Shown here: positions 1 through 64,000 of the stretch, one piece after another
Numbering within the stretch: the first letter of the stretch is position 1
Layout of the letters: the number at the start of each line of letters is the position of its first letter
NCBI GenBank assembly: GCA_013214705.1
Contig: JABSRZ010000009.1
Location: 124,001 to 188,000 of the forward strand
DNA length: 64,000 nt
Direction of reading: 5' to 3'
Source of the DNA: Hyphomicrobiales bacterium
GTDB taxonomy: Bacteria > Pseudomonadota > Alphaproteobacteria > Rhizobiales > OSC116
The notes under the pieces: model-generated
The model's database searches: none
What the model saw: only the letters and a program-made list of their open reading frames with translations
Told to the model about the DNA's origin: nothing
Translations under genes and position numbers: made by a program

Positions 1-166
1 CTGCGCACGCAAGTGCCAACAGTGAAAGAGGCAAAGCCGAGAGAACGTATAAATGCAGACTTCAGCGGCTTCGAAAGGCCGCATTCGCACTCGCTGAATG
101 GCACGTTGTTTGGATATGAGGGGCAGACGCAAACTCTGAGTTTGCGTCATTTCGGCGGCGAATCTA
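1..166 (-). repeat. Truncated inverted copy of the mosaic B/C repeat, with a 23-nt palindrome
   Basis: This 166-base stretch holds no credible gene. Bases 1-60 are, on the minus strand, a copy of the B/C junction seen at 6713-6800: the minus strand reads GAAGTCTGCATTTATACGTT, then a run ending CACTGTTGGCACTTGCGTGC. The similarity stops near 65, so the copy is truncated and continues off the left edge. Bases 126-148 form a perfect 11-bp inverted repeat around one base (GACGCAAACTC / GAGTTTGCGTC). It lies 19 bases past the rbfA stop and could end or protect that transcript, although no U-run follows it. Confidence 0.7.
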
Positions 167-616
167 TTATTCGGCTTCGGGCGCTTTTGGCGTTTCGTCA
201 GCATCGCCCTTATCACCCAGCAGGTCTTGCAGAACATGTGGGTTGCTTAGCACTTCGTCAATATGGCTGCTATTGTCATAGGCGCTGTCTTTTTGGAAAT
301 TCAGGGTTGGCACATGTTTCAAATTCATGGTTTTGGCCAATAGGCCACGTATAAACGGTATGTGGCTGCGTGCGGCTTTCACCACAATTTTGCTATCCTT
401 ACCGCCCAATGGCAATATATAAGCCACTGCACTGCGCAAATCTGGGGTGACGGTCACCTCAGTAACCGTTATCACATGCGCTTCTAGCACTTCATCCTGA
501 ATTTTTTGGCGGCTGAATATATCGGCCAATTCATGGCGTAACAATTCACCCACACGCAATTGGCGTTGGCTTGGACCCGCAGAACGTTTAGAGCCAGATT
601 TACTATATTTTGCCAT
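167..616 (-). CDS. rbfA: 30S ribosome-binding factor RbfA
   Basis: RbfA binds the 5' helix region of 16S rRNA and helps late maturation of the 30S subunit. The product is 149 residues and shows the single KH-type RbfA domain, with the conserved run LRHELADIF near residue 30 and a V-T-V-T-P-D-L strand. The C-terminus is acidic and disordered. The ATG at 616 is chosen because AAGG lies 9-10 bases upstream; a start at 646 would add ten residues with no ribosome-binding site. It is the last gene of rimP-nusA-ylxR-infB-rbfA. The usual next gene, truB, does not follow; repeat DNA does. Confidence 0.95.
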   Translation of the reverse strand: MAKYSKSGSKRSAGPSQRQLRVGELLRHELADIFSRQKIQDEVLEAHVITVTEVTVTPDLRSAVAYILPLGGKDSKIVVKAARSHIPFIRGLLAKTMNLKHVPTLNFQKDSAYDNSSHIDEVLSNPHVLQDLLGDKGDADETPKAPEAE

Positions 617-686
617 TTTTTCTACCTTAAGAAAAAAAGCGTGCAAAGTGTTTAACCCGGCACGCTCTTTAAATGTTTTGGTGGCC

Positions 687-3404
687 TTATGCTTCCAATT
701 TGTTTTGGATCACTTCAATTTCAAAGCATTCAATCACATCATTAACCTTAAGGTCATGATAATTCTCAAAGCCCATACCACATTCTTGGCCAACGGCGGC
801 TTCTTTCACTTCATCTTTAAAGCGGCGCAATGTAGATAATTTACCTTCGTGAATAACCACATTGTCACGCAACAAGCGAACAGAAGAGCCACGGCGCACA
901 ACGCCCTCAGTGACATTACAGCCACCAATTTTGCCCAATTTGCTAATGTCAAATATCTCAAGAATTTTGGCATAACCAATAAAGTTTTCTTTAAGTGTTG
1001 GGTCTAGCATACCGCTCATGGCATCGCGTACATCATCAATTAAGTTATAGATAATTGAATAATAGCGAATTTCATTGCCATGCTGTGCGGCTTGTTCTTT
1101 GGCTTGCGGGTTTGCCCGCACGTTAAAGGCCATAATAATCGCGTTAGATGCCGCAGCAAGCTGCACATCTGTTTCGTTAATCGCGCCAACACCACTATGA
1201 ATGATACGGGCTTTCACCTCATCATTACCAAGCTTGCCCAAAGCGCCCAAAATAGCTTCCACACTACCTTGCACATCACCTTTGAGCAGAATGTTAAACT
1301 CTTTCATCTCTGAAGCTTTTAAGCTCGCCATCATGGTTTCTAGGCTGGTAATGCCGCTATTGTCCACAATGCTCGTAAGATCACGGGCTTTGTTAATACG
1401 ATAATCGACCAATTCACGCGCGCGCGCTTCGGTGGCAACCACAGCAAATGGTTCACCTGCATTTGGCGCAGTGTCCAAGCCTAAAACCTCAACCGGCATA
1501 GATGGGCCAGCTTTGGCGATGTTTTTATCATGGTCATCAATCAATGCCCGCACTTTACCATAGGTCGTACCAGCCACAATAATGTTACCAATTTTAATCG
1601 TACCATTTTGCACCAGCATAGTGGCCACAGGGCCACGGCCACGGTCTAGTTTGGCTTCCACCACCACACCATCTGCTGGGCGGTCGGGGTTGGCTTTCAT
1701 GTCTACCAATTCGGCTTGCAGCAAAATAGCTTCGAGCAATTTATCTAGGTTGGTGCGTTCGGTAGCCGAAACTTCGACTTCCAAAATATCACCACCCAGG
1801 CTTTCAACAAACACTTCATGTTGCAACAATTCATTGCGCACACGGCTTGGGTCAGCCGTTGGTTTGTCCATTTTATTAATCGCCACAATAATTGGCACAC
1901 CAGCCGCTTTGGCATGGTTGATGGCTTCAATGGTTTGTGGCATCACGCCGTCATCAGCCGCCACAACCAAAATAACAATGTCGGTGGCATTGGCACCACG
2001 TGCCCGCATTTCGGTAAACGCGGCATGGCCAGGTGTGTCTAAGAAAGTGATTAATTCACCATCATCTGTGGTCACTTGGTAAGCGCCAATATGTTGGGTA
2101 ATGCCGCCGGCTTCACCGTCGACCACATCCGCATTGCGGAAGGCATCTAGCAATGAAGTTTTACCATGGTCAACATGGCCCATAACCGTCACAATTGGGG
2201 CGCGTTTTACCAACAAGTCTTCATTTTCTTCAGCAGTGATAAAGTCTTCTTCAACATCAGCTTCCGATACACGTTTGGCAGTGTGACCCATTTCTTCAAC
2301 AATCAATTCCGCCATTTCGGTATCGATATTGTCAGATGCCTTGACCATTTGGCCTTGTTGCATCAAAATTTTAATCACATCGACCGCACGTTCAGACATA
2401 CGGTTAGCTAGCTCTTGCACGGTAATTACGTCAGGTATAGTCACCTCGCGAGATACTTTTTCACGCGGGGTTTGAATGCCACGTTGTTGCGCAAGCACCC
2501 GTTTTTGGCGGCGTTTCATCGACGCTAAAGAACGTTCACGTGGTGAATCACTGGTCAGCGCGTTAGATAATGTTAGGCGGCCACGGTTACGTTCGGGCGT
2601 CATGCCTTTGCGAGATGGCGCGTTGCGGTTTTGGTCTGGCCGGGTGGCTTTTTTCGCGTCCGCTCCAAATGTACGCCTTGGTGTTTTGCTGGTTTCTGTC
2701 GATTCGGCAGCACCAGTTACCGAGCGGGCAGGGCGCGCGGCTTGTGGCCGTGCAGATCTGTCGCCTGGCCGTGGGGTCGGGCGTGCGCCGGGGCGTGCTG
2801 TTGGGCGCGCATCAGGGCGGCTGCCATCACGGCGCTGTGGTGAACGTGTACGTTCTTCGCCTTTGCGGGTGGCATTTGGACCAGCTTGGCGCTCGGTTGG
2901 GCGGGCATCATCTGTGCGTGCGGCAGCTGTTGGTGCGGCTGCGGCTGCAGTAATGGCCGCTTCTTTTTCGGCTTTTGCGGTCGAGCGAGCCAGTGTATCA
3001 GCTTCTTCAGCAGCGCGTTTTGCACGCTTAGCAGCGGTGTCAGCAGCTCGTCTTTCTTCATCGGCTTTGCGGCGGGCATCATCTTTAGCCGCGTTGGCAC
3101 GGGCAAAAGCTAAGGCACGGTTACGGGCTTCCTGTTCGGATGTGGACAAGCCGCCAGATGGCGCGCCTTTACCCGAACCTTGTCGGCCTCTATTGTTACT
3201 ACCACTTGGCTTGTTGCTAGTGGGTTTATTGAATGTACGCGCGGCAGGTTTATTAGGCACAAATATTTTTTTACGCTTTTTAACCACTTCCACGGTGCGG
3301 CCAGCAGCCCCAGCGCCGCGTGATGCTCCCGCATCGCCGCCCACTTTTAGGCTCAACTTTTTGCGGCCACCGTCATCAAAATTACTGTTGTCTCTATCCG
3401 TCAT
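687..3404 (-). CDS. infB: Translation initiation factor IF-2
   Basis: IF-2 is the GTPase that brings fMet-tRNA to the 30S subunit and promotes subunit joining. The 905-residue protein is the long alphaproteobacterial form. A basic, low-complexity N-terminal half (Arg/Pro/Ala-rich around residues 100-270, with many RP repeats) is followed by an IF2_N helix domain near 320-375. The G domain begins near residue 407 with GHVDHGKTS, then DTPGHAAF and NKMD near 510, followed by domains II, III and the fMet-tRNA-binding domain IV. It lies 106 bases downstream of ylxR and 71 bases before rbfA in one transcription unit. Confidence 0.98.
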
Positions 3405-3510
3405 GGGATCTATCTCATTTAACTGTTAAACGCACATTTCGCGTTCAGATACATATAGTTTGCATACCTATATTCCTTTATCGCTCAAAAAGCGACTATT
3501 TTATGCGTAT

Positions 3511-4179
3511 TTATTCGCCAATAATTTTTATCATGTTTTGCTTGCCATTATATCGATCCCATTTTTCTATTTTGGCCAATAAAGACATTGCCAACGGCCC
3601 CGTCTTAATGGCAACATGAATGACTTTTTCTTGTCCTAAACATTTGATCAATTCAGCGCTGCTAAAATGGTCAATTATGTAACATTTCTTGCCTTTTTTC
3701 TCGGCAATGGTGCGCATTTTTGCGGTCAGTTTTTTGCGGGTGTCTGTGCCGGCATCATTGGCCACCACATATATACGGGTGCGACCAGATAATATGCTTT
3801 CTTCGGCTTTTAAATGCCCCATTTGCAAATCACCGCTTTTGCGGCATAGGCTTAAACCATCAAATACCGCTTTTTTAAGCAGGCTTTCAATTATATCAGT
3901 CAAGCCTTCCATCGGTTTGACTTTTTGCTTAAAAGCCCGGTTGAACGCGCCTTTATCTACAGCTTGCTCAACCATTTTCCGGTCTGCCGTCACCCACGCC
4001 CCGCGACCGGGTAAATTATTCTTAACATCCGGGGTTATCAATTTGTCGGGCGAAACCACAAACCGCAACATGGCGGTTTTTTCAAACACATCTTGGCTGA
4101 CAATACACTTGCGGGTATCATCAGTTTTAGCTGGCTTAAAATTTTGCACTTTAGGGTTGGTTTCGGTTTCGCTCATCAA
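3511..4179 (-). CDS. YlxR (DUF448) RNA-binding protein fused to an L7Ae-like domain
   Basis: The N-terminal 90 residues match the YlxR/DUF448 family (RKCIVSQ near residue 23, LPGRGAWV near 57, then AFNRAFK). YlxR has been linked to RNA and RNase P binding in other bacteria. The C-terminal half (about 100-200) resembles a ribosomal L7Ae-like fold, the two-domain form commonly seen in alphaproteobacteria. It starts 2 bases after the nusA stop, so translation is probably coupled. The first two codons are both ATG (4179 and 4176). Its precise molecular role here is inferred from family and position. Confidence 0.88.
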   Translation of the reverse strand: MMSETETNPKVQNFKPAKTDDTRKCIVSQDVFEKTAMLRFVVSPDKLITPDVKNNLPGRGAWVTADRKMVEQAVDKGAFNRAFKQKVKPMEGLTDIIESLLKKAVFDGLSLCRKSGDLQMGHLKAEESILSGRTRIYVVANDAGTDTRKKLTAKMRTIAEKKGKKCYIIDHFSSAELIKCLGQEKVIHVAIKTGPLAMSLLAKIEKWDRYNGKQNMIKIIGE

Positions 4180-4181
4180 TA

Positions 4182-5861
4182 TTAAGCCTCGTCTGTGGTT
4201 GAAACTTCGGCTTCAGTTTCCGCATCAGCTTCTGCCTCTACATCGGCTTCTGCCTCTACATCAGCTTCTGCCTCTACATCGGCTTCAGCGTCTTCAACTT
4301 CTGGTTCGGCTTCAATCCACCCAGCTTGTATGCGGGCCTCAATAATCATCGCTTCGGCCGTTGGGCGGTCAACATTCAAGCCATCAAAATAACCAGCTTC
4401 TTTAACCGTTTCGCCGCCAACACGCTCTACCCAACCCACAAGGTCGTCAGAGGCACAGCCGGCAAAATCGTCAACCGATACAATTTTTTCTTCACCCAAA
4501 CGCACCAACATTTCTGTGGTCATGCTGGTGATGCCAATTAAATCTGGCTCAATGCCCAATTCACCGCAACGCGCTTCTAGCTCGGCTTGGCGTTTTTCCA
4601 AATATTCTACGGCGCGGGTTTGAATTTCCGCAGCTGTATCGGCATCAAAGCCTTCAATGGCCGAAACTTCTTCTGGCGCGACATAAGCCACTTCTTCCAG
4701 TGTTGTAAAGCCTTCGGTTGCCAACAATTGCGAAATGGTTTCATCCACATCCAAAGCTTCAGTGAAGCGGTCAGAAATGAGTTTAAATTCAGCTTGATGG
4801 CGCTCGCTTTCTTGCTCTTCTGTTAGAATTTCGATATTCCAACCGGTCAATTGCGTGGCCAAACGTACATTTTGGCCACGGCGGCCAATGGCCAATGACA
4901 ATTGATGATCTGGCACAACCACTTCAATGCGGTCTAGCTCTTCATCGAGTAAAACTTTTGCCACTTCAGCAGGCGCCAGAGCGTTGACAATAAAGGCTGC
5001 CAAATCTTCTGTCCATGGCACAATGTCAATTTTTTCGCCGCCAAGTTCATTGACCACGGCTTGCACCCGCGCACCGCGCATGCCGACGCAAGCGCCAACC
5101 GGGTCGATAGATGAGTCAGATGAAATAACCGCAATTTTAGCCCGGCTACCAGGGTCACGTGCAACTGATTTAATCTCAATCACACCGTCAAAAATTTCCG
5201 GCACTTCTTGGGCAAATAATTTGGTCATAAATTCTGGGCGGGAACGAGATAAAAAGATTTGTGGGCCTTTTTGCTCGTTATTGACATCATATACATAGGC
5301 CCGAACCCGGTCACCATTGCGGAGGTTTTCGCGCGGCAGCGCCTCATCACGGCGGATGATGGCCTCACCACGGCCAAGGTCAACAATTACGTTGCCATAT
5401 TCAACACGTTTTACAACCCCATGCACAATTTCGCCAACCCGGTCTTTATATTCGTCATACATACGTTCGCGTTCGGCATCACGCACCCGTTGCATAATGA
5501 CCTGTTTGGCGCTTTGGGCAGCGATGCGGCCAAATTCAATTGGCGGCAGCACTTCGGCCAAAATGTCACCATAATTAGCATTTGGGTTACGCTTATGGGC
5601 TTCGGCTAAAGTTATTTGTTGGCTGTCATTTTCTATTTCTTGCGCCACTTCTAATAGGCGGCGGATAATTGTTTCGCCAGTATTAGGGTCGATGGTCACT
5701 TGAATGTTGTTTTCTGCGCCATAACGGGCAGAGGCGGCTTTTTCAATAGCGTCTGACATGGCGCCCAAAACAACCAATTTATCAATTTGTTTTTCTTGCG
5801 CAACGGCATTGGCAATTTGCAATAATTCCAAACGGTTCGCGCTTACAGCAGCATCAGTCAT
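4182..5861 (-). CDS. nusA: Transcription termination/antitermination factor NusA
   Basis: NusA binds RNA polymerase and nascent RNA and controls pausing, termination and antitermination. The order of domains is the N-terminal polymerase-binding domain, an S1 domain near residues 130-200, and two KH domains (CVGMRGARVQAV, then AIGRRGQNVRLA). Two acidic C-terminal helix-hairpin repeats follow, then an acidic tail. I chose the ATG at 5861 because GGAG lies six bases upstream; the ATG at 5873 overlaps that ribosome-binding site. The start overlaps the end of rimP by 8 bases. The last 35 or so residues are built from a tandem six-residue repeat (see the repeat entry). Confidence 0.97.
   Translation of the reverse strand: MTDAAVSANRLELLQIANAVAQEKQIDKLVVLGAMSDAIEKAASARYGAENNIQVTIDPNTGETIIRRLLEVAQEIENDSQQITLAEAHKRNPNANYGDILAEVLPPIEFGRIAAQSAKQVIMQRVRDAERERMYDEYKDRVGEIVHGVVKRVEYGNVIVDLGRGEAIIRRDEALPRENLRNGDRVRAYVYDVNNEQKGPQIFLSRSRPEFMTKLFAQEVPEIFDGVIEIKSVARDPGSRAKIAVISSDSSIDPVGACVGMRGARVQAVVNELGGEKIDIVPWTEDLAAFIVNALAPAEVAKVLLDEELDRIEVVVPDHQLSLAIGRRGQNVRLATQLTGWNIEILTEEQESERHQAEFKLISDRFTEALDVDETISQLLATEGFTTLEEVAYVAPEEVSAIEGFDADTAAEIQTRAVEYLEKRQAELEARCGELGIEPDLIGITSMTTEMLVRLGEEKIVSVDDFAGCASDDLVGWVERVGGETVKEAGYFDGLNVDRPTAEAMIIEARIQAGWIEAEPEVEDAEADVEAEADVEAEADVEAEADAETEAEVSTTDEA
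4213..4285 (-). repeat. 18-bp in-frame tandem repeat encoding the acidic NusA tail
   Basis: On the plus strand the unit CTTCTGCCTCTACATCGG recurs three to four times with only a few changes (CATCGG/CATCAG). Read on the minus strand it encodes the six-residue unit EADVEA repeatedly. The unit length is a multiple of three, so changes in copy number would keep the nusA frame. It follows the folded NusA domains and probably forms a flexible acidic tail. Confidence 0.9.
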
Positions 5862-6450
5862 TTTTCTCTCCATCTATTTGGGTCGCATTTTTGTTGGCAG
5901 GGGCTTTTTGAGCCTTTTTGCCGGCCTTTAACAGCGCGTCATTAATCACCAAACGCGCCTCTTCTATATTGTTAAAATCTAAACCGATAATCTGTGGTTC
6001 ACTAAAACCTTCTAGCTCCACAAACATCCGAACTTCATCTGTTTCTACGTCATAACCTTCAATAGCGCCTCTAAAGCGGCGGCGGCCATCAATCATATTG
6101 CTAAGTTCTAGCTTAATTTCTAACCCGACATGGCGTTCAAAATCAACCGGGCGCACTAGAGGGCGGCCCATACCGGGCGATGAAACTTCAAGCCTATATT
6201 CGTTACTAATCGGGTCTTCAACTTCCAAAATCGGCGATATCGCGCGGCTGATAATGGCGCAATCGTCAATGCCCAATGTGCCATCAGTGGTATTTTCGGC
6301 CATAATTTGCACAGTCACACCGCCGTCGTCGCCCAAAATACGCACACGCACCAGCTGAAAACCAGCATCTTCGATAACCGGTTCGATAATGTCTGCGACC
6401 ACTTTCGCCAGGCCAGATTCCTTGGCCAGTCTTTTATTCATGTCTACCAT
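5854..6450 (-). CDS. rimP: Ribosome maturation factor RimP
   Basis: RimP acts early in 30S subunit assembly. The 198-residue protein has the two-domain RimP plan. The N-terminal alpha/beta domain contains RVRILGDDGGVTVQIM and the conserved stretch YRLEVSSPGMGRPL near residue 85. An SH3-like C-terminal domain follows, with the short Lys/Ala-rich tail usual in alphaproteobacteria. ATG codons at 6450 and 6441 are both possible; neither has a strong ribosome-binding site. It is the first gene of the nusA operon, and a terminator-like hairpin lies in its leader. Confidence 0.94.
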   Translation of the reverse strand: MVDMNKRLAKESGLAKVVADIIEPVIEDAGFQLVRVRILGDDGGVTVQIMAENTTDGTLGIDDCAIISRAISPILEVEDPISNEYRLEVSSPGMGRPLVRPVDFERHVGLEIKLELSNMIDGRRRFRGAIEGYDVETDEVRMFVELEGFSEPQIIGLDFNNIEEARLVINDALLKAGKKAQKAPANKNATQIDGEKND

Positions 6451-6477
6451 TGCGGTATAATTTCCAATTTTGGCAAT

Positions 6478-6506
6478 AAAAAAAGCGGGTCACTTGTGCG
6501 GCCCAC
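6478..6506 (-). terminator. Terminator-like stem-loop in the rimP-nusA leader
   Basis: On the minus strand a GC-rich hairpin (GTGGGCCGC arm, CAA turn, GTGACCCGC arm, one mismatch plus wobbles) is followed directly by seven U residues. The U-run ends 27 bases before the rimP start. Placed in the leader, it would act as an attenuator of the rimP-nusA-infB operon, or as the end of a short upstream transcript. Attenuation is inferred; only the hairpin and U-run are visible. Confidence 0.5.
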
Positions 6507-6594
6507 TCATATTATTTATGAATTTTATTAGTATGTACTCCGATTTCCCGCAGAATGCAAGGATTAATCTCGGCAATTTCTGAGCATTCGTCTG

Positions 6595-6910
6595 CCACCC
6601 TGAGTTTGCTGAAAAGCTGTGTTGTGGAAATTTTGTGCAGGAGTTTCAGCCACGGAACTGGCCGTTGATGTTGTTAAGACATTGACAGTTGGCGCTCCTG
6701 CCTAAGCTCTGGAAGTCTGCATTTATACGTTCACTCTGCTTATGCAGCGTAGCGTAGCTACTCGCACTGCGCTTCGCTCACTGTTGGCACTTGCGTGCGA
6801 ACCCGCACACTGGCGTGTGCGTCTTCTAGCCTCCGCGCGGTGGCCTCAAAGCACGCCTTACGGCTTCTGGGCGCACTCGCCGAATCGCAGGGATTCTTGG
6901 GGGCAGATGG
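6595..6910 (+). repeat. Full B-C copy of the mosaic intergenic repeat
   Basis: Module B runs from CCACCCTGAGTTTGCTGAAA (about 6596) to CATTTATACGTTC (about 6733). It matches 38221-38362 and 61604-61716. Module C follows, from the CACTGTTGGCACTTGCGTGC run (6779) to GGGATTCTTGGGGGCAGA (6907), and matches 38371-38497 at roughly nine bases in ten. C contains a perfect hairpin CGCACAC-TGGC-GTGTGCG (6804-6821). No gene is credible here; the apparent ORFs are the repeat itself read in both directions. Confidence 0.85.
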
Positions 6911-6946
6911 AAATTCTGCACAAGTTTGCCGAGTATCATGGAAAAT

Positions 6947-7036
6947 GGGGCGAGCCAATTTATTGGCGAACTTGCCGATTGAGGCCGCCACTTATGTGGC
7001 GCGCCCGTGTAGGCCTGAGCAAAGCGAAGAATAGCC
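6947..7036 (+). repeat. Palindromic repeat module A, copy 1
   Basis: Hairpin 1 is GCCAAT-TT-ATTGGC (6954-6967). Hairpin 2 is GCCAC-TTAT-GTGGC (6987-7000), where other copies have GCCC-GTTA-GGGC; the stem sequence differs but still pairs. The common link GCGAACTTGCCGATTGAGGC lies between them. This copy follows module C directly and ends about 10 bases before the trmB stop, so it is convergent with trmB and could end its transcript. Confidence 0.85.
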
Positions 7037-7046
7037 GTGAACGATA

Positions 7047-7760
7047 TTAAAGTCTTCGAAAAAACAGATAAGCGCTTTTGCGCCCATGCCGCTGGGCTTT
7101 GGCCTCATACCGAGTAGCCTGCCAACCCTTCGGCGGCTGCAGCCAGTCGGTGTCTTGCTCGGCCAACCATTCAAAATTTTCGTCATTTTGCAGGTGGCGC
7201 AATGTCCAGCTCACATAATCTGGTATGTCGGAGGCGACAAAAAACACCGCTCCCGGTTTCAGTACGCGGGCTATCTGCACCATATTTTCGGCGCATATAA
7301 ACCGCCTTTTGTGGTGTTTGCTTTTGTGCCACGGGTCAGGATAGAGCAAAAATAACTTGTCTAAACTGGCATCGGGCAGGGCATCTAACACGGTACGCGC
7401 GTCATCGCTATGCACGGCAATATTGCCAATATTGTCATCTTCAACCTCTATCAACAGCTTGGCAACGCCGTTTTGAAATGGTTCACAACCGATAAAACCA
7501 ACATCTGGGTGTTCGCGCGCTAGGCGGGCTAAATGTTCGCCACCACCAAAGCCAACTTCCATCCAATATTCACCTTTTTGGGTGTCAAACAGGCTTTGTA
7601 CGCCATCGACTTTCAGCGCCCCCACATCCAAAGCCACTTTGGGCAAGAAATCCGCCAACAAATCAAACTGCCGTTGGCTCATGCCCTTCACAAAAGTGCG
7701 GCCATGCACTTTGCGTTTTTTATGCAAGGGATTATCAGGGTCGTATTTATCTTCGTTCAT
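7047..7760 (-). CDS. trmB: tRNA (guanine-N7-)-methyltransferase TrmB
   Basis: TrmB methylates N7 of guanine 46 in the variable loop of tRNAs using S-adenosylmethionine. The 237-residue protein has the Rossmann SAM-binding core (EVGFGGGEHLARLA near residue 70), the FIGCEPFQNGV strand, and the tRNA/catalytic segment LLYPDPWHKSKHHKRRF. The open frame extends upstream to 7967, but those 69 codons are repeat module A read through (GEPIYWRTCRLRPP). MNEDKYDPDNP at 7760 is the proper N-terminus. No clear ribosome-binding site precedes it; the repeat runs to within a few bases of the ATG. metK, the SAM supplier, lies upstream. Confidence 0.95.
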   Translation of the reverse strand: MNEDKYDPDNPLHKKRKVHGRTFVKGMSQRQFDLLADFLPKVALDVGALKVDGVQSLFDTQKGEYWMEVGFGGGEHLARLAREHPDVGFIGCEPFQNGVAKLLIEVEDDNIGNIAVHSDDARTVLDALPDASLDKLFLLYPDPWHKSKHHKRRFICAENMVQIARVLKPGAVFFVASDIPDYVSWTLRHLQNDENFEWLAEQDTDWLQPPKGWQATRYEAKAQRHGRKSAYLFFRRL

Positions 7761-7873
7761 TGTTAGTTCGCTTCGCTCACTGTTGGCCCCTGCGGGCGCG
7801 GTACATCCGTACCGCTTGCTACGCCCTAACGGCGGCCTCAGTCGGCAAGTTCGCCAATAAATTGGCTCGCCCC
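7761..7873 (-). repeat. Palindromic repeat module A, copy 2, abutting the trmB start
   Basis: Read on the minus strand it starts GGGGCGAGCCAATTTATTGG. Hairpin 1 is at 7853-7866 and a GTTAGGGC half of hairpin 2 follows. Hairpin 3 is GCGGTAC-GGAT-GTACCGC (7798-7815). The tail CAACAGTGAGCGAAGCGAAC then leads into CTAACA and the trmB ATG. The tail module CGCTTCGCTCACTGTTGGC is shared with module C at 6771-6788. The leader of trmB is therefore essentially all repeat. Confidence 0.88.
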
Positions 7874-7959
7874 TTTTATCCTTTTGAATTCTGCATCGCA
7901 AGAAAAATAACTCGGAATTTAAAACTCGCACCGAAATCCAGCCTGGCGCCATGTTTCCG

Positions 7960-7991
7960 CCACCCAAGCTTGGTGTGCTAAGATTGGGTGG
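7960..7991. repeat. 8-bp inverted repeat between trmB and metK
   Basis: CCACCCAA (7960-7967) and TTGGGTGG (7984-7991) are perfect inverted repeats around 16 bases. The hairpin lies in the non-coding space between modules A copy 2 and A tail copy 6. The bases from 7874 to 7959 show nothing I recognise. Confidence 0.5.
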
Positions 7992-8021
7992 TGAATTTGC
8001 GTCCGATTAGCGGCTGAGTGG

Positions 8022-8112
8022 CTTAGCAAGCGCGCGGAGGCGTGCGCCCGCGCCCGAGCGGAGCGACAAAGTGCCCTTGGGGTGCAGGTAAGCGAACAAA
8101 GTGAGCGCTAAC
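8022..8112 (+). repeat. Tail-only copy of repeat module A (copy 6)
   Basis: It matches the 3' half of the copy before ccoS (60341-60425): GCAAG, a variable hairpin, GCGCCCGCGCC, then an AAGTGCCCTTGGGGTGCAGG run and a GTGAGCG end. Hairpin 3 here is GCGCGC-GGAG-GCGTGC (8030-8045, one G-U wobble), a fifth different stem around the same GGA loop. Hairpins 1 and 2 are missing. Confidence 0.75.
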
Positions 8113-8120
8113 AATAAACT

Positions 8121-8143
8121 CTTGAGTGTCTACGCCACTCAAG
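8121..8143 (-). terminator. Hairpin terminator-like structure after metK
   Basis: CTTGAGTG (8121-8128) and CACTCAAG (8136-8143) form a perfect 8-bp stem with a 7-base loop, four bases past the metK stop. On the minus strand it is followed by AGTTTATTGTT, a weak U-rich tract. It is the most likely 3' end of the metK transcript, and it also shields metK from the repeat DNA beyond. Confidence 0.6.
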
Positions 8144-8147
8144 GAAG

Positions 8148-9317
8148 CTATAAAAGCGCCGCTTTTAAAGATTCTACTAAATCGGTTTTTTCCCAGCTAA
8201 AGCCACCATCGGCCTCAGGCTCGCGGCCAAAGTGGCCATAGGCCGCTGTGCGCGCATAAATGGGCTTGTTTAAACCCAGATGAGTCCGAATGCCTCTTGG
8301 CGACAGGTCCATCACTTCGGTCACTGCCACCTCTAGCTTGGCGTTGTCAATATCTGATGTGCCATGGGTATCGACATAAACCGAAAGCGGTTTTGCCACG
8401 CCAATCGCGTAGGATAGCTGAATGGTGCATCTATGTGCCAAACCGGCGGCCACAACATTTTTGGCCAAATAACGCGCCGCATAAGCCGCACTGCGGTCTA
8501 CTTTGGTGGGGTCTTTGCCCGAAAACGCACCGCCGCCATGCGGGGCTGCGCCACCATAGGTGTCAACAATAATTTTGCGCCCAGTTAGGCCGGCATCACC
8601 ATCGGGGCCACCAATGATAAATTGGCCAGTGGGGTTAATATAGGTTTCAGTTTCTGAGCTGATCCAACCATCTGGCAGAGCCGATTTTATATAAGGCATG
8701 ACAATGGCGGCCACATCCTCTTGAGTGAGGCCTTCATCATGCTGGGTCGAAAGCACCAAAGTTTCAACGCCAACAGGTTTGTCATTCTCATAACGCACAC
8801 TTAGTTGGGTTTTCATATCTGGGCGCAAACCCGGCACTTTACCGGCATGGCGGGCTTCGGCCAAAACCCGCAATATCGCATGGCTATAATGTATCGGGGC
8901 TGGCATCAGGCTTTTAGTCTCATTGACCGCATAACCAAACATAATGCCTTGGTCACCCGCACCTTCTTCTTTGCCATCGCTCTGGTCTACACCTTGGGCA
9001 ATGTCGGCCGATTGCGCATGCACCAGCACGTCAACGCTCATCTTTTCCCAATGAAAACCATCTTGCTCATAACCAATTTTTTTAACCGCTTGGCGTGCCA
9101 AAGCTTCCATTTGGGCGCTTGACGGGGCGTTTTTTCCGCGCACTTCGCCAGCCAACACCACTTTATTCGTGGTGGCTAAGGTTTCAACGGCAATCCGCGC
9201 TTCGGGGTCGGCGGTTAAAAACGCGTCGACAATGGTGTCAGATATATAATCGCAGATTTTATCGGGGTGGCCTTCAGACACAGATTCACTGGTAAATAAG
9301 TAATTTTTTCGGCTCAT
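8148..9317 (-). CDS. metK: S-adenosylmethionine synthetase
   Basis: MetK makes S-adenosylmethionine from methionine and ATP. The 389-residue protein has [13 protein letters not shown] at the N-terminus, the [15 protein letters not shown]-binding motif near residue 115 and the P-loop-like [19 protein letters not shown] near 255. The start is the ATG at 9317, preceded by AAAGGA six bases upstream; the frame extends to 9350 without support. It has its own promoter region, because the upstream xre gene ends in a strong terminator. Confidence 0.98.
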
Positions 9318-9440
9318 TGTTAGTCCTTTTATTTGAAGAGTCAGTAACACTACTCGGAGTCTTTATTTTCGATACAAGCATATGTAGAATTCTTTATATC
9401 CTTATGTCAGCTATTATATAAGTTATATATAAATTAATTC
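9318..9440 (-). promoter_or_regulatory. metK leader with a short hairpin
   Basis: The 120 AT-rich bases upstream of metK must contain its promoter, since a terminator lies just beyond. On the minus strand an imperfect hairpin (GAGTAGT, GTT, ACT-G-ACTC; 9338-9355) sits about 20 bases before the start codon. I compared it with the SAM-II, SAM-V and SAM/SAH riboswitch cores as I remember them and found no convincing match, so no riboswitch is called. Confidence 0.3.
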
Positions 9441-9441
9441 A

Positions 9442-9486
9442 ACAAAAAAACAAAAAAAAACAGGCATCCAATAAGGAAACCTGTTT
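9442..9486 (-). terminator. Intrinsic terminator after the xre gene
   Basis: AAACAGG (9458-9464) and CCTGTTT (9480-9486) form a 7-bp stem, extended inside by TCC/GGA. On the minus strand the stem is followed by a tract with 17 T in 19 bases. It lies 25 bases after the xre stop and separates that gene from metK. Confidence 0.85.
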
Positions 9487-9510
9487 AATCAAATTATAAT
9501 GTAAGGCTAA

Positions 9511-9939
9511 TTATTTATTGCCAACGGAATAATCTTTATTGTCTGATAATGAGCGCACCAAATCAATAATTCTGCGCCTTATACGCACATCCTTAATCAT
9601 CGAAAACGCTTGCCCAAGCTGGAAGCCTTCGGCACTATTCATAAAATCATAGGCAAAGTTGTCACTGCTATTTTCGGCAAAACCAAATTTATTGGCTACA
9701 CCTTCATCATCCGGTATATTTTCAAAGAAAAAATTTACCGGAACAGATAATATTTGCGAAATATTATAAAGTCTACTAGCACCAATTCTATTGGTACCTT
9801 TTTCGTATTTCTGCACTTGCTGAAAAGTCAGGCCCAGGCTTTCGCCCAGTTTTTCCTGACTCATGCCAACAAGCATGCGTCGCATTCTCAGTCGACCACC
9901 GACATGTATGTCGACAGGATTTGGTTGTCTTTTATTCAT
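9511..9939 (-). CDS. XRE-family transcriptional regulator
   Basis: A 142-residue DNA-binding protein. The helix-turn-helix lies near residues 14-68 (GGRLRMRRMLVGMSQEKLGE, then FQQVQKYEKGTNRIGASRLY), as in the small alphaproteobacterial XRE regulators that commonly sit between lnt and metK. The C-terminal part, with RIRRRIIDLVRSL, is typical of the group and may mediate dimer contacts. The targets cannot be read from the sequence. It lies 190 bases after lnt and has its own terminator, so it may be transcribed separately. Confidence 0.9.
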   Translation of the reverse strand: MNKRQPNPVDIHVGGRLRMRRMLVGMSQEKLGESLGLTFQQVQKYEKGTNRIGASRLYNISQILSVPVNFFFENIPDDEGVANKFGFAENSSDNFAYDFMNSAEGFQLGQAFSMIKDVRIRRRIIDLVRSLSDNKDYSVGNK

Positions 9940-10131
9940 TTAGATTGGTCCCAATCAACGGATTAAAATCAGAATAAGTTTTATAAACTAAGTATCGAAA
10001 TTTATATTATATTTGGTTGTTCCCTCAAAAACAGGTTTATTTTTCGCATAGGAATTGACAAGAATCAAGTCTCTTCGGTGAATTTGTGCCTCAACCCATT
10101 TTGAGCAATTTACACCTTAAGTTGTTTTCAA

Positions 10132-11733
10132 TCAAAAAAATGCAGTCATTTTCACAAATAAAGTAGGCTCTAATTTCAATGGCAAAGGGCTGTCTAAAAT
10201 AGCTGTTTTTCCTAGCTTAAGCTGTGCAATTTCTCGACCCAATGGGTCAAATATAGCGCTCACTCCAGTGTTCGCAATCCGCACGAGTGGTAAACCTTCC
10301 TCTATCGCTCTCATTCTTGCTTGCGCCAAATGTTGGTATGGCCCGATGGTTTCGCCAAACCATGCATCATTGGTTAAGTTTAATATCCATTCAGGCCTAT
10401 TTTTGCGGTCGACAATTTGGCCAGAAAATATAATTTCAAAACATATAACTGGGGCAAATGCCGGAGTGTTTTTAAGGTATATATTGGTCGGTTGTATTCC
10501 TGCAGAAAAGCTTCCATCAAGCGAAATTAATTTATTTATACCCAATGTTTTCAACAGCCTCTTGAACGGCAGATATTCACCAAACGGCACTAAATGATGC
10601 TTATCATATTTTGCCAAGCGGTTTCCATCAGCATCAAATGCCAAAACCGAGTTAAAAAACAGGTCTTTTTCAACGCCTTTTTGCTTGCGAATGGCGCCGG
10701 TTATCAAATAAGCATCATCGCCCAGTATGCGGCTGGTCTCACGCATGAAACCACTGCCAACATTCAGCAAAAATGGCACGGCCGATTCGGGCCAAATTAA
10801 ATGTGTAAACTCGGCTTTATCTAGTGTATCTGCACTGGTTTTTCGGCCGCTTAATTCCAAATATCGGTTGGCGATGACGCTGCGCATTTCTGGCCGCCAT
10901 TTATCGGTTTGGGCTATGTTGGCCTGCACCAAACGCATCACCATATCATCATGATATTGGGTCGGGTTTAAGCTCAGCCGGGTTGCGCCCGCGCCCCAAA
11001 AAACTGCAAAAAAGCAGCCAATGGCAATAATTACATAACGAATCTTCAGCCGTTCACTGACCAATAATGAGCCACTGAGGCTGACTAAAAACGCCCAAAA
11101 AGTCAGGCCGTAAATGCCCCAGATAGACGCCGATTGCAACATAGCGGTCGAAAAATCAAAGGCAAAACCCAACAAGTTCCAAGGCAGGCCGGTTAAGATA
11201 TTGCCACGTAAATATTCAAATACCGTAAGGCTTAGGCTTAAAATGAAGACATTCTTAATTTGACCAGCCCAGAAATAGCGTGCCACCAAGCAAGCCATGG
11301 CCCAAAACAATGCCAAAAACGCCGGCAATAGCGTCACCGCCACTGGTAATAAATATACATATTGCTGGGCATCGACCAAAAAGGCTTCGCCAATCCACAA
11401 CAGACCAACAAAAAAATAACCAAAACCGAAGCCAAACCCAACCCCAAAGGCCGAGCGAATGGCGTAAATATTTGACAATATTCGTTTAAAACCGATTTTT
11501 TTTGGGTTTGATTGCTGTGCTAACGAGGTCTCAAACGCCCCATCTAACATCCACACCAAGCTGGGCATGGTAAAAAACAGCATAAAAAACCAGCCAATCG
11601 GTGGCAAAGCCAACACCGAGAGGCCACCAAGGCAAAAACTTAAGACAAATTTGCGCCAGCCCCAACTGGTGATGCAATAGCTGGACCATGAAAGCAAAAA
11701 CGGCTGAAAAATGTTTGAATCCCGGTTAGGCAT
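10132..11733 (-). CDS. lnt: Apolipoprotein N-acyltransferase
   Basis: Lnt attaches the third acyl chain to the N-terminal cysteine of lipoproteins in the inner membrane. The 533-residue protein has about six or seven membrane segments in the first 230 residues, then a nitrilase-type domain. The catalytic triad regions are visible: Glu in WPESAVPF, Lys in YDKHHLVPFGEYLPF, Cys in PVICFEIIFSG. It follows corC by 4 bases and ends the phoH-ybeY-corC-lnt run. One lipoprotein substrate encoded in this window is the PBP activator at 36781. Confidence 0.96.
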   Translation of the reverse strand: MPNRDSNIFQPFLLSWSSYCITSWGWRKFVLSFCLGGLSVLALPPIGWFFMLFFTMPSLVWMLDGAFETSLAQQSNPKKIGFKRILSNIYAIRSAFGVGFGFGFGYFFVGLLWIGEAFLVDAQQYVYLLPVAVTLLPAFLALFWAMACLVARYFWAGQIKNVFILSLSLTVFEYLRGNILTGLPWNLLGFAFDFSTAMLQSASIWGIYGLTFWAFLVSLSGSLLVSERLKIRYVIIAIGCFFAVFWGAGATRLSLNPTQYHDDMVMRLVQANIAQTDKWRPEMRSVIANRYLELSGRKTSADTLDKAEFTHLIWPESAVPFLLNVGSGFMRETSRILGDDAYLITGAIRKQKGVEKDLFFNSVLAFDADGNRLAKYDKHHLVPFGEYLPFKRLLKTLGINKLISLDGSFSAGIQPTNIYLKNTPAFAPVICFEIIFSGQIVDRKNRPEWILNLTNDAWFGETIGPYQHLAQARMRAIEEGLPLVRIANTGVSAIFDPLGREIAQLKLGKTAILDSPLPLKLEPTLFVKMTAFF

Positions 11734-11737
11734 AGGC

Positions 11738-12700
11738 TTATTCTGCAGCTTTTGGCTGGCTTTTTAAGGTTATTTTTACGCGTTTTATCCGCCTCGAATC
11801 GGCGTCTATAATTTTGAATATGGTACCAGAACTATGGTTGATAAGCTCGCCGCGCGCTGGTATACGGCCGGCCAAACTAAATACCAAGCCGCCCAAAGTC
11901 TCGACATCTTCATCGCGGTCATCCGACAGAAAATCAACTTTTAAATAGTCTTCCAATTCTTCCATTGGCAACCGCGCATCGGCTTCAAAATTATGCTCAT
12001 CTAATTCCACAATAGACGGCAAATCAGCATCGTCATGCTCATCTTCTATTTCACCCACAATTTCTTCAACCAAATCTTCAATGGTTAGCAAACCGTCAGT
12101 GCCACCATATTCATCAATCACCAAAGCCATATGAACGCGATTTTTTTGCATTTTTATCAGCAAATCGGCCGCCAACATCGAGTGTGGCACATATAAAAGA
12201 TCACGTATAATGTTAAGCTCGCCAATCGGTTGGGTAAAATCTATCCGGCTTAGCTGTAATATCGAGTCTTCGGAGCCTTTGGTCGGTTTGGAGGCAGAGT
12301 TACTCACCATCCAATTCATAATGTCTTTAAAATGCACCATGCCGACAGGTTGGTCTAAATTTCCATCAAATATCGGGCAGCGCGAAAAGCCAGCTTGAGA
12401 GAATATCAAAAATATTTCCGATATTTTTGTCGATTTATCGGCAGCAATAATGTCTGCCCGCGGCACCATAATGTCTTCAACATCGACATCCGAAAATTCT
12501 AATACATTTCTGATCATGCTTTTTTCTTCTGGCGAAAAAGCATGTTGAACTTCATCATCATTGTCGATGACATCTTCTAAACTTTCGCGCAGTGAAGCGC
12601 CTTTGGCTTTAGAAATTAAATCGGCAAATGGGCGGAATAGCTTTTTAAAAAAGGAGCTATCTGCGTCTATATGGGGTTTGGTATGGTTGTTTTGGGACAT
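11738..12700 (-). CDS. corC: CorC/HlyC-type CBS-domain protein
   Basis: The 320-residue protein has two CBS domains (about residues 75-200, beginning VEDIMVPRADI) and a C-terminal CorC_HlyC domain (about 215-310, with DVETLGGLVFSLAGRIP). The family is linked to divalent-cation (Mg/Co) homeostasis. It lacks the membrane DUF21 part found in CorB-like relatives. Its position between ybeY and lnt is the standard alphaproteobacterial arrangement. The precise transport role is inferred from family. Confidence 0.93.
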   Translation of the reverse strand: MSQNNHTKPHIDADSSFFKKLFRPFADLISKAKGASLRESLEDVIDNDDEVQHAFSPEEKSMIRNVLEFSDVDVEDIMVPRADIIAADKSTKISEIFLIFSQAGFSRCPIFDGNLDQPVGMVHFKDIMNWMVSNSASKPTKGSEDSILQLSRIDFTQPIGELNIIRDLLYVPHSMLAADLLIKMQKNRVHMALVIDEYGGTDGLLTIEDLVEEIVGEIEDEHDDADLPSIVELDEHNFEADARLPMEELEDYLKVDFLSDDRDEDVETLGGLVFSLAGRIPARGELINHSSGTIFKIIDADSRRIKRVKITLKSQPKAAE

Positions 12701-12743
12701 TTTTCTTTAAGAGTTTTTAAAACGTTTCGTTAATAATATTATA

Positions 12744-13229
12744 TCAGTCATATGGGTTTTCAATATCTAACATTGCCAATAGCTTTATTTCTAGGCTTTC
12801 CATATGTTCTGCATCTGTGGCAATAATGTGATCATAGCCTAATAAATGTAAAATACTATGAATAAGCAAATGGCTAAAATGCTCTGCAATCGGTTTGTTT
12901 TGGCTTAAAGCCTCTTGCTGCAAGCTTTCAAAGGCCATGGCAATGTCACCTAAATAAACCTCCGCATTGTCAAATAGCTCATCATAATCATCTATTTGCG
13001 CCGGAAAAGACAATACATTGGTCGCTTGGTCTTTTTGCCTAAATTGCTGGTTTAATTCTTGAATCTTGGCATCATCACACAACATCAAGCCAAATTCACC
13101 ATGTGGCTTGGTTTTCAACTGGTCTTGCTGGGCAATCACGCCACAGGCTTGTTTTACCAATATATCCAAATCAGTTATGTCGGCAAATTGTTTGGCAACC
13201 AGGTTAATTTCGGCAGTCAGCTCATTCAC
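12744..13229 (-). CDS. ybeY: Endoribonuclease/rRNA maturation factor YbeY
   Basis: YbeY is a metal-dependent RNase needed for 16S rRNA 3'-end maturation and ribosome quality control. The 161-residue protein carries the three-histidine zinc motif HLLIHSILHLLGYDH near residues 122-136. Its start overlaps the end of phoH by 8 bases, so translation is probably coupled. Confidence 0.96.
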   Translation of the reverse strand: MNELTAEINLVAKQFADITDLDILVKQACGVIAQQDQLKTKPHGEFGLMLCDDAKIQELNQQFRQKDQATNVLSFPAQIDDYDELFDNAEVYLGDIAMAFESLQQEALSQNKPIAEHFSHLLIHSILHLLGYDHIIATDAEHMESLEIKLLAMLDIENPYD

Positions 13230-14325
13230 TTGCCGCGCCTTCTACTGGGTTATTAGGCTTCTCTTGCGGCTTTTCTTGAGGTTTATCCTGAGGCTTATTT
13301 CGGGCTTTGTCTCGATTTCTGTCTTGATGGTTATAAGCGGTCACAATTTTGCCAACTAATGGGTGGCGAATCACGTCACCTTCGGTAAACCGAATTTGCT
13401 TAATTTCGGGCAAATGCCGTAATACGTCCAGCGAGTCCACTAAGCCAGATTTCGTACCTCTGGGCAAATCTATCTGGCTGGGGTCACCGGTTATCACCAT
13501 GCGGCTTTCTTCGCCAAGCCGGGTGAGCAGCATTTTCATTTGCATGGTGGTGGTATTTTGTGCTTCGTCCAAAATCACAAAACTGTGCGACAATGTCCGC
13601 CCACGCATAAACGCTAAGGGGGCAATTTCTATCACCCCATCTTCAATCAGTTTTTCAACAATCGCCGGGTCCATCATGTCATAAAGCGCGTCATATAATG
13701 GCCGCAAATAGGGGTCGACTTTTTCTTTCAGGTCGCCCGGCAAAAAGCCGAGTTTTTCGCCAGCTTCTACCGCTGGACGCGACAATACAATGCGTTGCAC
13801 ATTGCCAGCCTCAAGCATAGCGCAGGCCATGGCCACCGCTAAATAGGTTTTGCCAGTGCCAGCAGGGCCAATGCCAAACACCAATTCGTTTTTTTTCAGC
13901 GCCTGCATATATTGGTCTTGCATCGGGGTGCGCGGGCTTAAACTTTTGCGCCGGGTGATGATAAATTGGTCGTTATGCTTGTCATTACCGGCTTTGTGGC
14001 TTTGGCTTTCCATCCGTATAGCCGCGTCAACATCGGCTTTGGCTAGGCTAAGGCCGCCTTCGCCGCGGGCGTATAATTTTCTCAATATCATTATGGTTTG
14101 TTTGCAATTGGCTTTGCGGCCTTGCACCAATAATTTATTGCCTTTTGCCGCCAATTCGACATCCATTCGGCTTTCTAAAATCGCCAGATGTAAATTATTT
14201 TGGCCATATAATACGGCAGCTAGGGCATTGTCATCAAATTCTATGGTTTCAGAATATGTATTGTGCGATTTTTTATGGCCGCTGGTTTTGGTTTTTGTGG
14301 CTTTGGCATGTAACGGTTTGTTCAA
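13222..14325 (-). CDS. phoH: PhoH-family ATPase (YbeZ-like)
   Basis: The 367-residue protein has a Walker A motif GIGPAGTGKTYLAVAMA near residue 150, a Walker B with FVILDEAQNTT, and the conserved VITGDPSQIDLP. These define PhoH-like P-loop ATPases, thought to act on RNA with YbeY. The C-terminal tail is a degenerate KPQ/KP repeat (KPQDKPQEKPQEKPNNP). Overlap with ybeY supports a shared function in RNA processing. Confidence 0.94.
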   Translation of the reverse strand: MNKPLHAKATKTKTSGHKKSHNTYSETIEFDDNALAAVLYGQNNLHLAILESRMDVELAAKGNKLLVQGRKANCKQTIMILRKLYARGEGGLSLAKADVDAAIRMESQSHKAGNDKHNDQFIITRRKSLSPRTPMQDQYMQALKKNELVFGIGPAGTGKTYLAVAMACAMLEAGNVQRIVLSRPAVEAGEKLGFLPGDLKEKVDPYLRPLYDALYDMMDPAIVEKLIEDGVIEIAPLAFMRGRTLSHSFVILDEAQNTTTMQMKMLLTRLGEESRMVITGDPSQIDLPRGTKSGLVDSLDVLRHLPEIKQIRFTEGDVIRHPLVGKIVTAYNHQDRNRDKARNKPQDKPQEKPQEKPNNPVEGAASE

Positions 14326-14423
14326 GGCAGCTCCGCTTTGGGTAAGAAAATAATTACCCGACTTTAGCAGGTTTATGACATTGTGAAAGCCCTAACTGGT
14401 GCTAAGAAAGCCGATTTAAAATA

Positions 14424-15869
14424 TTAACTAGCTAAATTGCCTTTTAGCGCAAAATTGCCCAGACTTTCTATATATACCGGCCTAATTTGGCCAATCATTT
14501 CGGTTGGGGCATCGACATATACTGGCTGCAAATAAGGTGAGCGGCCAATTAATTGCCCGTCTTCGCGGCCCGAGCGCTCAAATAATATATCCAGCGTGGC
14601 GCCAACGGTATTTTGGTTAAATTGCCGTTGTTGTTGGTTCAACAAAACTTGCAATATGGCCAAGCGTTTGGTTTTCACCTCATCATCTACTTGGTTGGTC
14701 AGGTTGGCGGCCGATGTGCCCGGCCGAGATGAATATTTAAAACTATAGGCTTGGCTATAAGTCACTTGGCGCACCAAATCTAACGTGGCTTCAAAATCAT
14801 CATCAGTCTCGCCGGGGAAGCCGATGATAAAATCGCCAGACAACGCAATGTCGGGGCGCGATGCCCGCAACCGCTCAATAACTTTAATATAGCTTTCGCG
14901 GCTATGCCGGCGGTTCATGGCGGTTAATATGGCGTTAGAGCCAGATTGAACCGGCAGATGCAAATACGGCATGGCCGATTTTTGGTTGGCATGAATGTCA
15001 ATTAACGCTTGGTCCATATCATTAGGGTGGCTGGTGGTATAGCGGATGCGCGCCAAGCCTTCAATAGTGTCCAAAGCGGTCATTAAACCGGCCAAATTTA
15101 CCGCATTGCCGGCATCATCTTGGCCATGATAGGCATTGACATTTTGGCCAAGCAACGTGATTTCTCGTACGCCATTATTAACCAAATTTTGCGCTTCATT
15201 TAATATCCGGGCGATAGAGCGGCTATATTCTGCCCCGCGTGTGTAAGGCACAACACAAAATGTACAAAATTTGTCACAGCCTTCTTGAATGGTCAAAAAC
15301 GCAGTCACCCCACGGGCGATGATGTTAGTTGGGTTGGCAGCAGGTAGGCTGTCAAATTTGTCTTCGGTCGGGAAGTCGGTGTCTAAAACCTTGCGTTGGC
15401 CATTGGCAATTTTGCCCAACATTTCGGGCAATTTATGGTAGCTTTGTGGTCCAAATACCATGTCAACAATTGGCGCACGGCGCATAATTTCGCGCCCTTC
15501 GGCTTGGGCGACACAGCCAGCCACGGCTATAATGGGCTTGGTTTCTTGACCTTCGGCTACATTTTTGTTGTTTTTATCGACCATTAAGCGTATCCGGCCA
15601 AGTTCCGAATAAATTTTTTCGGCAGCTTTTTCGCGTATATGGCAAGTGTTTAAAATCACCATATCCGCGCCATCGGCTTGCTCGACATGCACATAACCTT
15701 CTGGCGCTAAAGCGTCTGCCATGCGCTGGGTGTCATACACGTTCATTTGGCAGCCATAGGTTTTAATGTAAAGTTTTTTGGTGCCTTTAGTGTGTGGTGT
15801 CGGGCGCAACATGGGTTTTTTGTTAGATTTTTGCTTATGTTCAAACAAATGTTTAGGTAATGTCGCCAT
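14424..15869 (-). CDS. miaB: tRNA-2-methylthio-N6-isopentenyladenosine synthase MiaB
   Basis: MiaB is a radical-SAM enzyme that adds a methylthio group to i6A37 of tRNAs. The 481-residue protein has the UPF0004 domain with cysteines in [11 protein letters not shown] (near residue 40), NTCHIR and AGCVAQ. The radical-SAM triad is CDKFCTFC near residue 198, and a C-terminal TRAM domain follows (about 405-470). It precedes phoH, as in other alphaproteobacteria. Confidence 0.97.
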
Positions 15870-15959
15870 GGCGCGCGTCTCGCTAATTGAAAAAGATCGC
15901 CTTCAATAACATATCTTATGCAAAAAATCTTATGATTTTTTAAATTAGAATTTTATTCT

Positions 15960-16385
15960 CTAATTCGCCTTGTCTATCGGCACGGCATAAAGCTCCATGC
16001 GGTGGTCAACCAATTTATAGCCCAAATCTTCGGCAATTTTGCGTTGCAATTGCTCAATTTCTTCATTTTGAAACTCGACAACTTTGCCACTATTCACATC
16101 AATTAAATGGTCGTGATGCTCATCAGATATAGTTTCATAACGCGAGCGGCCATCTCTAAAATCATGGCGTTCTAAAATGCCGGCTTCTTCAAACAGCCGC
16201 ACTGTGCGGTATATAGTGGCGATGGAAATTTTATTGTCAACCTTGGCCGCGCGGCGGTATAGTTCTTCTACATCTGGGTGGTCGAATGATTCAGATAAAA
16301 CACGAGCAATCACACGGCGTTGTTCAGTCATCCGCATGCCTTTGTCTAGGCATTGGCGTTCCAATTGGCTGATACCGTCACTCAT
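15960..16385 (-). CDS. Fur-family metal-dependent repressor (Fur/Mur)
   Basis: A 141-residue Fur-family protein with a winged helix (ISIATIYRTVRLFEEAGI near residues 50-65) and metal ligands in HHDHLIDVNSG. In alphaproteobacteria the fur gene beside miaB often encodes the manganese regulator Mur, so iron versus manganese cannot be settled from sequence alone. The start MSDGISQLE at 16385 is chosen because GGGAG lies 8 bases upstream. The second Fur-family gene here is irr at 46836. Confidence 0.9.
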   Translation of the reverse strand: MSDGISQLERQCLDKGMRMTEQRRVIARVLSESFDHPDVEELYRRAAKVDNKISIATIYRTVRLFEEAGILERHDFRDGRSRYETISDEHHDHLIDVNSGKVVEFQNEEIEQLQRKIAEDLGYKLVDHRMELYAVPIDKAN

Positions 16386-16494
16386 ATTATGTCTCCCTAT
16401 TGCCACACTATTATTCTACTAATTTATAACAGATATAATACGCATTCTCAACAAAGTAAAACCAATTGGCCAATATGTTTATAACCATTCTAAA

Positions 16495-16953
16495 TTATAA
16501 ATCGCAGCTTAAAACCAAGGCATCGGCAAATGTCCCATCTGGCTGTTTATAATAGTTGTTGCGTTTGGCCAAGCGCTGAAACCCCATACTCGTATATAGT
16601 TTTTGCGCGGCACTATTATGTTCACTAACCTCTAAAAATAGCCTTTTCACCGCCAATTTGTTCAGTGTCTCTATTTCATATGCCAATAACAACCGCCCAT
16701 AACCATTTTGCTGAAACGCTTTTTCAATAGCCATGCTGATAATCTCAGCTTCATCTAGCACTATAGAGCAGATGATGAAGCCAATGATTTTATCATCATC
16801 CAAAACCAAACTGCCTCTATAAGCAGTTTTTGGCTCAAACATGGCGGCAATGCTGGCTGCCGACCAAGCCACATCAAATAATTGCCGGTGTATACCAGCC
16901 ATTTGGGTAAATTGATCATTTTGGTTCAGAATGGGGCTAAATGAAATGGTCAT
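16495..16953 (-). CDS. rimI: Ribosomal protein alanine acetyltransferase RimI-like GNAT
   Basis: The 152-residue GNAT-fold protein has an acetyl-CoA loop in AFQQNGYGRLLLAYEI and the typical end strand LYTSMGFQRLAKRNNYYK, both hallmarks of RimI. RimI acetylates the N-terminus of ribosomal protein S18 in E. coli. It lies 15 bases after tsaB, the usual partner. The usual Q/R-x-x-G-x-G/A loop is slightly changed (QNGYGR). Confidence 0.87.
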   Translation of the reverse strand: MTISFSPILNQNDQFTQMAGIHRQLFDVAWSAASIAAMFEPKTAYRGSLVLDDDKIIGFIICSIVLDEAEIISMAIEKAFQQNGYGRLLLAYEIETLNKLAVKRLFLEVSEHNSAAQKLYTSMGFQRLAKRNNYYKQPDGTFADALVLSCDL

Positions 16954-16968
16954 TTAAAATTCATTCAT

Positions 16969-17661
16969 TCATTGGGTGAAGCTGATCGGGTGGCTTGATG
17001 GCAATTTTGCGTCTGCCGCGCGCAAATATAATGGCGAAGGTGGCGAAGTTTCCGCTGGCCGGTATTTTACATAATTTCCAAAAACTTCACTATGCGGAAA
17101 ATGCATATTGTCGCCAATCTCAAATCGGTCGGTTTGGCCACCTGCTTCGGCTAACAATAAGTCTCGCCCTGTGCCCAAAACCAGTGAGCCAGCCGTTAGT
17201 TTTTGCACCGCTGCCTCAATATCAATGGCTTTGGGGGCAAACAATTCTCTGCCTTCAAAATCATAGCTGGCAAAATAAACCTGCCCGCGCCGCGCATCAA
17301 TGGCGGTGTGGACAATGTCACCAGCGGTTAAATTTAATTTTGCAACCGCGTTAAACGCAATGGCTTCTAATGAGTTTACGGCAATGAGCGGGATGTCGCG
17401 CGCCGCACCAAACATCCGCGCAAAGGCCAAGGCAATGCGCGCACCGGTAAAAGTGCCCGGGCCAATGGTCACCGCAATTTGGCTAATATCTGATGCTTTT
17501 ATGTCAATTTCTTGCATCAACATATGGGCTTTGTCGGCCAAAATCTCGGCATGGCCTCGGTCTAAAATCTCAAACCAAGCGGCACTTTGCGGACCATCAA
17601 GCGAAATGAGAGCCACGCTGCAAGCTTTGGTGCAGCTGTCCAAACTTAATTGATAAGCCAT
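16969..17661 (-). CDS. tsaB: tRNA threonylcarbamoyladenosine biosynthesis protein TsaB
   Basis: TsaB pairs with TsaD in making t6A at position 37 of ANN-decoding tRNAs. The 230-residue protein shows the ASKHA-fold features of the family: LSLDSCTKACSVAL at the N-terminus and TIGPGTFTGARIALAFAR near residues 65-82, then AIDARRGQVYFASY. It sits between nifU and rimI, the conserved order. Confidence 0.95.
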   Translation of the reverse strand: MAYQLSLDSCTKACSVALISLDGPQSAAWFEILDRGHAEILADKAHMLMQEIDIKASDISQIAVTIGPGTFTGARIALAFARMFGAARDIPLIAVNSLEAIAFNAVAKLNLTAGDIVHTAIDARRGQVYFASYDFEGRELFAPKAIDIEAAVQKLTAGSLVLGTGRDLLLAEAGGQTDRFEIGDNMHFPHSEVFGNYVKYRPAETSPPSPLYLRAADAKLPSSHPISFTQ

Positions 17662-17669
17662 AAATTAAC

Positions 17670-18233
17670 CTAAACAGACTGCTCGACCGATAACACTTCT
17701 GGGATGAAATGCCGAAGCAGGTTTTCTATGCCGCTTTTTAAGGTCATGGTTGAACTTGGGCAACCGGCGCAAGCGCCTTTCATGCGCAGATAAACCACGC
17801 CAGCTTTAAAGCCTTTAAACACAATGTCACCACCATCTTGCGCCACAGCTGGCCTAATGCGGGTGTCGATTAAGTCTTTAATGGCCAAAACTAAATCTTG
17901 GTCACCGTCTTCAAAAAACTCTTCTTCGCTATAATCTGCCGCCGGGTCATCAAGCAATATCGGCATATTGGCCATAAAATGGTCCATAATGGCGCTGATC
18001 AAGGCCGGGGTTAAATCTTGCCAATTTTGGTCAGCAGTTTTGGTTATGGTGATAAAATCACTGCCCAAAAACACGGTCTTAACCCCGCTAATCACAAATA
18101 AACGTTGTGCAATCGGCGCAAATTCAGCTTCGGCATCGCTGTTAAACTCTAGCGGTTCAAGCGGCGAAATGGGCTTGCCGGGCAAGAATTTTAGGGTTTC
18201 TGGGTTGGGCGTTTCTTCGGTGTGAATATACAT
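17670..18233 (-). CDS. NifU/Nfu-type Fe-S cluster scaffold protein
   Basis: The 187-residue protein has an N-terminal Nfu_N domain (MYIHTEETPNPETLKFLPG) and a C-terminal NifU domain (about 105-180) with the CAGCPSS cluster-binding CxxC. It would carry and deliver Fe-S clusters to client proteins. Likely clients encoded here include MiaB, HemW and FNR, but that link is inference. It precedes tsaB by 8 bases. Confidence 0.94.
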   Translation of the reverse strand: MYIHTEETPNPETLKFLPGKPISPLEPLEFNSDAEAEFAPIAQRLFVISGVKTVFLGSDFITITKTADQNWQDLTPALISAIMDHFMANMPILLDDPAADYSEEEFFEDGDQDLVLAIKDLIDTRIRPAVAQDGGDIVFKGFKAGVVYLRMKGACAGCPSSTMTLKSGIENLLRHFIPEVLSVEQSV

Positions 18234-18338
18234 GTTTTTACCATTCTTGACTATTTAACTAGGGTATAACATAAATTCTGGTCAAACCAATGACTTATTT
18301 GCCAATTATCTAGCATTTATATGGCCATTATATGGCAT

Positions 18339-18806
18339 CTAGCTTAAATCGGCAATGCGGGCATCGGTCAAATTGCCAGGCACCAAGGTCACCGGTATCG
18401 GAAAAGTCTCTGCCGATTGGCTAGCCAATGAGGCCACCAGCGGGCCGGGGCCACTCCCATCAACAGCGCTGCCCAACACCAAAATAGATATGGCTGGGTC
18501 ATTTTTAATCAGCTCTAATATTTGTTCGCGCTTGTCGCCTTGCTTGACAATTATTTCGGGCATCAGTTCAGCGGCCGATCCGACATCATCCAAAATAGAC
18601 GACATTAAACCCTCGGCATTGGCATAGGCTTCATCGCGCATAATGGCTTCAACCCCCAACCAATGTTGAAAATCGGCATTGTCTATAACGTGTAAAATGG
18701 TTAGCAAACCACCGATGGATATCGCCCGGGACGCGGCCCATTTTAGCGCCACGCGGCACTCATCTGTATCATCAATCACCACTAAAAATTTCAGTTTATT
18801 GTGCAT
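18339..18806 (-). CDS. Universal stress protein UspA family
   Basis: A 155-residue single-domain Usp protein. It begins KFLVVIDDTDECRVALKWA and contains the strand ILVLGSAVDGSGPGPLVASL. The nucleotide loop of ATP-binding Usps (G-x2-G-x9-G-S/T) appears changed here, so ATP binding is uncertain. It lies between nifU and trpS as in related genomes. The cue it responds to is unknown. Confidence 0.9.
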   Translation of the reverse strand: MHNKLKFLVVIDDTDECRVALKWAASRAISIGGLLTILHVIDNADFQHWLGVEAIMRDEAYANAEGLMSSILDDVGSAAELMPEIIVKQGDKREQILELIKNDPAISILVLGSAVDGSGPGPLVASLASQSAETFPIPVTLVPGNLTDARIADLS

Positions 18807-18869
18807 ATTAGCCCCCGCCCCTACCCAAATCGATTATTTATGCTGGCATTAATCTGGCCAAAGCGCAAG

Positions 18870-19916
18870 TTATACCATAAAGCCAATAATTTTCTTAACG
18901 TCTTGAACCAGCGGTTCGGCCAAAGCCCGGGCGCGGTCAGCACCATCTTTTAACACTTGATCAATATAAGCTTCTTCTTTCATCAAGCGGTTAATTTCAT
19001 CCCCAATCGGGCTAATTTCGGCCACGGCTAAGTCAATCAACGCGGCTTTAAATTCCCTAAATTGTTGCCCGCCAAATTGGTTCAGTACGCTTTGGCTGTC
19101 TGTGTCATCAAGTGCTGCAAAAATACTAATAAGGTTGCGGGCTTCTGGTCTGCCTTCCAAACCCGCCATTTCGCTTGGCAAGGCATCTTGGTCGGTTTTG
19201 GCTTTTTTCAATTTTTTAGCCAGCATTTCGCTGTCATCATTCATATTAATGCGCGTCATATCCGATTCCGCACTAGAGCTCATTTTCTTGCTGCCATCGC
19301 GCAAGCTCATCACCCGCACTGGCTTATTGCCAAAATTAATAAGTGGTTCGGTGAGGCAAAAAAACTGGTCGCCAAACCCATGCTGTTTAATCTCATCGGC
19401 ATAATCATTGTTAAATTTTTGCGCAATGTCGCGGCACAGCTCCAAATGTTGTTTTTGGTCGTCGCCCACTGGCACATGAGTGGCATTATACAGCAAAATA
19501 TCTGCCGCCATCAGGCTAGGGTAGGCGAGTAGGCCCAAAGATACATTTTCAGAATTTTTCCCGGCTTTGTCTTTAAATTGGGTCATCCGGTTCATCCAAC
19601 CCACACGGGCGATACAATTAAATATCCAGCCTAGTTCAGCATGTTGTGCCACGCGTGATTGGTTAAAAATAATGCTCTGTTCGGGGTCAACACCCGATGC
19701 TAAGTAAGTTGCCGTAAGCTCCAAAGTACGCTTCCGCAATATTTTAGGGTCTTGTTTAACGGTAATGGCATGCATGTCGACCACGCAATAAATATTTTCA
19801 AAGCTCTTATCTTCTTGGAGCTTAACAAATTTTTGTATAGCGCCTAAATAATTGCCTAAATGTATTTTTCCCGATGGCTTGATGCCCGAAAATACGCGTT
19901 TTGTGAATTGGGTCAT
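18870..19916 (-). CDS. trpS: Tryptophanyl-tRNA synthetase
   Basis: TrpS charges tRNA-Trp. The 348-residue class I synthetase has the HIGH-equivalent GIKPSGKIHLGNYLGAI near residues 11-27 and the KMSKS-equivalent GSKKMSSSAESD near residue 208. It lies 14 bases after murJ and is part of the glnD-murJ-trpS run. Confidence 0.97.
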   Translation of the reverse strand: MTQFTKRVFSGIKPSGKIHLGNYLGAIQKFVKLQEDKSFENIYCVVDMHAITVKQDPKILRKRTLELTATYLASGVDPEQSIIFNQSRVAQHAELGWIFNCIARVGWMNRMTQFKDKAGKNSENVSLGLLAYPSLMAADILLYNATHVPVGDDQKQHLELCRDIAQKFNNDYADEIKQHGFGDQFFCLTEPLINFGNKPVRVMSLRDGSKKMSSSAESDMTRINMNDDSEMLAKKLKKAKTDQDALPSEMAGLEGRPEARNLISIFAALDDTDSQSVLNQFGGQQFREFKAALIDLAVAEISPIGDEINRLMKEEAYIDQVLKDGADRARALAEPLVQDVKKIIGFMV

Positions 19917-19930
19917 ACCAATTTTCCTAA

Positions 19931-21541
19931 TTATTTATCTGTTGAGATTTTATCGCTTGAATCTGCGGCGGTTTCAAGTGGTTTCTTGCGCTTCACAAAG
20001 CCTTTCATTTCGCTCCATGTCAAAGCCCCGGTATAATGCAAAAACAAACCATAGGTCAGCCCACCTTCCATCACCACACAGAGCATTAAGCCAGCCCGCA
20101 CCCATTCTGGGTTATCGGCACTTAGCCAGGGGGCTAAATATTGGCAGGTATAAAATATAACTCCGCCCATTAACCCACTTGCCACGCATATCATCGGCAA
20201 TGTTTTGGCGCATTTTATATCCAAATGAAATTTACCGCGTGCATAAAGCGTGAATGCGAGTAAAAATACATTCATCCACGCGGCGATGGATGTGGCCACC
20301 GCAATGCCCACATGTTGCCAATATTGGGCAAATATCAACGCCATGACGGTGTTGGCAATGATGGCAAACGCGCCGTAATACATTGGGGTTTTGGTGTCAT
20401 GATTGGCAAAAAACCCCGGCGAAAATACTTTAACCGCCACAAATGCTGGCAAGCCCACGGCAAATGCCCGCAAAACGACGGCGGTTTCTATGGTCGCATC
20501 GACGTTAAACCGCCCACGTTCAAACAACACCGATACCACGGTTTCGGCAATTAATAAAAACGCCACCATCGCCGGAATCGTCAACATCATCGAAAATTCC
20601 AAAGCTCTGTTTTGCAAATCATTGGCCTCGGTTTGGTTGTCGCTGGTAAATGCCCTAGTTAGGCTTGGCAACAATACCACCCCCACAGCCACACCAACCA
20701 CACCAAGTGGCAATTGGTATAACCTATCGGCATAGTATATATAGCCAACGGCGCCAGCATAAGATGTAGCAATGCCAGTGCCAATGACAATGTTAATTTG
20801 GGTGATGCCACCGGCAATGATGCCGGGCACGCCCAAGCGCAATAACTCGCGCATATCTTTATTTAAAGTTGGTTTGGTAAACCATGGCAAATGGCCTTGT
20901 TTTTTGCAATAAAACCACAAGGCCAGCATTTGAGCCAAACCGGCTATGGTCACGGCATATGACAATACCCGCGCCACACTTTCTTGCTCGATAATGCCAA
21001 ACAAGATCAGCAATAACATGCAAGCCACCAGTATGACGTTCAGCAATACCGGCACTAGGGCGGCGATGGCGAATTTTCGAAAACTATTTAAAATGCCGGC
21101 CAATAACGCCATCACCGATAAAAATATTAAATACGGAAACATGATGCGGGTCAGCTCAACCGCCACGCTATATTTATGCGCATCATCTTTAAGCCCCCAG
21201 GCAATACCGCCCAATAAAAACGGCATAAAGATTTCAAATATAGCGGTTAAAATAAGCAAAATAAGCACCAAGCCGGACATGGCTTCGGCGGCAAATTGGG
21301 TGGCAGCCGGCTCGCCTTTTTGCTCTAGCTTTTTATTGTATAGCGGTACAAATGCCGAGTTAAACGCCCCTTCGGCAAATATCCGCCTAAATAAATTAGG
21401 TATGCGCAAGGCCACAATAAACGCCGCCGCAATAGGGCCTGTGCCCAAAATGGCGGCCAGCAACATATCACGTACAAAGCCCAAAACGCGGCTTAACATG
21501 GTCATCATGCCAACTGTAAATGCGTCTTTGGCAAATTTCAT
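19931..21541 (-). CDS. murJ: Lipid II flippase MurJ
   Basis: MurJ moves lipid II across the inner membrane for peptidoglycan synthesis. The 536-residue protein shows about 14 hydrophobic segments and the MVF-family N-terminus FTVGMMTMLSRVLGFVRDML. It keeps the RIPNLFRRIFAEGAFNSAF run, which contains charged residues of the transport cavity. Cytosolic C-terminal residues are lysine-rich. It lies between glnD and trpS. Confidence 0.97.
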   Translation of the reverse strand: MKFAKDAFTVGMMTMLSRVLGFVRDMLLAAILGTGPIAAAFIVALRIPNLFRRIFAEGAFNSAFVPLYNKKLEQKGEPAATQFAAEAMSGLVLILLILTAIFEIFMPFLLGGIAWGLKDDAHKYSVAVELTRIMFPYLIFLSVMALLAGILNSFRKFAIAALVPVLLNVILVACMLLLILFGIIEQESVARVLSYAVTIAGLAQMLALWFYCKKQGHLPWFTKPTLNKDMRELLRLGVPGIIAGGITQINIVIGTGIATSYAGAVGYIYYADRLYQLPLGVVGVAVGVVLLPSLTRAFTSDNQTEANDLQNRALEFSMMLTIPAMVAFLLIAETVVSVLFERGRFNVDATIETAVVLRAFAVGLPAFVAVKVFSPGFFANHDTKTPMYYGAFAIIANTVMALIFAQYWQHVGIAVATSIAAWMNVFLLAFTLYARGKFHLDIKCAKTLPMICVASGLMGGVIFYTCQYLAPWLSADNPEWVRAGLMLCVVMEGGLTYGLFLHYTGALTWSEMKGFVKRKKPLETAADSSDKISTDK

Positions 21542-21598
21542 CTTGGTTTAATCCCTTTTAAACTAGGCTTAGTTCCCATAAAAATTTCCAACAACATT

Positions 21599-24397
21599 TT
21601 ACAAGATATCCAATAATGTGGCTTTAATAATCTCTTGGCGCTCTTCATTGACAATTTTTTGCAACAATAGATCGCGCACATAAAACACGTCCACCGCCCG
21701 CTCGCCAATGGTCGAAATATGTGCGGAGCCAATGCTGAGTTTTAATTGATATAAGACCCGAGTTAAATCATAAAGTAATTTGGGTCGGTCAAGGCCATTA
21801 ATTTCAATTATGGTGAATTTTTCAGATAGATCATTGGCAATCGACACAATTGGTTTGACCTGAAAAGTATCTACATTTGGCCGCAACGCCCGTTCTTCTA
21901 GCATCGATGGCAAATGAATTTCACCCCGCAAAGCTTGCTCAATGGTGGTGGTGATGGATTTGGAGCGGCGCTTTTCATCGCGGTCATGCTCAAATTGGCG
22001 CTTTATTTGCACCTTATCGATCGCCATGCCATCGCGGGTGGTGAATATATTGGCGCCGACTATATTTGCGCCCATTGCCGCACAAGATCCGGTGATGATC
22101 GATAGCAATCGCGGGTGATCGGCAGCGATGACGTTAATTTCGGTCATTTCCAAAAATGCATCGGTCGATGTGCTGGTGGCCAGCCCGTCTTTGTCGGCTT
22201 TCTGAATCAATGAAGCGTGTTTTACCTGAGTTGCGAGCGGCACATGAACTAAATATGCCGGATAATGTCGATGCACAAATTGGTCGCGCTGTTTTTTTGA
22301 AACTTTTTGCGCAGGCAGTTTTTCAAGTTCATCATTCAGCAGCTTTTTGGCCATATTCACCCGCTCTTCGAGCTTTTCGAGCGAGCCACCGCCAGTTAAA
22401 TGCCGTTCGGTTTGGTAATATAGCTCGCGCAATAGCTGGCCTTTCCAGCCATTCCACACCCCCGGGCCAACCGCCCGAATGTCGACCACCGTCAACACCA
22501 ATAACAGGCGTAACCGCTCTAAAGTTTGTACATGTTCAGCAAAATCTTCAATGGTTTTTGGGTCCATTAAATCGCGCATTTGTGCCACCTCGCTCATCAC
22601 CAAATGGTCCCGTATTAACCACACCACCAGCTCAGTTTCGGCCGCGCTCAAGCCTAATTTGGGGCATAATGTTTCGGCTTCGCGCGCGCCGGCAATGGCA
22701 TGGGCTTCCTTCCGGCCTTTGGCAATGTCATGCATAAACACCGCCACATATAACGCCCGCCGGTTGCTAATATCACCAATAATACCATGCGCAGTTGGGT
22801 GGTTTTCTTGCTCTAGCCCGGCGTCAATATTGGCCAATACACCCACAGCGCGCAGCAAATGTTCATCCACCGTATAATGGTGATACATGTTAAATTGCAT
22901 CAGTGAAACAATTTTGCCAAACGGTTTAATATAACGTCCCAACACCCCGGCTTCATTCATTTTGCGCAGGTTTTTTTCTGGCTCATTGCGCGAGCATAAT
23001 AATTTTAAAAACAACTTGCTGGCTTTGGGGTCAGAGCGTAATTTGTTGTCAATTAACCGCAACGACCTGGTGACTAATTTCAAAGTTTCGGGGTGGATCA
23101 GCAATTCATATTTATCAATTAAATAAAATAAGCCGATTAAATGCGTTGGTTGTTTAATGAATATCTGGTCGTTTAGCGCCACAATCCTCCCACGTTCAAC
23201 TTTAAAGGCTTTGGTTTTGCTAATCTCTTGGATGTTTTTATGCCGCAACCGGCTGATCAGCCGCATCGCGATGTTTTCTTGTTTAATTTCTTGTTGCTCT
23301 AACACCGCACAAAATACCCGGGTTAAATCTCCCACCTGTTTGGCGATGATGAAATAATGCTTCATAAACCGCTCGACGGCACGCAAACCAGCATGTGAAG
23401 AATAACCCAACTGTTCCGCAAGCGCCTCCTGCACATCAAACGAAACCCGCTCTTCGGCACGGCCAATTAAAAAATGCAAATGGCAGCGCACCGACCATAA
23501 AAAATCTTCGCATTTTCGAAACCGTCTATATTCAGTTTCGGTAAACACCCCGGCTTCCACCAATTGGCTGGCGCGTTGCAGCTGGTATATATATTTGCCG
23601 ATCCAAAACAAGGTTTGCAAGTCGCGCAATCCGCCTTTGCCATCTTTAATATTGGGTTCGACCAAATAACGCGATTTACCGGCTTTTTCGTGGCGTATAT
23701 CACGCTCTTTTAGTTTGGCTTCGGTAAATTCACGCGCATGACCTTTGACTATTTTATTGGCAAATTCCATACCAAGTTTGACAAATAACTGGTTATTGCC
23801 ACATATATAGCGGGCTTCTAAAATAGATGTGCGTATGGTCATATCGGTTTTAGACAGGCTGACAGATTGCTCCACATTGCGCACCGCATGGCCAACTTTA
23901 AAGTTCAAATCCCACAAAAAATATAATATATATTCAATGATATTTTCAGACCGCACGCTAGGTTTGCTGGGCAGCAACATCAATAAATCTATGTCCGAAT
24001 GCGGCGCCAACGCATCGCGGCCATATCCACCCACTGCCACCACCGCAATGCGCTGCGCTTTTTGCGCTGTTTGGTCTGTAAATATATGGGTTTCAGCCAA
24101 TTGCAAAATGGCCGATATTAACCCATCCTGATAAGCCGAAAGATACCGAGCGCATTGTGTGCCCTTGCCGGTTTCCAACAGTTTTTGATGTTGAGCTTCG
24201 CGCATGGCATCCAGCGAACCGCGCATTTTAGAGATTAATGCGGCGCGGGTTTTCACGGCATTATTTGCATAAGACCCACCGTTAGTAGCAATAACTTGTT
24301 CAAAATCCTTCTCAATATCTCGCCGAAATTCCCGCGCCATTTTACGGCTAGATTTTCGGTAATTAATACGTTTGCTAAGCTGGTATGTCTTGGTCAT
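21599..24397 (-). CDS. glnD: Bifunctional uridylyltransferase/uridylyl-removing enzyme GlnD
   Basis: GlnD uridylylates and de-uridylylates PII proteins according to glutamine level. The 932-residue protein has the nucleotidyltransferase motif GGYGRDALAPHSDIDLLML near residue 125. The HD domain, which removes uridylyl groups, has MHDIAKGRKEAHAIAGA near 555, and two ACT domains follow at about 740-820 and 850-930. Length and order are those of a complete GlnD. No glnB/glnK is in the window. Confidence 0.97.
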   Translation of the reverse strand: MTKTYQLSKRINYRKSSRKMAREFRRDIEKDFEQVIATNGGSYANNAVKTRAALISKMRGSLDAMREAQHQKLLETGKGTQCARYLSAYQDGLISAILQLAETHIFTDQTAQKAQRIAVVAVGGYGRDALAPHSDIDLLMLLPSKPSVRSENIIEYILYFLWDLNFKVGHAVRNVEQSVSLSKTDMTIRTSILEARYICGNNQLFVKLGMEFANKIVKGHAREFTEAKLKERDIRHEKAGKSRYLVEPNIKDGKGGLRDLQTLFWIGKYIYQLQRASQLVEAGVFTETEYRRFRKCEDFLWSVRCHLHFLIGRAEERVSFDVQEALAEQLGYSSHAGLRAVERFMKHYFIIAKQVGDLTRVFCAVLEQQEIKQENIAMRLISRLRHKNIQEISKTKAFKVERGRIVALNDQIFIKQPTHLIGLFYLIDKYELLIHPETLKLVTRSLRLIDNKLRSDPKASKLFLKLLCSRNEPEKNLRKMNEAGVLGRYIKPFGKIVSLMQFNMYHHYTVDEHLLRAVGVLANIDAGLEQENHPTAHGIIGDISNRRALYVAVFMHDIAKGRKEAHAIAGAREAETLCPKLGLSAAETELVVWLIRDHLVMSEVAQMRDLMDPKTIEDFAEHVQTLERLRLLLVLTVVDIRAVGPGVWNGWKGQLLRELYYQTERHLTGGGSLEKLEERVNMAKKLLNDELEKLPAQKVSKKQRDQFVHRHYPAYLVHVPLATQVKHASLIQKADKDGLATSTSTDAFLEMTEINVIAADHPRLLSIITGSCAAMGANIVGANIFTTRDGMAIDKVQIKRQFEHDRDEKRRSKSITTTIEQALRGEIHLPSMLEERALRPNVDTFQVKPIVSIANDLSEKFTIIEINGLDRPKLLYDLTRVLYQLKLSIGSAHISTIGERAVDVFYVRDLLLQKIVNEERQEIIKATLLDIL

Positions 24398-24417
24398 GTT
24401 GTCAAAGTCATTTCAAT

Positions 24418-27183
24418 CTATACATCGGTCGAGGCTATTTTTTTCAATTGGTAAATCAGTTCCAGCGCCACCCTAGGGGTTAATTCGTCGGGCAAAATAT
24501 CCAACACCCTTTGTTTTAATTTTTCGGCCTGCGGGTCGGTGGATTTTATCCCGCCAGATTTTGGCCGCGCGTGGCTAAAAAGTGGCAAATCATCAATGAT
24601 ATTTTGCCGCATTTCACTGGTTTCATTTTTTTCCAAATATTCCAACACTTCGGTGGCGCGCTCTATCACCACTTGCGGCAAGCCGGCAAGTTTTGCCACA
24701 TGTATGCCGTAGGAGCGCTCGGCAACGCCTTTGCGCACCTCGTGTAAAAACCGCACTTCGCCATTCCATTCGGCCACCCGCATGGTGGCATTGGTTAGGT
24801 TTTGCAATTTTTCTTTTAACGCGGTTAACTCGTGGTAATGGGTGGCAAAAAGTGAACGGCAAACGTTATGTTCGTGCAAATGTTCAATGGTTGCCCAGGC
24901 GATGGATAGCCCGTCATAAGTGGCTGTACCGCGGCCAATTTCATCTAATATCACCAAGGATTTTTCGGTCGCTTGGTTTAATATAGCGGCGGTTTCCACC
25001 ATCTCGACCATAAATGTTGAGCGGCCACGCGCCAAATCATCGGCCGCACCAACCCGGCTAAACAGCTTATCGACAATGCCAATATGGGCTTTTTGGGCGG
25101 GCACATAGCAGCCCATTTGCGCTAAGATGGCGATCAGCGCATTCTGCCGCAAATAAGTCGATTTACCGGCCATATTAGGGCCAGTGAGCAACAATATGCG
25201 GGCTGACCGGTCTTTTGTCGCCCCATTTAACACACATGAATTGGCAATAAACGCCGCTTCATTGCGGGTCTTTAACGCTTGTTCGACCACAATATGGCGG
25301 CCATTTTCAATGTCAAATATAGTGCTGTTGTCTATTTTGGGGCGGCAGAAGTTTTCTTCTCCGCTTAACAAAGCTAGCGAGGCGGCGACATCTAATGCCG
25401 CTAGCGAAGCCGCCAACTGGCCAATGCTGGTGGCAAATTCAATGGTGGCTTTGACCAATTTTTCAAATTCTTCAAACTCTATGTCGAGCGCGCGGTTGGC
25501 GGCGGTCGATATTTTAACTTCAAGTTCGCTCAGTTCAACGCTGCTAAACCGCACGACGTTTTTCATGGTTTGGCGGTGGATGAAATCGGCTTTAAATTGG
25601 TTAAGCAGAACATCGCCATTGGCGGCGGTCACTTCGATAAAATAGCCCAACATATTATTATGTTTAATGCGTAAGTTTTTAATCTGGGTCAATTGGCTAT
25701 ATTTTTGTTCCAGCCCGACAATAAATTGCCGCCCTTGTTTTGACAATAGCTGCGCTTCATCAAGGTCGGGGCGCAACTGGGCGCGGATAAACCCACCATC
25801 GCGGGTCATCATTGGCACGTCATCATTTAAATTATCTATCAATTTTTGGTTAAGCGTGCAATGCGCTAAGTTTAAAGTTTCGATGGCGGTTTTTAACGGT
25901 TTCGGCCAGCTTTCTGGCGCGGTGTTTAAAAACAAAGCTTCGGCCTGTTGGGCTTTTAAAAACCCGGTTCTAAGCGCCACCAAATCTCGCGGGCCAGAGC
26001 GGCCAATGGCGATGCGGGCCAACGCCCGTTCCATATCTGGCAGGTTTTTTAATATATCTCTAAAATCATGCACAACGTGGCTATTGGTTAAAAACCAGGC
26101 AATCATGTCTAGCCGGGCTTCAATTTGGTATCTATCGGTCAAGGGCGATGCCAAACGGTTGGCCAATAACCGCGCCGCTTGGCCAGTTATGGTGCGGTCA
26201 ATGGCATGCAGCAAACTACCCTTTTTGTCACCAGTTTGGGTTTTTAAAATTTCCAGCGATGTGCGGGTCGCGGCGTCTATCAGCATGTTGCTGCCCATTT
26301 CATGCTGGTCAGGGCGCTTTAAAATCGGCATTTGGCCTTTTTGGGTGTCTTGAATATAGCTATATAGGCCGCCCAATGCGCTTAATTCGCTACGGTTAAA
26401 CCCACCAAGGTCGGCAATATCGGCCAGTTTAAAATAATCCGAAAAATTCACACTGGCTTGTTGGCTGTCAAAATCTTTGGCCTCAAGTGGCGATAATATC
26501 GCGCCATTTTCGATCCATAAATCCAAATAATCTATCGAATTTTTGTGCTTTTTATAAGGCTCAACCAAACGCACCAAATTCGGTGCATAAATAATTTCTT
26601 TGGCCTCTAAGCGGGCAATGGTGGCGTTAACATGGTTTAACGCCATGGTTTCGCAAGCAAAATTACCGGTCGATATATCCACCCAGGCCACCGCCAACAT
26701 CGGCTCACCAGTTTGTGATAAGTCAATATTCGGCACGATGGATAAAAGATAATTGTTGAGCCGCGCATTGAGCAAACTATCTTCGGTCAATGTGCCAGCG
26801 GTGACTATGCGCACAACACCGCGTTTTACCACGGCTTTTGGGCCGCGTTTTTTGGCTTCTTTAGGGTCTTCTAATTGGTCAACAATGGCAACTTTAAAGC
26901 CTTTTCTTGCCAGTTTTTGCAAATATTGGGTCGATGCATGTACCGGCACGCCGCACATGGGTATATCTTCGCCATTATGTTTGCCGCGTTTTGTGAGGGT
27001 TATATTTAATGCCATTGAGGCGGCGACCGCGTCATCAAAAAACAATTCATAAAAATCACCCATCCGAAAAAACAGCAATTTCCCCGGGTTGGCAATTTTA
27101 ATCTCCATAAATTGTTGCATCATCGGCGTGGTTTTTGGCGCAGTGCTTTTGGCGCTAGGTTTTGTAGCAGTTTTTATCGGCAT
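24418..27183 (-). CDS. mutS: DNA mismatch repair protein MutS
   Basis: MutS recognises mismatches and signals repair. The protein has the mismatch-binding N-terminus with FFRMGDFYELF near residue 42, the clamp and lever domains, and the ATPase core with TGPNMAGKSTYLRQ near residue 668. The core also has EIGRGTATYDGLSIAWA and SLFATHYHEL. The frame opens with GTG at 27195; the ATG at 27183 is an equally plausible start and is used here. It is followed 20 bases later by glnD. Confidence 0.97.
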   Translation of the reverse strand: MPIKTATKPSAKSTAPKTTPMMQQFMEIKIANPGKLLFFRMGDFYELFFDDAVAASMALNITLTKRGKHNGEDIPMCGVPVHASTQYLQKLARKGFKVAIVDQLEDPKEAKKRGPKAVVKRGVVRIVTAGTLTEDSLLNARLNNYLLSIVPNIDLSQTGEPMLAVAWVDISTGNFACETMALNHVNATIARLEAKEIIYAPNLVRLVEPYKKHKNSIDYLDLWIENGAILSPLEAKDFDSQQASVNFSDYFKLADIADLGGFNRSELSALGGLYSYIQDTQKGQMPILKRPDQHEMGSNMLIDAATRTSLEILKTQTGDKKGSLLHAIDRTITGQAARLLANRLASPLTDRYQIEARLDMIAWFLTNSHVVHDFRDILKNLPDMERALARIAIGRSGPRDLVALRTGFLKAQQAEALFLNTAPESWPKPLKTAIETLNLAHCTLNQKLIDNLNDDVPMMTRDGGFIRAQLRPDLDEAQLLSKQGRQFIVGLEQKYSQLTQIKNLRIKHNNMLGYFIEVTAANGDVLLNQFKADFIHRQTMKNVVRFSSVELSELEVKISTAANRALDIEFEEFEKLVKATIEFATSIGQLAASLAALDVAASLALLSGEENFCRPKIDNSTIFDIENGRHIVVEQALKTRNEAAFIANSCVLNGATKDRSARILLLTGPNMAGKSTYLRQNALIAILAQMGCYVPAQKAHIGIVDKLFSRVGAADDLARGRSTFMVEMVETAAILNQATEKSLVILDEIGRGTATYDGLSIAWATIEHLHEHNVCRSLFATHYHELTALKEKLQNLTNATMRVAEWNGEVRFLHEVRKGVAERSYGIHVAKLAGLPQVVIERATEVLEYLEKNETSEMRQNIIDDLPLFSHARPKSGGIKSTDPQAEKLKQRVLDILPDELTPRVALELIYQLKKIASTDV

Positions 27184-27270
27184 TTTTGCAGTCACTTATA
27201 TTCGATGAGTTCGGCAAAGTGTAGAAAAACTAAGGCCAAAAAGCAAATACAAAGCAAAATTTGCCAAGAT

Positions 27271-29985
27271 TTATGCCGGTATTTCAACAAAGGCTGTGAT
27301 AATTTCTTCAAACAGCGGCCGGTCGAGCGGTTTCATCAAATATTCGCTCATACCCGCACTTAAACACATTTTTTTATCTTCTTCAAATGCGTTGGCGGTT
27401 AAGGCGATAATCGGTATGTTGGCTTTTTTCGGGTCGTCAAACTGTCTAATTATTCTGGTCGCTTCCAAGCCATCCATTAATGGCATATGCACATCCATCA
27501 ATATAAGTTTAAAAAACCCAGCTTCATGCTGTTCCAACATGTCCACCGCTTGCTTGCCGTTTTCGGCGTGGTGGCAATTATAACCCATTTTAGCCAGTAA
27601 CGATTTGGCCAGCAAAACGTTAATCTCGTTGTCCTCGGCCAGCAAAATGTTAGGCTTAGCTTCGGCTTTAACAGCTTGTTCTAACGCCAGCAAATTGGCA
27701 TCATCAAGCGTTACATCCGGCGTTACATTGCGTGTTACATCAGGCGTTTCATCAGGCGTTTCATCAGGCGCAGCAACAATTTGTTTAATGTCATCCTTGT
27801 GCGGCAAAGGCGGCAATATCAGTTGTTCATTTTCCGCCAATTCACTGGGTTGGGAAATATCTTCAAATGTCTTTTGGGCCGCCATTTGCTTATATATTTC
27901 ACGTCGGTTGCTATGGGGCGCAGGTATACCGGCGATCGAAATTTTCAAATGGGCGCAAAGAATAATGTTAAATAATGAGGCGCGGCGTATAGGCTTGATG
28001 AGGTAAAAATCAAAGCCATATTTTTGTTTATAGTCTTGCACCATGCGCCGTTGTTTTGGCGCTAATAATATAATGGTCCGCATGGCGGCGCCCTGCCAAT
28101 GTTTTTCACACTGTTCTAATTCTTTCAAATAGGTCAAGTCGGCCAATTCGGCATCGGCAATAATGGTCACATGGCGGGCTTGGGCTTCGTTGGCGGCATG
28201 AATATAAGCTAACATTTTTTGGCTGTCTTCGACCATCATGGTTATGGCCTTGGCTTGGTTTAATTGCTGCTGAATTAACCCAACTTCAATTCCATGTTTT
28301 GATAGAATGATGAAATGATGGCCTTCAAGTTGGTTGTCTTCGGGGGCGACAATTTCCTTTTCGTCAGTGCGCAATAACAGATTGTACGTGAAGCGTGAGC
28401 CCTCATTAATGACGCTTTCAACCTGAATATCACCGCCCATCATTTTGATGATTTTTTTCGATATTGATAGGCCGAGCCCGGTGCCTTCGAATTTTCTCGA
28501 ATGGGTGTTATCGGCTTGTTCAAATTCATTAAATATTTTGTCGCAATCAACCGCATTTATGCCAATGCCGGTGTCTTTAATAACAAATTTTAAGTCACAA
28601 ATCATTTCGCCAGCATTGTCAATCGCTTCATTGTCGGCCATCACCTCCACAGACACACCACCATATTCGGTGAATTTAATGGCATTGCCGACAAGGTTCA
28701 TCAACACTTGGCGAATGCGTTTTTCATCGCCCACCAAATGTAGGGGCACGCTGGGGTCAATACGCGAGGCAATTTCAATATTTTTGGTCAAAGCCCGAGA
28801 CGATAATAATTCGGTGACATTTTGCACCAATTTATGCAGGTTAAATTTTTGCGGGTGCAGGCTTAATTTTCCTGCCTCTATTTTAGAATAATCCAAAATC
28901 TCGTTAATCAACGACAGCAAACTTTCGCCAGATGTTTTTATTGCATCGGCATAATTTTGCTGCTCGGGTGTCAAATCTGTGTCCATAAGCAAATTCACCA
29001 TACCCAAAACGCCATTCATCGGGGTTCTAATTTCATGGCTCATGGTGGCCAAAAATATAGATTTTGCACTGTTGGCGGCTTCTGCATTGTCGCGCGCCAC
29101 CGCAATTTCGCGTTCTGCCACTTTATAAGCCGTTATGTCGCGCCCGACAGATTGAATTTCAGTGATGCGCTTGTTTTTGTCAAAAATAGCTTGTTCCACC
29201 CAGCTATACCATTTCAAGCCATATCTGGTTTGTATCAATTGCACGCGCTGTACTTTATAAGGCGGCTGCGTCACCTCAGGAAATATCGGCGTCCGGTCAC
29301 CATCAACCACGGGTATAATTTTGGGTCGATCAAGAACTTCTTGGCTTTGGGTGTCAAAAATTTCGCAAAAAACTCCATTCACATAAGTGTATTTACCTTG
29401 GATATTTTGCCGGATGATAATGTCACTCTGGCTATTAACCAAACCTCTGTATCGTTTTTCGCTTTGCTCCAACTCCCATTTCTCTAGGCTTAAATGGCCA
29501 ACATCATGCTCTAGATTAACCGCAATTTCGGCCATTTTTTGAGTGGATATTCTATCAATTTGGCTGCGTTTAAGCACATCTTCCCAGCCCGATATATTCA
29601 AACACATGAATATAAACCCATGCAGTAGGCCAGTTATAAATAGCCAGCGGGCAGATTGTTGCAAAACAAACTCGCCATATACACCCGCGCCCAAAATACA
29701 CACTAGAACAAATAAGTTCAGCATTAAAAAACGCCGCGATGTGACGACATTGATAAATTTTACAAACCAAGTATCTTCGGCAAACCCTATAGACGCATCC
29801 GGCACAGCATCATTTGTGGTATTTTCAAAACCCAGTAAATTTTCATTTTCAAATTGAGCGACGTCAGAATTAACCAATAACCGGTCCAGATTGTCAAAAT
29901 CATTCTGATCGATTAGGGATTTAAGTTCATCATTATGCGTCGGCTTAGCGGCCAGATTGTCCTGTCTAAAAAAAAGGCTTCGCAT
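27271..29985 (-). CDS. Membrane hybrid sensor histidine kinase
   Basis: A 904-residue signalling protein. In order: a disordered N-terminus, two membrane helices near 86-105 and 113-131, a PAS domain near 172-290, and HisKA with FLATMSHEIRTPMNG (His 317). An HATPase follows with the G-boxes DTGIG and GTGLGLSISKK. Next come a degenerate receiver near 555-680 that keeps the IKP end but shows no acceptor Asp, a proline/acid linker built from a short tandem repeat, and a true receiver near 779-904 (acceptor Asp 831 in LMDVHMPLMDG). No separate response regulator or Hpt gene is adjacent, so its partner is unknown. Confidence 0.9.
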   Translation of the reverse strand: MRSLFFRQDNLAAKPTHNDELKSLIDQNDFDNLDRLLVNSDVAQFENENLLGFENTTNDAVPDASIGFAEDTWFVKFINVVTSRRFLMLNLFVLVCILGAGVYGEFVLQQSARWLFITGLLHGFIFMCLNISGWEDVLKRSQIDRISTQKMAEIAVNLEHDVGHLSLEKWELEQSEKRYRGLVNSQSDIIIRQNIQGKYTYVNGVFCEIFDTQSQEVLDRPKIIPVVDGDRTPIFPEVTQPPYKVQRVQLIQTRYGLKWYSWVEQAIFDKNKRITEIQSVGRDITAYKVAEREIAVARDNAEAANSAKSIFLATMSHEIRTPMNGVLGMVNLLMDTDLTPEQQNYADAIKTSGESLLSLINEILDYSKIEAGKLSLHPQKFNLHKLVQNVTELLSSRALTKNIEIASRIDPSVPLHLVGDEKRIRQVLMNLVGNAIKFTEYGGVSVEVMADNEAIDNAGEMICDLKFVIKDTGIGINAVDCDKIFNEFEQADNTHSRKFEGTGLGLSISKKIIKMMGGDIQVESVINEGSRFTYNLLLRTDEKEIVAPEDNQLEGHHFIILSKHGIEVGLIQQQLNQAKAITMMVEDSQKMLAYIHAANEAQARHVTIIADAELADLTYLKELEQCEKHWQGAAMRTIILLAPKQRRMVQDYKQKYGFDFYLIKPIRRASLFNIILCAHLKISIAGIPAPHSNRREIYKQMAAQKTFEDISQPSELAENEQLILPPLPHKDDIKQIVAAPDETPDETPDVTRNVTPDVTLDDANLLALEQAVKAEAKPNILLAEDNEINVLLAKSLLAKMGYNCHHAENGKQAVDMLEQHEAGFFKLILMDVHMPLMDGLEATRIIRQFDDPKKANIPIIALTANAFEEDKKMCLSAGMSEYLMKPLDRPLFEEIITAFVEIPA
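27708..27776 (-). repeat. 12/15-bp degenerate tandem repeat in the kinase linker
   Basis: The plus strand reads GTTTCATCAGGC twice in tandem, with related GTTACATCAGGC, GTTACATTGCGT and GTTACATCCGGC units beside it. On the minus strand these encode repeated DETP/DVTP units between the degenerate and true receivers. All units keep the frame. Confidence 0.8.
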
Positions 29986-30127
29986 AATTAAATTTCAACT
30001 AGTTTATAGCAATGCCAAAACGGCATTATTTACAGGGTTAAATATAGCTAAAGTCTAATTCAAATTAGTTATTAAAGTCTTTCCATCGGCCTAATAATTT
30101 GGCTAATATGCCGGCCAATTCTGTTGG

Positions 30128-31657
30128 CTAGGCAGCTTGGGCTTTATAATCGACCAAACTTCTATAATTTAAGGCTTCGGCAATATGTGCGAGGCACACA
30201 TCTTCACTGGCTTCTATGTCGGCAATGGTGCGCGATAGGCGGATCACCCGGTGATAAGCCCGGGCGCTGAGCTTCAATTTGTCGGCAGCGGTCAATAATA
30301 ATTTTCTGGCAGCGGCTTCGATAATAACAATATCATCAATATATTGCGGCGAAATTTCGCTATTGGTCAAAAATTCCAACCCATGCTGCTTAAAACGATT
30401 GGTTTGAATTTGGCGTGCATCTGCCACCCGTTTGGCGACTTCTAAACTGCCCTCTTCTGCCGCCGGTAAGCTTAGATCTTGCGGGCTAACGGCTGGCACA
30501 TGAATGTGGATGTCAATGCGGTCAAGCAAGGGGCCAGATAGCCGTGCCTGATAATCATCGGCGCATCTCGCGCCGCGTTTGCACACATGCCCCACTTGCC
30601 CGGCCATGCCACATTTGCAGGGGTTCATCGCCGCAATTAGCTGAAACTTAGCCGGGTAATTAACATGGTAATTGGCCCGCGATATCAAAACTTCACCGGT
30701 TTCGAGCGGTTGGCGCAGCGAGTCAAGCACTCGTGGCGCAAATTCGGGCAATTCATCTAAAAACAGCACACCTCTATGCGCCAGTGAAATTTCACCGGGT
30801 TTGGGCTTGCTACCACCACCAATTAAAGCCGCCATGCTGGCACTATGATGCGGCGCTCGAAACGGTCTAGTTTGGCTCAATTGGCCGTTCATTAAATTTC
30901 CGGCAACGCTGGAAATTATGCTAGTTTCCAACATCTCGCTGGTTTCAAGCACTGGCAAAATACCGCTTAACCGAGATGCGAGCATAGATTTGCCAGCCCC
31001 AGGCGGGCCAACCATAAGCATATTATGCCCGCCAGCGGCGGTAATTTCCAGCGCACGTTTGGCGGTTTCTTGGCCGCGAATGTCCCTTAAATCTGGCATA
31101 TTAGTGGCGGTTTTTTGCACGCTAGCCACCGGTCTGGTTAACACCTGCTCGCCTTTAATATGGTTCATCAGGCTAATTAAATTATGTGGCGCCAAAATTT
31201 CAAAATCATCGCCAGCCCATGCCGCTTCTGGCCCACATTCGGCTGGGCAAATTAGGCTTAAATTGTGGCTATGGGCAAACATCGCGGTGGGTAAGCTGCC
31301 ACCAACTTTGGCGATAGAGCCATCAAGTGACAATTCACCAATGGCAATGAAACGCGCAATATAATCTATCGGTATTATGCCGGCTGCGGCCATCAAGCCT
31401 AGGGCAATTGGCAGGTCAAAATGGCTGCCTTCTTTGGGCAAATCGCCCGGCGCTAAATTGATGGTTATTCTTTTGGGCGGCAAAGCCAAGCCAACAGCGC
31501 CCAATGCGGCACGCACCCGCTCGCGGCTTTCGGCCACGGCTTTGTCTGGCAAACCCACAATGTTAAACGCCGGCATGCCGGAGCTTATTTGCACTTGTAC
31601 ATCTACCGCCAGCGCTTCTGTGCCTAGAAATGTCACTGTCTTTATATGCGCAACCAT
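30128..31657 (-). CDS. comM: Mg-chelatase-like AAA+ ATPase ComM/YifB
   Basis: The 509-residue protein has the N-terminal ChlI-like domain and a Walker A motif LMVGPPGAGKSMLASRL near residue 215. Walker B is HRGVLFLDELPEF, and a zinc-type Cys cluster CKCGMAGQVGHVC precedes the C-terminal Mg-chelatase subunit domain. ComM-type proteins act as helicases for branch migration of integrating DNA in transformable bacteria. In related genomes comM directly neighbours gshB; here a small islet separates them. Confidence 0.93.
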   Translation of the reverse strand: MVAHIKTVTFLGTEALAVDVQVQISSGMPAFNIVGLPDKAVAESRERVRAALGAVGLALPPKRITINLAPGDLPKEGSHFDLPIALGLMAAAGIIPIDYIARFIAIGELSLDGSIAKVGGSLPTAMFAHSHNLSLICPAECGPEAAWAGDDFEILAPHNLISLMNHIKGEQVLTRPVASVQKTATNMPDLRDIRGQETAKRALEITAAGGHNMLMVGPPGAGKSMLASRLSGILPVLETSEMLETSIISSVAGNLMNGQLSQTRPFRAPHHSASMAALIGGGSKPKPGEISLAHRGVLFLDELPEFAPRVLDSLRQPLETGEVLISRANYHVNYPAKFQLIAAMNPCKCGMAGQVGHVCKRGARCADDYQARLSGPLLDRIDIHIHVPAVSPQDLSLPAAEEGSLEVAKRVADARQIQTNRFKQHGLEFLTNSEISPQYIDDIVIIEAAARKLLLTAADKLKLSARAYHRVIRLSRTIADIEASEDVCLAHIAEALNYRSLVDYKAQAA

Positions 31658-31785
31658 AAGATTCCATTGGGTTTAATTAACTAGGTTTAAAGAAAGAAAT
31701 TCAAACAAAACTTATAGTAGCTTATGAGCCAAGTCAAGAACAAAAAGAGAACAAATTTACTTTCCTATGGTTCAAAATAGACAAT

Positions 31786-32700
31786 TCACTTTTTCATTGT
31801 ATCTAACTGTCTCTGGGTTTTATTGGCTTCACCGCGCAACCAAACCACAAATTTCTTGAGCTGAGATTGCTTTTCAGCACCCCGGCGAAGCGTCAGCCGA
31901 TAAGGGTGCGGCGAGACAATATGCTGCGCGTAGGGAAACGGATGCACGATGCTACCGTCTTTAAGATCTTGCAGCATAAATGATAGGCCACAGACCAAAA
32001 ACCCGACATTCTGCTTAACCGCATCCAAGGCTAGGCGCGCATTATTATACTTGACGCCGCGTTCAGTCCCGCTTTGGCGATGGCCGAAGGTTTTAAACCA
32101 GTCGTCCCAGCCCGGGCAGGCATCATCGTCAATCTGCTGTTTCAAATGCAAAAGTGGCATGCCCTCCATTTGGTTTACACTATCAAACTCGGCCAAGCGG
32201 CGCGTATTGTCCGGCCCGGTGACCGGCACTAAAAGGTCTAGAAACAGGAGTTCACCTTCATCGCCGTCATCACTAATCCACAAATCGGGCGAACTGAGCC
32301 GTACTGGAACATCCCCTAAACCATTGATGCAAAACTCAATGTTTGGGTGTTCTAGTTGAAACTTGGTTAATCTGGGCAATAGCCAAAGTTCTGCCCAATC
32401 GGTATTTGCGACGATGTGAATTTCGCTAGTTCGTTGAAAATCTAAGGTTTCAGTCACCCGATTTAAGGCGCTAAAGGCCATATGCAAATCGGCCAGTGCA
32501 AAACCAAGCTCTCTGCTGGGTTGCACCCCAGAGGGGCTGCGGTGTAATAATTCCGTGCCGAGAAAATCCTCCAATGAACGTATGCGCTGGCCAACGGCTG
32601 CGGGTGTAATGCCCAAAGCATCGGCGGCACTTTTGAACGAGCCCTTACGCACAGCGAGTTCAAGCGCTTGGAGTGATTTGAGGTGGCTGGTCACGGTCAT
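31786..32700 (-). CDS. LysR-type transcriptional regulator (GcvA-like)
   Basis: A 304-residue LysR regulator. The helix-turn-helix is in residues 6-65 (LQALELAVRKGSFKSAADAL, then ITPAAVGQRIRSLE), followed by the effector domain. The N-terminal pattern resembles GcvA-type members. It is divergent from the DUF4242 gene at 32841, whose promoter region contains two GGT/ACC inverted repeats, so control of that gene is likely. The effector is unknown. It seems richer in GC than the comM and gshB genes on either side, which suggests a later arrival. Confidence 0.9.
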   Translation of the reverse strand: MTVTSHLKSLQALELAVRKGSFKSAADALGITPAAVGQRIRSLEDFLGTELLHRSPSGVQPSRELGFALADLHMAFSALNRVTETLDFQRTSEIHIVANTDWAELWLLPRLTKFQLEHPNIEFCINGLGDVPVRLSSPDLWISDDGDEGELLFLDLLVPVTGPDNTRRLAEFDSVNQMEGMPLLHLKQQIDDDACPGWDDWFKTFGHRQSGTERGVKYNNARLALDAVKQNVGFLVCGLSFMLQDLKDGSIVHPFPYAQHIVSPHPYRLTLRRGAEKQSQLKKFVVWLRGEANKTQRQLDTMKK

Positions 32701-32707
32701 GTGCTAA

Positions 32708-32756
32708 AGGTTACCTATGTTTATAAAATAATCAAGCCTGAATGGTAAAGCTTACC
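32708..32756. promoter_or_regulatory. Candidate LysR operators between two divergent genes
   Basis: Two short inverted repeats lie just upstream of the LysR start: AGGTTACCT (32708-32716) and GGTAAAGCTTACC (32744-32756). They share an AAAGGT core and are centred about 38 bases apart, as in paired LysR sites. Binding is inferred from position and symmetry only. Confidence 0.35.
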
Positions 32757-32840
32757 TTTACACGCAAAAAGAAAATTGAATTTGGAAATATCCTAAACCT
32801 ATTGCATATTGGTGGCGTCACAACAAACGGAGGAAAAACC

Positions 32841-33116
32841 ATGAAACGTTATGTAATCGAACGCGATATCCCCGGCATTGGTGAATTTTCACCAACTGAA
32901 TTATGTGGTGCTGCCCGGGCGTCCAACCAAGCATTAGCCAATATAGGCCCGTCAATTCAATGGCAACATTCTTATGTCGCTGGCGAGAAAACCTTTTGCG
33001 TCTATCTGGCCGAAAGCGAAGCTGAAATCCGCAGACATTCGGAAGAAAGCGGAATTCCGGTTTCAAAAATTACCGAAATCTCGCAAATAATTGACCCACT
33101 TACCGCCAATCATTGA
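32841..33116 (+). CDS. DUF4242 (SCO4226-like) small protein
   Basis: A 91-residue ferredoxin-fold-like protein of the DUF4242 family, beginning MKRYVIERDIPGIG and containing the segment WQHSYVAGEKTFCVYLAE. One family member was described as nickel-binding; its physiological role is not established. The ATG at 32841 is chosen because AACGGAGG lies 8 bases upstream, and the longer frame from 32742 has no such site. It is divergent from the LysR gene and is followed by its own terminator. Confidence 0.87.
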   Translation: MKRYVIERDIPGIGEFSPTELCGAARASNQALANIGPSIQWQHSYVAGEKTFCVYLAESEAEIRRHSEESGIPVSKITEISQIIDPLTANH

Positions 33117-33144
33117 CGCCAACGAATGACCGCAATAAAATTCT

Positions 33145-33182
33145 AAGCAGATGCCTAACCAGTTTAGACCTCTGCTTTTTTA
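33145..33182 (+). terminator. Intrinsic terminator after the DUF4242 gene
   Basis: AAGCAGA (33145-33151) and TCTGCTT (33171-33177) pair perfectly around a 19-base loop and run into six T residues. It isolates the DUF4242 gene from the next gene. A TATAAT hexamer at 33251 then marks a possible separate promoter for that gene, although no good -35 is seen. Confidence 0.75.
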
Positions 33183-33306
33183 GTTTGGGTTAAGCTTGTT
33201 AGGCGCGGTATTTTAATGGCCATTGCCAGCAAATATTATGGACATTGGGTTATAATTCAGCTCTACTTAAAACTGAACCGCCCATCTGACAACAAGGTAT
33301 TTGACC

Positions 33307-33783
33307 ATGGCCAAAACACAACTGCCGATCCTAGATCAAAGACGCATCGAAGCTAACATCATCAAACCGATATATGATGAGATGGTAAAACGCCTAGGCC
33401 AGCCTGAAGCTGCCGCTATTCTCAGCGCCGCCATTACCAAAGACTCGGTTGCACAAGGCCGAGCCTATGCCGCCAGCGAAGATGGCGCGCCGACGCTAGA
33501 AACTTTTCATCATTTATTGCCGCAATGGACAGCCAATGGTGCGCTCGAAATTGACATGTTAAAAGAGACAGAATTAGCCGTGCATTATAATGTAACTCGT
33601 TGCAAATATGCCGAAATGTACAAGCAAATGGGGTTGGCCGAGATTGGTCACATCCTGTCTTGCGGGCGCGATGGCACATTTTGCACCGGCTATAATTCAG
33701 ACATTAAGTTAGACCGCAGCCAGACAATTATGCAAGGCGCAAGCCATTGCGACTTTCGTTATCGCTTAGAAGCCGCCGACTAA
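33307..33783 (+). CDS. L-2-amino-thiazoline-4-carboxylic acid hydrolase-like protein
   Basis: A 158-residue protein that I place in the ATC-hydrolase family by its C-terminal pattern: RCKYAEMYKQMGLAEIGHIL, then a Cys-rich GRDGTFCTGYN and the closing CDFRYRLE. ATC hydrolase opens the thiazoline ring during conversion of ATC to cysteine in Pseudomonas, but many relatives have no proven reaction. The ATG at 33307 is preferred (AAGG nine bases upstream) over a TTG at 33301. It is convergent with gshB and part of the small comM-gshB islet. Confidence 0.8.
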   Translation: MAKTQLPILDQRRIEANIIKPIYDEMVKRLGQPEAAAILSAAITKDSVAQGRAYAASEDGAPTLETFHHLLPQWTANGALEIDMLKETELAVHYNVTRCKYAEMYKQMGLAEIGHILSCGRDGTFCTGYNSDIKLDRSQTIMQGASHCDFRYRLEAAD

Positions 33784-33803
33784 ACTTGCCAGACATATAA
33801 CGC

Positions 33804-34751
33804 TTATTTGTTGCTGAGTTTTTTCTCAACCACATCCATAATCATCTCGGCTATATTGACCCCGTCAAACCGCTCAACTTCTCTGATGCCAGTGGGTGAG
33901 GTGACGTTAATTTCGGTCAAATAATCGCCGATCACATCAATGCCGACAAATATCAGCCCACGCGCTTTTAACTCGGGCTTTAAGGCTTCACAAATCTCCC
34001 GGTCTCTAGCGGTAATCGCCACCGGTTCGGGCTTGCCGCCGACATGCATGTTAGAGCGCACTTGGCCCTCCATTGGCACCCGGTTTATCGCCCCAGCTAT
34101 TTCGCCATCGACCAATATTATGCGTTTGTCGCCAAATTTCACTTCTTTTAAAAACGGTTGTATCATCAACGGTTCGCGGTTTTTCTCAAAAAACATTTCC
34201 AGCAATGAGGCCAAGTTAGAATCATCTTTTTTGAGCCTAAATACCCCCGCGCCACCATTGCCGTATAACGGTTTTACAATTATATCGCCATGTTTTTCCC
34301 TAAACCGAGCAATTTCTTGTTCCGAGCGGGTGATCAGCGTTTCAGGCATTAAATCTGGAAATTTAAGCACAAATATTTTTTCGGGCGCGTTGCGCACTTC
34401 GCTGGCATTGTTAACAATTAATACGTCATCGCTAATTTGGTCTAATATATGCGTCGCGGTTATATATGCCATGTCAAATGGTGGGTCTTGGCGCATAAAT
34501 AAGGCGTCAAATTGGCGCAAATCTTCACGCGCCAATTCACCCTTGCTCACATGGTTGCCAATTTCGTCGCGCAAGGTTACCCAATGGCCATAGGCCGTCA
34601 CTTGGTTGCTCTGGGTGGCCAAATCATCCACATGATAGCAGAAAATATCGGCATTGCGGGCTTGTGCGGCCAGCATTATGGCAAAACTAGAATCGCCTTT
34701 AATGTCAATATTTTCGATAGGGTCCATCTGAACCGCAATTTTTAACGCCAT
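33804..34751 (-). CDS. gshB: Glutathione synthetase
   Basis: GshB joins gamma-glutamylcysteine and glycine to make glutathione. The 315-residue ATP-grasp protein has the N-terminal IAVQMDPIENIDIKGDSSFA, the ATP-binding VKPLYGNGGAGVFRL near 155 and the end motif EINVTSPTGIREVERF. It is the typical bacterial length. It is separated from the small membrane-protein gene by 18 bases and forms one run with yraN and rsmI. Confidence 0.97.
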   Translation of the reverse strand: MALKIAVQMDPIENIDIKGDSSFAIMLAAQARNADIFCYHVDDLATQSNQVTAYGHWVTLRDEIGNHVSKGELAREDLRQFDALFMRQDPPFDMAYITATHILDQISDDVLIVNNASEVRNAPEKIFVLKFPDLMPETLITRSEQEIARFREKHGDIIVKPLYGNGGAGVFRLKKDDSNLASLLEMFFEKNREPLMIQPFLKEVKFGDKRIILVDGEIAGAINRVPMEGQVRSNMHVGGKPEPVAITARDREICEALKPELKARGLIFVGIDVIGDYLTEINVTSPTGIREVERFDGVNIAEMIMDVVEKKLSNK

Positions 34752-34769
34752 AATTTATCACCTTTAATC

Positions 34770-35135
34770 TCATTCAAAATAGGCAACATTGTCTTTAATG
34801 ATAAGCCGTTCAGAAACATTATTTTTATCATTAAATGTGCCAATTGAGAAATCAATTTTTTTGTTCAATTTAATTTCATAGACGCCTTGGCCATATAGAA
34901 ATTTTTCAAATTTTTGGGTATTTCCCGCTTCAATAGAGCCTTTAAACAGCGTATTTTCTGTGTCGGTGGTTTTGGCCACCATAAGAATATGAATAGAATA
35001 AGGCTCTTCATTTACAATTTCAAACTCACCTTTGGCAAATGCGCCTTGGGTTAAAAATAGCCAAATATACAAAACCGCAAATACCACCACGCTGCTGGTT
35101 AGAAAATAATAAAAATAGCGGTAATATTTATCCAT
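34770..35135 (-). CDS. Small single-pass membrane protein of unknown function
   Basis: The 121-residue product begins MDKYYRYFYYFLTSSVVVFA and has one strong membrane helix near residues 10-32. The remaining ~90 residues look like an exported beta-rich domain. I do not recognise the family; its layout recalls small periplasmic assembly proteins such as FixH, but no signature is visible. A TTG at 35153 would add six residues; the ATG is preferred. It interrupts the usual yraN-gshB adjacency. Confidence 0.75.
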   Translation of the reverse strand: MDKYYRYFYYFLTSSVVVFAVLYIWLFLTQGAFAKGEFEIVNEEPYSIHILMVAKTTDTENTLFKGSIEAGNTQKFEKFLYGQGVYEIKLNKKIDFSIGTFNDKNNVSERLIIKDNVAYFE

Positions 35136-35163
35136 AATTGGCTTTCTAATCAAATAGGTTAGG

Positions 35164-35616
35164 CTAAAACGCAGCCTTTATATGGGTTGGCTTTTGCCAC
35201 AATGTCAAACCAATAAAATCAAACCGGGCATTTAGCTGCACAGCTTTATTTTGTGCCATCCAAAACCCTGCGGCTTTGACAATGCGGTTTTTTTGGCTCT
35301 GCGTAACGCTGTATAGCAAATTACTGGCGTCCCGCCGTAGTTTAACCTCGCAAAAAACAATCTGTTTGCCTTGCTTAAAAATTAAATCTATTTCACCGGC
35401 TGTGCATTTGTAGCGATGCCGCAACAGCCGATAGCCCTTAAGCGTCATATAGACAATGACAAACCATTCGGCAAAACGCCCCAAACGCTCATTATATCGC
35501 CTTTTGCCTCTGTGTTTTTGTTCGGTAACCGAGCGTTTTTGCCGGCTGATCAAGTTTTTTTGCCATTTGACGGCGTTTTTCTGCCGGTTGGTTAAAGTTT
35601 TAGCGGTTGGTTTCAT
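35164..35616 (-). CDS. yraN: YraN/UPF0102 endonuclease-like protein
   Basis: A 150-residue protein of the UPF0102 family, a restriction-endonuclease-like fold. The nuclease core is visible: AGEIDLIFKQGKQIVFCEVKLRR, with Asp, Glu and Lys in the usual order. The first 40 residues are unusually rich in Lys, Arg and Gln. The ATG follows GAGGAG by five bases. The function is still unclear; it neighbours rsmI as in most proteobacteria. Confidence 0.92.
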   Translation of the reverse strand: MKPTAKTLTNRQKNAVKWQKNLISRQKRSVTEQKHRGKRRYNERLGRFAEWFVIVYMTLKGYRLLRHRYKCTAGEIDLIFKQGKQIVFCEVKLRRDASNLLYSVTQSQKNRIVKAAGFWMAQNKAVQLNARFDFIGLTLWQKPTHIKAAF

Positions 35617-35651
35617 TTAAGCTCCTCTGGTTTAACTAAAGCCCACAGGGG

Positions 35652-36503
35652 TCATTTAAGTTCTAACGCCCGTTGATAAAGTTGTTTTTTCGGCAGGCCA
35701 AATTGCTCGGCGACAAAATTGGCCGCTTCCTTCACCCGCATTTTGGCCAAAGCCTCAACCAATGCCTTGTCGATGCTCTCTTGGCTCACTTCTTCTTGGC
35801 TGGTGGCGGGGGCTATCAACAATACAATTTCTCCACGTACCCGTTCGCGGGCTTTAAATTCGGCATATATTTCCGGCGCGGGCAGGCTAATCACCTCTTC
35901 GTAAATTTTGGTCAGCTCACGCGCCACTGTCACTTGTCGGTCGGGCAACATTTCGGCAATCAGCTCTAGGCTGGCCACCAAGCGCTTGGGCGATTCAAAA
36001 AACACCAATGTGGCATTTATATTTTTTAACTCGTCCAAAATGGCGATTTTTTTCATTTTTTTGGTCGGTAAAAAACCTTCAAATAAAAATCTGTTGGTCG
36101 CCAACCCGGCCACAGATAAAGCCGCAATCGGTGCGCTACACCCGGGTATCGGTATCAGCGGCAATTGTTTTTCGCGGCATTCCTGGACCAATTTCATGCC
36201 CGGGTCAGAAATAAGCGGCGTGCCAGCGTCAGAGATAAGCGCAGCGCTACAACCTTGTTCTAATTTGGCAATTATATGCGGCATTTCAGCGGCTGCATTA
36301 TGTTCATGATAGGCAAATAATTTGGTTTTAATGCCATAGGCTTGCAATAACCGCACCGATATGCGCTTGTCTTCACACCAGATATAATCGACCGAGGCCA
36401 AAGTCTCTAGGCCGCGCAGGGTGATGTCTTTGAGGTTGCCAAGCGGCGTTGCCACTATATAAAGCCCAGGCGGCAGCTTTTGTTGGTCGATGTTTATTTG
36501 CAC
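35652..36503 (-). CDS. rsmI: 16S rRNA 2'-O-ribose C1402 methyltransferase RsmI
   Basis: RsmI methylates the 2'-O of C1402 in 16S rRNA. The 283-residue protein carries the family pattern LYIVATPLGNLKDITLRGLE, WCEDKRISVRLL, LISDAGTPLISDPGMKLV and IPGCSAPIAALSVAGL. Translation probably begins at a GTG (36503), with AAGGA six bases upstream. It is divergent from the PBP activator gene, the standard arrangement. Confidence 0.97.
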   Translation of the reverse strand: MQINIDQQKLPPGLYIVATPLGNLKDITLRGLETLASVDYIWCEDKRISVRLLQAYGIKTKLFAYHEHNAAAEMPHIIAKLEQGCSAALISDAGTPLISDPGMKLVQECREKQLPLIPIPGCSAPIAALSVAGLATNRFLFEGFLPTKKMKKIAILDELKNINATLVFFESPKRLVASLELIAEMLPDRQVTVARELTKIYEEVISLPAPEIYAEFKARERVRGEIVLLIAPATSQEEVSQESIDKALVEALAKMRVKEAANFVAEQFGLPKKQLYQRALELK

Positions 36504-36606
36504 AAAAAATCCTTAAAACCCGGTTCATAATTATGTGGGCAACCCACATTTGGCTCATTATTGCCATATTTGCAGCTTAAAAAGCAATGGCTATTCTGCG
36601 TCGATA

Positions 36607-36674
36607 TTTTACAATTGTAAAATTCAAGTTCAAATTAATCAAAAACCTTGGCATAATTGGCATAATTGGCATAA
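36607..36674. promoter_or_regulatory. Divergent promoter region with palindrome and 9-bp triplet
   Basis: The 277 bases between rsmI and the PBP activator contain a perfect 16-bp palindrome TTTTACAATTGTAAAA (36607-36622) and three tandem copies of TTGGCATAA (36648-36674). The second could alter promoter spacing by copy number. A related palindrome TTACAATTGTAA recurs at 63802-63813. No definite -35/-10 pair is called, and the rest of the gap shows nothing else. Confidence 0.4.
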
Positions 36675-36780
36675 CCAGCGTTTTACGGGTAGAATTTGGG
36701 TATTTTACATTTTATATTTATGGTATCTTGAATTATATTTAGCAATTTAGCGACTAAAATGAATAGGCAAAGAGAATTAT

Positions 36781-37953
36781 ATGAAAAATTTTAGCATTTT
36801 AAGAATGGGCTTTGTGGCTGTTTTGGCTCTGGGTCTCGCTGCTTGTAGTGGCGCTCGCTTTAACGTTCAAGACACCACAACCGCAGGCCTGTTAACTGAT
36901 GATGTGCCTAACCAGCTTATACAAGATGGCAATATCCGCGTTGGCGTTGTGCTGCCATTGGGCACTAAATATGGTAAAATTGTTAAAAATGCTCTTGAGT
37001 TAGCGGTTATCGACAATAAAGGCGCCAAAATTCTGATGTTCATCGAAAATAGCAGCACCATCGGCGCCCGTAGCGCTGCACGTAAAGTTATTGCTAAAGG
37101 TGCCGAAGTTATATTAGGCCCTATCACCAGCACCGCAGTGCGTAATGTAGGTGTCGAAGCCAGAGCCGCAGGCATTCCGGTTATTGCCTTTTCACAAGAT
37201 GTTAAAGTGGCTGGCAATGGGATTTATTTACAGAGCTTCTTGCGTGAAAAAGAAATTCAAAAAGTTGTCGCCTTTGCCGCAAGCCGTGGCTTAAAGCGGT
37301 TTGCCTCTCTAACCCCAAAAAGTGGCTTTGGCCAAGTGGTTGCCGCCGCATTTCAACAAGCTGCCAGCCAATATGGCTCGCTAGTCGCCGCTGGCACCTA
37401 TACGCCGCTTAAATCTGCTGCGTCTAAAACCTTGTTTATTAATGACATTAAAAACTTTGCCGCTCAGGCCAAATCGGCCAATGCCGATGCCATCTTGTTG
37501 CCAGAAGGGCCGAGCAAAAATAAAAACATCATTAAAGTTATGGAATCCGTTGGCTTTAAAACTTCGGGCATTAAATTCTTGGGCACCAGCTTGTGGAACA
37601 AAACTGACACCAATGCCATACCGCAATTAGCCGGTAGCTGGTTTGCCACTGCCAATGCCACCAAGTTAAATAGGTTTAACTCACGCTATGCATCTCTATT
37701 TGGTGCGACCCCGTCGACCGAGCGGGCAGCTTTGGCCTATGATGCCTTAAGCTTAGTGGCAACACTTGGCCGCTTGGGCGCTGCTGGCAACCGTTTCAGC
37801 CCCGAGGCAATAGCCCGTGCGGGCGGTTTTGGCGGCGTGCTTGGCCATTACAGCTATAATTATGGCGGCGTATCCAACTACAGCCTAAACGTCATGCAAG
37901 TGGGCGGCAGCGGTTTCAAAACCGTCAGCAGCGGCGATGTTGCCGGTAATTAA
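36781..37953 (+). CDS. Lipoprotein penicillin-binding protein activator (LppC/LpoA-like)
   Basis: A 390-residue secreted protein with a lipoprotein signal (VLALGLAAC at the N-terminus, lipid-modified Cys near residue 22). A periplasmic-binding-protein-like LppC domain follows (INVGVVLPLGT-type start near 55, then EVILGPITSTAVRNVG). In E. coli LpoA activates PBP1a in peptidoglycan synthesis. The alphaproteobacterial form is shorter than LpoA and lacks its N-terminal repeat domain. Lnt, encoded in the window, would complete its lipid anchor. Confidence 0.88.
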   Translation: MKNFSILRMGFVAVLALGLAACSGARFNVQDTTTAGLLTDDVPNQLIQDGNIRVGVVLPLGTKYGKIVKNALELAVIDNKGAKILMFIENSSTIGARSAARKVIAKGAEVILGPITSTAVRNVGVEARAAGIPVIAFSQDVKVAGNGIYLQSFLREKEIQKVVAFAASRGLKRFASLTPKSGFGQVVAAAFQQAASQYGSLVAAGTYTPLKSAASKTLFINDIKNFAAQAKSANADAILLPEGPSKNKNIIKVMESVGFKTSGIKFLGTSLWNKTDTNAIPQLAGSWFATANATKLNRFNSRYASLFGATPSTERAALAYDALSLVATLGRLGAAGNRFSPEAIARAGGFGGVLGHYSYNYGGVSNYSLNVMQVGGSGFKTVSSGDVAGN

Positions 37954-37977
37954 AAATACCAACTTAGCGTGGAAAAA

Positions 37978-38070
37978 AGGGCGAGCCAACTTGTTGGCGA
38001 ACTTGCCGATTGAGGCCGCCCGTTAGGGCGTAGCAAGCTTTCGGAGAAAGCGCACGCAGTGCTAAGCGAA
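37978..38070 (+). repeat. Palindromic repeat module A, copy 3
   Basis: Hairpin 1 is GCCAAC-TT-GTTGGC (37985-37998). Hairpin 2 is GCCC-GTTA-GGGC (38018-38029). Hairpin 3 is GCTTTC-GGA-GAAAGC (38037-38051), followed by the shared GCACGCAGTG tail. It begins 25 bases after the PBP activator stop, in the same direction, so its hairpins probably lie in that mRNA's 3' end. Confidence 0.9.
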
Positions 38071-38073
38071 AAA

Positions 38074-38160
38074 CGCGAGCCAATTTATTGGCGAACTTGG
38101 CCATTGAGGCCCGCCCGTTAGGGCGTAGCTAGAGAGCGGAGCGAACGCACGCAGTGCCAC
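38074..38160 (+). repeat. Palindromic repeat module A, copy 4 (tandem with copy 3)
   Basis: Hairpin 1 is GCCAAT-TT-ATTGGC (38079-38092). The linker pairs as GGCC-ATTGA-GGCC (38099-38111). Hairpin 2 is GCCC-GTTA-GGGC (38113-38124). The region of hairpin 3 (38131-38146) pairs only imperfectly around the GGA, and then GCACGCAGTG. It lies in direct tandem with copy 3. Confidence 0.88.
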
Positions 38161-38185
38161 TAGCCCGCCGATAGGTGGGCGTAAA

Positions 38186-38500
38186 AATGCAAACTTCCAG
38201 AGCTCAGGCAGGAGCGCCACCCATGAGATTGCTGAAAAGTTGTGATGTTGAAATTTTGCGCTGGAGTTTCAACTTATGAGCCAACCTTTGAGGCTGTAAA
38301 GACACAACCAGTTAGCACTCCTGCCGACTTTACGGGTACTCCCATTTATACGTTCGGCTTAAGCCTCACTGTTAGCACTTGCGTGCGAATCCACACACTG
38401 GCGTGTGCGTCTTCTAGCCTCCGCGCGTTGGCCACATATTTTGCCTTGCGGCTTCTGGGCGCACTCGCGGAATCGCAGGGATTCTTGGGGGCAGACTGAA
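38186..38500 (+). repeat. B fragment joined head-to-head to a full B-C copy
   Basis: 38186-38220 is an inverted fragment of module B (TGCAAACTTCCAGAGCT, then CAGGCAGGAGCGCCA). At the following CCC begins a full copy of B in the other orientation (38221-38362, CATGAGATTGCTGAAAAG to CCCATTTATACGTTC). Module C follows (38371-38497, ending GGGATTCTTGGGGGCAGA). The whole 37954-38512 gap is therefore repeat DNA. The copy ends about a dozen bases from the hemW stop. Confidence 0.85.
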
Positions 38501-38512
38501 GCTCCGAATTTG

Positions 38513-39685
38513 TTAACTAAGTAATTTGCCGATGATATAATCGGTCAGGCGTAAGCCTTCTTCGGTGGTGGTTATGCGGGCGAGTTTTTCATCATGTACC
38601 AACAATTCGGCTTCTACCATGTCGGCAATATTTTGCGCACTAAGTGCCACCCCTGCCAGATATTTATAACGCTCAAGGCTCACACCTTCGCGTAGGCGCA
38701 AACACATTAGCAAATATTCTGTGGCTTGCGCGCTTTGGCTTAAGGTTTCTACATCGGCAAAGGCATGGCCTTGTGCCTCCACCAGTTCTAGCCATTTTTC
38801 TGGTTGGCGGTGGTCCATACGGGCGTAACGCAGGTTTTGATTGTCAGATTTTAACCGGCTGTGCGCCCCCGCACCGATGGCAGCATATTCTTCATAGCGC
38901 CAGTAAATCAAATTATGTCGGCATTCTTCGCCGGCTTTGGCATAATTAGATATTTCATAATTATATAGGCCATATTGGGCGCAAATCTCTTCGGTCGCGT
39001 CATATAATTTTCGCGCATGGTCATCATCTGGCATGTTTATTTTGCCCATTTTATACAGGTCGGCAAAGCGTGTGCCGCTTTCAATGGTCAGTTGATAAAG
39101 TGACAAATGATCGGTGCCCAATTCAATGGCTTGCTTTAATTCATCTTGCCATTGCGCCAATGTTTGTTGAGGCCGTGCATATATCAAATCAAACGATATC
39201 CGCTCAAATATACCTTGTGCAAGTTTAATGGCCGCTTTGGCTTCTTCAATCGTGTGCATCCGGCCTAATTTGCGCAAATCAACATCATTCATCGCCTGCA
39301 CACCAATAGATATACGGTTGACCCCGGCCAATTTATAGGCGGCAAAATTTTGGCTATCTATCGAGGTCGGGTTGGCTTCAAGGCTAATTTCCACATCGGG
39401 CTTATAACCCCATAAACCGTCTATTTTGTCGATAATCGCGGCCACAGCTTGGCCAGACATTAGCGAAGGAGTGCCGCCGCCAAAAAATACCGATGATACC
39501 TTACGGTTGGGGGCTAAATTATGCATATAATCTAGTTCTTTTAAATAGGCTTTGACAAAGCGAGGCTCATCTATACCAGCGCGGCGCACATGCGAGTTAA
39601 AATCGCAATAGGGGCATTTGGCGGCGCAAAACGGCCAATGCACATAAATGCCAAAATCTTCTTGTTGTGGGTTGGATATAAGCAT
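38513..39685 (-). CDS. hemW: Haem chaperone HemW (radical SAM)
   Basis: HemW resembles coproporphyrinogen III dehydrogenase but lacks its extra ligands, and is believed to deliver haem to respiratory enzymes. The 390-residue protein begins with GIYVHWPFCAAKCPYCDFNSH, the CxxxCxxC radical-SAM motif, then FFGGGTPSLM near residue 68. The C-terminal HemN domain is present. Its ATG overlaps the rdgB stop as TAATG. Confidence 0.94.
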   Translation of the reverse strand: MLISNPQQEDFGIYVHWPFCAAKCPYCDFNSHVRRAGIDEPRFVKAYLKELDYMHNLAPNRKVSSVFFGGGTPSLMSGQAVAAIIDKIDGLWGYKPDVEISLEANPTSIDSQNFAAYKLAGVNRISIGVQAMNDVDLRKLGRMHTIEEAKAAIKLAQGIFERISFDLIYARPQQTLAQWQDELKQAIELGTDHLSLYQLTIESGTRFADLYKMGKINMPDDDHARKLYDATEEICAQYGLYNYEISNYAKAGEECRHNLIYWRYEEYAAIGAGAHSRLKSDNQNLRYARMDHRQPEKWLELVEAQGHAFADVETLSQSAQATEYLLMCLRLREGVSLERYKYLAGVALSAQNIADMVEAELLVHDEKLARITTTEEGLRLTDYIIGKLLS

Positions 39686-40311
39686 TATGCCGCTTTAAAG
39701 CAGGCATTGACCAGCTGTTTAAACGCATCAGCCCGGTGAGATATTTTTTGCTTTTCACAGCCATCCATTTCGGCAAATGTGCGGTCGTGGCCTTTGGCTC
39801 TAAATATCGGGTCATAACCAAAGCCATTATTGCCTTTTGGCGGCCAAATGCTAGTGCCATCTACGCGGCCTTCAAAGGTTTCCACATGGCCATCTGGCCA
39901 AGCTAAAGTTAGCGCGCAAATAAACGCTGCGGCGCGTTCATCATCTTCTTGCGCATCTTTATCTTGTAATTTACATTCAACCATTTGCATGGCCAAGGCA
40001 AAATCTTTATGGTCACCTGCCCAGCGGGCGCTGAATATACCGGGGTCACCATTTAACGCCTCTACACTATAGCCGCTGTCATCTGCCAAACATGGCAAGC
40101 CGGAGGCTTTAGCAGCGGTTAGGGCTTTTAATTCGGCGTTTTCGGCAAATGTTTCGCCAGTTTCTTCCGGCTCTTCGAGGTTAAGTTCGGCGGCCGATTT
40201 GGCAACGATGCCAAACGGTTCAAGCAAGGCATTAATTTCACGAACCTTGCCCTTGTTATGGCTGGCAACAATAATGGTTTTATCGGTAAATTTACGGAAT
40301 GATTTGGGCAT
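39685..40311 (-). CDS. rdgB: RdgB/HAM1 non-canonical purine NTP pyrophosphatase
   Basis: RdgB removes dITP and XTP from the nucleotide pool. The 208-residue protein has [14 protein letters not shown] near residue 13, the active-site [18 protein letters not shown] near 70, and SHRADAF at the end. The ATG at 40311 is preferred to a TTG at 40320. It is coupled to hemW. The neighbours rph and hrcA, often upstream in this group, are absent. Confidence 0.96.
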
Positions 40312-40540
40312 GACGAACAACTTTTACAACTGATACTGATCTTATTGTAATACAGATATTTTAAAAATATATAAACAATTTTAATTATATTGTCACCAGC
40401 TCAAAAACATCAATTCATGGTTTTTTTGAGAATCTACATAATCGACCTTTTAGAGCAAACATAATATTGACATAATCTTAATCGATATTAACCACGTGGA
40501 TTAAGAAAAATTACATTAATAATTTTTTATGGAGAAAAAT

Positions 40541-41167
40541 ATGCCAGATATTAACAACATACCCAATAAAATGATTACCGAACACCAGAATTGGCACAAT
40601 TTTCCGGGCAAGCCTAACCGAGGCGGTCGTATTATCGACCCATGGTCGAACAATCGACCAGAGCCAGCACCGGGTTCTGGCGAAGAATTTTTGATTTGGC
40701 ATGAAGGATTTATAGAAAGGTTTAACAATTGGGTGGTTAAACAACCAGCAAATGAACAACCAAAAGCCTCATCGATTAAACCTTGGGTGGAAGTACCAAT
40801 TGGTTTCAAAATGGGCATGGTAGGTTGGAACTCATCAACTGCCGCAGATGCCCTACGCTTGGCCGATATGAAGAATTTTTCAAGTCTTGATGAACTAGGA
40901 AGATTTCTAGAAAGCGGCATACATGGCTGGTTACATTTTGCCGCAGCTTCTATGTTTAGTGAACCAGTGTTAATGTCCTTTGCCGGTCCAAGGAGTACCT
41001 ATTTTTGGCAATTACATGGGTTAATAGATTATTGGCGTCAACAATGGGTTAATCACGCAGAAAGTCTGCAACCGGTAGATGCGAGCGCTATGATAGCAAA
41101 TGTAGAAATGCCAATGGTGTTGACGGCGAAAGAAATAAAAATAATCGAAGCTATCAGAGCCATTTAA
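40541..41167 (+). CDS. Small tyrosinase-like (di-copper centre) protein
   Basis: The 208-residue protein is not a standard family member, but it keeps pieces of both copper sites of tyrosinases. EEFLIWHEGFIERFNNW (residues 48-64, His 54) resembles the third-His segment of CuA. SGIHGWLHFAA and YFWQLHGLIDYW resemble the HxxxH and closing His of CuB. The usual second CuA His eight residues before His 54 is missing; His 15 and His 19 are possible substitutes. No signal peptide is seen. ATG 40541 has GGAG six bases upstream. The substrate is unknown. Confidence 0.6.
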   Translation: MPDINNIPNKMITEHQNWHNFPGKPNRGGRIIDPWSNNRPEPAPGSGEEFLIWHEGFIERFNNWVVKQPANEQPKASSIKPWVEVPIGFKMGMVGWNSSTAADALRLADMKNFSSLDELGRFLESGIHGWLHFAAASMFSEPVLMSFAGPRSTYFWQLHGLIDYWRQQWVNHAESLQPVDASAMIANVEMPMVLTAKEIKIIEAIRAI

Positions 41168-41191
41168 ATAATGGCGAGAATCTGTCTTGAT

Positions 41192-41265
41192 CTCAAAGCC
41201 ATGGAGGTGGCTGCTAACCGCAAATTAGGAATTTGTAGCCACCTGCAATATAGCCTTGGTTTGAG
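41192..41265. terminator. Nested inverted repeat between convergent genes
   Basis: AGGTGGCT (41205-41212) and AGCCACCT (41237-41244) form a perfect 8-bp stem. Inside it CAAATT/AATTTG pair around AGG, and outside it CTCAAA/TTTGAG (41192-41197, 41260-41265) extend the fold. It lies between the convergent tyrosinase-like and ABC-F genes and can act as a bidirectional terminator, though U-tracts are poor. Confidence 0.5.
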
Positions 41266-41309
41266 CCGACAAATTGTGGCCAACAGGTTGGGTTAAAAAC
41301 TGGTCTCGA

Positions 41310-43052
41310 TCAGACATTTAACCCTGCATAAATCTTGCTAATTTCAGCTTGCCACTGTTTTTGCAGCGCAGGTTTTTGGTGCTTTGGCTTGCGAGCCAAA
41401 TCAGATTCTAACAAAGTTTCTAATTCTAGCACGCGTTCTAATAATGAATCTTCATCATTAACCAATTGCTCTTCTGCTATTTGTTCTGCCGCCGTGTTAA
41501 GTGCGCTCACTATAGGCGCATCGCCTTTAAGGCTGTTATAAAACACCCCCGCATCATCTATTTCCACCAGCTTATCACGCTCAATCATAAAAAACCGGTT
41601 GCCAACAATGTTGCAAAATTTTCTATCATGGCCGATGATTAACAAAGTCGCGCCAGATGAGGTGAGTTGCTTAATCAGCTCCTCACGCCCATAAAGGTCA
41701 ATATGGTTGGTCGGCTCATCCAATATAATAAAATTTGGCTGTTGCAAATTCAATTTGGTAAACAATATCCGGGCTTTTTCACCACCAGATAATATTGATA
41801 TTTTTTTGTCCATCTCGTCATAACCAAACCCGGCTTGCAATATGGCGCGTTGAATGGTCAAGTCTGGCAGGTCGAACAAATCATTCAAAAAGTTGAATAT
41901 GGTTTTTGAGCCATCTAATTGTTCTTGTTCTTGGTCATAATAACCCAGCGAAACTTGGGGGTTAAAGCGCATGTCAACCACATTATCTTGGCCAAACCCT
42001 TGCCCAAATTTAGCAACAAGATTTTTCACAAAGGTCGATTTGCCGACCCCATTGGCGCCAAATAATATAATCCGGTCGCCATTGTTAATGTAAAACCCAT
42101 CGATTTTATACAGGTTGCGCGCGCCATCCAAAGTTTTCACTTGGTAATTTTGCACTTCAAGCAGGGTTTTGACCCGCAGTTTGTCGGTTTTTACATCTAA
42201 TTTATACTTGTTTTTGTTAAAGGTTTCAGTTTTGGCATCATCCAATTTGACTATTTTTTTTTCGATAGATTTTGCCTTGCGGGCAAATTTTTCATTATCA
42301 TGTTCGCGCCCCCAAATGGCTAAACGCTTGGCAGTGGCGCTTAAGCGGTCTATTTCTTTTTCTTCTAACGCCCGTTGTTTTTTTAAATTATCTTCAAACG
42401 CCAAAAACTCAACCCGCGCGGCGCTGTAGGCCAAACCATATTGGTAGGCTTTACCATCTTTGATAAAAATAGTTTTATTAGTAATTTTATCCAGCAGCTC
42501 GACATCATGTGATATAATCAAGAATGCATTTTTATAATGGTCGATAAAAAATTCTTCAAGTTTAACAATGGCTTCAACGTCCAAATGGTTAGATGGTTCA
42601 TCCATTAACAATAGATCTGGCTCGTTAATCATCGCCCGCGCCATCAGCACCAAATTCACTTGGCCGCCGGATATCTCATTAATATTCTTGCCAAAATCGA
42701 CCTCGGCAAAACCCATATCTTTTAAAATTATATCGACCAAATAGGCGCTGTCATCGCGCAGTTCTGCGGGCAATTGCGCCAATATAATGTCGTATATATT
42801 CTGTTCGGCTAACTCAGTAGGCACAAATTGGTCAACGACCGACATAACCATGCGGTTGTTGTTGATAATTTCACCACTCGAAATGTCCAATGTTTTGGAT
42901 AATATTTTCAGCAAGGTAGATTTGCCGCAACCATTTGTGCCCACCAACCCAACCCGGTCGTTAGCGCCGATATGCAGGGTTAAGTCGTTAAACATTTTTT
43001 CGTGGCCATAGCCAAAATCTATATTTTGGGCGGCAAGTAAAGGCTTACTCAT
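41310..43052 (-). CDS. ABC-F family ATPase
   Basis: A 580-residue soluble protein with two ATP-binding cassettes and no membrane segments. Cassette 1 has GTNGCGKSTLLKIL and the signature ISGGQVNLVLMARAM with LLMDEPSNHLD. Cassette 2 has GANGVGKSTFVKNL, LSGGEKARILF and ILDEPTNHID. A helical linker (about 220-290) joins them, and the C-terminal tail is short and coiled. ABC-F proteins act on the ribosome in translation control or antibiotic protection. The subfamily cannot be fixed here. Confidence 0.92.
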   Translation of the reverse strand: MSKPLLAAQNIDFGYGHEKMFNDLTLHIGANDRVGLVGTNGCGKSTLLKILSKTLDISSGEIINNNRMVMSVVDQFVPTELAEQNIYDIILAQLPAELRDDSAYLVDIILKDMGFAEVDFGKNINEISGGQVNLVLMARAMINEPDLLLMDEPSNHLDVEAIVKLEEFFIDHYKNAFLIISHDVELLDKITNKTIFIKDGKAYQYGLAYSAARVEFLAFEDNLKKQRALEEKEIDRLSATAKRLAIWGREHDNEKFARKAKSIEKKIVKLDDAKTETFNKNKYKLDVKTDKLRVKTLLEVQNYQVKTLDGARNLYKIDGFYINNGDRIILFGANGVGKSTFVKNLVAKFGQGFGQDNVVDMRFNPQVSLGYYDQEQEQLDGSKTIFNFLNDLFDLPDLTIQRAILQAGFGYDEMDKKISILSGGEKARILFTKLNLQQPNFIILDEPTNHIDLYGREELIKQLTSSGATLLIIGHDRKFCNIVGNRFFMIERDKLVEIDDAGVFYNSLKGDAPIVSALNTAAEQIAEEQLVNDEDSLLERVLELETLLESDLARKPKHQKPALQKQWQAEISKIYAGLNV

Positions 43053-43342
43053 TTATTTTGCTTCTTTTTAATTATTTTGCCAGTATCAAATTCTTCATCA
43101 TATTCAACTTCATCTTGGCGGTTATATCTAATAAAATGGCCGTGTTTTTGATTATTTTCAAAATGCCCTATTTGCCAAAGCTGCCCTGTTTCGCGGTAAA
43201 ATGTCCATTTTCCGCACATTTTTTCGTCTATAAAGTCGCCAAACGCTTTCAACTCGCCGGTCTTAAAAAAATAGGTAAGCCTATCACCTGATAATTTATA
43301 AACATCTTGCCCATTGGCATATTTTCTCTTTTCCAGCATCAT
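43049..43342 (-). CDS. Small MORN-repeat protein
   Basis: A 97-residue protein with tandem MORN_2-like units: FFKTGELKAFGDFIDEKMCG, FYRETGQLWQIGHFENNQKHG and HFIRYNRQDEVEYDEEFDTG. Such repeats occur in YwqK-type antitoxin-like and scaffold proteins. No toxin gene is visible beside it. Its stop overlaps the ABC-F start as ATGA, so the two are probably translated together. Starts at 43342 or 43339 both follow a GGGGA. Confidence 0.75.
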   Translation of the reverse strand: MMLEKRKYANGQDVYKLSGDRLTYFFKTGELKAFGDFIDEKMCGKWTFYRETGQLWQIGHFENNQKHGHFIRYNRQDEVEYDEEFDTGKIIKKKQNK

Positions 43343-43459
43343 ATTTCCCCACAATTGTCAGCAATGATTGCAATTCCCAATTTTTTCCTCAGTTTTTAAT
43401 AATGCTGTTAATTCCATTAGATTTCCGTATGTTTTAGATAATCAACAAATGAGCCAAAA

Positions 43460-43780
43460 ATGCAATATGAAAAAGACCTAATATCACCACATAAAGACCT
43501 GTTCCTGACTGCACAGGCTTATTTAATGTCATTTGATGGCATGGTGGAAACCAAAAAACCACGCATAACCACCTATTCAAATGCGAATGGAGGTATTTGC
43601 CACCTGCGCACCATGCCCCACGGCATAGATTTTGGTTTTTTGAAAGGCGCTAAAATGCAAGATGATTTGGGCAAATTAACCGGCAATGGAAAGGTCATGC
43701 GGGTTTTACCCATGATCGAATTCGACAAACAAATGGCAGATTATTATTTGCATCAAGCCATTGAATTAATTGCAAAATAA
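43460..43780 (+). CDS. DUF1801-family protein
   Basis: A 106-residue protein whose core (GGICHLRTMPHGIDFGFLKG, then RVLPMIEF and the final helix) fits the DUF1801 family, which has a frataxin-like fold. Family members are mostly uncharacterised. It is convergent with fabI. No metal ligands are convincing. Confidence 0.65.
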   Translation: MQYEKDLISPHKDLFLTAQAYLMSFDGMVETKKPRITTYSNANGGICHLRTMPHGIDFGFLKGAKMQDDLGKLTGNGKVMRVLPMIEFDKQMADYYLHQAIELIAK

Positions 43781-43890
43781 TTAGCGTTTTGCGTATATCT
43801 GGGGCTAATTCGCTTTGTCGATGCTGGGTTCGCAGCCAGGCTGTCATCGGCGCGATGCGCAACATTCGGCCTAATTTCAAACAGGTTTAT

Positions 43891-44682
43891 TTAATCCATT
43901 TTATCGGGGTGCGGCGTCGAGGTGATGTTATAACCAGCATCAACAAAATGCACATCACCAGTGATGCCAGATGATAGGTCAGACAGCATATATAACGCAC
44001 TGCCCCCAACATCTTCGAGCGAAACCACCCGCTCTAACGGCGCATGTTTTTGCTGAAATTTAAACATTTCGCGTGCGCCAGTTATGCCATTGCCAGCCAA
44101 AGTGCGCATCGGCCCGGGGGACAGCGCATTGACACGGATGTTTTCAGGCCCAAAATCGACCGCTAAATAACGCACACTGGCTTCGAGCGCGGCTTTGGCC
44201 ACACCCATCACATTATAATTTGGCATCACCCGGGTCGAGCCGCCATAAGTCAGCGTAATCATGCTGCCACCGTCAGTCATCAACGCGGCGGCACGTTTAG
44301 CGGCTTCGGTAAATGAAAACGCGCTGATAATCATCGTGCGGGTAAAATTATCGCGGCTGGTATTGGCATATTGGCCGTCTAGCTCGTCTTTGTCGCTAAA
44401 CCCAATGGCATGCACCAAAAAGTCTATCTTGCCCCATTTTTCCTTCAACACTGCAAATACATTGTCGACCGAGGCAATGTCTTCGACATCACAATCGATA
44501 AATATTTCAGACCCTATGCCTGCGCCGAGTTTTTTAACCCGGTCACCAAAGCCGTCACCTTGGTAGGTAAAAGCAATTTCAGCGCCATGTGCGGCCAGCT
44601 TGGTGGCAATGCCCCACGCGATAGAGCGGTTGTTGGCAACCCCCATAATCAAGCCGCGCTTGCCTTGCATCAGTCCGTCCAT
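43891..44682 (-). CDS. fabI: Enoyl-[acyl-carrier-protein] reductase FabI
   Basis: FabI reduces trans-2-enoyl-ACP with NADH in the last step of each elongation round. The 263-residue SDR protein has GLIMGVANNRSIAWGIA at the N-terminus, SAFSFTEAAKRAA and the YNVMGVAKAALEA motif with Tyr and Lys six residues apart. The ATG at 44682 is chosen because GGAG lies six bases upstream; the longer frame lacks one. It ends the fabA-fabB-fabI run. Confidence 0.96.
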   Translation of the reverse strand: MDGLMQGKRGLIMGVANNRSIAWGIATKLAAHGAEIAFTYQGDGFGDRVKKLGAGIGSEIFIDCDVEDIASVDNVFAVLKEKWGKIDFLVHAIGFSDKDELDGQYANTSRDNFTRTMIISAFSFTEAAKRAAALMTDGGSMITLTYGGSTRVMPNYNVMGVAKAALEASVRYLAVDFGPENIRVNALSPGPMRTLAGNGITGAREMFKFQQKHAPLERVVSLEDVGGSALYMLSDLSSGITGDVHFVDAGYNITSTPHPDKMD

Positions 44683-44736
44683 TTTTATCTCCATTAATTT
44701 TCGTAAATGATTATTGGCAAATGAGTGCAATAAAAG

Positions 44737-45957
44737 CTACAGATTTTCTCTGCTAAATATCACACTGCCATTGGTGCCACCAAACCCAAAACTGTTAGAC
44801 AACACGGTCACAACCTCTTGTTCGGTGCGTTTGCGGGCAATTGGCATATCAGCCACTCTAGGGTCAATTTCGGTGATGTTGGCACTTTCGCAAATAAACC
44901 CATCGCGCATCATGATTAGCGAATAAATAGACTCTTGCACGCCCGCCGCGCCCAAACTATGGCCGGTCAAGGCTTTGGTGGCTGAAATTATCGGCGCTTT
45001 GTCTGCACCCCAAACATTTCTAATGCCATCAATTTCAGGTATATCACCTACAGGTGTAGATGTGCCATGCGGGTTGATATAATCAACTTTGCCTTTATGC
45101 GTGCTTAACGCCAACTCCATCGCCCGTTGCCCACCTTCGCCACTTGGTGCCACCATGTCATAACCGTCAGATGTCGCACCATAGCCGGTCACTTCGGCAA
45201 TAATGTTAGCGCCGCGCGCCTTGGCACGCTCATATTCTTCAAGCACCAATACACCTGCGCCACCAGCAATGATAAAGCCATCCCGGGCAATGTCATAGGT
45301 ACGGCTAGCGGTGGTTGGCGCGTCGTTAAATTTACTGCTCATCGCGCCCATGGCGTCAAATAAGCAAGACATGCCCCAGAATAATTCTTCGCCGCCGCCA
45401 GCAAACATCACATCTTGCTTGCCCCATTGTATCATTTCGACCGCGTTGCCAATGCAATGCAGGCTAGTGGTGCAAGCCGATGAGATAGAATAGCTCATGC
45501 CTTTGATTTTAAACGGTGTGGCCAAGGTGGCACTATTGGTGCTGCTCATGGCCTTTGGCACGGCCAATGGCCCAATGCGCTTGGTGCTACCTTTTTCGCG
45601 CACAATATTCATCGCGTCATGCAAAGTTTTGGTCGATGGCCCACCAGAGCCCATAATCAAACCCGTGCGAATGTTAGAAATGTCATGATCTTCAAGCCCG
45701 CTCATCGCCAAGGCTTCTTTCATGGCAATATAATTCCATGCCGCGCCAGCGCCCATAAAACGGCGTTCTTTGCGGTCTAAAACCGTTTCCCAGTCCAATT
45801 TGGGTGCGCCCGAAACTTGGCTTCTAAAGCCGTGGTCTATCATGTCTTGGTCGGCCGCAATGCCCGATGTTCCGTCCCATAAAGCTTGTTTCACTTGCTC
45901 TACATTGTCACCAATGCTTGAGACCACGCCCATTCCAGTTACAACAACACGCCGCAT
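44737..45957 (-). CDS. fabB: 3-oxoacyl-[acyl-carrier-protein] synthase I FabB
   Basis: FabB condenses malonyl-ACP with acyl-ACP and is needed for unsaturated fatty acids. The 406-residue thiolase-fold enzyme has the catalytic Cys in SISSACTTSLHC near residue 164 and His in INPHGTSTPVGD and KALTGHSLGAAG. Adjacent fabA supports FabB rather than FabF. The ATG at 45957 has a strong AAGGAG seven bases upstream; the frame runs on to 45981. Confidence 0.96.
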   Translation of the reverse strand: MRRVVVTGMGVVSSIGDNVEQVKQALWDGTSGIAADQDMIDHGFRSQVSGAPKLDWETVLDRKERRFMGAGAAWNYIAMKEALAMSGLEDHDISNIRTGLIMGSGGPSTKTLHDAMNIVREKGSTKRIGPLAVPKAMSSTNSATLATPFKIKGMSYSISSACTTSLHCIGNAVEMIQWGKQDVMFAGGGEELFWGMSCLFDAMGAMSSKFNDAPTTASRTYDIARDGFIIAGGAGVLVLEEYERAKARGANIIAEVTGYGATSDGYDMVAPSGEGGQRAMELALSTHKGKVDYINPHGTSTPVGDIPEIDGIRNVWGADKAPIISATKALTGHSLGAAGVQESIYSLIMMRDGFICESANITEIDPRVADMPIARKRTEQEVVTVLSNSFGFGGTNGSVIFSRENL

Positions 45958-46031
45958 AATCAGCTCCTTCACTTTGTCCATTCCCCAATTTATCGGGGCC
46001 CTAAATCATCAGGGTAAATTCAATATAGGGT

Positions 46032-46541
46032 TTATTTGTCGTCTTTAAATAGACCGACTTTTAAATCTGTGGCGGTAAAGCCGGGTTCACCATCTATCAA
46101 TACGGTTGCATTGGCAGTGGCCAATATTAGCCGCCGCATTATCACCCGTTTAATGTTAATTTTATAGGTAATTTTTTTAGATGTCGGCAACACCATGTTG
46201 GCAAATTTCACTTCACCGACGCCAAACGCACGTCCCTTGCCTTCGCCGCCCATCCAACCTAGGTAAAAGCCAAGCAATTGCCACATACCATCTAGGCCGA
46301 GGCAACCGGGCATAACTGGGTCATTTACGAAATGGCAATCAAAAAACCAACGGTCGGGATTAATGTCGTATTCAGCAATAATCTCACCTTTGTCAAATTC
46401 ACCACCGGTTTCTGATATATGGGTTATTCTATCCATCATCAACATTGGTGGCACCGGCAACTGAGGAAAATCAGCACCGAATTTTTTGTTTCCGCAGTTT
46501 AATAAATCTTCAAAGCTGTAGCTAGATTTGCGCTCAAACAA
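46032..46541 (-). CDS. fabA: 3-hydroxydecanoyl-[acyl-carrier-protein] dehydratase FabA
   Basis: FabA dehydrates hydroxydecanoyl-ACP and isomerises the double bond, starting anaerobic unsaturated fatty-acid synthesis. The 169-residue hot-dog protein has the active His in [18 protein letters not shown] near residue 70. Translation apparently starts at TTG (46541) with AAGGAG six bases upstream; the next Met is well inside the fold at residue 32. The gene is divergent from irr. Confidence 0.96.
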
Positions 46542-46712
46542 TATTTTCTCCTTAGTTTTTTAGGGTCTTTCTAAGACCATAGCCTCGATAAGTTTTAGCA
46601 TGGTTAATTAATGCTGCCTAGCTTCAATAAGTTTTTGCCAGCGGTTTTAGCCACAATTCTGGGATAACTTTGACTAATAAACCAGTATATTAAGCATTTT
46701 AACCAGGTTTTT

Positions 46713-46740
46713 TTGACAAATATTAAAACCGTTCTAAACT
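46713..46740 (+). promoter_or_regulatory. Candidate irr promoter with an Irr-box-like operator
   Basis: TTGACA (46713-46718) is followed after 16 bases by TAAACT (46735-46740). Between them TTAAAACCGTTCTAAA (46723-46738) read in reverse is TTTAGAACGGTTTTAA, close to the iron control element TTTAGAA-N3-TTCTAAA bound by Irr in rhizobia. One half-site is exact, the other has changes. An operator in this place would fit autoregulation of irr; binding is inferred. Confidence 0.45.
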
Positions 46741-46835
46741 AGGTTAGTTATTTTTAGGAAACATTTGCAAAAACATAATACGCATGTAATAACAGGCTTA
46801 AACAAAACCTAAGTAAAACAGTTGGAATTAAAAAA

Positions 46836-47342
46836 ATGGTTAATATGCATCTTTCTACCAATGATGGTAGTCAAAATTCTTCGCCACAAAGCGATGCCAC
46901 TGCGCAACAAAATGATGCAGATTGCCCAATGCAAAATCTATCGCGCGAAGAAGTGACCAAATATTTACGCCGCTCTGGTTTGCGCCCAACCCGCCAACGC
47001 ATCGCCCTGTCCGATTTGCTATTTGGCCAAGGTGGCCGCCACATAACTGCCGAAGCGTTGCTCGAAGAAGCCGTACAGGCCAAAGTACCGGTTTCAATGG
47101 CCACAATTTACAACACTTTGCACCATTTCACCCAAGCTGGCCTGCTGCGTGAGGTTGCGGTGGATGGCGCCAAGACCTATTTTGATACCAATACCAGCAA
47201 TCACCACCATTTCTATCATGAAGACACTGGCCACATTTACGACATCGAAACCAACGATATGGAAGTCATCGGCATCCCCACACCGCCCGCAGATCAAGAA
47301 ATTTGGCGCATTGACGTTATCGTCCGCCTCAAAGACAAATAA
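46836..47342 (+). CDS. irr: Iron response regulator Irr (Fur family)
   Basis: Irr is the haem-responsive regulator of alphaproteobacteria, controlling iron uptake, haem synthesis and iron use. The 168-residue protein has a long Gln/Asn-rich N-terminal arm, LRPTRQRIALSDLLF and the helix VPVSMATIYNTLHHF. The run NHHHFYHEDTG contains the triple His associated with haem sensing in Irr. Its place beside fabA is typical. The N-terminal haem-regulatory Cys-Pro (CPMQNLS at residue 31) is also present. Confidence 0.94.
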   Translation: MVNMHLSTNDGSQNSSPQSDATAQQNDADCPMQNLSREEVTKYLRRSGLRPTRQRIALSDLLFGQGGRHITAEALLEEAVQAKVPVSMATIYNTLHHFTQAGLLREVAVDGAKTYFDTNTSNHHHFYHEDTGHIYDIETNDMEVIGIPTPPADQEIWRIDVIVRLKDK

Positions 47343-47443
47343 AAGCTTAAATTGCGGCGATCTTGGGCGTCGAATGGCTTTTCATGGGCGCTCCGCCCAC
47401 TTCAAAACCAATCTCCTACAATATCTTTGCAATTGAAGCTTTT
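47341..47443. repeat. 103-bp element bounded by 15-bp inverted repeats after irr
   Basis: AAAAGCTTAAATTGC (47341-47355) and GCAATTGAAGCTTTT (47429-47443) are inverted repeats matching at 14 of 15 positions. Between them lies a second hairpin, TGGGCG-CTC-CGCCCA (47385-47399). The left arm overlaps the irr stop codon. It may be a 3'-end structure of irr mRNA or a short miniature-element remnant; no transposase or target duplication is seen. Confidence 0.6.
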
Positions 47444-47570
47444 GATGCGGGTCAAAATACAAATAAACCCATAAACAACATAGCGTTTGCTCGGCATTTG
47501 TATATGTTGCAGGCATAAACAAAATTAAATATACTAAACTTCAAACATACTCACCATCGAGGCCAAAAAA

Positions 47571-48251
47571 ATGAAAGATTTTTACCATAAATATTCCATA
47601 AGAATCATCACTGGCACGTTGGCCATTATTTTGGTTGTTATGTATATTTGGCTTTCAATTTTCACCCAAAATGCGCATTTGAGCAACCCCATTTACACTC
47701 GCAATAATGTCACCAAAATTGAAATTCAAAATTTTATTGGTACGGTTGAGCTGGTTACGCATGATGATGCTGGCTTTAAGCTCGAATTTACCAACCGCAA
47801 ATCATCCGACCCGGCGGGTTATTACCCCTTGTTTAAAATGGGCACCGATACGATAGCCACCATAAATGGCCGTTTCGAGCCTATTGCGTCTTGTGCATTG
47901 AATATAGACGATGAAAATATGGCGCTGATGGATGCCACCATTAATGAAACCAAAGATAAGCAGTTTAACCTTAAAGATTATCCAATTCTAAAAATCACCG
48001 CCTCAAAAGATGTGATTTTGGCGGTTGAGCGTAGCAGCATTTTTGGCACAGCACAAAATATCGGCGGCATCGAATTTGAAAACATCATTTGCAGCCATTT
48101 TGTGTTGGATAATGTTGCCAACAATGCCGCATTTGAGTTGAAAGGCTTAAATTTCATCAGCGCCAACCAAATTGGCGGCAATCTCGATCTTGCGGGCGCG
48201 ACCAATTTTGTAACCGTCAAAACCGTCGGCGGCGCTACAACTTATCATTAA
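47571..48251 (+). CDS. Membrane-anchored beta-helix protein, DUF2807-like
   Basis: A 226-residue protein with an uncleaved N-terminal membrane helix (IITGTLAIILVVMYIWLSIF near 12-31) and an exported beta-rich remainder. It shares layout and phrases with the gene at 49135 (IEIQNFIGTVELV / NFVGRINISP; DYPILKI / EYPILHI), so I read them as paralogues. It lacks the GSGD repeats. The first residues resemble the unknown protein at 34770 (MKDFYHKY/MDKYYRYF). Its 3' end overlaps the convergent kinase by 17 bases. Confidence 0.7.
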   Translation: MKDFYHKYSIRIITGTLAIILVVMYIWLSIFTQNAHLSNPIYTRNNVTKIEIQNFIGTVELVTHDDAGFKLEFTNRKSSDPAGYYPLFKMGTDTIATINGRFEPIASCALNIDDENMALMDATINETKDKQFNLKDYPILKITASKDVILAVERSSIFGTAQNIGGIEFENIICSHFVLDNVANNAAFELKGLNFISANQIGGNLDLAGATNFVTVKTVGGATTYH

Positions 48252-49065
48252 AAATATGCGCCACCTTTAACATTAATGGCGAAAATTCCTCATGGCCATC
48301 TGCCCAAATAGCCGCCAATATGGCTTGGCAAAACGCCCATTTTCTAACCCGTTGCAAGTCATAACCTAGCTGCATGGCCATATGCTCAACCCGCAAATTC
48401 ATCGCCTGCTTGCTGAGCTGCGTGGCCAATAACGCCGATTTTTCCAATATAGGGTTGCGCAAATAAGCCGCCAAATCATATTCGGCTTCGCCCCAATAGC
48501 CTTTAGGGTCTATCGCCAGCCACTGGCCATCATTTGCCTGCAAAATATTATAATGATGCAAATCACCATGTAAATTTACCTTCTGCCCTTGGCTAGCGGC
48601 CAATACGGCAAAAATATGCCGGGCTTTTTCAACCAATTCACGTTCAACATTTTTATGCTTGGCCAAATAAGCGTCAAAATCGACGATAAATTCATCAATA
48701 TGTTTCAGGCCTATATTTACTGGTGGCGCAGCATGCAGTTTTTGCACCACATCACAATATATATCTAACGCCTCTATATCGCGTCCGTCGCGCACCAACT
48801 CAACCAGCTCTTTGCCATCACCCACCTGTTCCAGCAAACAAGCATGGCCGTCGGCGGCTAATAATTTCACCGCGCCTTTGCCGCCATAATGGCGCAATAA
48901 TTCTGCCGCCGCCGCTTCATCCGAATGGGCTTTATATATTTTCAATACGCAATTTTGGTCATTTTGTTGGCACCAATATAAACAACTCGAATGGGTTTCC
49001 AACCTCTTTGAGCGTGGCGTTAACCGCCATTTGTCGATATAAATTTGAAAAACGCTTGAATTCAT
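48235..49065 (-). CDS. Aminoglycoside/hydroxyurea-type small-molecule kinase
   Basis: The 276-residue protein belongs to the APH(6)/hydroxyurea-resistance kinase family. It has the Brenner-type catalytic run VNLHGDLHHYNIL near residue 175, then WLAIDPKGYWGEAEYDLAAY. The family phosphorylates streptomycin or hydroxyurea in some hosts, but chromosomal members often have unknown substrates. It lies on the opposite strand between two DUF2807-type genes. Confidence 0.82.
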   Translation of the reverse strand: MNSSVFQIYIDKWRLTPRSKRLETHSSCLYWCQQNDQNCVLKIYKAHSDEAAAAELLRHYGGKGAVKLLAADGHACLLEQVGDGKELVELVRDGRDIEALDIYCDVVQKLHAAPPVNIGLKHIDEFIVDFDAYLAKHKNVERELVEKARHIFAVLAASQGQKVNLHGDLHHYNILQANDGQWLAIDPKGYWGEAEYDLAAYLRNPILEKSALLATQLSKQAMNLRVEHMAMQLGYDLQRVRKWAFCQAILAAIWADGHEEFSPLMLKVAHIFNDKL

Positions 49066-49134
49066 CTAAAATCACCCCACTTTAAAATAATATACGGTTT
49101 AGCAAATAGAGACACAATATGATTGATAAAAAAG

Positions 49135-50061
49135 ATGATTGATAAAAAGAATATTCTAATTGGCGGCGCGATATTGGTCGGCTTATATTTACTTAATCCA
49201 TTTTCAGGCAATGCAGCGTTAGATGACCGAAATTTCAGTTATAAAACCGATACATTGTCGATAAATAATTTTGTCGGCCGCATTAACATCAGCCCGTCGC
49301 CGGATGCTGAACTGCATATAAATATTTCCAACATTAGTGAAAATTCTAACCCAAAAATCGACAATATTGTCGGTAAATTAGAAATTAATGGCAGCGAGAC
49401 CATTGCCCGCAGTAGTTGCAATGATTTTTCACTATTTTCGTGGAATCTTTTTGGCCATGCAGAGCACGACAACCCCAACATTTCCATCAATGGCGGTACA
49501 GGTCAAAAATTATCAGAATATCCAATTCTACACATTAAACTGCCCGAAACCACTAAACTAAAATTAAACAATAACATCATTACCGGCTCTATATCCAATG
49601 TTCAAAGCCTAGACCTTAAAGCCAGCTCCTGCACAAGTTTGAAATTTGCCAACATTGCTGGCGATGCCGACATCAGCCTGCGCGGCAGCGGCGATATAGT
49701 GGTCAATGACATTGGTGGCAGCGCTAAAGTTACGGTGCGCGGCAGTGGCGATGTGAGCGTCCACAATGTGGCACAGGACAGCCAAACCCTAGTACAGGGC
49801 AGTGGCGACATTCAGTATAATCAATTAAATGGCATTAACCGCATGCAAGTGCATGGCAGTGGCGATATTGACGTTGGCTATATAAATGGCGACGCCGAGC
49901 TAAGCGTGCGCGGCAGCGGCGATATAGACATAAGGGGCGGCGATGTAAATTGGTTGATTGCCAAAATTCAAGGCAGTGGCGATATAGATTATGACGGCAA
50001 AGCCAACAACACCCGTTTTATCACCCAAGGCAGCGGCGATATAACCACAAATTACAATTGA
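49135..50061 (+). CDS. Secreted GSGD-repeat beta-helix protein (DUF2807/head GIN)
   Basis: A 308-residue exported protein with an N-terminal hydrophobic segment (ILIGGAILVGLYLLNPF). A DUF2807-like region follows, and the last 120 residues carry seven GSGD motifs spaced about 15-21 residues apart, as expected for turns of a parallel beta-helix. Its role is unknown; related domains occur in surface and adhesin-like proteins. TTG 49123 and ATG 49135 are both possible; just upstream ATGATTGATAAAAA is nearly duplicated. Confidence 0.78.
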   Translation: MIDKKNILIGGAILVGLYLLNPFSGNAALDDRNFSYKTDTLSINNFVGRINISPSPDAELHINISNISENSNPKIDNIVGKLEINGSETIARSSCNDFSLFSWNLFGHAEHDNPNISINGGTGQKLSEYPILHIKLPETTKLKLNNNIITGSISNVQSLDLKASSCTSLKFANIAGDADISLRGSGDIVVNDIGGSAKVTVRGSGDVSVHNVAQDSQTLVQGSGDIQYNQLNGINRMQVHGSGDIDVGYINGDAELSVRGSGDIDIRGGDVNWLIAKIQGSGDIDYDGKANNTRFITQGSGDITTNYN

Positions 50062-50079
50062 GCTTGGCCAACCATGCCC

Positions 50080-50118
50080 TTGACAAATTCCATATACGAG
50101 ATATATTCCCGTATATGG
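50080..50118 (+). promoter_or_regulatory. Leaderless promoter and operator of the XRE-cupin gene
   Basis: TTGACA (50080-50085), a 16-base spacer and TATATT (50102-50107) form a good sigma-70 promoter. The ATG at 50115 lies seven bases after the -10, at the expected transcription start, and no ribosome-binding site is present. A perfect 9-bp inverted repeat CCATATACG/CGTATATGG (50090-50098, 50110-50118) covers the spacer, -10 flank and start codon. It is a likely site for autorepression. Confidence 0.65.
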
Positions 50119-50669
50119 AACAGAATTTAACTGAACGCATCGCCCAGCGGCTTAAAAGCCTGCGCCTCTCGCATAATTTTTCACTCGACCAATTGTCGGC
50201 ATTGAGCGGCCACAGCCGTGCCACCTTATCGCGCATCGAAAATGGCGATACCAGCCCAACCGCCGCCATGCTGGGCAGCTTGTGTGCTGCCTATAAAATC
50301 AGCCTATCTCGGCTTATGGCCATGGTCGAGGCCGATTTTGCACCCCAAATTACCAAAGCCCAACAGCAAATTTGGTTAGACCCCGAAACCGGGTTAGAGC
50401 GAATACTAATTTCGCCGCCGTCAAATATGCTCAGCGCCGAAATGCTGAAATGCACTTTGCCGGCGGGCAAAAGCATTCACTATGCCCAGCCAACTAAACA
50501 AGGCATGGAGCATCATTTATACATGTTGAGCGGCTTACTAGAATTAGAAGTCGATGGCCAACAATATAGCCTAAAGCCGGGCGATTGTTTGCGCTATCGC
50601 CTGTTTGGAGCCAGCCAATTCAAAACCCCAAAAACCCAAAGCGCAACCTATATTATAACTCTTATTTAG
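50115..50669 (+). CDS. XRE-cupin transcriptional regulator
   Basis: A 184-residue protein with an N-terminal helix-turn-helix (FSLDQLSALSGHSRATLSRI near residues 23-42) and a C-terminal cupin barrel (SIHYAQPTKQGMEHHLYMLS, then LKPGDCLRY). Such regulators sense small ligands, often in amine or amino-acid metabolism. Its ATG lies at the predicted transcription start, so the mRNA is probably leaderless. It is followed 8 bases later by a GNAT gene, a common pairing for self-contained resistance or detoxification modules. Confidence 0.9.
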   Translation: MEQNLTERIAQRLKSLRLSHNFSLDQLSALSGHSRATLSRIENGDTSPTAAMLGSLCAAYKISLSRLMAMVEADFAPQITKAQQQIWLDPETGLERILISPPSNMLSAEMLKCTLPAGKSIHYAQPTKQGMEHHLYMLSGLLELEVDGQQYSLKPGDCLRYRLFGASQFKTPKTQSATYIITLI

Positions 50670-50677
50670 ATGAAATC

Positions 50678-51208
50678 ATGCCGCAAAAACCACATAAAAT
50701 TGACCAATTATCCGCCGAGCAGCTAGACGAAAATCTAGACCAATTGGCCATTTTGCTGCACGCCAATGTGTTAGCTGGCGCGAGTGTCAGCTTCGTCATG
50801 CCATTTGATTTGCCCCAAAGCAGCCGTTTTTGGCAACATAAAATCCGCCCTTTGGTGGCCGCTGGCGACACCTTATTATTGGTCGCAACGTTAAATGGCC
50901 GCATAGTTGGCAGTGTGCAGCTCGAATGCGATATGCCGCCCAACCAACCCCACCGTGCCGCCATTGCCAAACTATTGGTGCACCCCGACTATAGACGCAA
51001 AGGCATAGCGCGGGCGCTGATGGTGGCGGCAGAGCAGGCGGCAAAGCAAAAAAACCGCAATCTGCTAACCTTAGATACCGCCAGTGACGAGGCAATGGCT
51101 TTGTATAAACAGCTAGGCTATGTGCAAGTCGGCATTATACCAGGCTATGCTTTAACCGCCCAAGCCACCCAGCTAGAAGCCACCACCATCATGTACAAAA
51201 CACTTTAA
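50678..51208 (+). CDS. GNAT-family N-acetyltransferase
   Basis: A 176-residue GNAT protein with the acetyl-CoA loop VHPDYRRKGIARALMVAAEQ near residues 103-122, followed by LDTASDEAMALYKQLGYVQVG. The substrate is not evident. It shares a transcript with the XRE-cupin regulator, which probably controls it. The frame is open upstream to 50585, but that part overlaps the regulator and is not coding. Confidence 0.9.
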   Translation: MPQKPHKIDQLSAEQLDENLDQLAILLHANVLAGASVSFVMPFDLPQSSRFWQHKIRPLVAAGDTLLLVATLNGRIVGSVQLECDMPPNQPHRAAIAKLLVHPDYRRKGIARALMVAAEQAAKQKNRNLLTLDTASDEAMALYKQLGYVQVGIIPGYALTAQATQLEATTIMYKTL

Positions 51209-51263
51209 ACATTTGAGTTGATTTGGGTTTTATCAATATCCACCCTGCGGCAAATTGCGCCAT

Positions 51264-51277
51264 TTGATTTATATCAA
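51264..51277 (+). promoter_or_regulatory. FNR box upstream of fnr
   Basis: TTGAT-TTAT-ATCAA is an exact match to the FNR/FixK consensus TTGAT-N4-ATCAA. It lies 42 bases before the FNR start codon, close enough to overlap the promoter. Autoregulation, probably negative at this distance, is inferred. Confidence 0.8.
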
Positions 51278-51318
51278 AAGCTGTTTACACTGACAGACAT
51301 CAAAACAGGTGATTCAAA

Positions 51319-52038
51319 ATGAACAATATTACATCTCTTTACAGTGGCAATGGCTTTGGTGGCCTCGATAAATGCAACAATTGCCCGGTCAGAGGCCTGT
51401 CTTTTTGCAGCGCGCTCGACACTCTGGCATTGGAAGAATTTTCTGCCCTGTCAAAAACCCGTTCATTTACCGATGGCCAGCTCATTCTTACCGAGGGCGA
51501 GGTTAATGAATATATTGGCTCTATCACCGAAGGCATTGTTAAAGTTTACAAATTGCTAAATGATGGCCGCCAGCAAATTATCTCATTGGGCTTTCCGGGT
51601 GACATGTTGGGCAACATTATCGACGCCGAATATAATTATTTTGTCGAGGCGGTGGGCAAGGTTAAAATCTGCCTTTACCGGGTATCACGCATCGCTTCAT
51701 TTGCCGCCACCAACCCCGAAATTTACCTATCCATTTTGGGCAAGACCAACCAGCAACTAAGCCACGCGCGCGATTGGCTGGTGCTTCTCGGCCGCAAAAC
51801 CGCCAAAGAAAAAATCGCCTCTTTTTTGCTGTTATTGTCCGAGCATCATCTAGGCAGCGAGACCGATCAGGCGTTTAAAATACCGCTAAAACGCCAAGAA
51901 ATTGCCGATTTTTTGGGCCTGACCATCGAAACCGTTAGCCGTAATTTTTCGAGCCTTAAAAACCAACAACTCATCCGCGAGCAAGCCGGGCATATGTTAA
52001 TCATTGTCGATTATTCGGCGCTTAAAAACATTTCTTAG
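51319..52038 (+). CDS. FNR-type oxygen-sensing transcription regulator
   Basis: A 239-residue Crp-Fnr family activator. Cys 19, 22 and 30 (CNNCPVRGLSFC) with Cys 118 (KVKICLY) reproduce the four [4Fe-4S] ligands of FNR, so it should lose activity in oxygen. The cyclic-nucleotide-fold domain is followed by a helix-turn-helix with IADFLGLTIETVSRNFSSL near residues 195-213, which contains the E-x2-S-R of the TTGAT reader. It has AGGTGA seven bases upstream and stands beside its target, the cco operon. It corresponds to FnrL/FnrN. Confidence 0.95.
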   Translation: MNNITSLYSGNGFGGLDKCNNCPVRGLSFCSALDTLALEEFSALSKTRSFTDGQLILTEGEVNEYIGSITEGIVKVYKLLNDGRQQIISLGFPGDMLGNIIDAEYNYFVEAVGKVKICLYRVSRIASFAATNPEIYLSILGKTNQQLSHARDWLVLLGRKTAKEKIASFLLLLSEHHLGSETDQAFKIPLKRQEIADFLGLTIETVSRNFSSLKNQQLIREQAGHMLIIVDYSALKNIS

Positions 52039-52070
52039 CCAAATCTTGCCGCCAGCATTTGGCTTTCATT
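52037..52070 (+). terminator. Terminator after fnr
   Basis: AGCCAAAT (52037-52044) and ATTTGGCT (52057-52064) pair perfectly across a 12-base loop, followed by TTCATT. The stem overlaps the fnr stop codon. It separates fnr from the FNR-dependent cco promoter. Confidence 0.6.
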
Positions 52071-52138
52071 AGCTAATATCTCCCGCCCCCCTAAACCCGA
52101 ACAAGTTTATTTGGATAAATAACTGTTTGTGCAGAATA

Positions 52139-52180
52139 TTGACCTAAGTCAAAGATTCTAGATTGATCAAATTCTAATAT
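52139..52180 (+). promoter_or_regulatory. FNR-dependent cco promoter
   Basis: TTGAC-CTAA-GTCAA (52139-52152) is a perfectly symmetric FNR/FixK box. TAATAT (52175-52180) lies where a -10 should be if the box is centred at -41.5 (start near 52187), the class II arrangement. The leader of about 45 bases ends in GGGG nine bases before the ccoN ATG. Confidence 0.75.
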
Positions 52181-52231
52181 CACTATATACAGTGAAATTT
52201 TATAAATTTCATCTTTTCCACGGGGTTAAAT

Positions 52232-53896
52232 ATGAGCATTTTCTTTATAATTTTTCTGAGCCTTACGGCGGTTTCGGGGCTTATCGGCGCGGCATTTGCG
52301 GTCGATAACATATTTGCTTTTCATTCTTGGCTCACCGTGTTTGTCAGTCTGGCATTTTTGTTTTGGGGCATTAAAAACTATTCCAACAAACCAGCAAATC
52401 AAAAACGCTATCTCGATGGCGTGGTTAGATATGGCATCATCGCCACCATAATTTGGGGCATAGTTGGGTTTTTGGTTGGCATTGTCATCGCCACCGAGCT
52501 GGCATTTCCCGAGGCCAACCTGTTTAAAGAAATGAATTTTGGCCGGTTGCGGCCGTTGCACACCTCGGCGGTTATTTTTGCTTTTTGTGGCAACGCGCTT
52601 ATCGCCTCTAGCTTTTTTGTGGTGCAGCGCACCACCGGCGCGCGTTTGGCGCTTGGCAACCTGTCGTGGTTTGTATTTTGGGGCTATCAATATTTCATCC
52701 TATTGGCCGCAACCTCATATGTTTTGGGCTCGACCCAAGCGCGCGAATATGCCGAGCCAGAATGGTATATAGACATTTGGCTAACCATTGTCTGGGTGGC
52801 TTATCTTTTCGTATTTCTGGGCACGTTATTCAAACGCAAAGAGCCGCATATTTTTGTCGCCAACTGGTTCTATTTAAGCTTCATTGTCACCGTGGCCATG
52901 TTGCATGTGGTCAACAATTTGGCAGTGCCAGTGTCGTTTTTTGGGGTCAAAAGCTATTCGTTATTTTCGGGCGTGCAAGACGCGCTTACCCAGTGGTGGT
53001 ACGGCCATAATGCGGTTGGCTTTTTCTTAACCGCGGCCTTTTTGGGCATCATGTATTATTTTGTGCCCAAACGCGCCAACCGGCCTATTTTTTCCTATCG
53101 TTTGTCCATCGTGCATTTTTGGTCGCTTATTTTCTTATATATTTGGGCCGGGCCGCATCATTTACTATACACCGCTTTGCCCGATTGGGCGCAAACATTG
53201 GGCATGGTTTTCTCAATAATGTTGTGGATGCCAAGTTGGGGTGGCATGATTAATGGCCTGATGACACTCCAAGGCGCATGGGATAAAATCCGCACCGACC
53301 CGATCATCCGCATGTTTGTTTTGTCACTAGCTTTTTACGGCATGAGCACATTCGAAGGCCCGCTTATGGCCATCAAAGAAGTGAACTCACTCAGCCATTA
53401 TACCGATTGGACCATCGGCCATGTGCATAGTGCAGCTTTGGGTTGGAACGGCATGGTCACCTTTGCGATGATTTATTATATCGTGCCAAAACTTTGGGGC
53501 AAAAAAGAAATTTATTCACTTAAATGGGTCGGCTGGCATTTCTGGTTAGCCACCATTGGCATCGTATTTTACATCAGTGCCATGTGGGTGTCTGGCATCA
53601 TGCAAGGGGTTATGTGGAAATCATATAATGCCGCTGGTTTCCTAGAATATAGCTTTGCCGAAACTGTGGCCGCCATGTTCCCTTATTATGTCATTCGCAC
53701 CATTGGCGGTATATTATTCTTGTTAGGCTCATTGCTGATGGCTTACAATGTTTACCGCACCATTCGTATGACCGAGGAAGAAGAAGCCAATATAGAAACG
53801 GTTGCTGAAACCAATATGCCGGCAACCAATGTATCGGCAACCAACGCGGCTGAACCGGTTGTTGCTACAACCAATGCTACTAAGCCGGGATCTTAA
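52232..53896 (+). CDS. ccoN: cbb3-type cytochrome c oxidase subunit I
   Basis: CcoN is the haem b/b3-CuB catalytic subunit of the high-affinity cbb3 oxidase in the inner membrane. The 554-residue protein has the haem and copper ligands in [34 protein letters not shown] and [14 protein letters not shown]. Two extra N-terminal membrane segments (first 45 residues) precede the usual start, as in some alphaproteobacteria. The Ala/Thr/Asn-rich C-terminal tail (last 35 residues) is unusual. It heads the operon. Confidence 0.97.
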
Positions 53897-53898
53897 TT

Positions 53899-54624
53899 AT
53901 GTTTAAACATGAAATAATCGAAAAAAATGCAACCTTGCTTTTGGTCGGCTCTTTATTTGTGGTTTCCATTGGTGGCATCATCGAAATAGCGCCGCTTTTC
54001 TACCTAGAAACCACCATCGAAAAAGTAGAAGGCATGCGGCCTTACACGCCGCTAGAACTTAAAGGCCGCGAAATTTATATGCGCGAAGGCTGCTATAATT
54101 GCCATAGCCAGATGATTAGGCCATTGCGCGATGAAGTTGAGCGTTATGGCCATTATAGCTTGGCGGCCGAAAGCATGTTTGACCACCCATTCCAATGGGG
54201 TTCAAAACGCACCGGGCCAGATTTGGCTAGGGTTGGTGGCCGCTATAGCGATGAATGGCAGGTCGATCATCTAAAAGACCCAAAAGCCTTAGTGCCCGAA
54301 ACCGTCATGCCTAAATATGGGTTTCTATCGGCCACAAATTTAAATTATACACTGATTGAAGACACACTTAAAACCAACCGCATTGTCGGCGTGCCTTATA
54401 CCGATGCGCAAATCGCCAATGCCAAACAAGATTTAGAAACCCAAGCCACATTAGATGGCGATGAGTTAGATGGGTTTGAAGCGCGGTATCAAAAAGCTTC
54501 CGCGCGCGATTTTGATGGCAATCCAAACGCCATCACCGAAATGGATGCCTTGGTGGCATATCTGCAAATGTTGGGCACATTGGTCGATTTCGATCTTTAT
54601 GACGCCAGCGCCAATAGACGATAG
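53899..54624 (+). CDS. ccoO: cbb3 oxidase monohaem cytochrome c subunit
   Basis: CcoO passes electrons to CcoN. The 241-residue protein has one N-terminal membrane anchor and a single haem c site [10 protein letters not shown] (Cys 65, Cys 68, His 69), with a Met ligand expected further on. It starts 2 bases after ccoN. Confidence 0.97.
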
Positions 54625-54633
54625 GGGGCGATT

Positions 54634-54795
54634 ATGGATTATGAAGCTTTCAGGCAATTTGCCGACAGTTGGGGTTTGCTCTACTTAACCGTGGTATTTT
54701 TATTGGTTGTGGCGTTTGTCTTTCGCCCCGGTTCTAAAAAAACCTATGATAAACTAAGCCAACTTCCGCTAAGGGATGATGATCATGTCAGATAA
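54634..54795 (+). CDS. ccoQ: cbb3 oxidase small subunit CcoQ
   Basis: A 53-residue reading frame begins MDYEAFRQFADSWGLLYLTV and continues with a single membrane helix (about 14-30) and a charged tail FRPGSKKTYDKL. GGGG lies five bases upstream. Length, place between ccoO and ccoP, and the tail all fit CcoQ/FixQ, which stabilises the complex. Its end overlaps the ccoP start by 11 bases. Confidence 0.9.
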   Translation: MDYEAFRQFADSWGLLYLTVVFLLVVAFVFRPGSKKTYDKLSQLPLRDDDHVR

Positions 54796-55711
54796 AAATG
54801 ATAAATTCAAAACCCAGGAAACCATTTTAGATCATCTGCCCGAACATGAAAAATCGCGGGTCGAAGCCAATGAACATTCAACCACTGGCCATGAGTGGGA
54901 TGGCATTAAAGAATTTGACAAACCAATCCCTAGATGGTGGATGTGGACTTATATATTGTCGATTGTTTTTGCCATCGGTTATATGATTGCCTACCCGGCC
55001 ATCCCGTTGGTTAACGATTATACCAAAGGCCTACTGAATTGGTCCAGCCGCGATGCGGTCGAGCAGCAAATATCCGAAGCTAAACTGGCGCAATCGGTCT
55101 ATATTGATGCGCTTAATATTACCGCGCTAGACGATGTCGCTGGCAATGAAGAGCTGATGATTTTCGCGGTCGAGGGCGGCAAATCGGCCTATGCGGTTAA
55201 TTGTGTGCAATGTCATGGCAGTGGCGCCATTGGCTCAAAAGGCTACCCAAACCTAAATGATGACGAATGGTTATGGGGCGGCACGTTAGAAGAAATTTAC
55301 ACCACAATTTCGCATGGCATCCGTTTTGATGAAGATGAAGACAGCCGCTATAGTGAAATGCCGGCTTTTTTAACCGATGAAATGTTGGCCAAAGATGAAA
55401 TTGCCCAAGTGGCTCATTTTGTCAGGTCGTTCACCGGTCTAGAGCATAATGCCGCGGATGCAGCATTAGGCGCAGTTATTTTTGAAGACAATTGCGCCGG
55501 TTGCCATGGCGACACTGGCGCGGGCGATAAAGATCAAGGCGCGCCAAACCTTGCCGATGCAGTGTGGCTATATGGGGCAGATCAACAAACTTTGGTGAAC
55601 ACAATTTCAACCGGCCGCAAAGGCGTTATGCCAGCTTGGGCGCACCGCTTGGATGACACGGTGTTAAAACAGCTTACCTTATTCGTTCATTCTCGCGGTG
55701 GTGGGCTGTAA
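54785..55711 (+). CDS. ccoP: cbb3 oxidase dihaem cytochrome c subunit
   Basis: CcoP is the entry point for electrons from cytochrome c. The 308-residue protein has a cytoplasmic N-terminus with HEWDGIKEFDKPIPRWWMW, one membrane helix, and two haem c motifs: CVQCHG (Cys 140) and CAGCHG (Cys 237). Starts at 54776, 54779 and 54785 are in frame; the last is used because AGGG lies nine bases upstream. Confidence 0.96.
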   Translation: MSDKNDKFKTQETILDHLPEHEKSRVEANEHSTTGHEWDGIKEFDKPIPRWWMWTYILSIVFAIGYMIAYPAIPLVNDYTKGLLNWSSRDAVEQQISEAKLAQSVYIDALNITALDDVAGNEELMIFAVEGGKSAYAVNCVQCHGSGAIGSKGYPNLNDDEWLWGGTLEEIYTTISHGIRFDEDEDSRYSEMPAFLTDEMLAKDEIAQVAHFVRSFTGLEHNAADAALGAVIFEDNCAGCHGDTGAGDKDQGAPNLADAVWLYGADQQTLVNTISTGRKGVMPAWAHRLDDTVLKQLTLFVHSRGGGL

Positions 55712-55741
55712 TTTTGAATATTATACCATACTAATGTTTAT

Positions 55742-55767
55742 GCTGTGGCTTATAACCAAGTCGCAGC
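55742..55767 (+). promoter_or_regulatory. 10-bp RNA hairpin between ccoP and ccoG
   Basis: GCTGTGGCTT and AAGTCGCAGC pair along all ten positions (two G-U) around ATAACC. It ends directly before the ATG at 55768. It could be a processing or stability element that sets the structural ccoNOQP mRNA apart from the assembly genes. Confidence 0.5.
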
Positions 55768-57342
55768 ATGACTTCGCCATTGCCCTCTGATAAAGTCAAA
55801 TATATGGCCAATTTGATAGACAATACAAAATCTAAATCAACAGATACTGCGCCTCACCCGATAGCGCCTGATGCCAAGGCGGTCAACGGCCCGTTAAATC
55901 GTGAGCTATTTGAAGCCAAAAAAAAGCTATACCCCAAACGGGTTGCCGGCAATTTCCGCAACTTTAAATGGGTCAGCATGTTGCTGCTATTGGGTTTTTA
56001 TTACATCGGCCCGTGGATAAGATGGGACAGAGGCCCGACATCGCCTAACCAAGCCATATTGGTCGATTTCGAACATGGCCGTTTCTATTTCTTTTTCATC
56101 GAAATTTGGCCTCAAGAATTATATTACATCGCTGGCTTGCTGATAATGTCGGCATTTGCCTTGTTTCTGGTCACCGCCTCGGTCGGGCGGGCATGGTGCG
56201 GCTATGCGTGTCCGCAAACCGTGTGGGTAGATCTATTCATCGCGGTCGAACATTTCATCGAAGGCGGCAGAAATGCCCGCATCAGGCTCGACCGCGCCCC
56301 ATGGTCGGTTCGAAAATTATTTTTACGTCTGGTTAAACACAGCATTTGGTTGCTCATTGCCCTGCTCACTGGCGGCGCGTGGATATTCTATTTCATGGAT
56401 GCGCCAACCTTATTTAGCCAGCTTATTCATTTTGAAGCGGCCACTGTGGCCTATGGCACCATTATATTCTTTGTCCTCACCACCTATACATTTGGCGGCC
56501 ATCTACGCGAGCAAGTGTGCACCTATATGTGCCCGTGGCCACGCATACAAGCGGTGATGATGGATGTCGATAGCTTAGTGGTGACCTATCATGAGCAGCG
56601 TGGCGAGCCACGTATGAGCGTCAAGAAACGTCAAAAAGCCATCGCCGCGGGCGAAGCCTATGGCGATTGTGTAGATTGCAATATGTGCGTGGTGGTCTGC
56701 CCCATGGGCATAGACATACGCGATGGCATCCAGCTTGAATGCATAACCTGCGGCCTATGCATCGACGCCTGCAACGACGTGTCAGACAAACTCAAACAAC
56801 CACGCGGGCTAATTTCTTACGACACCATAAATAACGAAAATATTCGCCAGCAAAACCCCACTGCCACTCACGCCCAAGGCATTAGATGGCCGTGGCACAA
56901 TTATCGTAATTATGTTTATCTTGGCCTGTTTTTGCTGGTGGGCTTCATTATGGTTTATAGCCTCAACACCCGCGATAGGTTTGCCATCAATGCATTGCAC
57001 GACAGAAACCCGCTCTATGTGCAATTGGCCGATGGCAGCATCCGCAATAGTTTCGAAATTAAATTGCTAAACATGCAAGGCAAATCACGGCAATTTGTTA
57101 TATATACCCAAGGGTTAGAAAATTCTAGCCTCACCACCAGCAATTCAAAACCCGGCGAAACCCGGTTAATCGTCTCGATAGACCCAGACCGGGTTAAGGC
57201 TTTTCGGGCGTTTGTAAATGTGCCAAAAGCCAATTTGCCCAACAGCCGACAAACCGATTTTAAAATCATTGCCGAAGAAATAAATGGCGATGAAACCGCT
57301 GTTTATGAAGCCAAATTCCACACGCCACAGAAAGTGAAATAA
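55768..57342 (+). CDS. ccoG: CcoG copper-reducing ferredoxin-like assembly protein
   Basis: CcoG (RdxA/FixG) is a membrane Fe-S protein required for cbb3 assembly, shown in other species to reduce Cu(II). The 524-residue protein has about five membrane segments and the Cys motifs CGYACP and CTYMCP. It also has the two ferredoxin clusters CVDCNMCVVVCP and CITCGLCIDAC. A Ig-like IG domain occupies the C-terminus. The ATG at 55804 (512 residues) is a good alternative start, because 55768 has no ribosome-binding site and abuts a hairpin. Confidence 0.95.
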   Translation: MTSPLPSDKVKYMANLIDNTKSKSTDTAPHPIAPDAKAVNGPLNRELFEAKKKLYPKRVAGNFRNFKWVSMLLLLGFYYIGPWIRWDRGPTSPNQAILVDFEHGRFYFFFIEIWPQELYYIAGLLIMSAFALFLVTASVGRAWCGYACPQTVWVDLFIAVEHFIEGGRNARIRLDRAPWSVRKLFLRLVKHSIWLLIALLTGGAWIFYFMDAPTLFSQLIHFEAATVAYGTIIFFVLTTYTFGGHLREQVCTYMCPWPRIQAVMMDVDSLVVTYHEQRGEPRMSVKKRQKAIAAGEAYGDCVDCNMCVVVCPMGIDIRDGIQLECITCGLCIDACNDVSDKLKQPRGLISYDTINNENIRQQNPTATHAQGIRWPWHNYRNYVYLGLFLLVGFIMVYSLNTRDRFAINALHDRNPLYVQLADGSIRNSFEIKLLNMQGKSRQFVIYTQGLENSSLTTSNSKPGETRLIVSIDPDRVKAFRAFVNVPKANLPNSRQTDFKIIAEEINGDETAVYEAKFHTPQKVK

Positions 57343-57863
57343 TGTCACATTCAGATGTTAAACCAACTAAAGGCAAAAAACCATTCAAGCTTACAGGTTG
57401 GCATTTTTTGGCCATTATGCTGGGTTTTTTTGCGGTCATTATTGCAGTGAATATTGTATTCGTCACCAGCGCTTTGAACGCATTTTCTGGCTTGGTGGTA
57501 AAAAATTCCTATGTCGCCAGCCAGTTTTATAATGCCAAAATCCGCCAAGCTGAAACCCAGAAAAAACTAGGTTGGCAGCTAGATTTGCTGGTCAATAAAC
57601 AAGGCATCGATTTTATTTTAGTGACCAAGGACAATCAACCAGTGGCCAATAAATTGGTCACTTTATCTTTGCGCAGCACCAATAATGACAATAATGACAT
57701 CGCGGTGGTTTTAAATGAGCTCAAACCCGGCCATTATTTTGCCAACCTACCCAATGATGTCGCCACCCCCAATGGCAGTTATTTGATCGAATTGGACATC
57801 GTGCAAAATAACCAATTATTTTATCATTATGAAGAATCTCGTTTTATCAAATTTAACCCATAG
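57342..57863 (+). CDS. ccoH: CcoH/FixH oxidase assembly protein
   Basis: A 173-residue single-pass membrane protein with a helix near residues 16-38 (FLAIMLGFFAVIIAVNIVFV) and the family's motif YVASQFYNAKIRQAE. A periplasmic beta domain follows. FixH-type proteins help build the cbb3 complex with CcoI. Its ATG shares one base with the ccoG stop. Confidence 0.92.
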   Translation: MSHSDVKPTKGKKPFKLTGWHFLAIMLGFFAVIIAVNIVFVTSALNAFSGLVVKNSYVASQFYNAKIRQAETQKKLGWQLDLLVNKQGIDFILVTKDNQPVANKLVTLSLRSTNNDNNDIAVVLNELKPGHYFANLPNDVATPNGSYLIELDIVQNNQLFYHYEESRFIKFNP

Positions 57864-57871
57864 GCAATGCC

Positions 57872-60130
57872 ATGTTAGCCTGTTGCCCGGTCGATTATGC
57901 CCTAAATGACATCACCGAAATGCGCCAATCTAAAGGTTTAGACTGGGCGTCAGAACTGGTCGCCGACCCTAGCCCATGGGTAACCTATGACGATAATGGC
58001 TTGGCGCAATTAGACATTTTAGTGCCAGAGGTCTATTGCGCGGCTTGCATCGGGGCGCTAGAAAGTAATTTCAAAAAACTAAAATCGGTAAAATATGCGC
58101 GCTTAAACCTAACCCGCAAACGCTTGTCTATCAGGTGGGATGAGCGCTTAAACACAGCTCACGATATGATGGTGGTGCTAGAATGGCTCGGCTATCATGG
58201 CCAACCATTTGATGCCAGCCAGTTTAACCATAGCCTAATCGATAACCAGCAAAAGAAACTACTCACCTCATTAGGTGTGGCGGGCTTTGCCGCCGCTAAT
58301 GTCATGCTGTTGTCGGTGTCAATTTGGTCAGGGGCGGACGAGGCGACCCGTAATTTTTTCCACTGGATTTCCGCCTTAATTGCCTTGCCGGCTTTGGCCT
58401 ATAGCGGTCAGGTATTTTTTAAATCGGCATTTAGGGCGCTGCGGGTCGGAAGCCTAAATATGGATGTGCCGATAAGTTTGGCCATTATTCTGGCGCTTTA
58501 TATCAGCCTTAGCGAAACCATTGCCGGCGGCGCCCATGCTTATTTTGATGCCGCCATCACCTTGGTATTTTTCTTACTTGTCGGACGTTATTTAGACATT
58601 TCGATGCGCCAACGCGCCCAGAGCGCGGCCGAGCAATTGATGAGCATGCTGGCCACCGCCGCCACGCTTATTTTGCCCGATGGCAGCCGCAAATCGATCA
58701 ATTTAAACGATGTGAAATTAGCCGATCATATATTTGTCGCCATTGGCGAAAAAATCCCGGTTGATGGAAAAATTATCGGCGGCAAAAGCGACCTCGACAA
58801 TGCGTTTTTAACCGGCGAATCCATACCCGAAACCGTTTCTATCGGTCAGGTCATCCATGCTGGCGGCATTAATTTAACCGGCGCGTTGACCTTAGAAGTT
58901 ACCGCAGTCGGCAAAGATACTTTGCTAGCCGACATCATTCGGTTGATGGAACAATCCGAGCGCACCGCCGCCAAATATGTGCGTTTGGCCGACAGAGTGG
59001 CCAAATTATACGCCCCCATTGTGCATATATTGGCCGCAGTCACTTTGTTGGGGTGGATGTTGGTTGGCAAAAATTTTGATGATAGCCTATTCATCGCCAC
59101 CTCGGTGCTCATCATCACCTGCCCTTGCGCATTGGGGTTGGCCGTACCGGCGGTGCAAGTGGTGGCATCGGGCATATTGTTGCGCTTGGGCATATTGCTA
59201 AAAAATGGTGAAGCGTTGGAAAAATTGGCCGATATTGACATAGTGATATTTGATAAAACCGGCACACTCACCATGGGGCAACCCAAATTGACCAATGGCC
59301 AGCACATAACCGATGCCGATATAAAAATTGCCGCCTCAATGGCGGTTAACAGCCAGCATCCGCTGTCGCAAGCCATTGTCAAAGCCGCCACCAACCGCGG
59401 TTTAAAATTCAGCACCAATGACAATGTGCAAGAGCTGGTCGGGCAGGGGCTGATCGATAAACGGTCAAACATAAAGCTTGGCAACCAACAATTTGCCGCC
59501 GCAGCTTTAACCAATGAAGCTTCCAATACCAGTGGTGAATTTTACCTTTCAGTTCCGGGTAAATTACCCATACGGTTTAAATTCGAAGATGCCCTACGCC
59601 CAGATGCCAAACAAGTTGTAGATGGTTTTAAACAAGCTGGTATAGACACGATGATCCTATCTGGCGACCACCCAGCGGCAGTTAAAAACATTGCAGATAA
59701 GTTGCAAATCAAAAACTGGCAGGCCAGTTGCACCCCACAAGACAAATTAAACTGGGTCGAGCAATGCCACAAAAACGGCAAAAAAACCTTTGTCATTGGC
59801 GATGGTACCAATGATGCCCCAGCGCTAACCGCCGCCTATGTGTCTATGTCGCCGGGCAGCGCCAATGATGTCAGTCAATTATCTGCCGACCTAATTTTCC
59901 AAAGCCAAAGCCTCAAAGCCGTATATAAAGTCTGGCAAGTGGCCAAATTTTCACGCGGGCTCATCAAACAAAATATCGGCTTGGCGCTAGGCTATAACGC
60001 CATCGCCGTGCCGTTTGCCATTTTAGGTTTCGCCACCCCATTTTTCGCCGCAATCGCCATGTCAACCTCGTCAATGATCGTAACCCTAAACGCTCTCCGC
60101 CTGCGCCTAAAGGAAAATAGCCTAAAATAA
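57872..60130 (+). CDS. ccoI: Copper-transporting P-type ATPase CcoI/FixI
   Basis: CcoI pumps copper across the inner membrane for insertion into the oxidase. The 752-residue P1B ATPase has an N-terminal metal-binding domain with VYCAACIGALE, then eight membrane segments. The transport motif TCPCALGLA is near residue 417, phosphorylation DKTGTLTMG near 461 and GDGTNDAPAL near 644. The N-terminal CC pair (MLACCP) is an extra possible copper site. It starts 8 bases after ccoH. Confidence 0.96.
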   Translation: MLACCPVDYALNDITEMRQSKGLDWASELVADPSPWVTYDDNGLAQLDILVPEVYCAACIGALESNFKKLKSVKYARLNLTRKRLSIRWDERLNTAHDMMVVLEWLGYHGQPFDASQFNHSLIDNQQKKLLTSLGVAGFAAANVMLLSVSIWSGADEATRNFFHWISALIALPALAYSGQVFFKSAFRALRVGSLNMDVPISLAIILALYISLSETIAGGAHAYFDAAITLVFFLLVGRYLDISMRQRAQSAAEQLMSMLATAATLILPDGSRKSINLNDVKLADHIFVAIGEKIPVDGKIIGGKSDLDNAFLTGESIPETVSIGQVIHAGGINLTGALTLEVTAVGKDTLLADIIRLMEQSERTAAKYVRLADRVAKLYAPIVHILAAVTLLGWMLVGKNFDDSLFIATSVLIITCPCALGLAVPAVQVVASGILLRLGILLKNGEALEKLADIDIVIFDKTGTLTMGQPKLTNGQHITDADIKIAASMAVNSQHPLSQAIVKAATNRGLKFSTNDNVQELVGQGLIDKRSNIKLGNQQFAAAALTNEASNTSGEFYLSVPGKLPIRFKFEDALRPDAKQVVDGFKQAGIDTMILSGDHPAAVKNIADKLQIKNWQASCTPQDKLNWVEQCHKNGKKTFVIGDGTNDAPALTAAYVSMSPGSANDVSQLSADLIFQSQSLKAVYKVWQVAKFSRGLIKQNIGLALGYNAIAVPFAILGFATPFFAAIAMSTSSMIVTLNALRLRLKENSLK

Positions 60131-60189
60131 TCCTAGTTGCGTTAAAAATATCTTGCGGCTTCAACACAGAGTAATATATTAAAGGGATA

Positions 60190-60280
60190 AAAAGGGCGAG
60201 CCAACCCGTTGGCGAACTTGGCCATTGAGGCCCGCCCGTTAGGGCGTAGCAAGCAAACGGAGTTTGCGCACGCAGTGTTG
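60190..60280 (+). repeat. Palindromic repeat module A, copy 5a
   Basis: Hairpin 1 is GCCAAC-CC-GTTGGC (60200-60213). The linker pairs as GGCC-ATTGA-GGCC (60220-60232). Hairpin 2 is GCCC-GTTA-GGGC (60234-60245) and hairpin 3 is GCAAAC-GGA-GTTTGC (60253-60267), then GCACGCAGTG. It begins about 60 bases after the ccoI stop, inside the cco operon. Confidence 0.9.
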
Positions 60281-60288
60281 GTAAAAAA

Positions 60289-60434
60289 GGCGAGCCAACT
60301 CGTTGGCGAACTTGCCGACTGAGGCCGCCCGTTAGGGCGTAGCAAGTAAACGGAGTTTGCGCCCGCGCCGTGAGCGAAGCGAGGAAGTGCCCTCGGGGTG
60401 CAGGGTTAAACATTATGAGCGTAGCGAGTAAAAA
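60289..60434 (+). repeat. Palindromic repeat module A, copy 5b, abutting ccoS
   Basis: Hairpin 1 is GCCAAC-TC-GTTGGC (60294-60307). Hairpin 2 is GCCC-GTTA-GGGC (60327-60338). Hairpin 3 is GTAAAC-GGA-GTTTGC with one T-G (60346-60360). A long tail shared with 8041-8110 follows (AAGTGCCCTCGGGGTGCAGG run), then ATGAGCGTAGCGAGTAAAAA and the ccoS ATG. Together with copy 5a it fills the 304-base ccoI-ccoS gap. Confidence 0.9.
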
Positions 60435-60611
60435 ATGAGCGGATTATTATTTCTAATTCCAGTGGCACTATTTCTAGGCGCAATCGGCCTCGTTGGCTTT
60501 TTGTGGACATTGCGCAATGGCCAATATGATGACATTGAGGGCGCGTCGATGCGCATATTAGACACCCAATATGATGATAAACCCGACGATTCAGATGCAA
60601 CAGATGACTAA
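60435..60611 (+). CDS. ccoS: cbb3 oxidase maturation protein CcoS
   Basis: A 58-residue frame beginning MSGLLFLIPVALFLGAIGLV with a single membrane helix, then the CcoS signature FLWTLRNGQYDDIEGASMR and an acidic tail. CcoS is needed to insert haem b and copper into CcoN. It normally follows ccoI directly; here two repeat copies lie between. No clear ribosome-binding site is present, only GCGAG from the repeat six bases before the ATG. Confidence 0.93.
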   Translation: MSGLLFLIPVALFLGAIGLVGFLWTLRNGQYDDIEGASMRILDTQYDDKPDDSDATDD

Positions 60612-60651
60612 CCTATGCATAAGATTAAAATCACACCAAAGGTAGCAGATT

Positions 60652-61572
60652 ATGGAACTCAAATGGCTAGAAGATTTCCTGAGTTTGGTCGAAACCGGTA
60701 ATTTTTCTAAATCTGCAGAAATTCGCCATGTCACTCAACCGGCTTTTTCGCGGCGGATAAAATCGCTCGAATTTTGGCTTGGCACTGACCTTGTTGACCG
60801 CAATAAATTCCCCATAACCATGACCCCAGCGGGCAGGGCGTTTCGCGGCACGGCGATAGAAATTTTGCGCCTGCTCTACAGCACTAGAGATGAAATTAAA
60901 AACGGCCAACGGGCGCATAAATCCAGTTTAAACATTGCCGCATTGCACTCTCTGGCTATATGTTTTTTCCCCCAATGGCTAACAGAAATCAAACCCAGTT
61001 TGGGCGATATCAGTATAAAAATCCTCGCGCGTGATCTGGCCGAATGCATGTCAGCATTAACCGAGGGAAGTTGCGATTTTTTCCTGAGCTTTGGCCATCC
61101 CAAAGTCCCGGTTTTGTTAGACAGCAGCGAATACCCACATATTGTATTGTCTAAAGACCAATTGGTGCCAGTGTCTAAATTAAACGACAAAGGCAAACCA
61201 TTGCATAAATGGCCGGGCACGGCTAAAAAACCGGCCACATTGTTGGCCTATACGCCGGGCAGCATGCTGGCCAAAATTGTCGAGCAAGTCTGGCATATTA
61301 ATGAAATGCCAGAATATAACATTGTTTATGAAAATTCGATGGCCGAGGCATTAAAAGGCATGGTCGAAGAAGGCCATGGCATCGCTTGGTTGCCATTGTC
61401 CAACATTCAAAATGAGTTAGAAAGTGGCAAATTAGGCTTGGCGATAGATGTGAAATTGCCCAAACATAAATCCTGGGAAACCGAGCTAGAAGTGCGGCTA
61501 TACCGCCTAAAACGCCCCAACCGCGCCTCGGTCGAAAACCTGTGGAAGTTGGCTAGTGAGCGGGCAAGTTAG
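60652..61572 (+). CDS. LysR-type regulator, HypT/QseD-like
   Basis: A 306-residue LysR protein. The N-terminus (LKWLEDFLSLVETGNFSKSA, then TQPAFSRRIKSLEFWLG) and the C-terminal MVEEGHGIAWLPLSNIQNEL follow the pattern of E. coli HypT (YjiE), the hypochlorite-responsive activator. Whether it senses hypochlorite is not known; HypT methionines are not clearly conserved. It lies 40 bases after ccoS, in the same direction. Confidence 0.88.
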   Translation: MELKWLEDFLSLVETGNFSKSAEIRHVTQPAFSRRIKSLEFWLGTDLVDRNKFPITMTPAGRAFRGTAIEILRLLYSTRDEIKNGQRAHKSSLNIAALHSLAICFFPQWLTEIKPSLGDISIKILARDLAECMSALTEGSCDFFLSFGHPKVPVLLDSSEYPHIVLSKDQLVPVSKLNDKGKPLHKWPGTAKKPATLLAYTPGSMLAKIVEQVWHINEMPEYNIVYENSMAEALKGMVEEGHGIAWLPLSNIQNELESGKLGLAIDVKLPKHKSWETELEVRLYRLKRPNRASVENLWKLASERAS

Positions 61573-61603
61573 CGTGTGCACTAGTAGAAGCGCTACCCTT
61601 GAG

Positions 61604-61745
61604 TTTGTTGAAAGGCCGTGATGTTGAAATTTTGTGCAGCAGTTTCTGACACTAAGCCAGCATTTGATGCTGTATAAACATAGACAATTGGCGTTCCTGC
61701 CAGCTCAGGGGTGCTCGTATTTATACGTTCCCACTGCCTGTCGGC
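61604..61745 (+). repeat. Module B of the mosaic repeat, copy 3
   Basis: It runs from ACCCTTGAGTTTGTTGAAA to TATTTATACGTTC (ends about 61726) and matches the B copies at 6596 and 38221. Module C is not present after it. Downstream is a short hairpin GCACAT-TATGTGC (61780-61792) but no gene until 61940. On the minus strand this copy reads ETAAQNFNITAFQQTQG, parallel to the other two. Confidence 0.8.
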
Positions 61746-61872
61746 ATTGTCACTTTTAGCTCTCGCGCTCACGATATGGCACATTATGTGCGCGCGGCGT
61801 TTGTGGCCTGTAATTAAAACACCTACCAGCCTGCCGACGCGGCGGGTTCTACCAACAACGGTTTACTTTATA

Positions 61873-61934
61873 TTAACCATTTTTGGTTAAAAATTTTAAT
61901 GTATTCAATCCCTTGGGTATAATTATAAGGAAGT
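61873..61934 (+). promoter_or_regulatory. Promoter region of the chemotaxis receptor gene
   Basis: A perfect inverted repeat TTAACCA-TTTT-TGGTTAA (61873-61890) precedes a consensus TATAAT (61918-61923). A ribosome-binding site AAGGAAG follows at 61927, giving a short leader. No convincing -35 is seen, so an activator or the inverted repeat may be needed. Confidence 0.5.
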
Positions 61935-61939
61935 TGTAA

Positions 61940-63688
61940 ATGTCACTAAAATTTAAATTTCTCAGCATTGGCGCTATATCATCGCTCTTGGCCATCATAC
62001 TTGCCGTAATGGGCATAGTAGGCGAGGTGCAGTTTACCAGATTGATTGCCGAAAGCGAGACTGCATCGGTAGGACTGCGTAACCATATGTTTGGTGACAT
62101 GATGCATGACGGGCTACGCAGCGATGTTTACCGTGCACTCTACGCTGCCGAGGCTGCGCCTGAAACAAGCGCCGAGGTTATTGCAGCAACGCAAGAACAT
62201 GCCGAGTTGTTTCGCAGCAGCGTGGCTGCCAACAAGAAACTTCCACTTTCTCAGCCAATTAAAAATGCGCTCCTCCAACTTGATAAACCACTGTATCTCT
62301 ATATCAGCACATCTGAGGCTATTGTTGCCGCAGCGTTTAATGATCGGGTAAAAGCCCTAGAGCTTTTGCCTAAATTTAACCAAGATTTTTCAGATCTTGA
62401 AGTAGCAATGGAAAATGCTTCTGACGTCATCGGTGGCGAAGTAACTTCAGTCACCAAACAAGCCTACTCTCTTTCAAGTGTCGCACGACTGGCCATGATC
62501 ACAGCTCTTACTTTCGCCGTATTCATCGGCGCAGGCATCACAATTTATATGTGGCGCGCGCTATCAGTACCTCTTATCAGTTTGGCCGAAATCATTCGCC
62601 GCCTTGGCAATGGTGAAACCGACCTAACACTGCCGGAATCAAATCGGAAAGACGAAATCGGCGATATGATGCGCACAGTGGTGGTGTTCAGGGACAATGC
62701 TATCAGGAACACAGAACTTATTGCTGAGCAGAAAGCCCAAGAACTCAGAGCAGAAGAAGAGAATAAACGTTTGCTTGAAGAGGTTGCTAGCCAGTTTGAA
62801 GAGAGTGTCAGCGAGATCATTGAAGCTGTGTCCAGTTCATCAAGGGAGCTTAGTATGACGGCTCAGTCTATGTCTAGTATCGCAGAGAAAACGAGTATTC
62901 AGGCTGCCGCTGTTGCGACCGCATCAGAGGAATCTTCGACCAATGTGCAAACAGTCGCGTCTGCAACCGAAGAAATGTCCAGCACAATCCTTGAAATTAA
63001 CCAACAGGTTATAGATGCCTCTGAAGCCTCTAAAAAAGCGGTGGCAGAAGTTGAGACAACCGCTAAACAAATGAAAGCTCTCGTTGCAACGGGCAATGAA
63101 ATCGATAAGGTTGTTTCTCTGATTTCTGACATAGCCGAACAAACCAATCTTTTGGCTCTAAATGCCACTATCGAATCGGCTCGTGCTGGCGATGCTGGCA
63201 AAGGGTTTGCTGTTGTCGCAAGCGAAGTTAAAACATTGGCTAGCCAAACCGCAACGGCTACAGAGAGCATTTCTAGTCATATCGCAGAAATACAGTCAGC
63301 TAGTGGAATTGCTGTAGTTTCGATTGATGGCATCGGTAAGGTGATTAGGCATATTGAGCAATCCTCAACTGCTATTGCAGCCGCAATGGAAGAACAAGGT
63401 GCTACGACCCAAGAAGTCGCTCGAAATATTCAGCAAGCTTCCTCAGGAGCTGAAGAAGTTGCCGAAAATATTTCCGGCGTAACTAAGGCATCGCAAGAAG
63501 CCGGCGCTGCCTCAGTGCAGGTTTCGACCGCCGCCGATGAGTTGTCAAAACATGCAGAAGCGTTAAAAGACAAAATCGCTAGTTTTCTCCAAAGTTTACG
63601 TAAGGAGCCTGAAAACAGCAGCTCTACAGACGATTCGACTTACAAAAACACCAGTCGGCGCTCACGCCAGGAGAAAAATGCCGCTTAG
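61940..63688 (+). CDS. Methyl-accepting chemotaxis protein
   Basis: A 582-residue receptor. It has a membrane helix near residues 7-29, a periplasmic helical domain (about 30-190), a second helix near 192-212, a HAMP domain (about 212-265), then the signalling coiled coil. The hairpin tip contains [20 protein letters not shown] near residue 400, where CheA/CheW bind. The C-terminal end lacks the NWETF-type CheR tether. No other chemotaxis genes are in the window. Base use differs somewhat from neighbours, hinting at later gain. Confidence 0.95.
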
Positions 63689-63911
63689 TTGATTAGACCC
63701 AGCATTTGCGCGTAAAAGTTGTCGTTCGACTTTAAAATGATAACCTAACGACAATTAGCATTACGTAAATGCTGCGGTGACATCAACCTAACGGACACGT
63801 TTTACAATTGTAATTCAATTTCGACACCAATATGGTTAGCATATTTGGTGTCGAAATTTGACTCGGATCAATAACCAAATTTTCCGATCGTTGTATTGGT
63901 TAATTATTACC
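63689..63911. other. Intergenic region with several inverted repeats
   Basis: No gene is visible. TTGTCGTT (63719-63726) pairs with AACGACAA (63747-63754). AGCATT/AATGCT flank ACGTA near 63757-63773. A long palindrome follows at 63815-63861: TTTCGACACCAATATG against CATATTTGGTGTCGAAA, with one bulged base. TTACAATTGTAA at 63802 repeats the core of the palindrome at 36607. The long palindrome may end both the receptor and the convergent partial gene, though no U-run follows. Confidence 0.55.
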
Positions 63912-64000
63912 CTATTTGTTGTGGCGCGACATTTCAAAGTCAGAGCGATCAAACAGCCCTCCGCCATTAAAGCCACTTACCTGCCCGCCCAAACTCCTGT
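63912..64000 (-). CDS. Possible C-terminal end of a protein entering from the right
   Basis: On the minus strand 29 codons without stop end at TAG (63912-63914); the product ends SGFNGGGLFDRSDFEMSRHNK. The composition looks like a real protein tail, and the other two minus frames close quickly. Too little is present to name a family. It would be convergent with the chemotaxis receptor gene. Confidence 0.4.
   Translation of the reverse strand, partial: RSLGGQVSGFNGGGLFDRSDFEMSRHNK

Follow-up and report, generated by a model that had tools for sequence, protein, structure and literature searches.

Why are ccoI and ccoS, consecutive genes of a cbb3 oxidase operon, separated by 304 nt of repeat-bearing DNA in this marine bacterium, and what follows for the expression of ccoS? 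The locus was explored in a window of 64,000 nt (G000:C45:124001-188000; the whole stretch of DNA that was analysed) from a 3.5-Mb genome that is 98.9% complete. The operon comprises, in order, an fnrL-like gene, ccoN, ccoO, a small ORF, ccoP, ccoG, an ORF, ccoI, the gap and ccoS, after which comes a LysR gene. The small ORF between ccoO and ccoP and the ORF between ccoG and ccoI occupy the places of ccoQ and ccoH; both assignments are by position only, without an NCBIfam match. On the plus strand, ccoI (57872-60130, stop codon at 60128-60130) encodes a Cu-transporting P-type ATPase that matches heavy-metal P-type ATPase models, and ccoS (60435-60611, ATG at 60435) encodes an intact cbb3 oxidase assembly protein that scores 76.8 bits against the NCBIfam ccoS model (cut-off, 28.35). 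From the ccoI stop to the ccoS ATG, the gap covers 60131-60434. Our reading, which we hold with a probability of roughly 0.7, is that the gap arose by a lineage-specific insertion, in which a REP-like mosaic hairpin repeat confined to the genus entered an ATGA start/stop overlap, with an independent start of ccoS as the consequence.

The original prediction placed two repeat copies in these 304 nt, and the coordinates held when recomputed. It had also treated the gap as repeat with the ccoS ATG right behind it; the two copies stood, but the first 57 nt (60131-60187) are without a match in the other genome stretches compared, and 60358-60405 is a further module. All features of the gap are given on the plus strand. 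Copy A1 (60188-60281) begins with an A-run, followed by four hairpins located by a short-loop stem search: GCCAAC-CC-GTTGGC (60200-60213), GGCC-ATTGA-GGCC (60220-60232), CGCCC-GTTA-GGGCG (60233-60246), and GCAAAC-GGA-GTTTGC (60253-60267). Copy A2 (60282-60366) contains GCCAAC-TC-GTTGGC (60294-60307), CGCCC-GTTA-GGGCG (60326-60339), and AAAC-GGA-GTTT (60348-60358). The repeat blocks of A1 and A2 are 45 and 42 nt long, are spaced by 93-94 nt and are 89-95% identical. The further module recurs at 8043-8088 of the window and in locus L093, and more weakly in L074 and L080. The A-rich end of the insert (60406-60434) now forms the ccoS leader and carries a weak GAG Shine-Dalgarno-like site at approximately 60426-60428.

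The junction was compared among relatives. A CcoI-like match was found in 39 of 41 genomes and loci were obtained for 30, both counts including the genome of the window, which left 29 relatives' loci. Two of these have no ATG start for ccoS and were left out of the gap measurement. An ATG-started ccoS lies at −4 to +24 nt from ccoI in 25 of the 29 (−4 nt in 15, −1 nt in 4, and 0, 1, 4, 6, 11, and 24 nt in one each), in agreement with the premise of the original prediction that the two genes usually adjoin or overlap. In all five congeners (G001, G002, G003, G004, and G005, OCS116-type Hyphomicrobiales), the genes overlap by 4 nt (ATGA). The G004 junction reads ..AAA TCC TTA TGA, and that of the window reads ..AAT AGC CTA AAA TAA, followed by the insert and then by AAAAAATGAGC. 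The insertion point is right before ATGA, and ccoI now stops at a TAA that belongs to the insert side of the junction. CcoI has thereby gained one lysine codon (C-terminal end ..ENSLK* in the window versus ..EKSL* in G003 and G004), and both reading frames remain intact around approximately 310 nt of extra DNA. The congeners are distant, with CcoI identities to the window of 74 to 78%, so we infer the exact letters of the ancestral junction.

Since the ATGA overlap is present in all five congeners, this sequence comparison indicates that the insertion is specific to this lineage and took place after the operon had formed, as had been predicted for its age. No congener has a wide gap without repeats. 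It is very improbable that the ancestor already had a wide gap and that the relatives closed it: wide gaps do occur in 2 of the 29 relatives' loci, but both lie in other families and they differ in content, the one of 83 nt having its own GGAGG and the one of 565 nt holding an ORF. Moreover, the spacing is −4 to +24 nt in all five congeners and in most other families, and repeated independent removal down to an exact ATGA is implausible.

The inserted repeat belongs to a dispersed family. A 25-base core pattern, allowing up to 3 mismatches, matched 6 times in the window, with 0 matches expected. The repeat was located by blastn at approximately 50 places in the 3.5-Mb genome, and an iterated nhmmer profile gave 54 hits in the genome stretches examined, merged to 39 clusters. 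Ten other 20-kb stretches gave two weaker hits, both in one stretch, so the copy count of the family is a lower bound. A blastn search matched the repeat in every one of the 6 genomes of the genus and in none of 35 genomes from the order's other families. Scoring took in at most 19 candidates for each genome; the matches per congener, among those listed, were 22 in G001, 18 in G002, 14 in G005, 4 in G004, and 3 in G003. As far as these sequence searches reach, the family is genus-restricted. Viral contigs held no exact match and plasmids no match. The family is undescribed as far as the literature was searched, and no OCS116 publication on repeats was found by title.

Three other junctions have also received the family: def-fmt, glcD-GNAT, and cytochrome c-dehydrogenase. 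The glcD-GNAT gap is 133 nt with the repeat in the genome of the window versus approximately 1 nt in G001 and G005, which makes it a second near-empty site. At def-fmt, related elements with differing first hairpins are carried by G000 and G001, while G003 and G004 are repeat-free. At the cytochrome c-dehydrogenase site, such hairpins are present in G000, G001, and G005, where their paired stems differ from one genome to the next; G003 and G004 have none in the stretch compared. All 39 clusters lie clear of predicted genes. Their gene setting is convergent in 19 cases, tandem in 19, and divergent in 1, versus 14, 72, and 24 in a baseline of gaps no shorter than 50 nt, taken from the window and the ten 20-kb stretches, with gene calls from a codon-usage script (convergent enrichment, Fisher P = 2e-5).

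This organization is REP-like, and by its sequence features the repeat is filed among the dispersed palindromic repeats. Like REPs, it is a palindromic sequence that occurs in many intergenic copies and preferentially at the 3′ ends of genes, and part of PMC3733652 reports the same gene-setting distribution for REPs. The likeness to REP, BIME, and REPIN elements, as far as portions of PMC3733652 and PMC3116915 describe them, extends to short hairpins in dozens of intergenic copies, mostly between unidirectional or convergent genes, and to subfamilies with alternative complementary stem residues. In contrast with the 20- to 40-nt single stem-loop or inverted doublet of REPs, the unit here is approximately 90 nt long, has four hairpins plus further modules, and forms direct tandem pairs. 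In 39 of 44 copies, a GTAG (the tag of GTAG-tagged REPs) stands ahead of the last hairpin, spaced a few nucleotides from the stem. The stems that vary seldom contain G-T pairs. The Y1 transposase RAYT (PF01797) had 0 matches in G000, G001, G002, and G003, with 5 of 14 control genomes positive. On this result and on the four-hairpin architecture, the repeat is not assigned to the REP/RAYT system. No inverted pair of the MITE type flanks the units within 60000-60600. Two RVT_1 hits, on contigs G000:C19 (L117) and G000:C20 (L116), had pointed to retroposition; their frames resemble eukaryotic LTR-retrotransposon polyproteins by eye, and the idea was dropped because the contigs were read as probable assembly contamination.

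Among other palindromic elements, the RIME and ABC elements of Sinorhizobium, which we take from titles to be of the same order, are presumably also mosaics of palindromic modules; the likeness to RIME is one of description, and blastn gave no match to the repeat in any of the 35 genomes from other families. Fungal mitochondrial double-hairpin elements are organellar, mobile-looking, and have exchangeable paired stems with constant loops. Rickettsia palindromic elements (RPEs) are alphaproteobacterial palindromic repeats that insert in frame inside genes, unlike the present clusters, none of which lies in a predicted gene. A CGTC tag is described for RPEs in part of PMC3733652.

Module A, to which both copies belong, is only a component of longer mosaics, which fill gaps as large as approximately 1 kb (L067-L092; window 38157-38512 and 6451-6940). 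At least three further modules recur by eye, one around AACGTATAAATGCAGACTTCCAGAG..GGCAGGAGCGC and its inverse, one around GCCTCCGCGCGTTGGCC..GGGCGCACTCG, and one around CGCTCACGGCC..GGTTCAAAAAACACATGAG. A second copy class starts with CGAACCAACGAAGTTGGTGAG, has no 5′ A-run, mostly follows TTTCCC or CTCCC, and has its own first hairpin, ACCAAC-GAA-GTTGGT (L071, L074, L075, L077, L080, L082, L089, and L092). At L093 2101-2221, a longer, AT-rich palindrome with a different sequence takes the place of the second hairpin. Downstream of the LysR gene, 61593-61860 of the window looks by eye like a degraded mosaic module (TTTATACGTTC, GGCGTTCCTGCC), and a short minus-strand ORF (61593-61784) lies within this region.

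The two copies in the gap could have come from one local duplication or from separate sources. The A1 core (alignment columns 9 to 83) is identical to the def-fmt copy, and A2 has its nearest copy in L074 (97.1% identity), A1 and A2 being 91.5% identical to each other. In 4 of 4 same-strand tandem pairs (window 37974-38156 and 60189-60366, L068 7183-7370, and L073 7190-7379), each copy resembles one from another locus more closely than it resembles its partner. Since the members are nearer to outside copies, the A1/A2 pair looks like a combination of copies from two sources and not like the product of a local duplication, though gene conversion could lead to the same picture of identities. All four pairs combine one GGCCA-type with one GCCGA-type copy, which is suggestive only, given that these classes account for 23 and 21 of 44 copies. 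The repeat DNA was probably copied in from other genomic copies and not produced by local tandem duplication. A-runs flank the repeat copies, and the congeners are too diverged to define a target duplication.

Strong hairpins had been predicted for the gap. This proved right for local pairing, where short-loop stems amount to 49 bp against a shuffled mean of 21.7 bp (0 of 300 shuffles as high), but not for the global RNA fold, which has a z of −1.63 and is equalled by 5 of 100 shuffles. No Rfam model scored above its gathering score, the best being sX5 on the minus strand (19.4 bits, gathering score 50, E 0.23).

To follow the stems across copies, a 44-copy alignment was used; the other 10 of the 54 hits, which were incomplete or carried an insertion, were left out. 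All counts come from these 44 copies, and a smaller alignment of 22 of them did not enter. RNAalifold kept only 4 pairs of this alignment, with a covariation term of 0.03, and did not recover the drawn stems. This shortfall was put down to a form of the last hairpin that is not palindromic, AGAGCGGAGCGAA (13 copies with point variants), and because of it the structure was drawn from the sequences and then counted. With 17 pairs drawn across the 44 copies, pairing holds in 88.5% of 732 cells. Covariation scores 0.179 versus 0.075 (standard deviation, 0.009) in shuffles, none of 500 being as high, and it is at most 0.067 when the structure is slid by 1 to 3 columns; the score leans towards this structure, which was drawn from the same sequences. 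Pairs with a double change number 6, an unexceptional count reached by 60 of 500 shuffles, and further pair types number 13, below the shuffles, 497 of 500 of which reach that number. The last hairpin, with its GGA-type loop, has 14 arm types by our grouping, 13 of them fully paired; the shuffles for arm types ignore relatedness and dinucleotides. The GGA and GTTA loops are constant, and both stem arms change together, among copies as well as between species at orthologous sites.

When stems are kept paired by selection on RNA, compensatory changes usually go by way of G-U pairs. The alignment has 61 double-changed cells versus 4 G-U cells (1 in helix 1 and 3 in helix 3). The rarity of G-U together with the whole-stem differences points to stem exchange or correction at the DNA level, so that the sequences favour exchange of stems in DNA over RNA selection as the source of the varying stems. 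That the hairpins act as a functional post-transcriptional element, lowering CcoS relative to CcoI or shielding the upstream cco mRNA from 3′ exonucleases, is consistent with the excess of short-loop hairpins, with the stem covariation, and with the proposal, in part of PMC3733652, that REPs, which lie mostly downstream of genes, work as RNA. The weak global fold, the 4 pairs kept by RNAalifold alone, and the scarcity of G-U cells argue against it. In addition, the 39-cluster list has no evident orientation rule of the repeat relative to neighbouring genes, and the repeat has nothing cco-specific, since its family sits at dozens of sites. We consider this explanation unlikely. Of comparably low probability is a broader proposal, that the family spreads and evolves by swapping entire hairpin stems in DNA. 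It would then consist of mobile or self-correcting palindromes templated by single-stranded DNA without a RAYT, whose insertion into ATGA overlaps would rewire translational coupling, sometimes with a minigene of their own.

For ccoS, the insertion has a clearer consequence than any hairpin effect: it is predicted to do away with start/stop coupling and with the Shine-Dalgarno site upstream. The congeners have the ccoS Shine-Dalgarno site inside ccoI, which the insert here separates from ccoS; the best duplex is −3.1 kcal/mol in the window versus −5.1 to −11.6 kcal/mol in the congeners. The predicted cost of opening the ccoS start region is 7.2 kcal/mol versus 10.1 to 17.4 kcal/mol. With the start thus predicted to be more open than in the congeners, and with a weak global fold, the proposed lowering of CcoS or stabilization of upstream mRNA by strong hairpins is not supported in that form. 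Reporter data for Escherichia coli and Haloferax volcanii, in the portion of PMC10666635 concerned, show that gaps of approximately 20 to 38 nt nearly abolish termination-reinitiation. By analogy, coupling from ccoI onto ccoS across 304 nt has very probably been lost, the insertion itself being what would have abolished it.

The gene would still be cotranscribed. Terminator-like sites between 59900 and 60700 numbered 0 on the plus strand and 2 on the minus strand (1.6 in shuffles). A separate ccoS promoter within the insert, which would make the repeat irrelevant, is improbable: the AT-rich left part has loose promoter-like spacing by eye only, but a sigma-70-type consensus scan found no plus-strand site in 60131-60434, its only hit (60604-60631) lying downstream of the ccoS start. 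On this view, ccoS is now probably initiated independently and less efficiently on read-through mRNA, at a weak but open, unstructured A-rich site.

Local coupling might instead be restored by a candidate 7-codon minigene, MSVASKK* (60415-60438, plus strand), whose TGA overlaps the ccoS ATG (ATGA); ribosomes loading at the 3′ end of the insert would re-initiate on ccoS. Its frame and overlap are present, it has a Shine-Dalgarno-like duplex of −6.3 kcal/mol approximately 15 to 23 nt upstream, stronger than that of ccoS, and minigenes can raise translation of the following gene by coupling, as stated in part of PMC8708949. The idea is nevertheless doubtful. An ATG-started frame ends there in a fraction of 0.23 of shuffled inserts, again ignoring relatedness and dinucleotides; the other genome stretches compared contain nothing that matches the tail (60406-60434), and the other junctions inspected show no such overlap by eye.

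Independent initiation of ccoS is thus the preferred outcome of the insertion. Both CcoI and CcoS matter for oxidase activity, which deletion of CcoS abolishes in Campylobacter jejuni, according to a section of PMC8267372. The same source describes ccoG, ccoI, and ccoS as scattered in the C. jejuni genome, which suggests that tight coupling is not a general need. The repeat is most likely selfish or neutral and would be tolerated, as both reading frames survived. The insertion is real and for the most part ordinary; what is unusual is how cleanly the states before and after it can be compared. This natural pair, ATGA in five species versus 304 nt of hairpin repeat in a sixth with the frames intact, lets one ask how much coupling matters for an oxidase assembly factor, and it bears on how palindromic repeats colonise and reshape operons.
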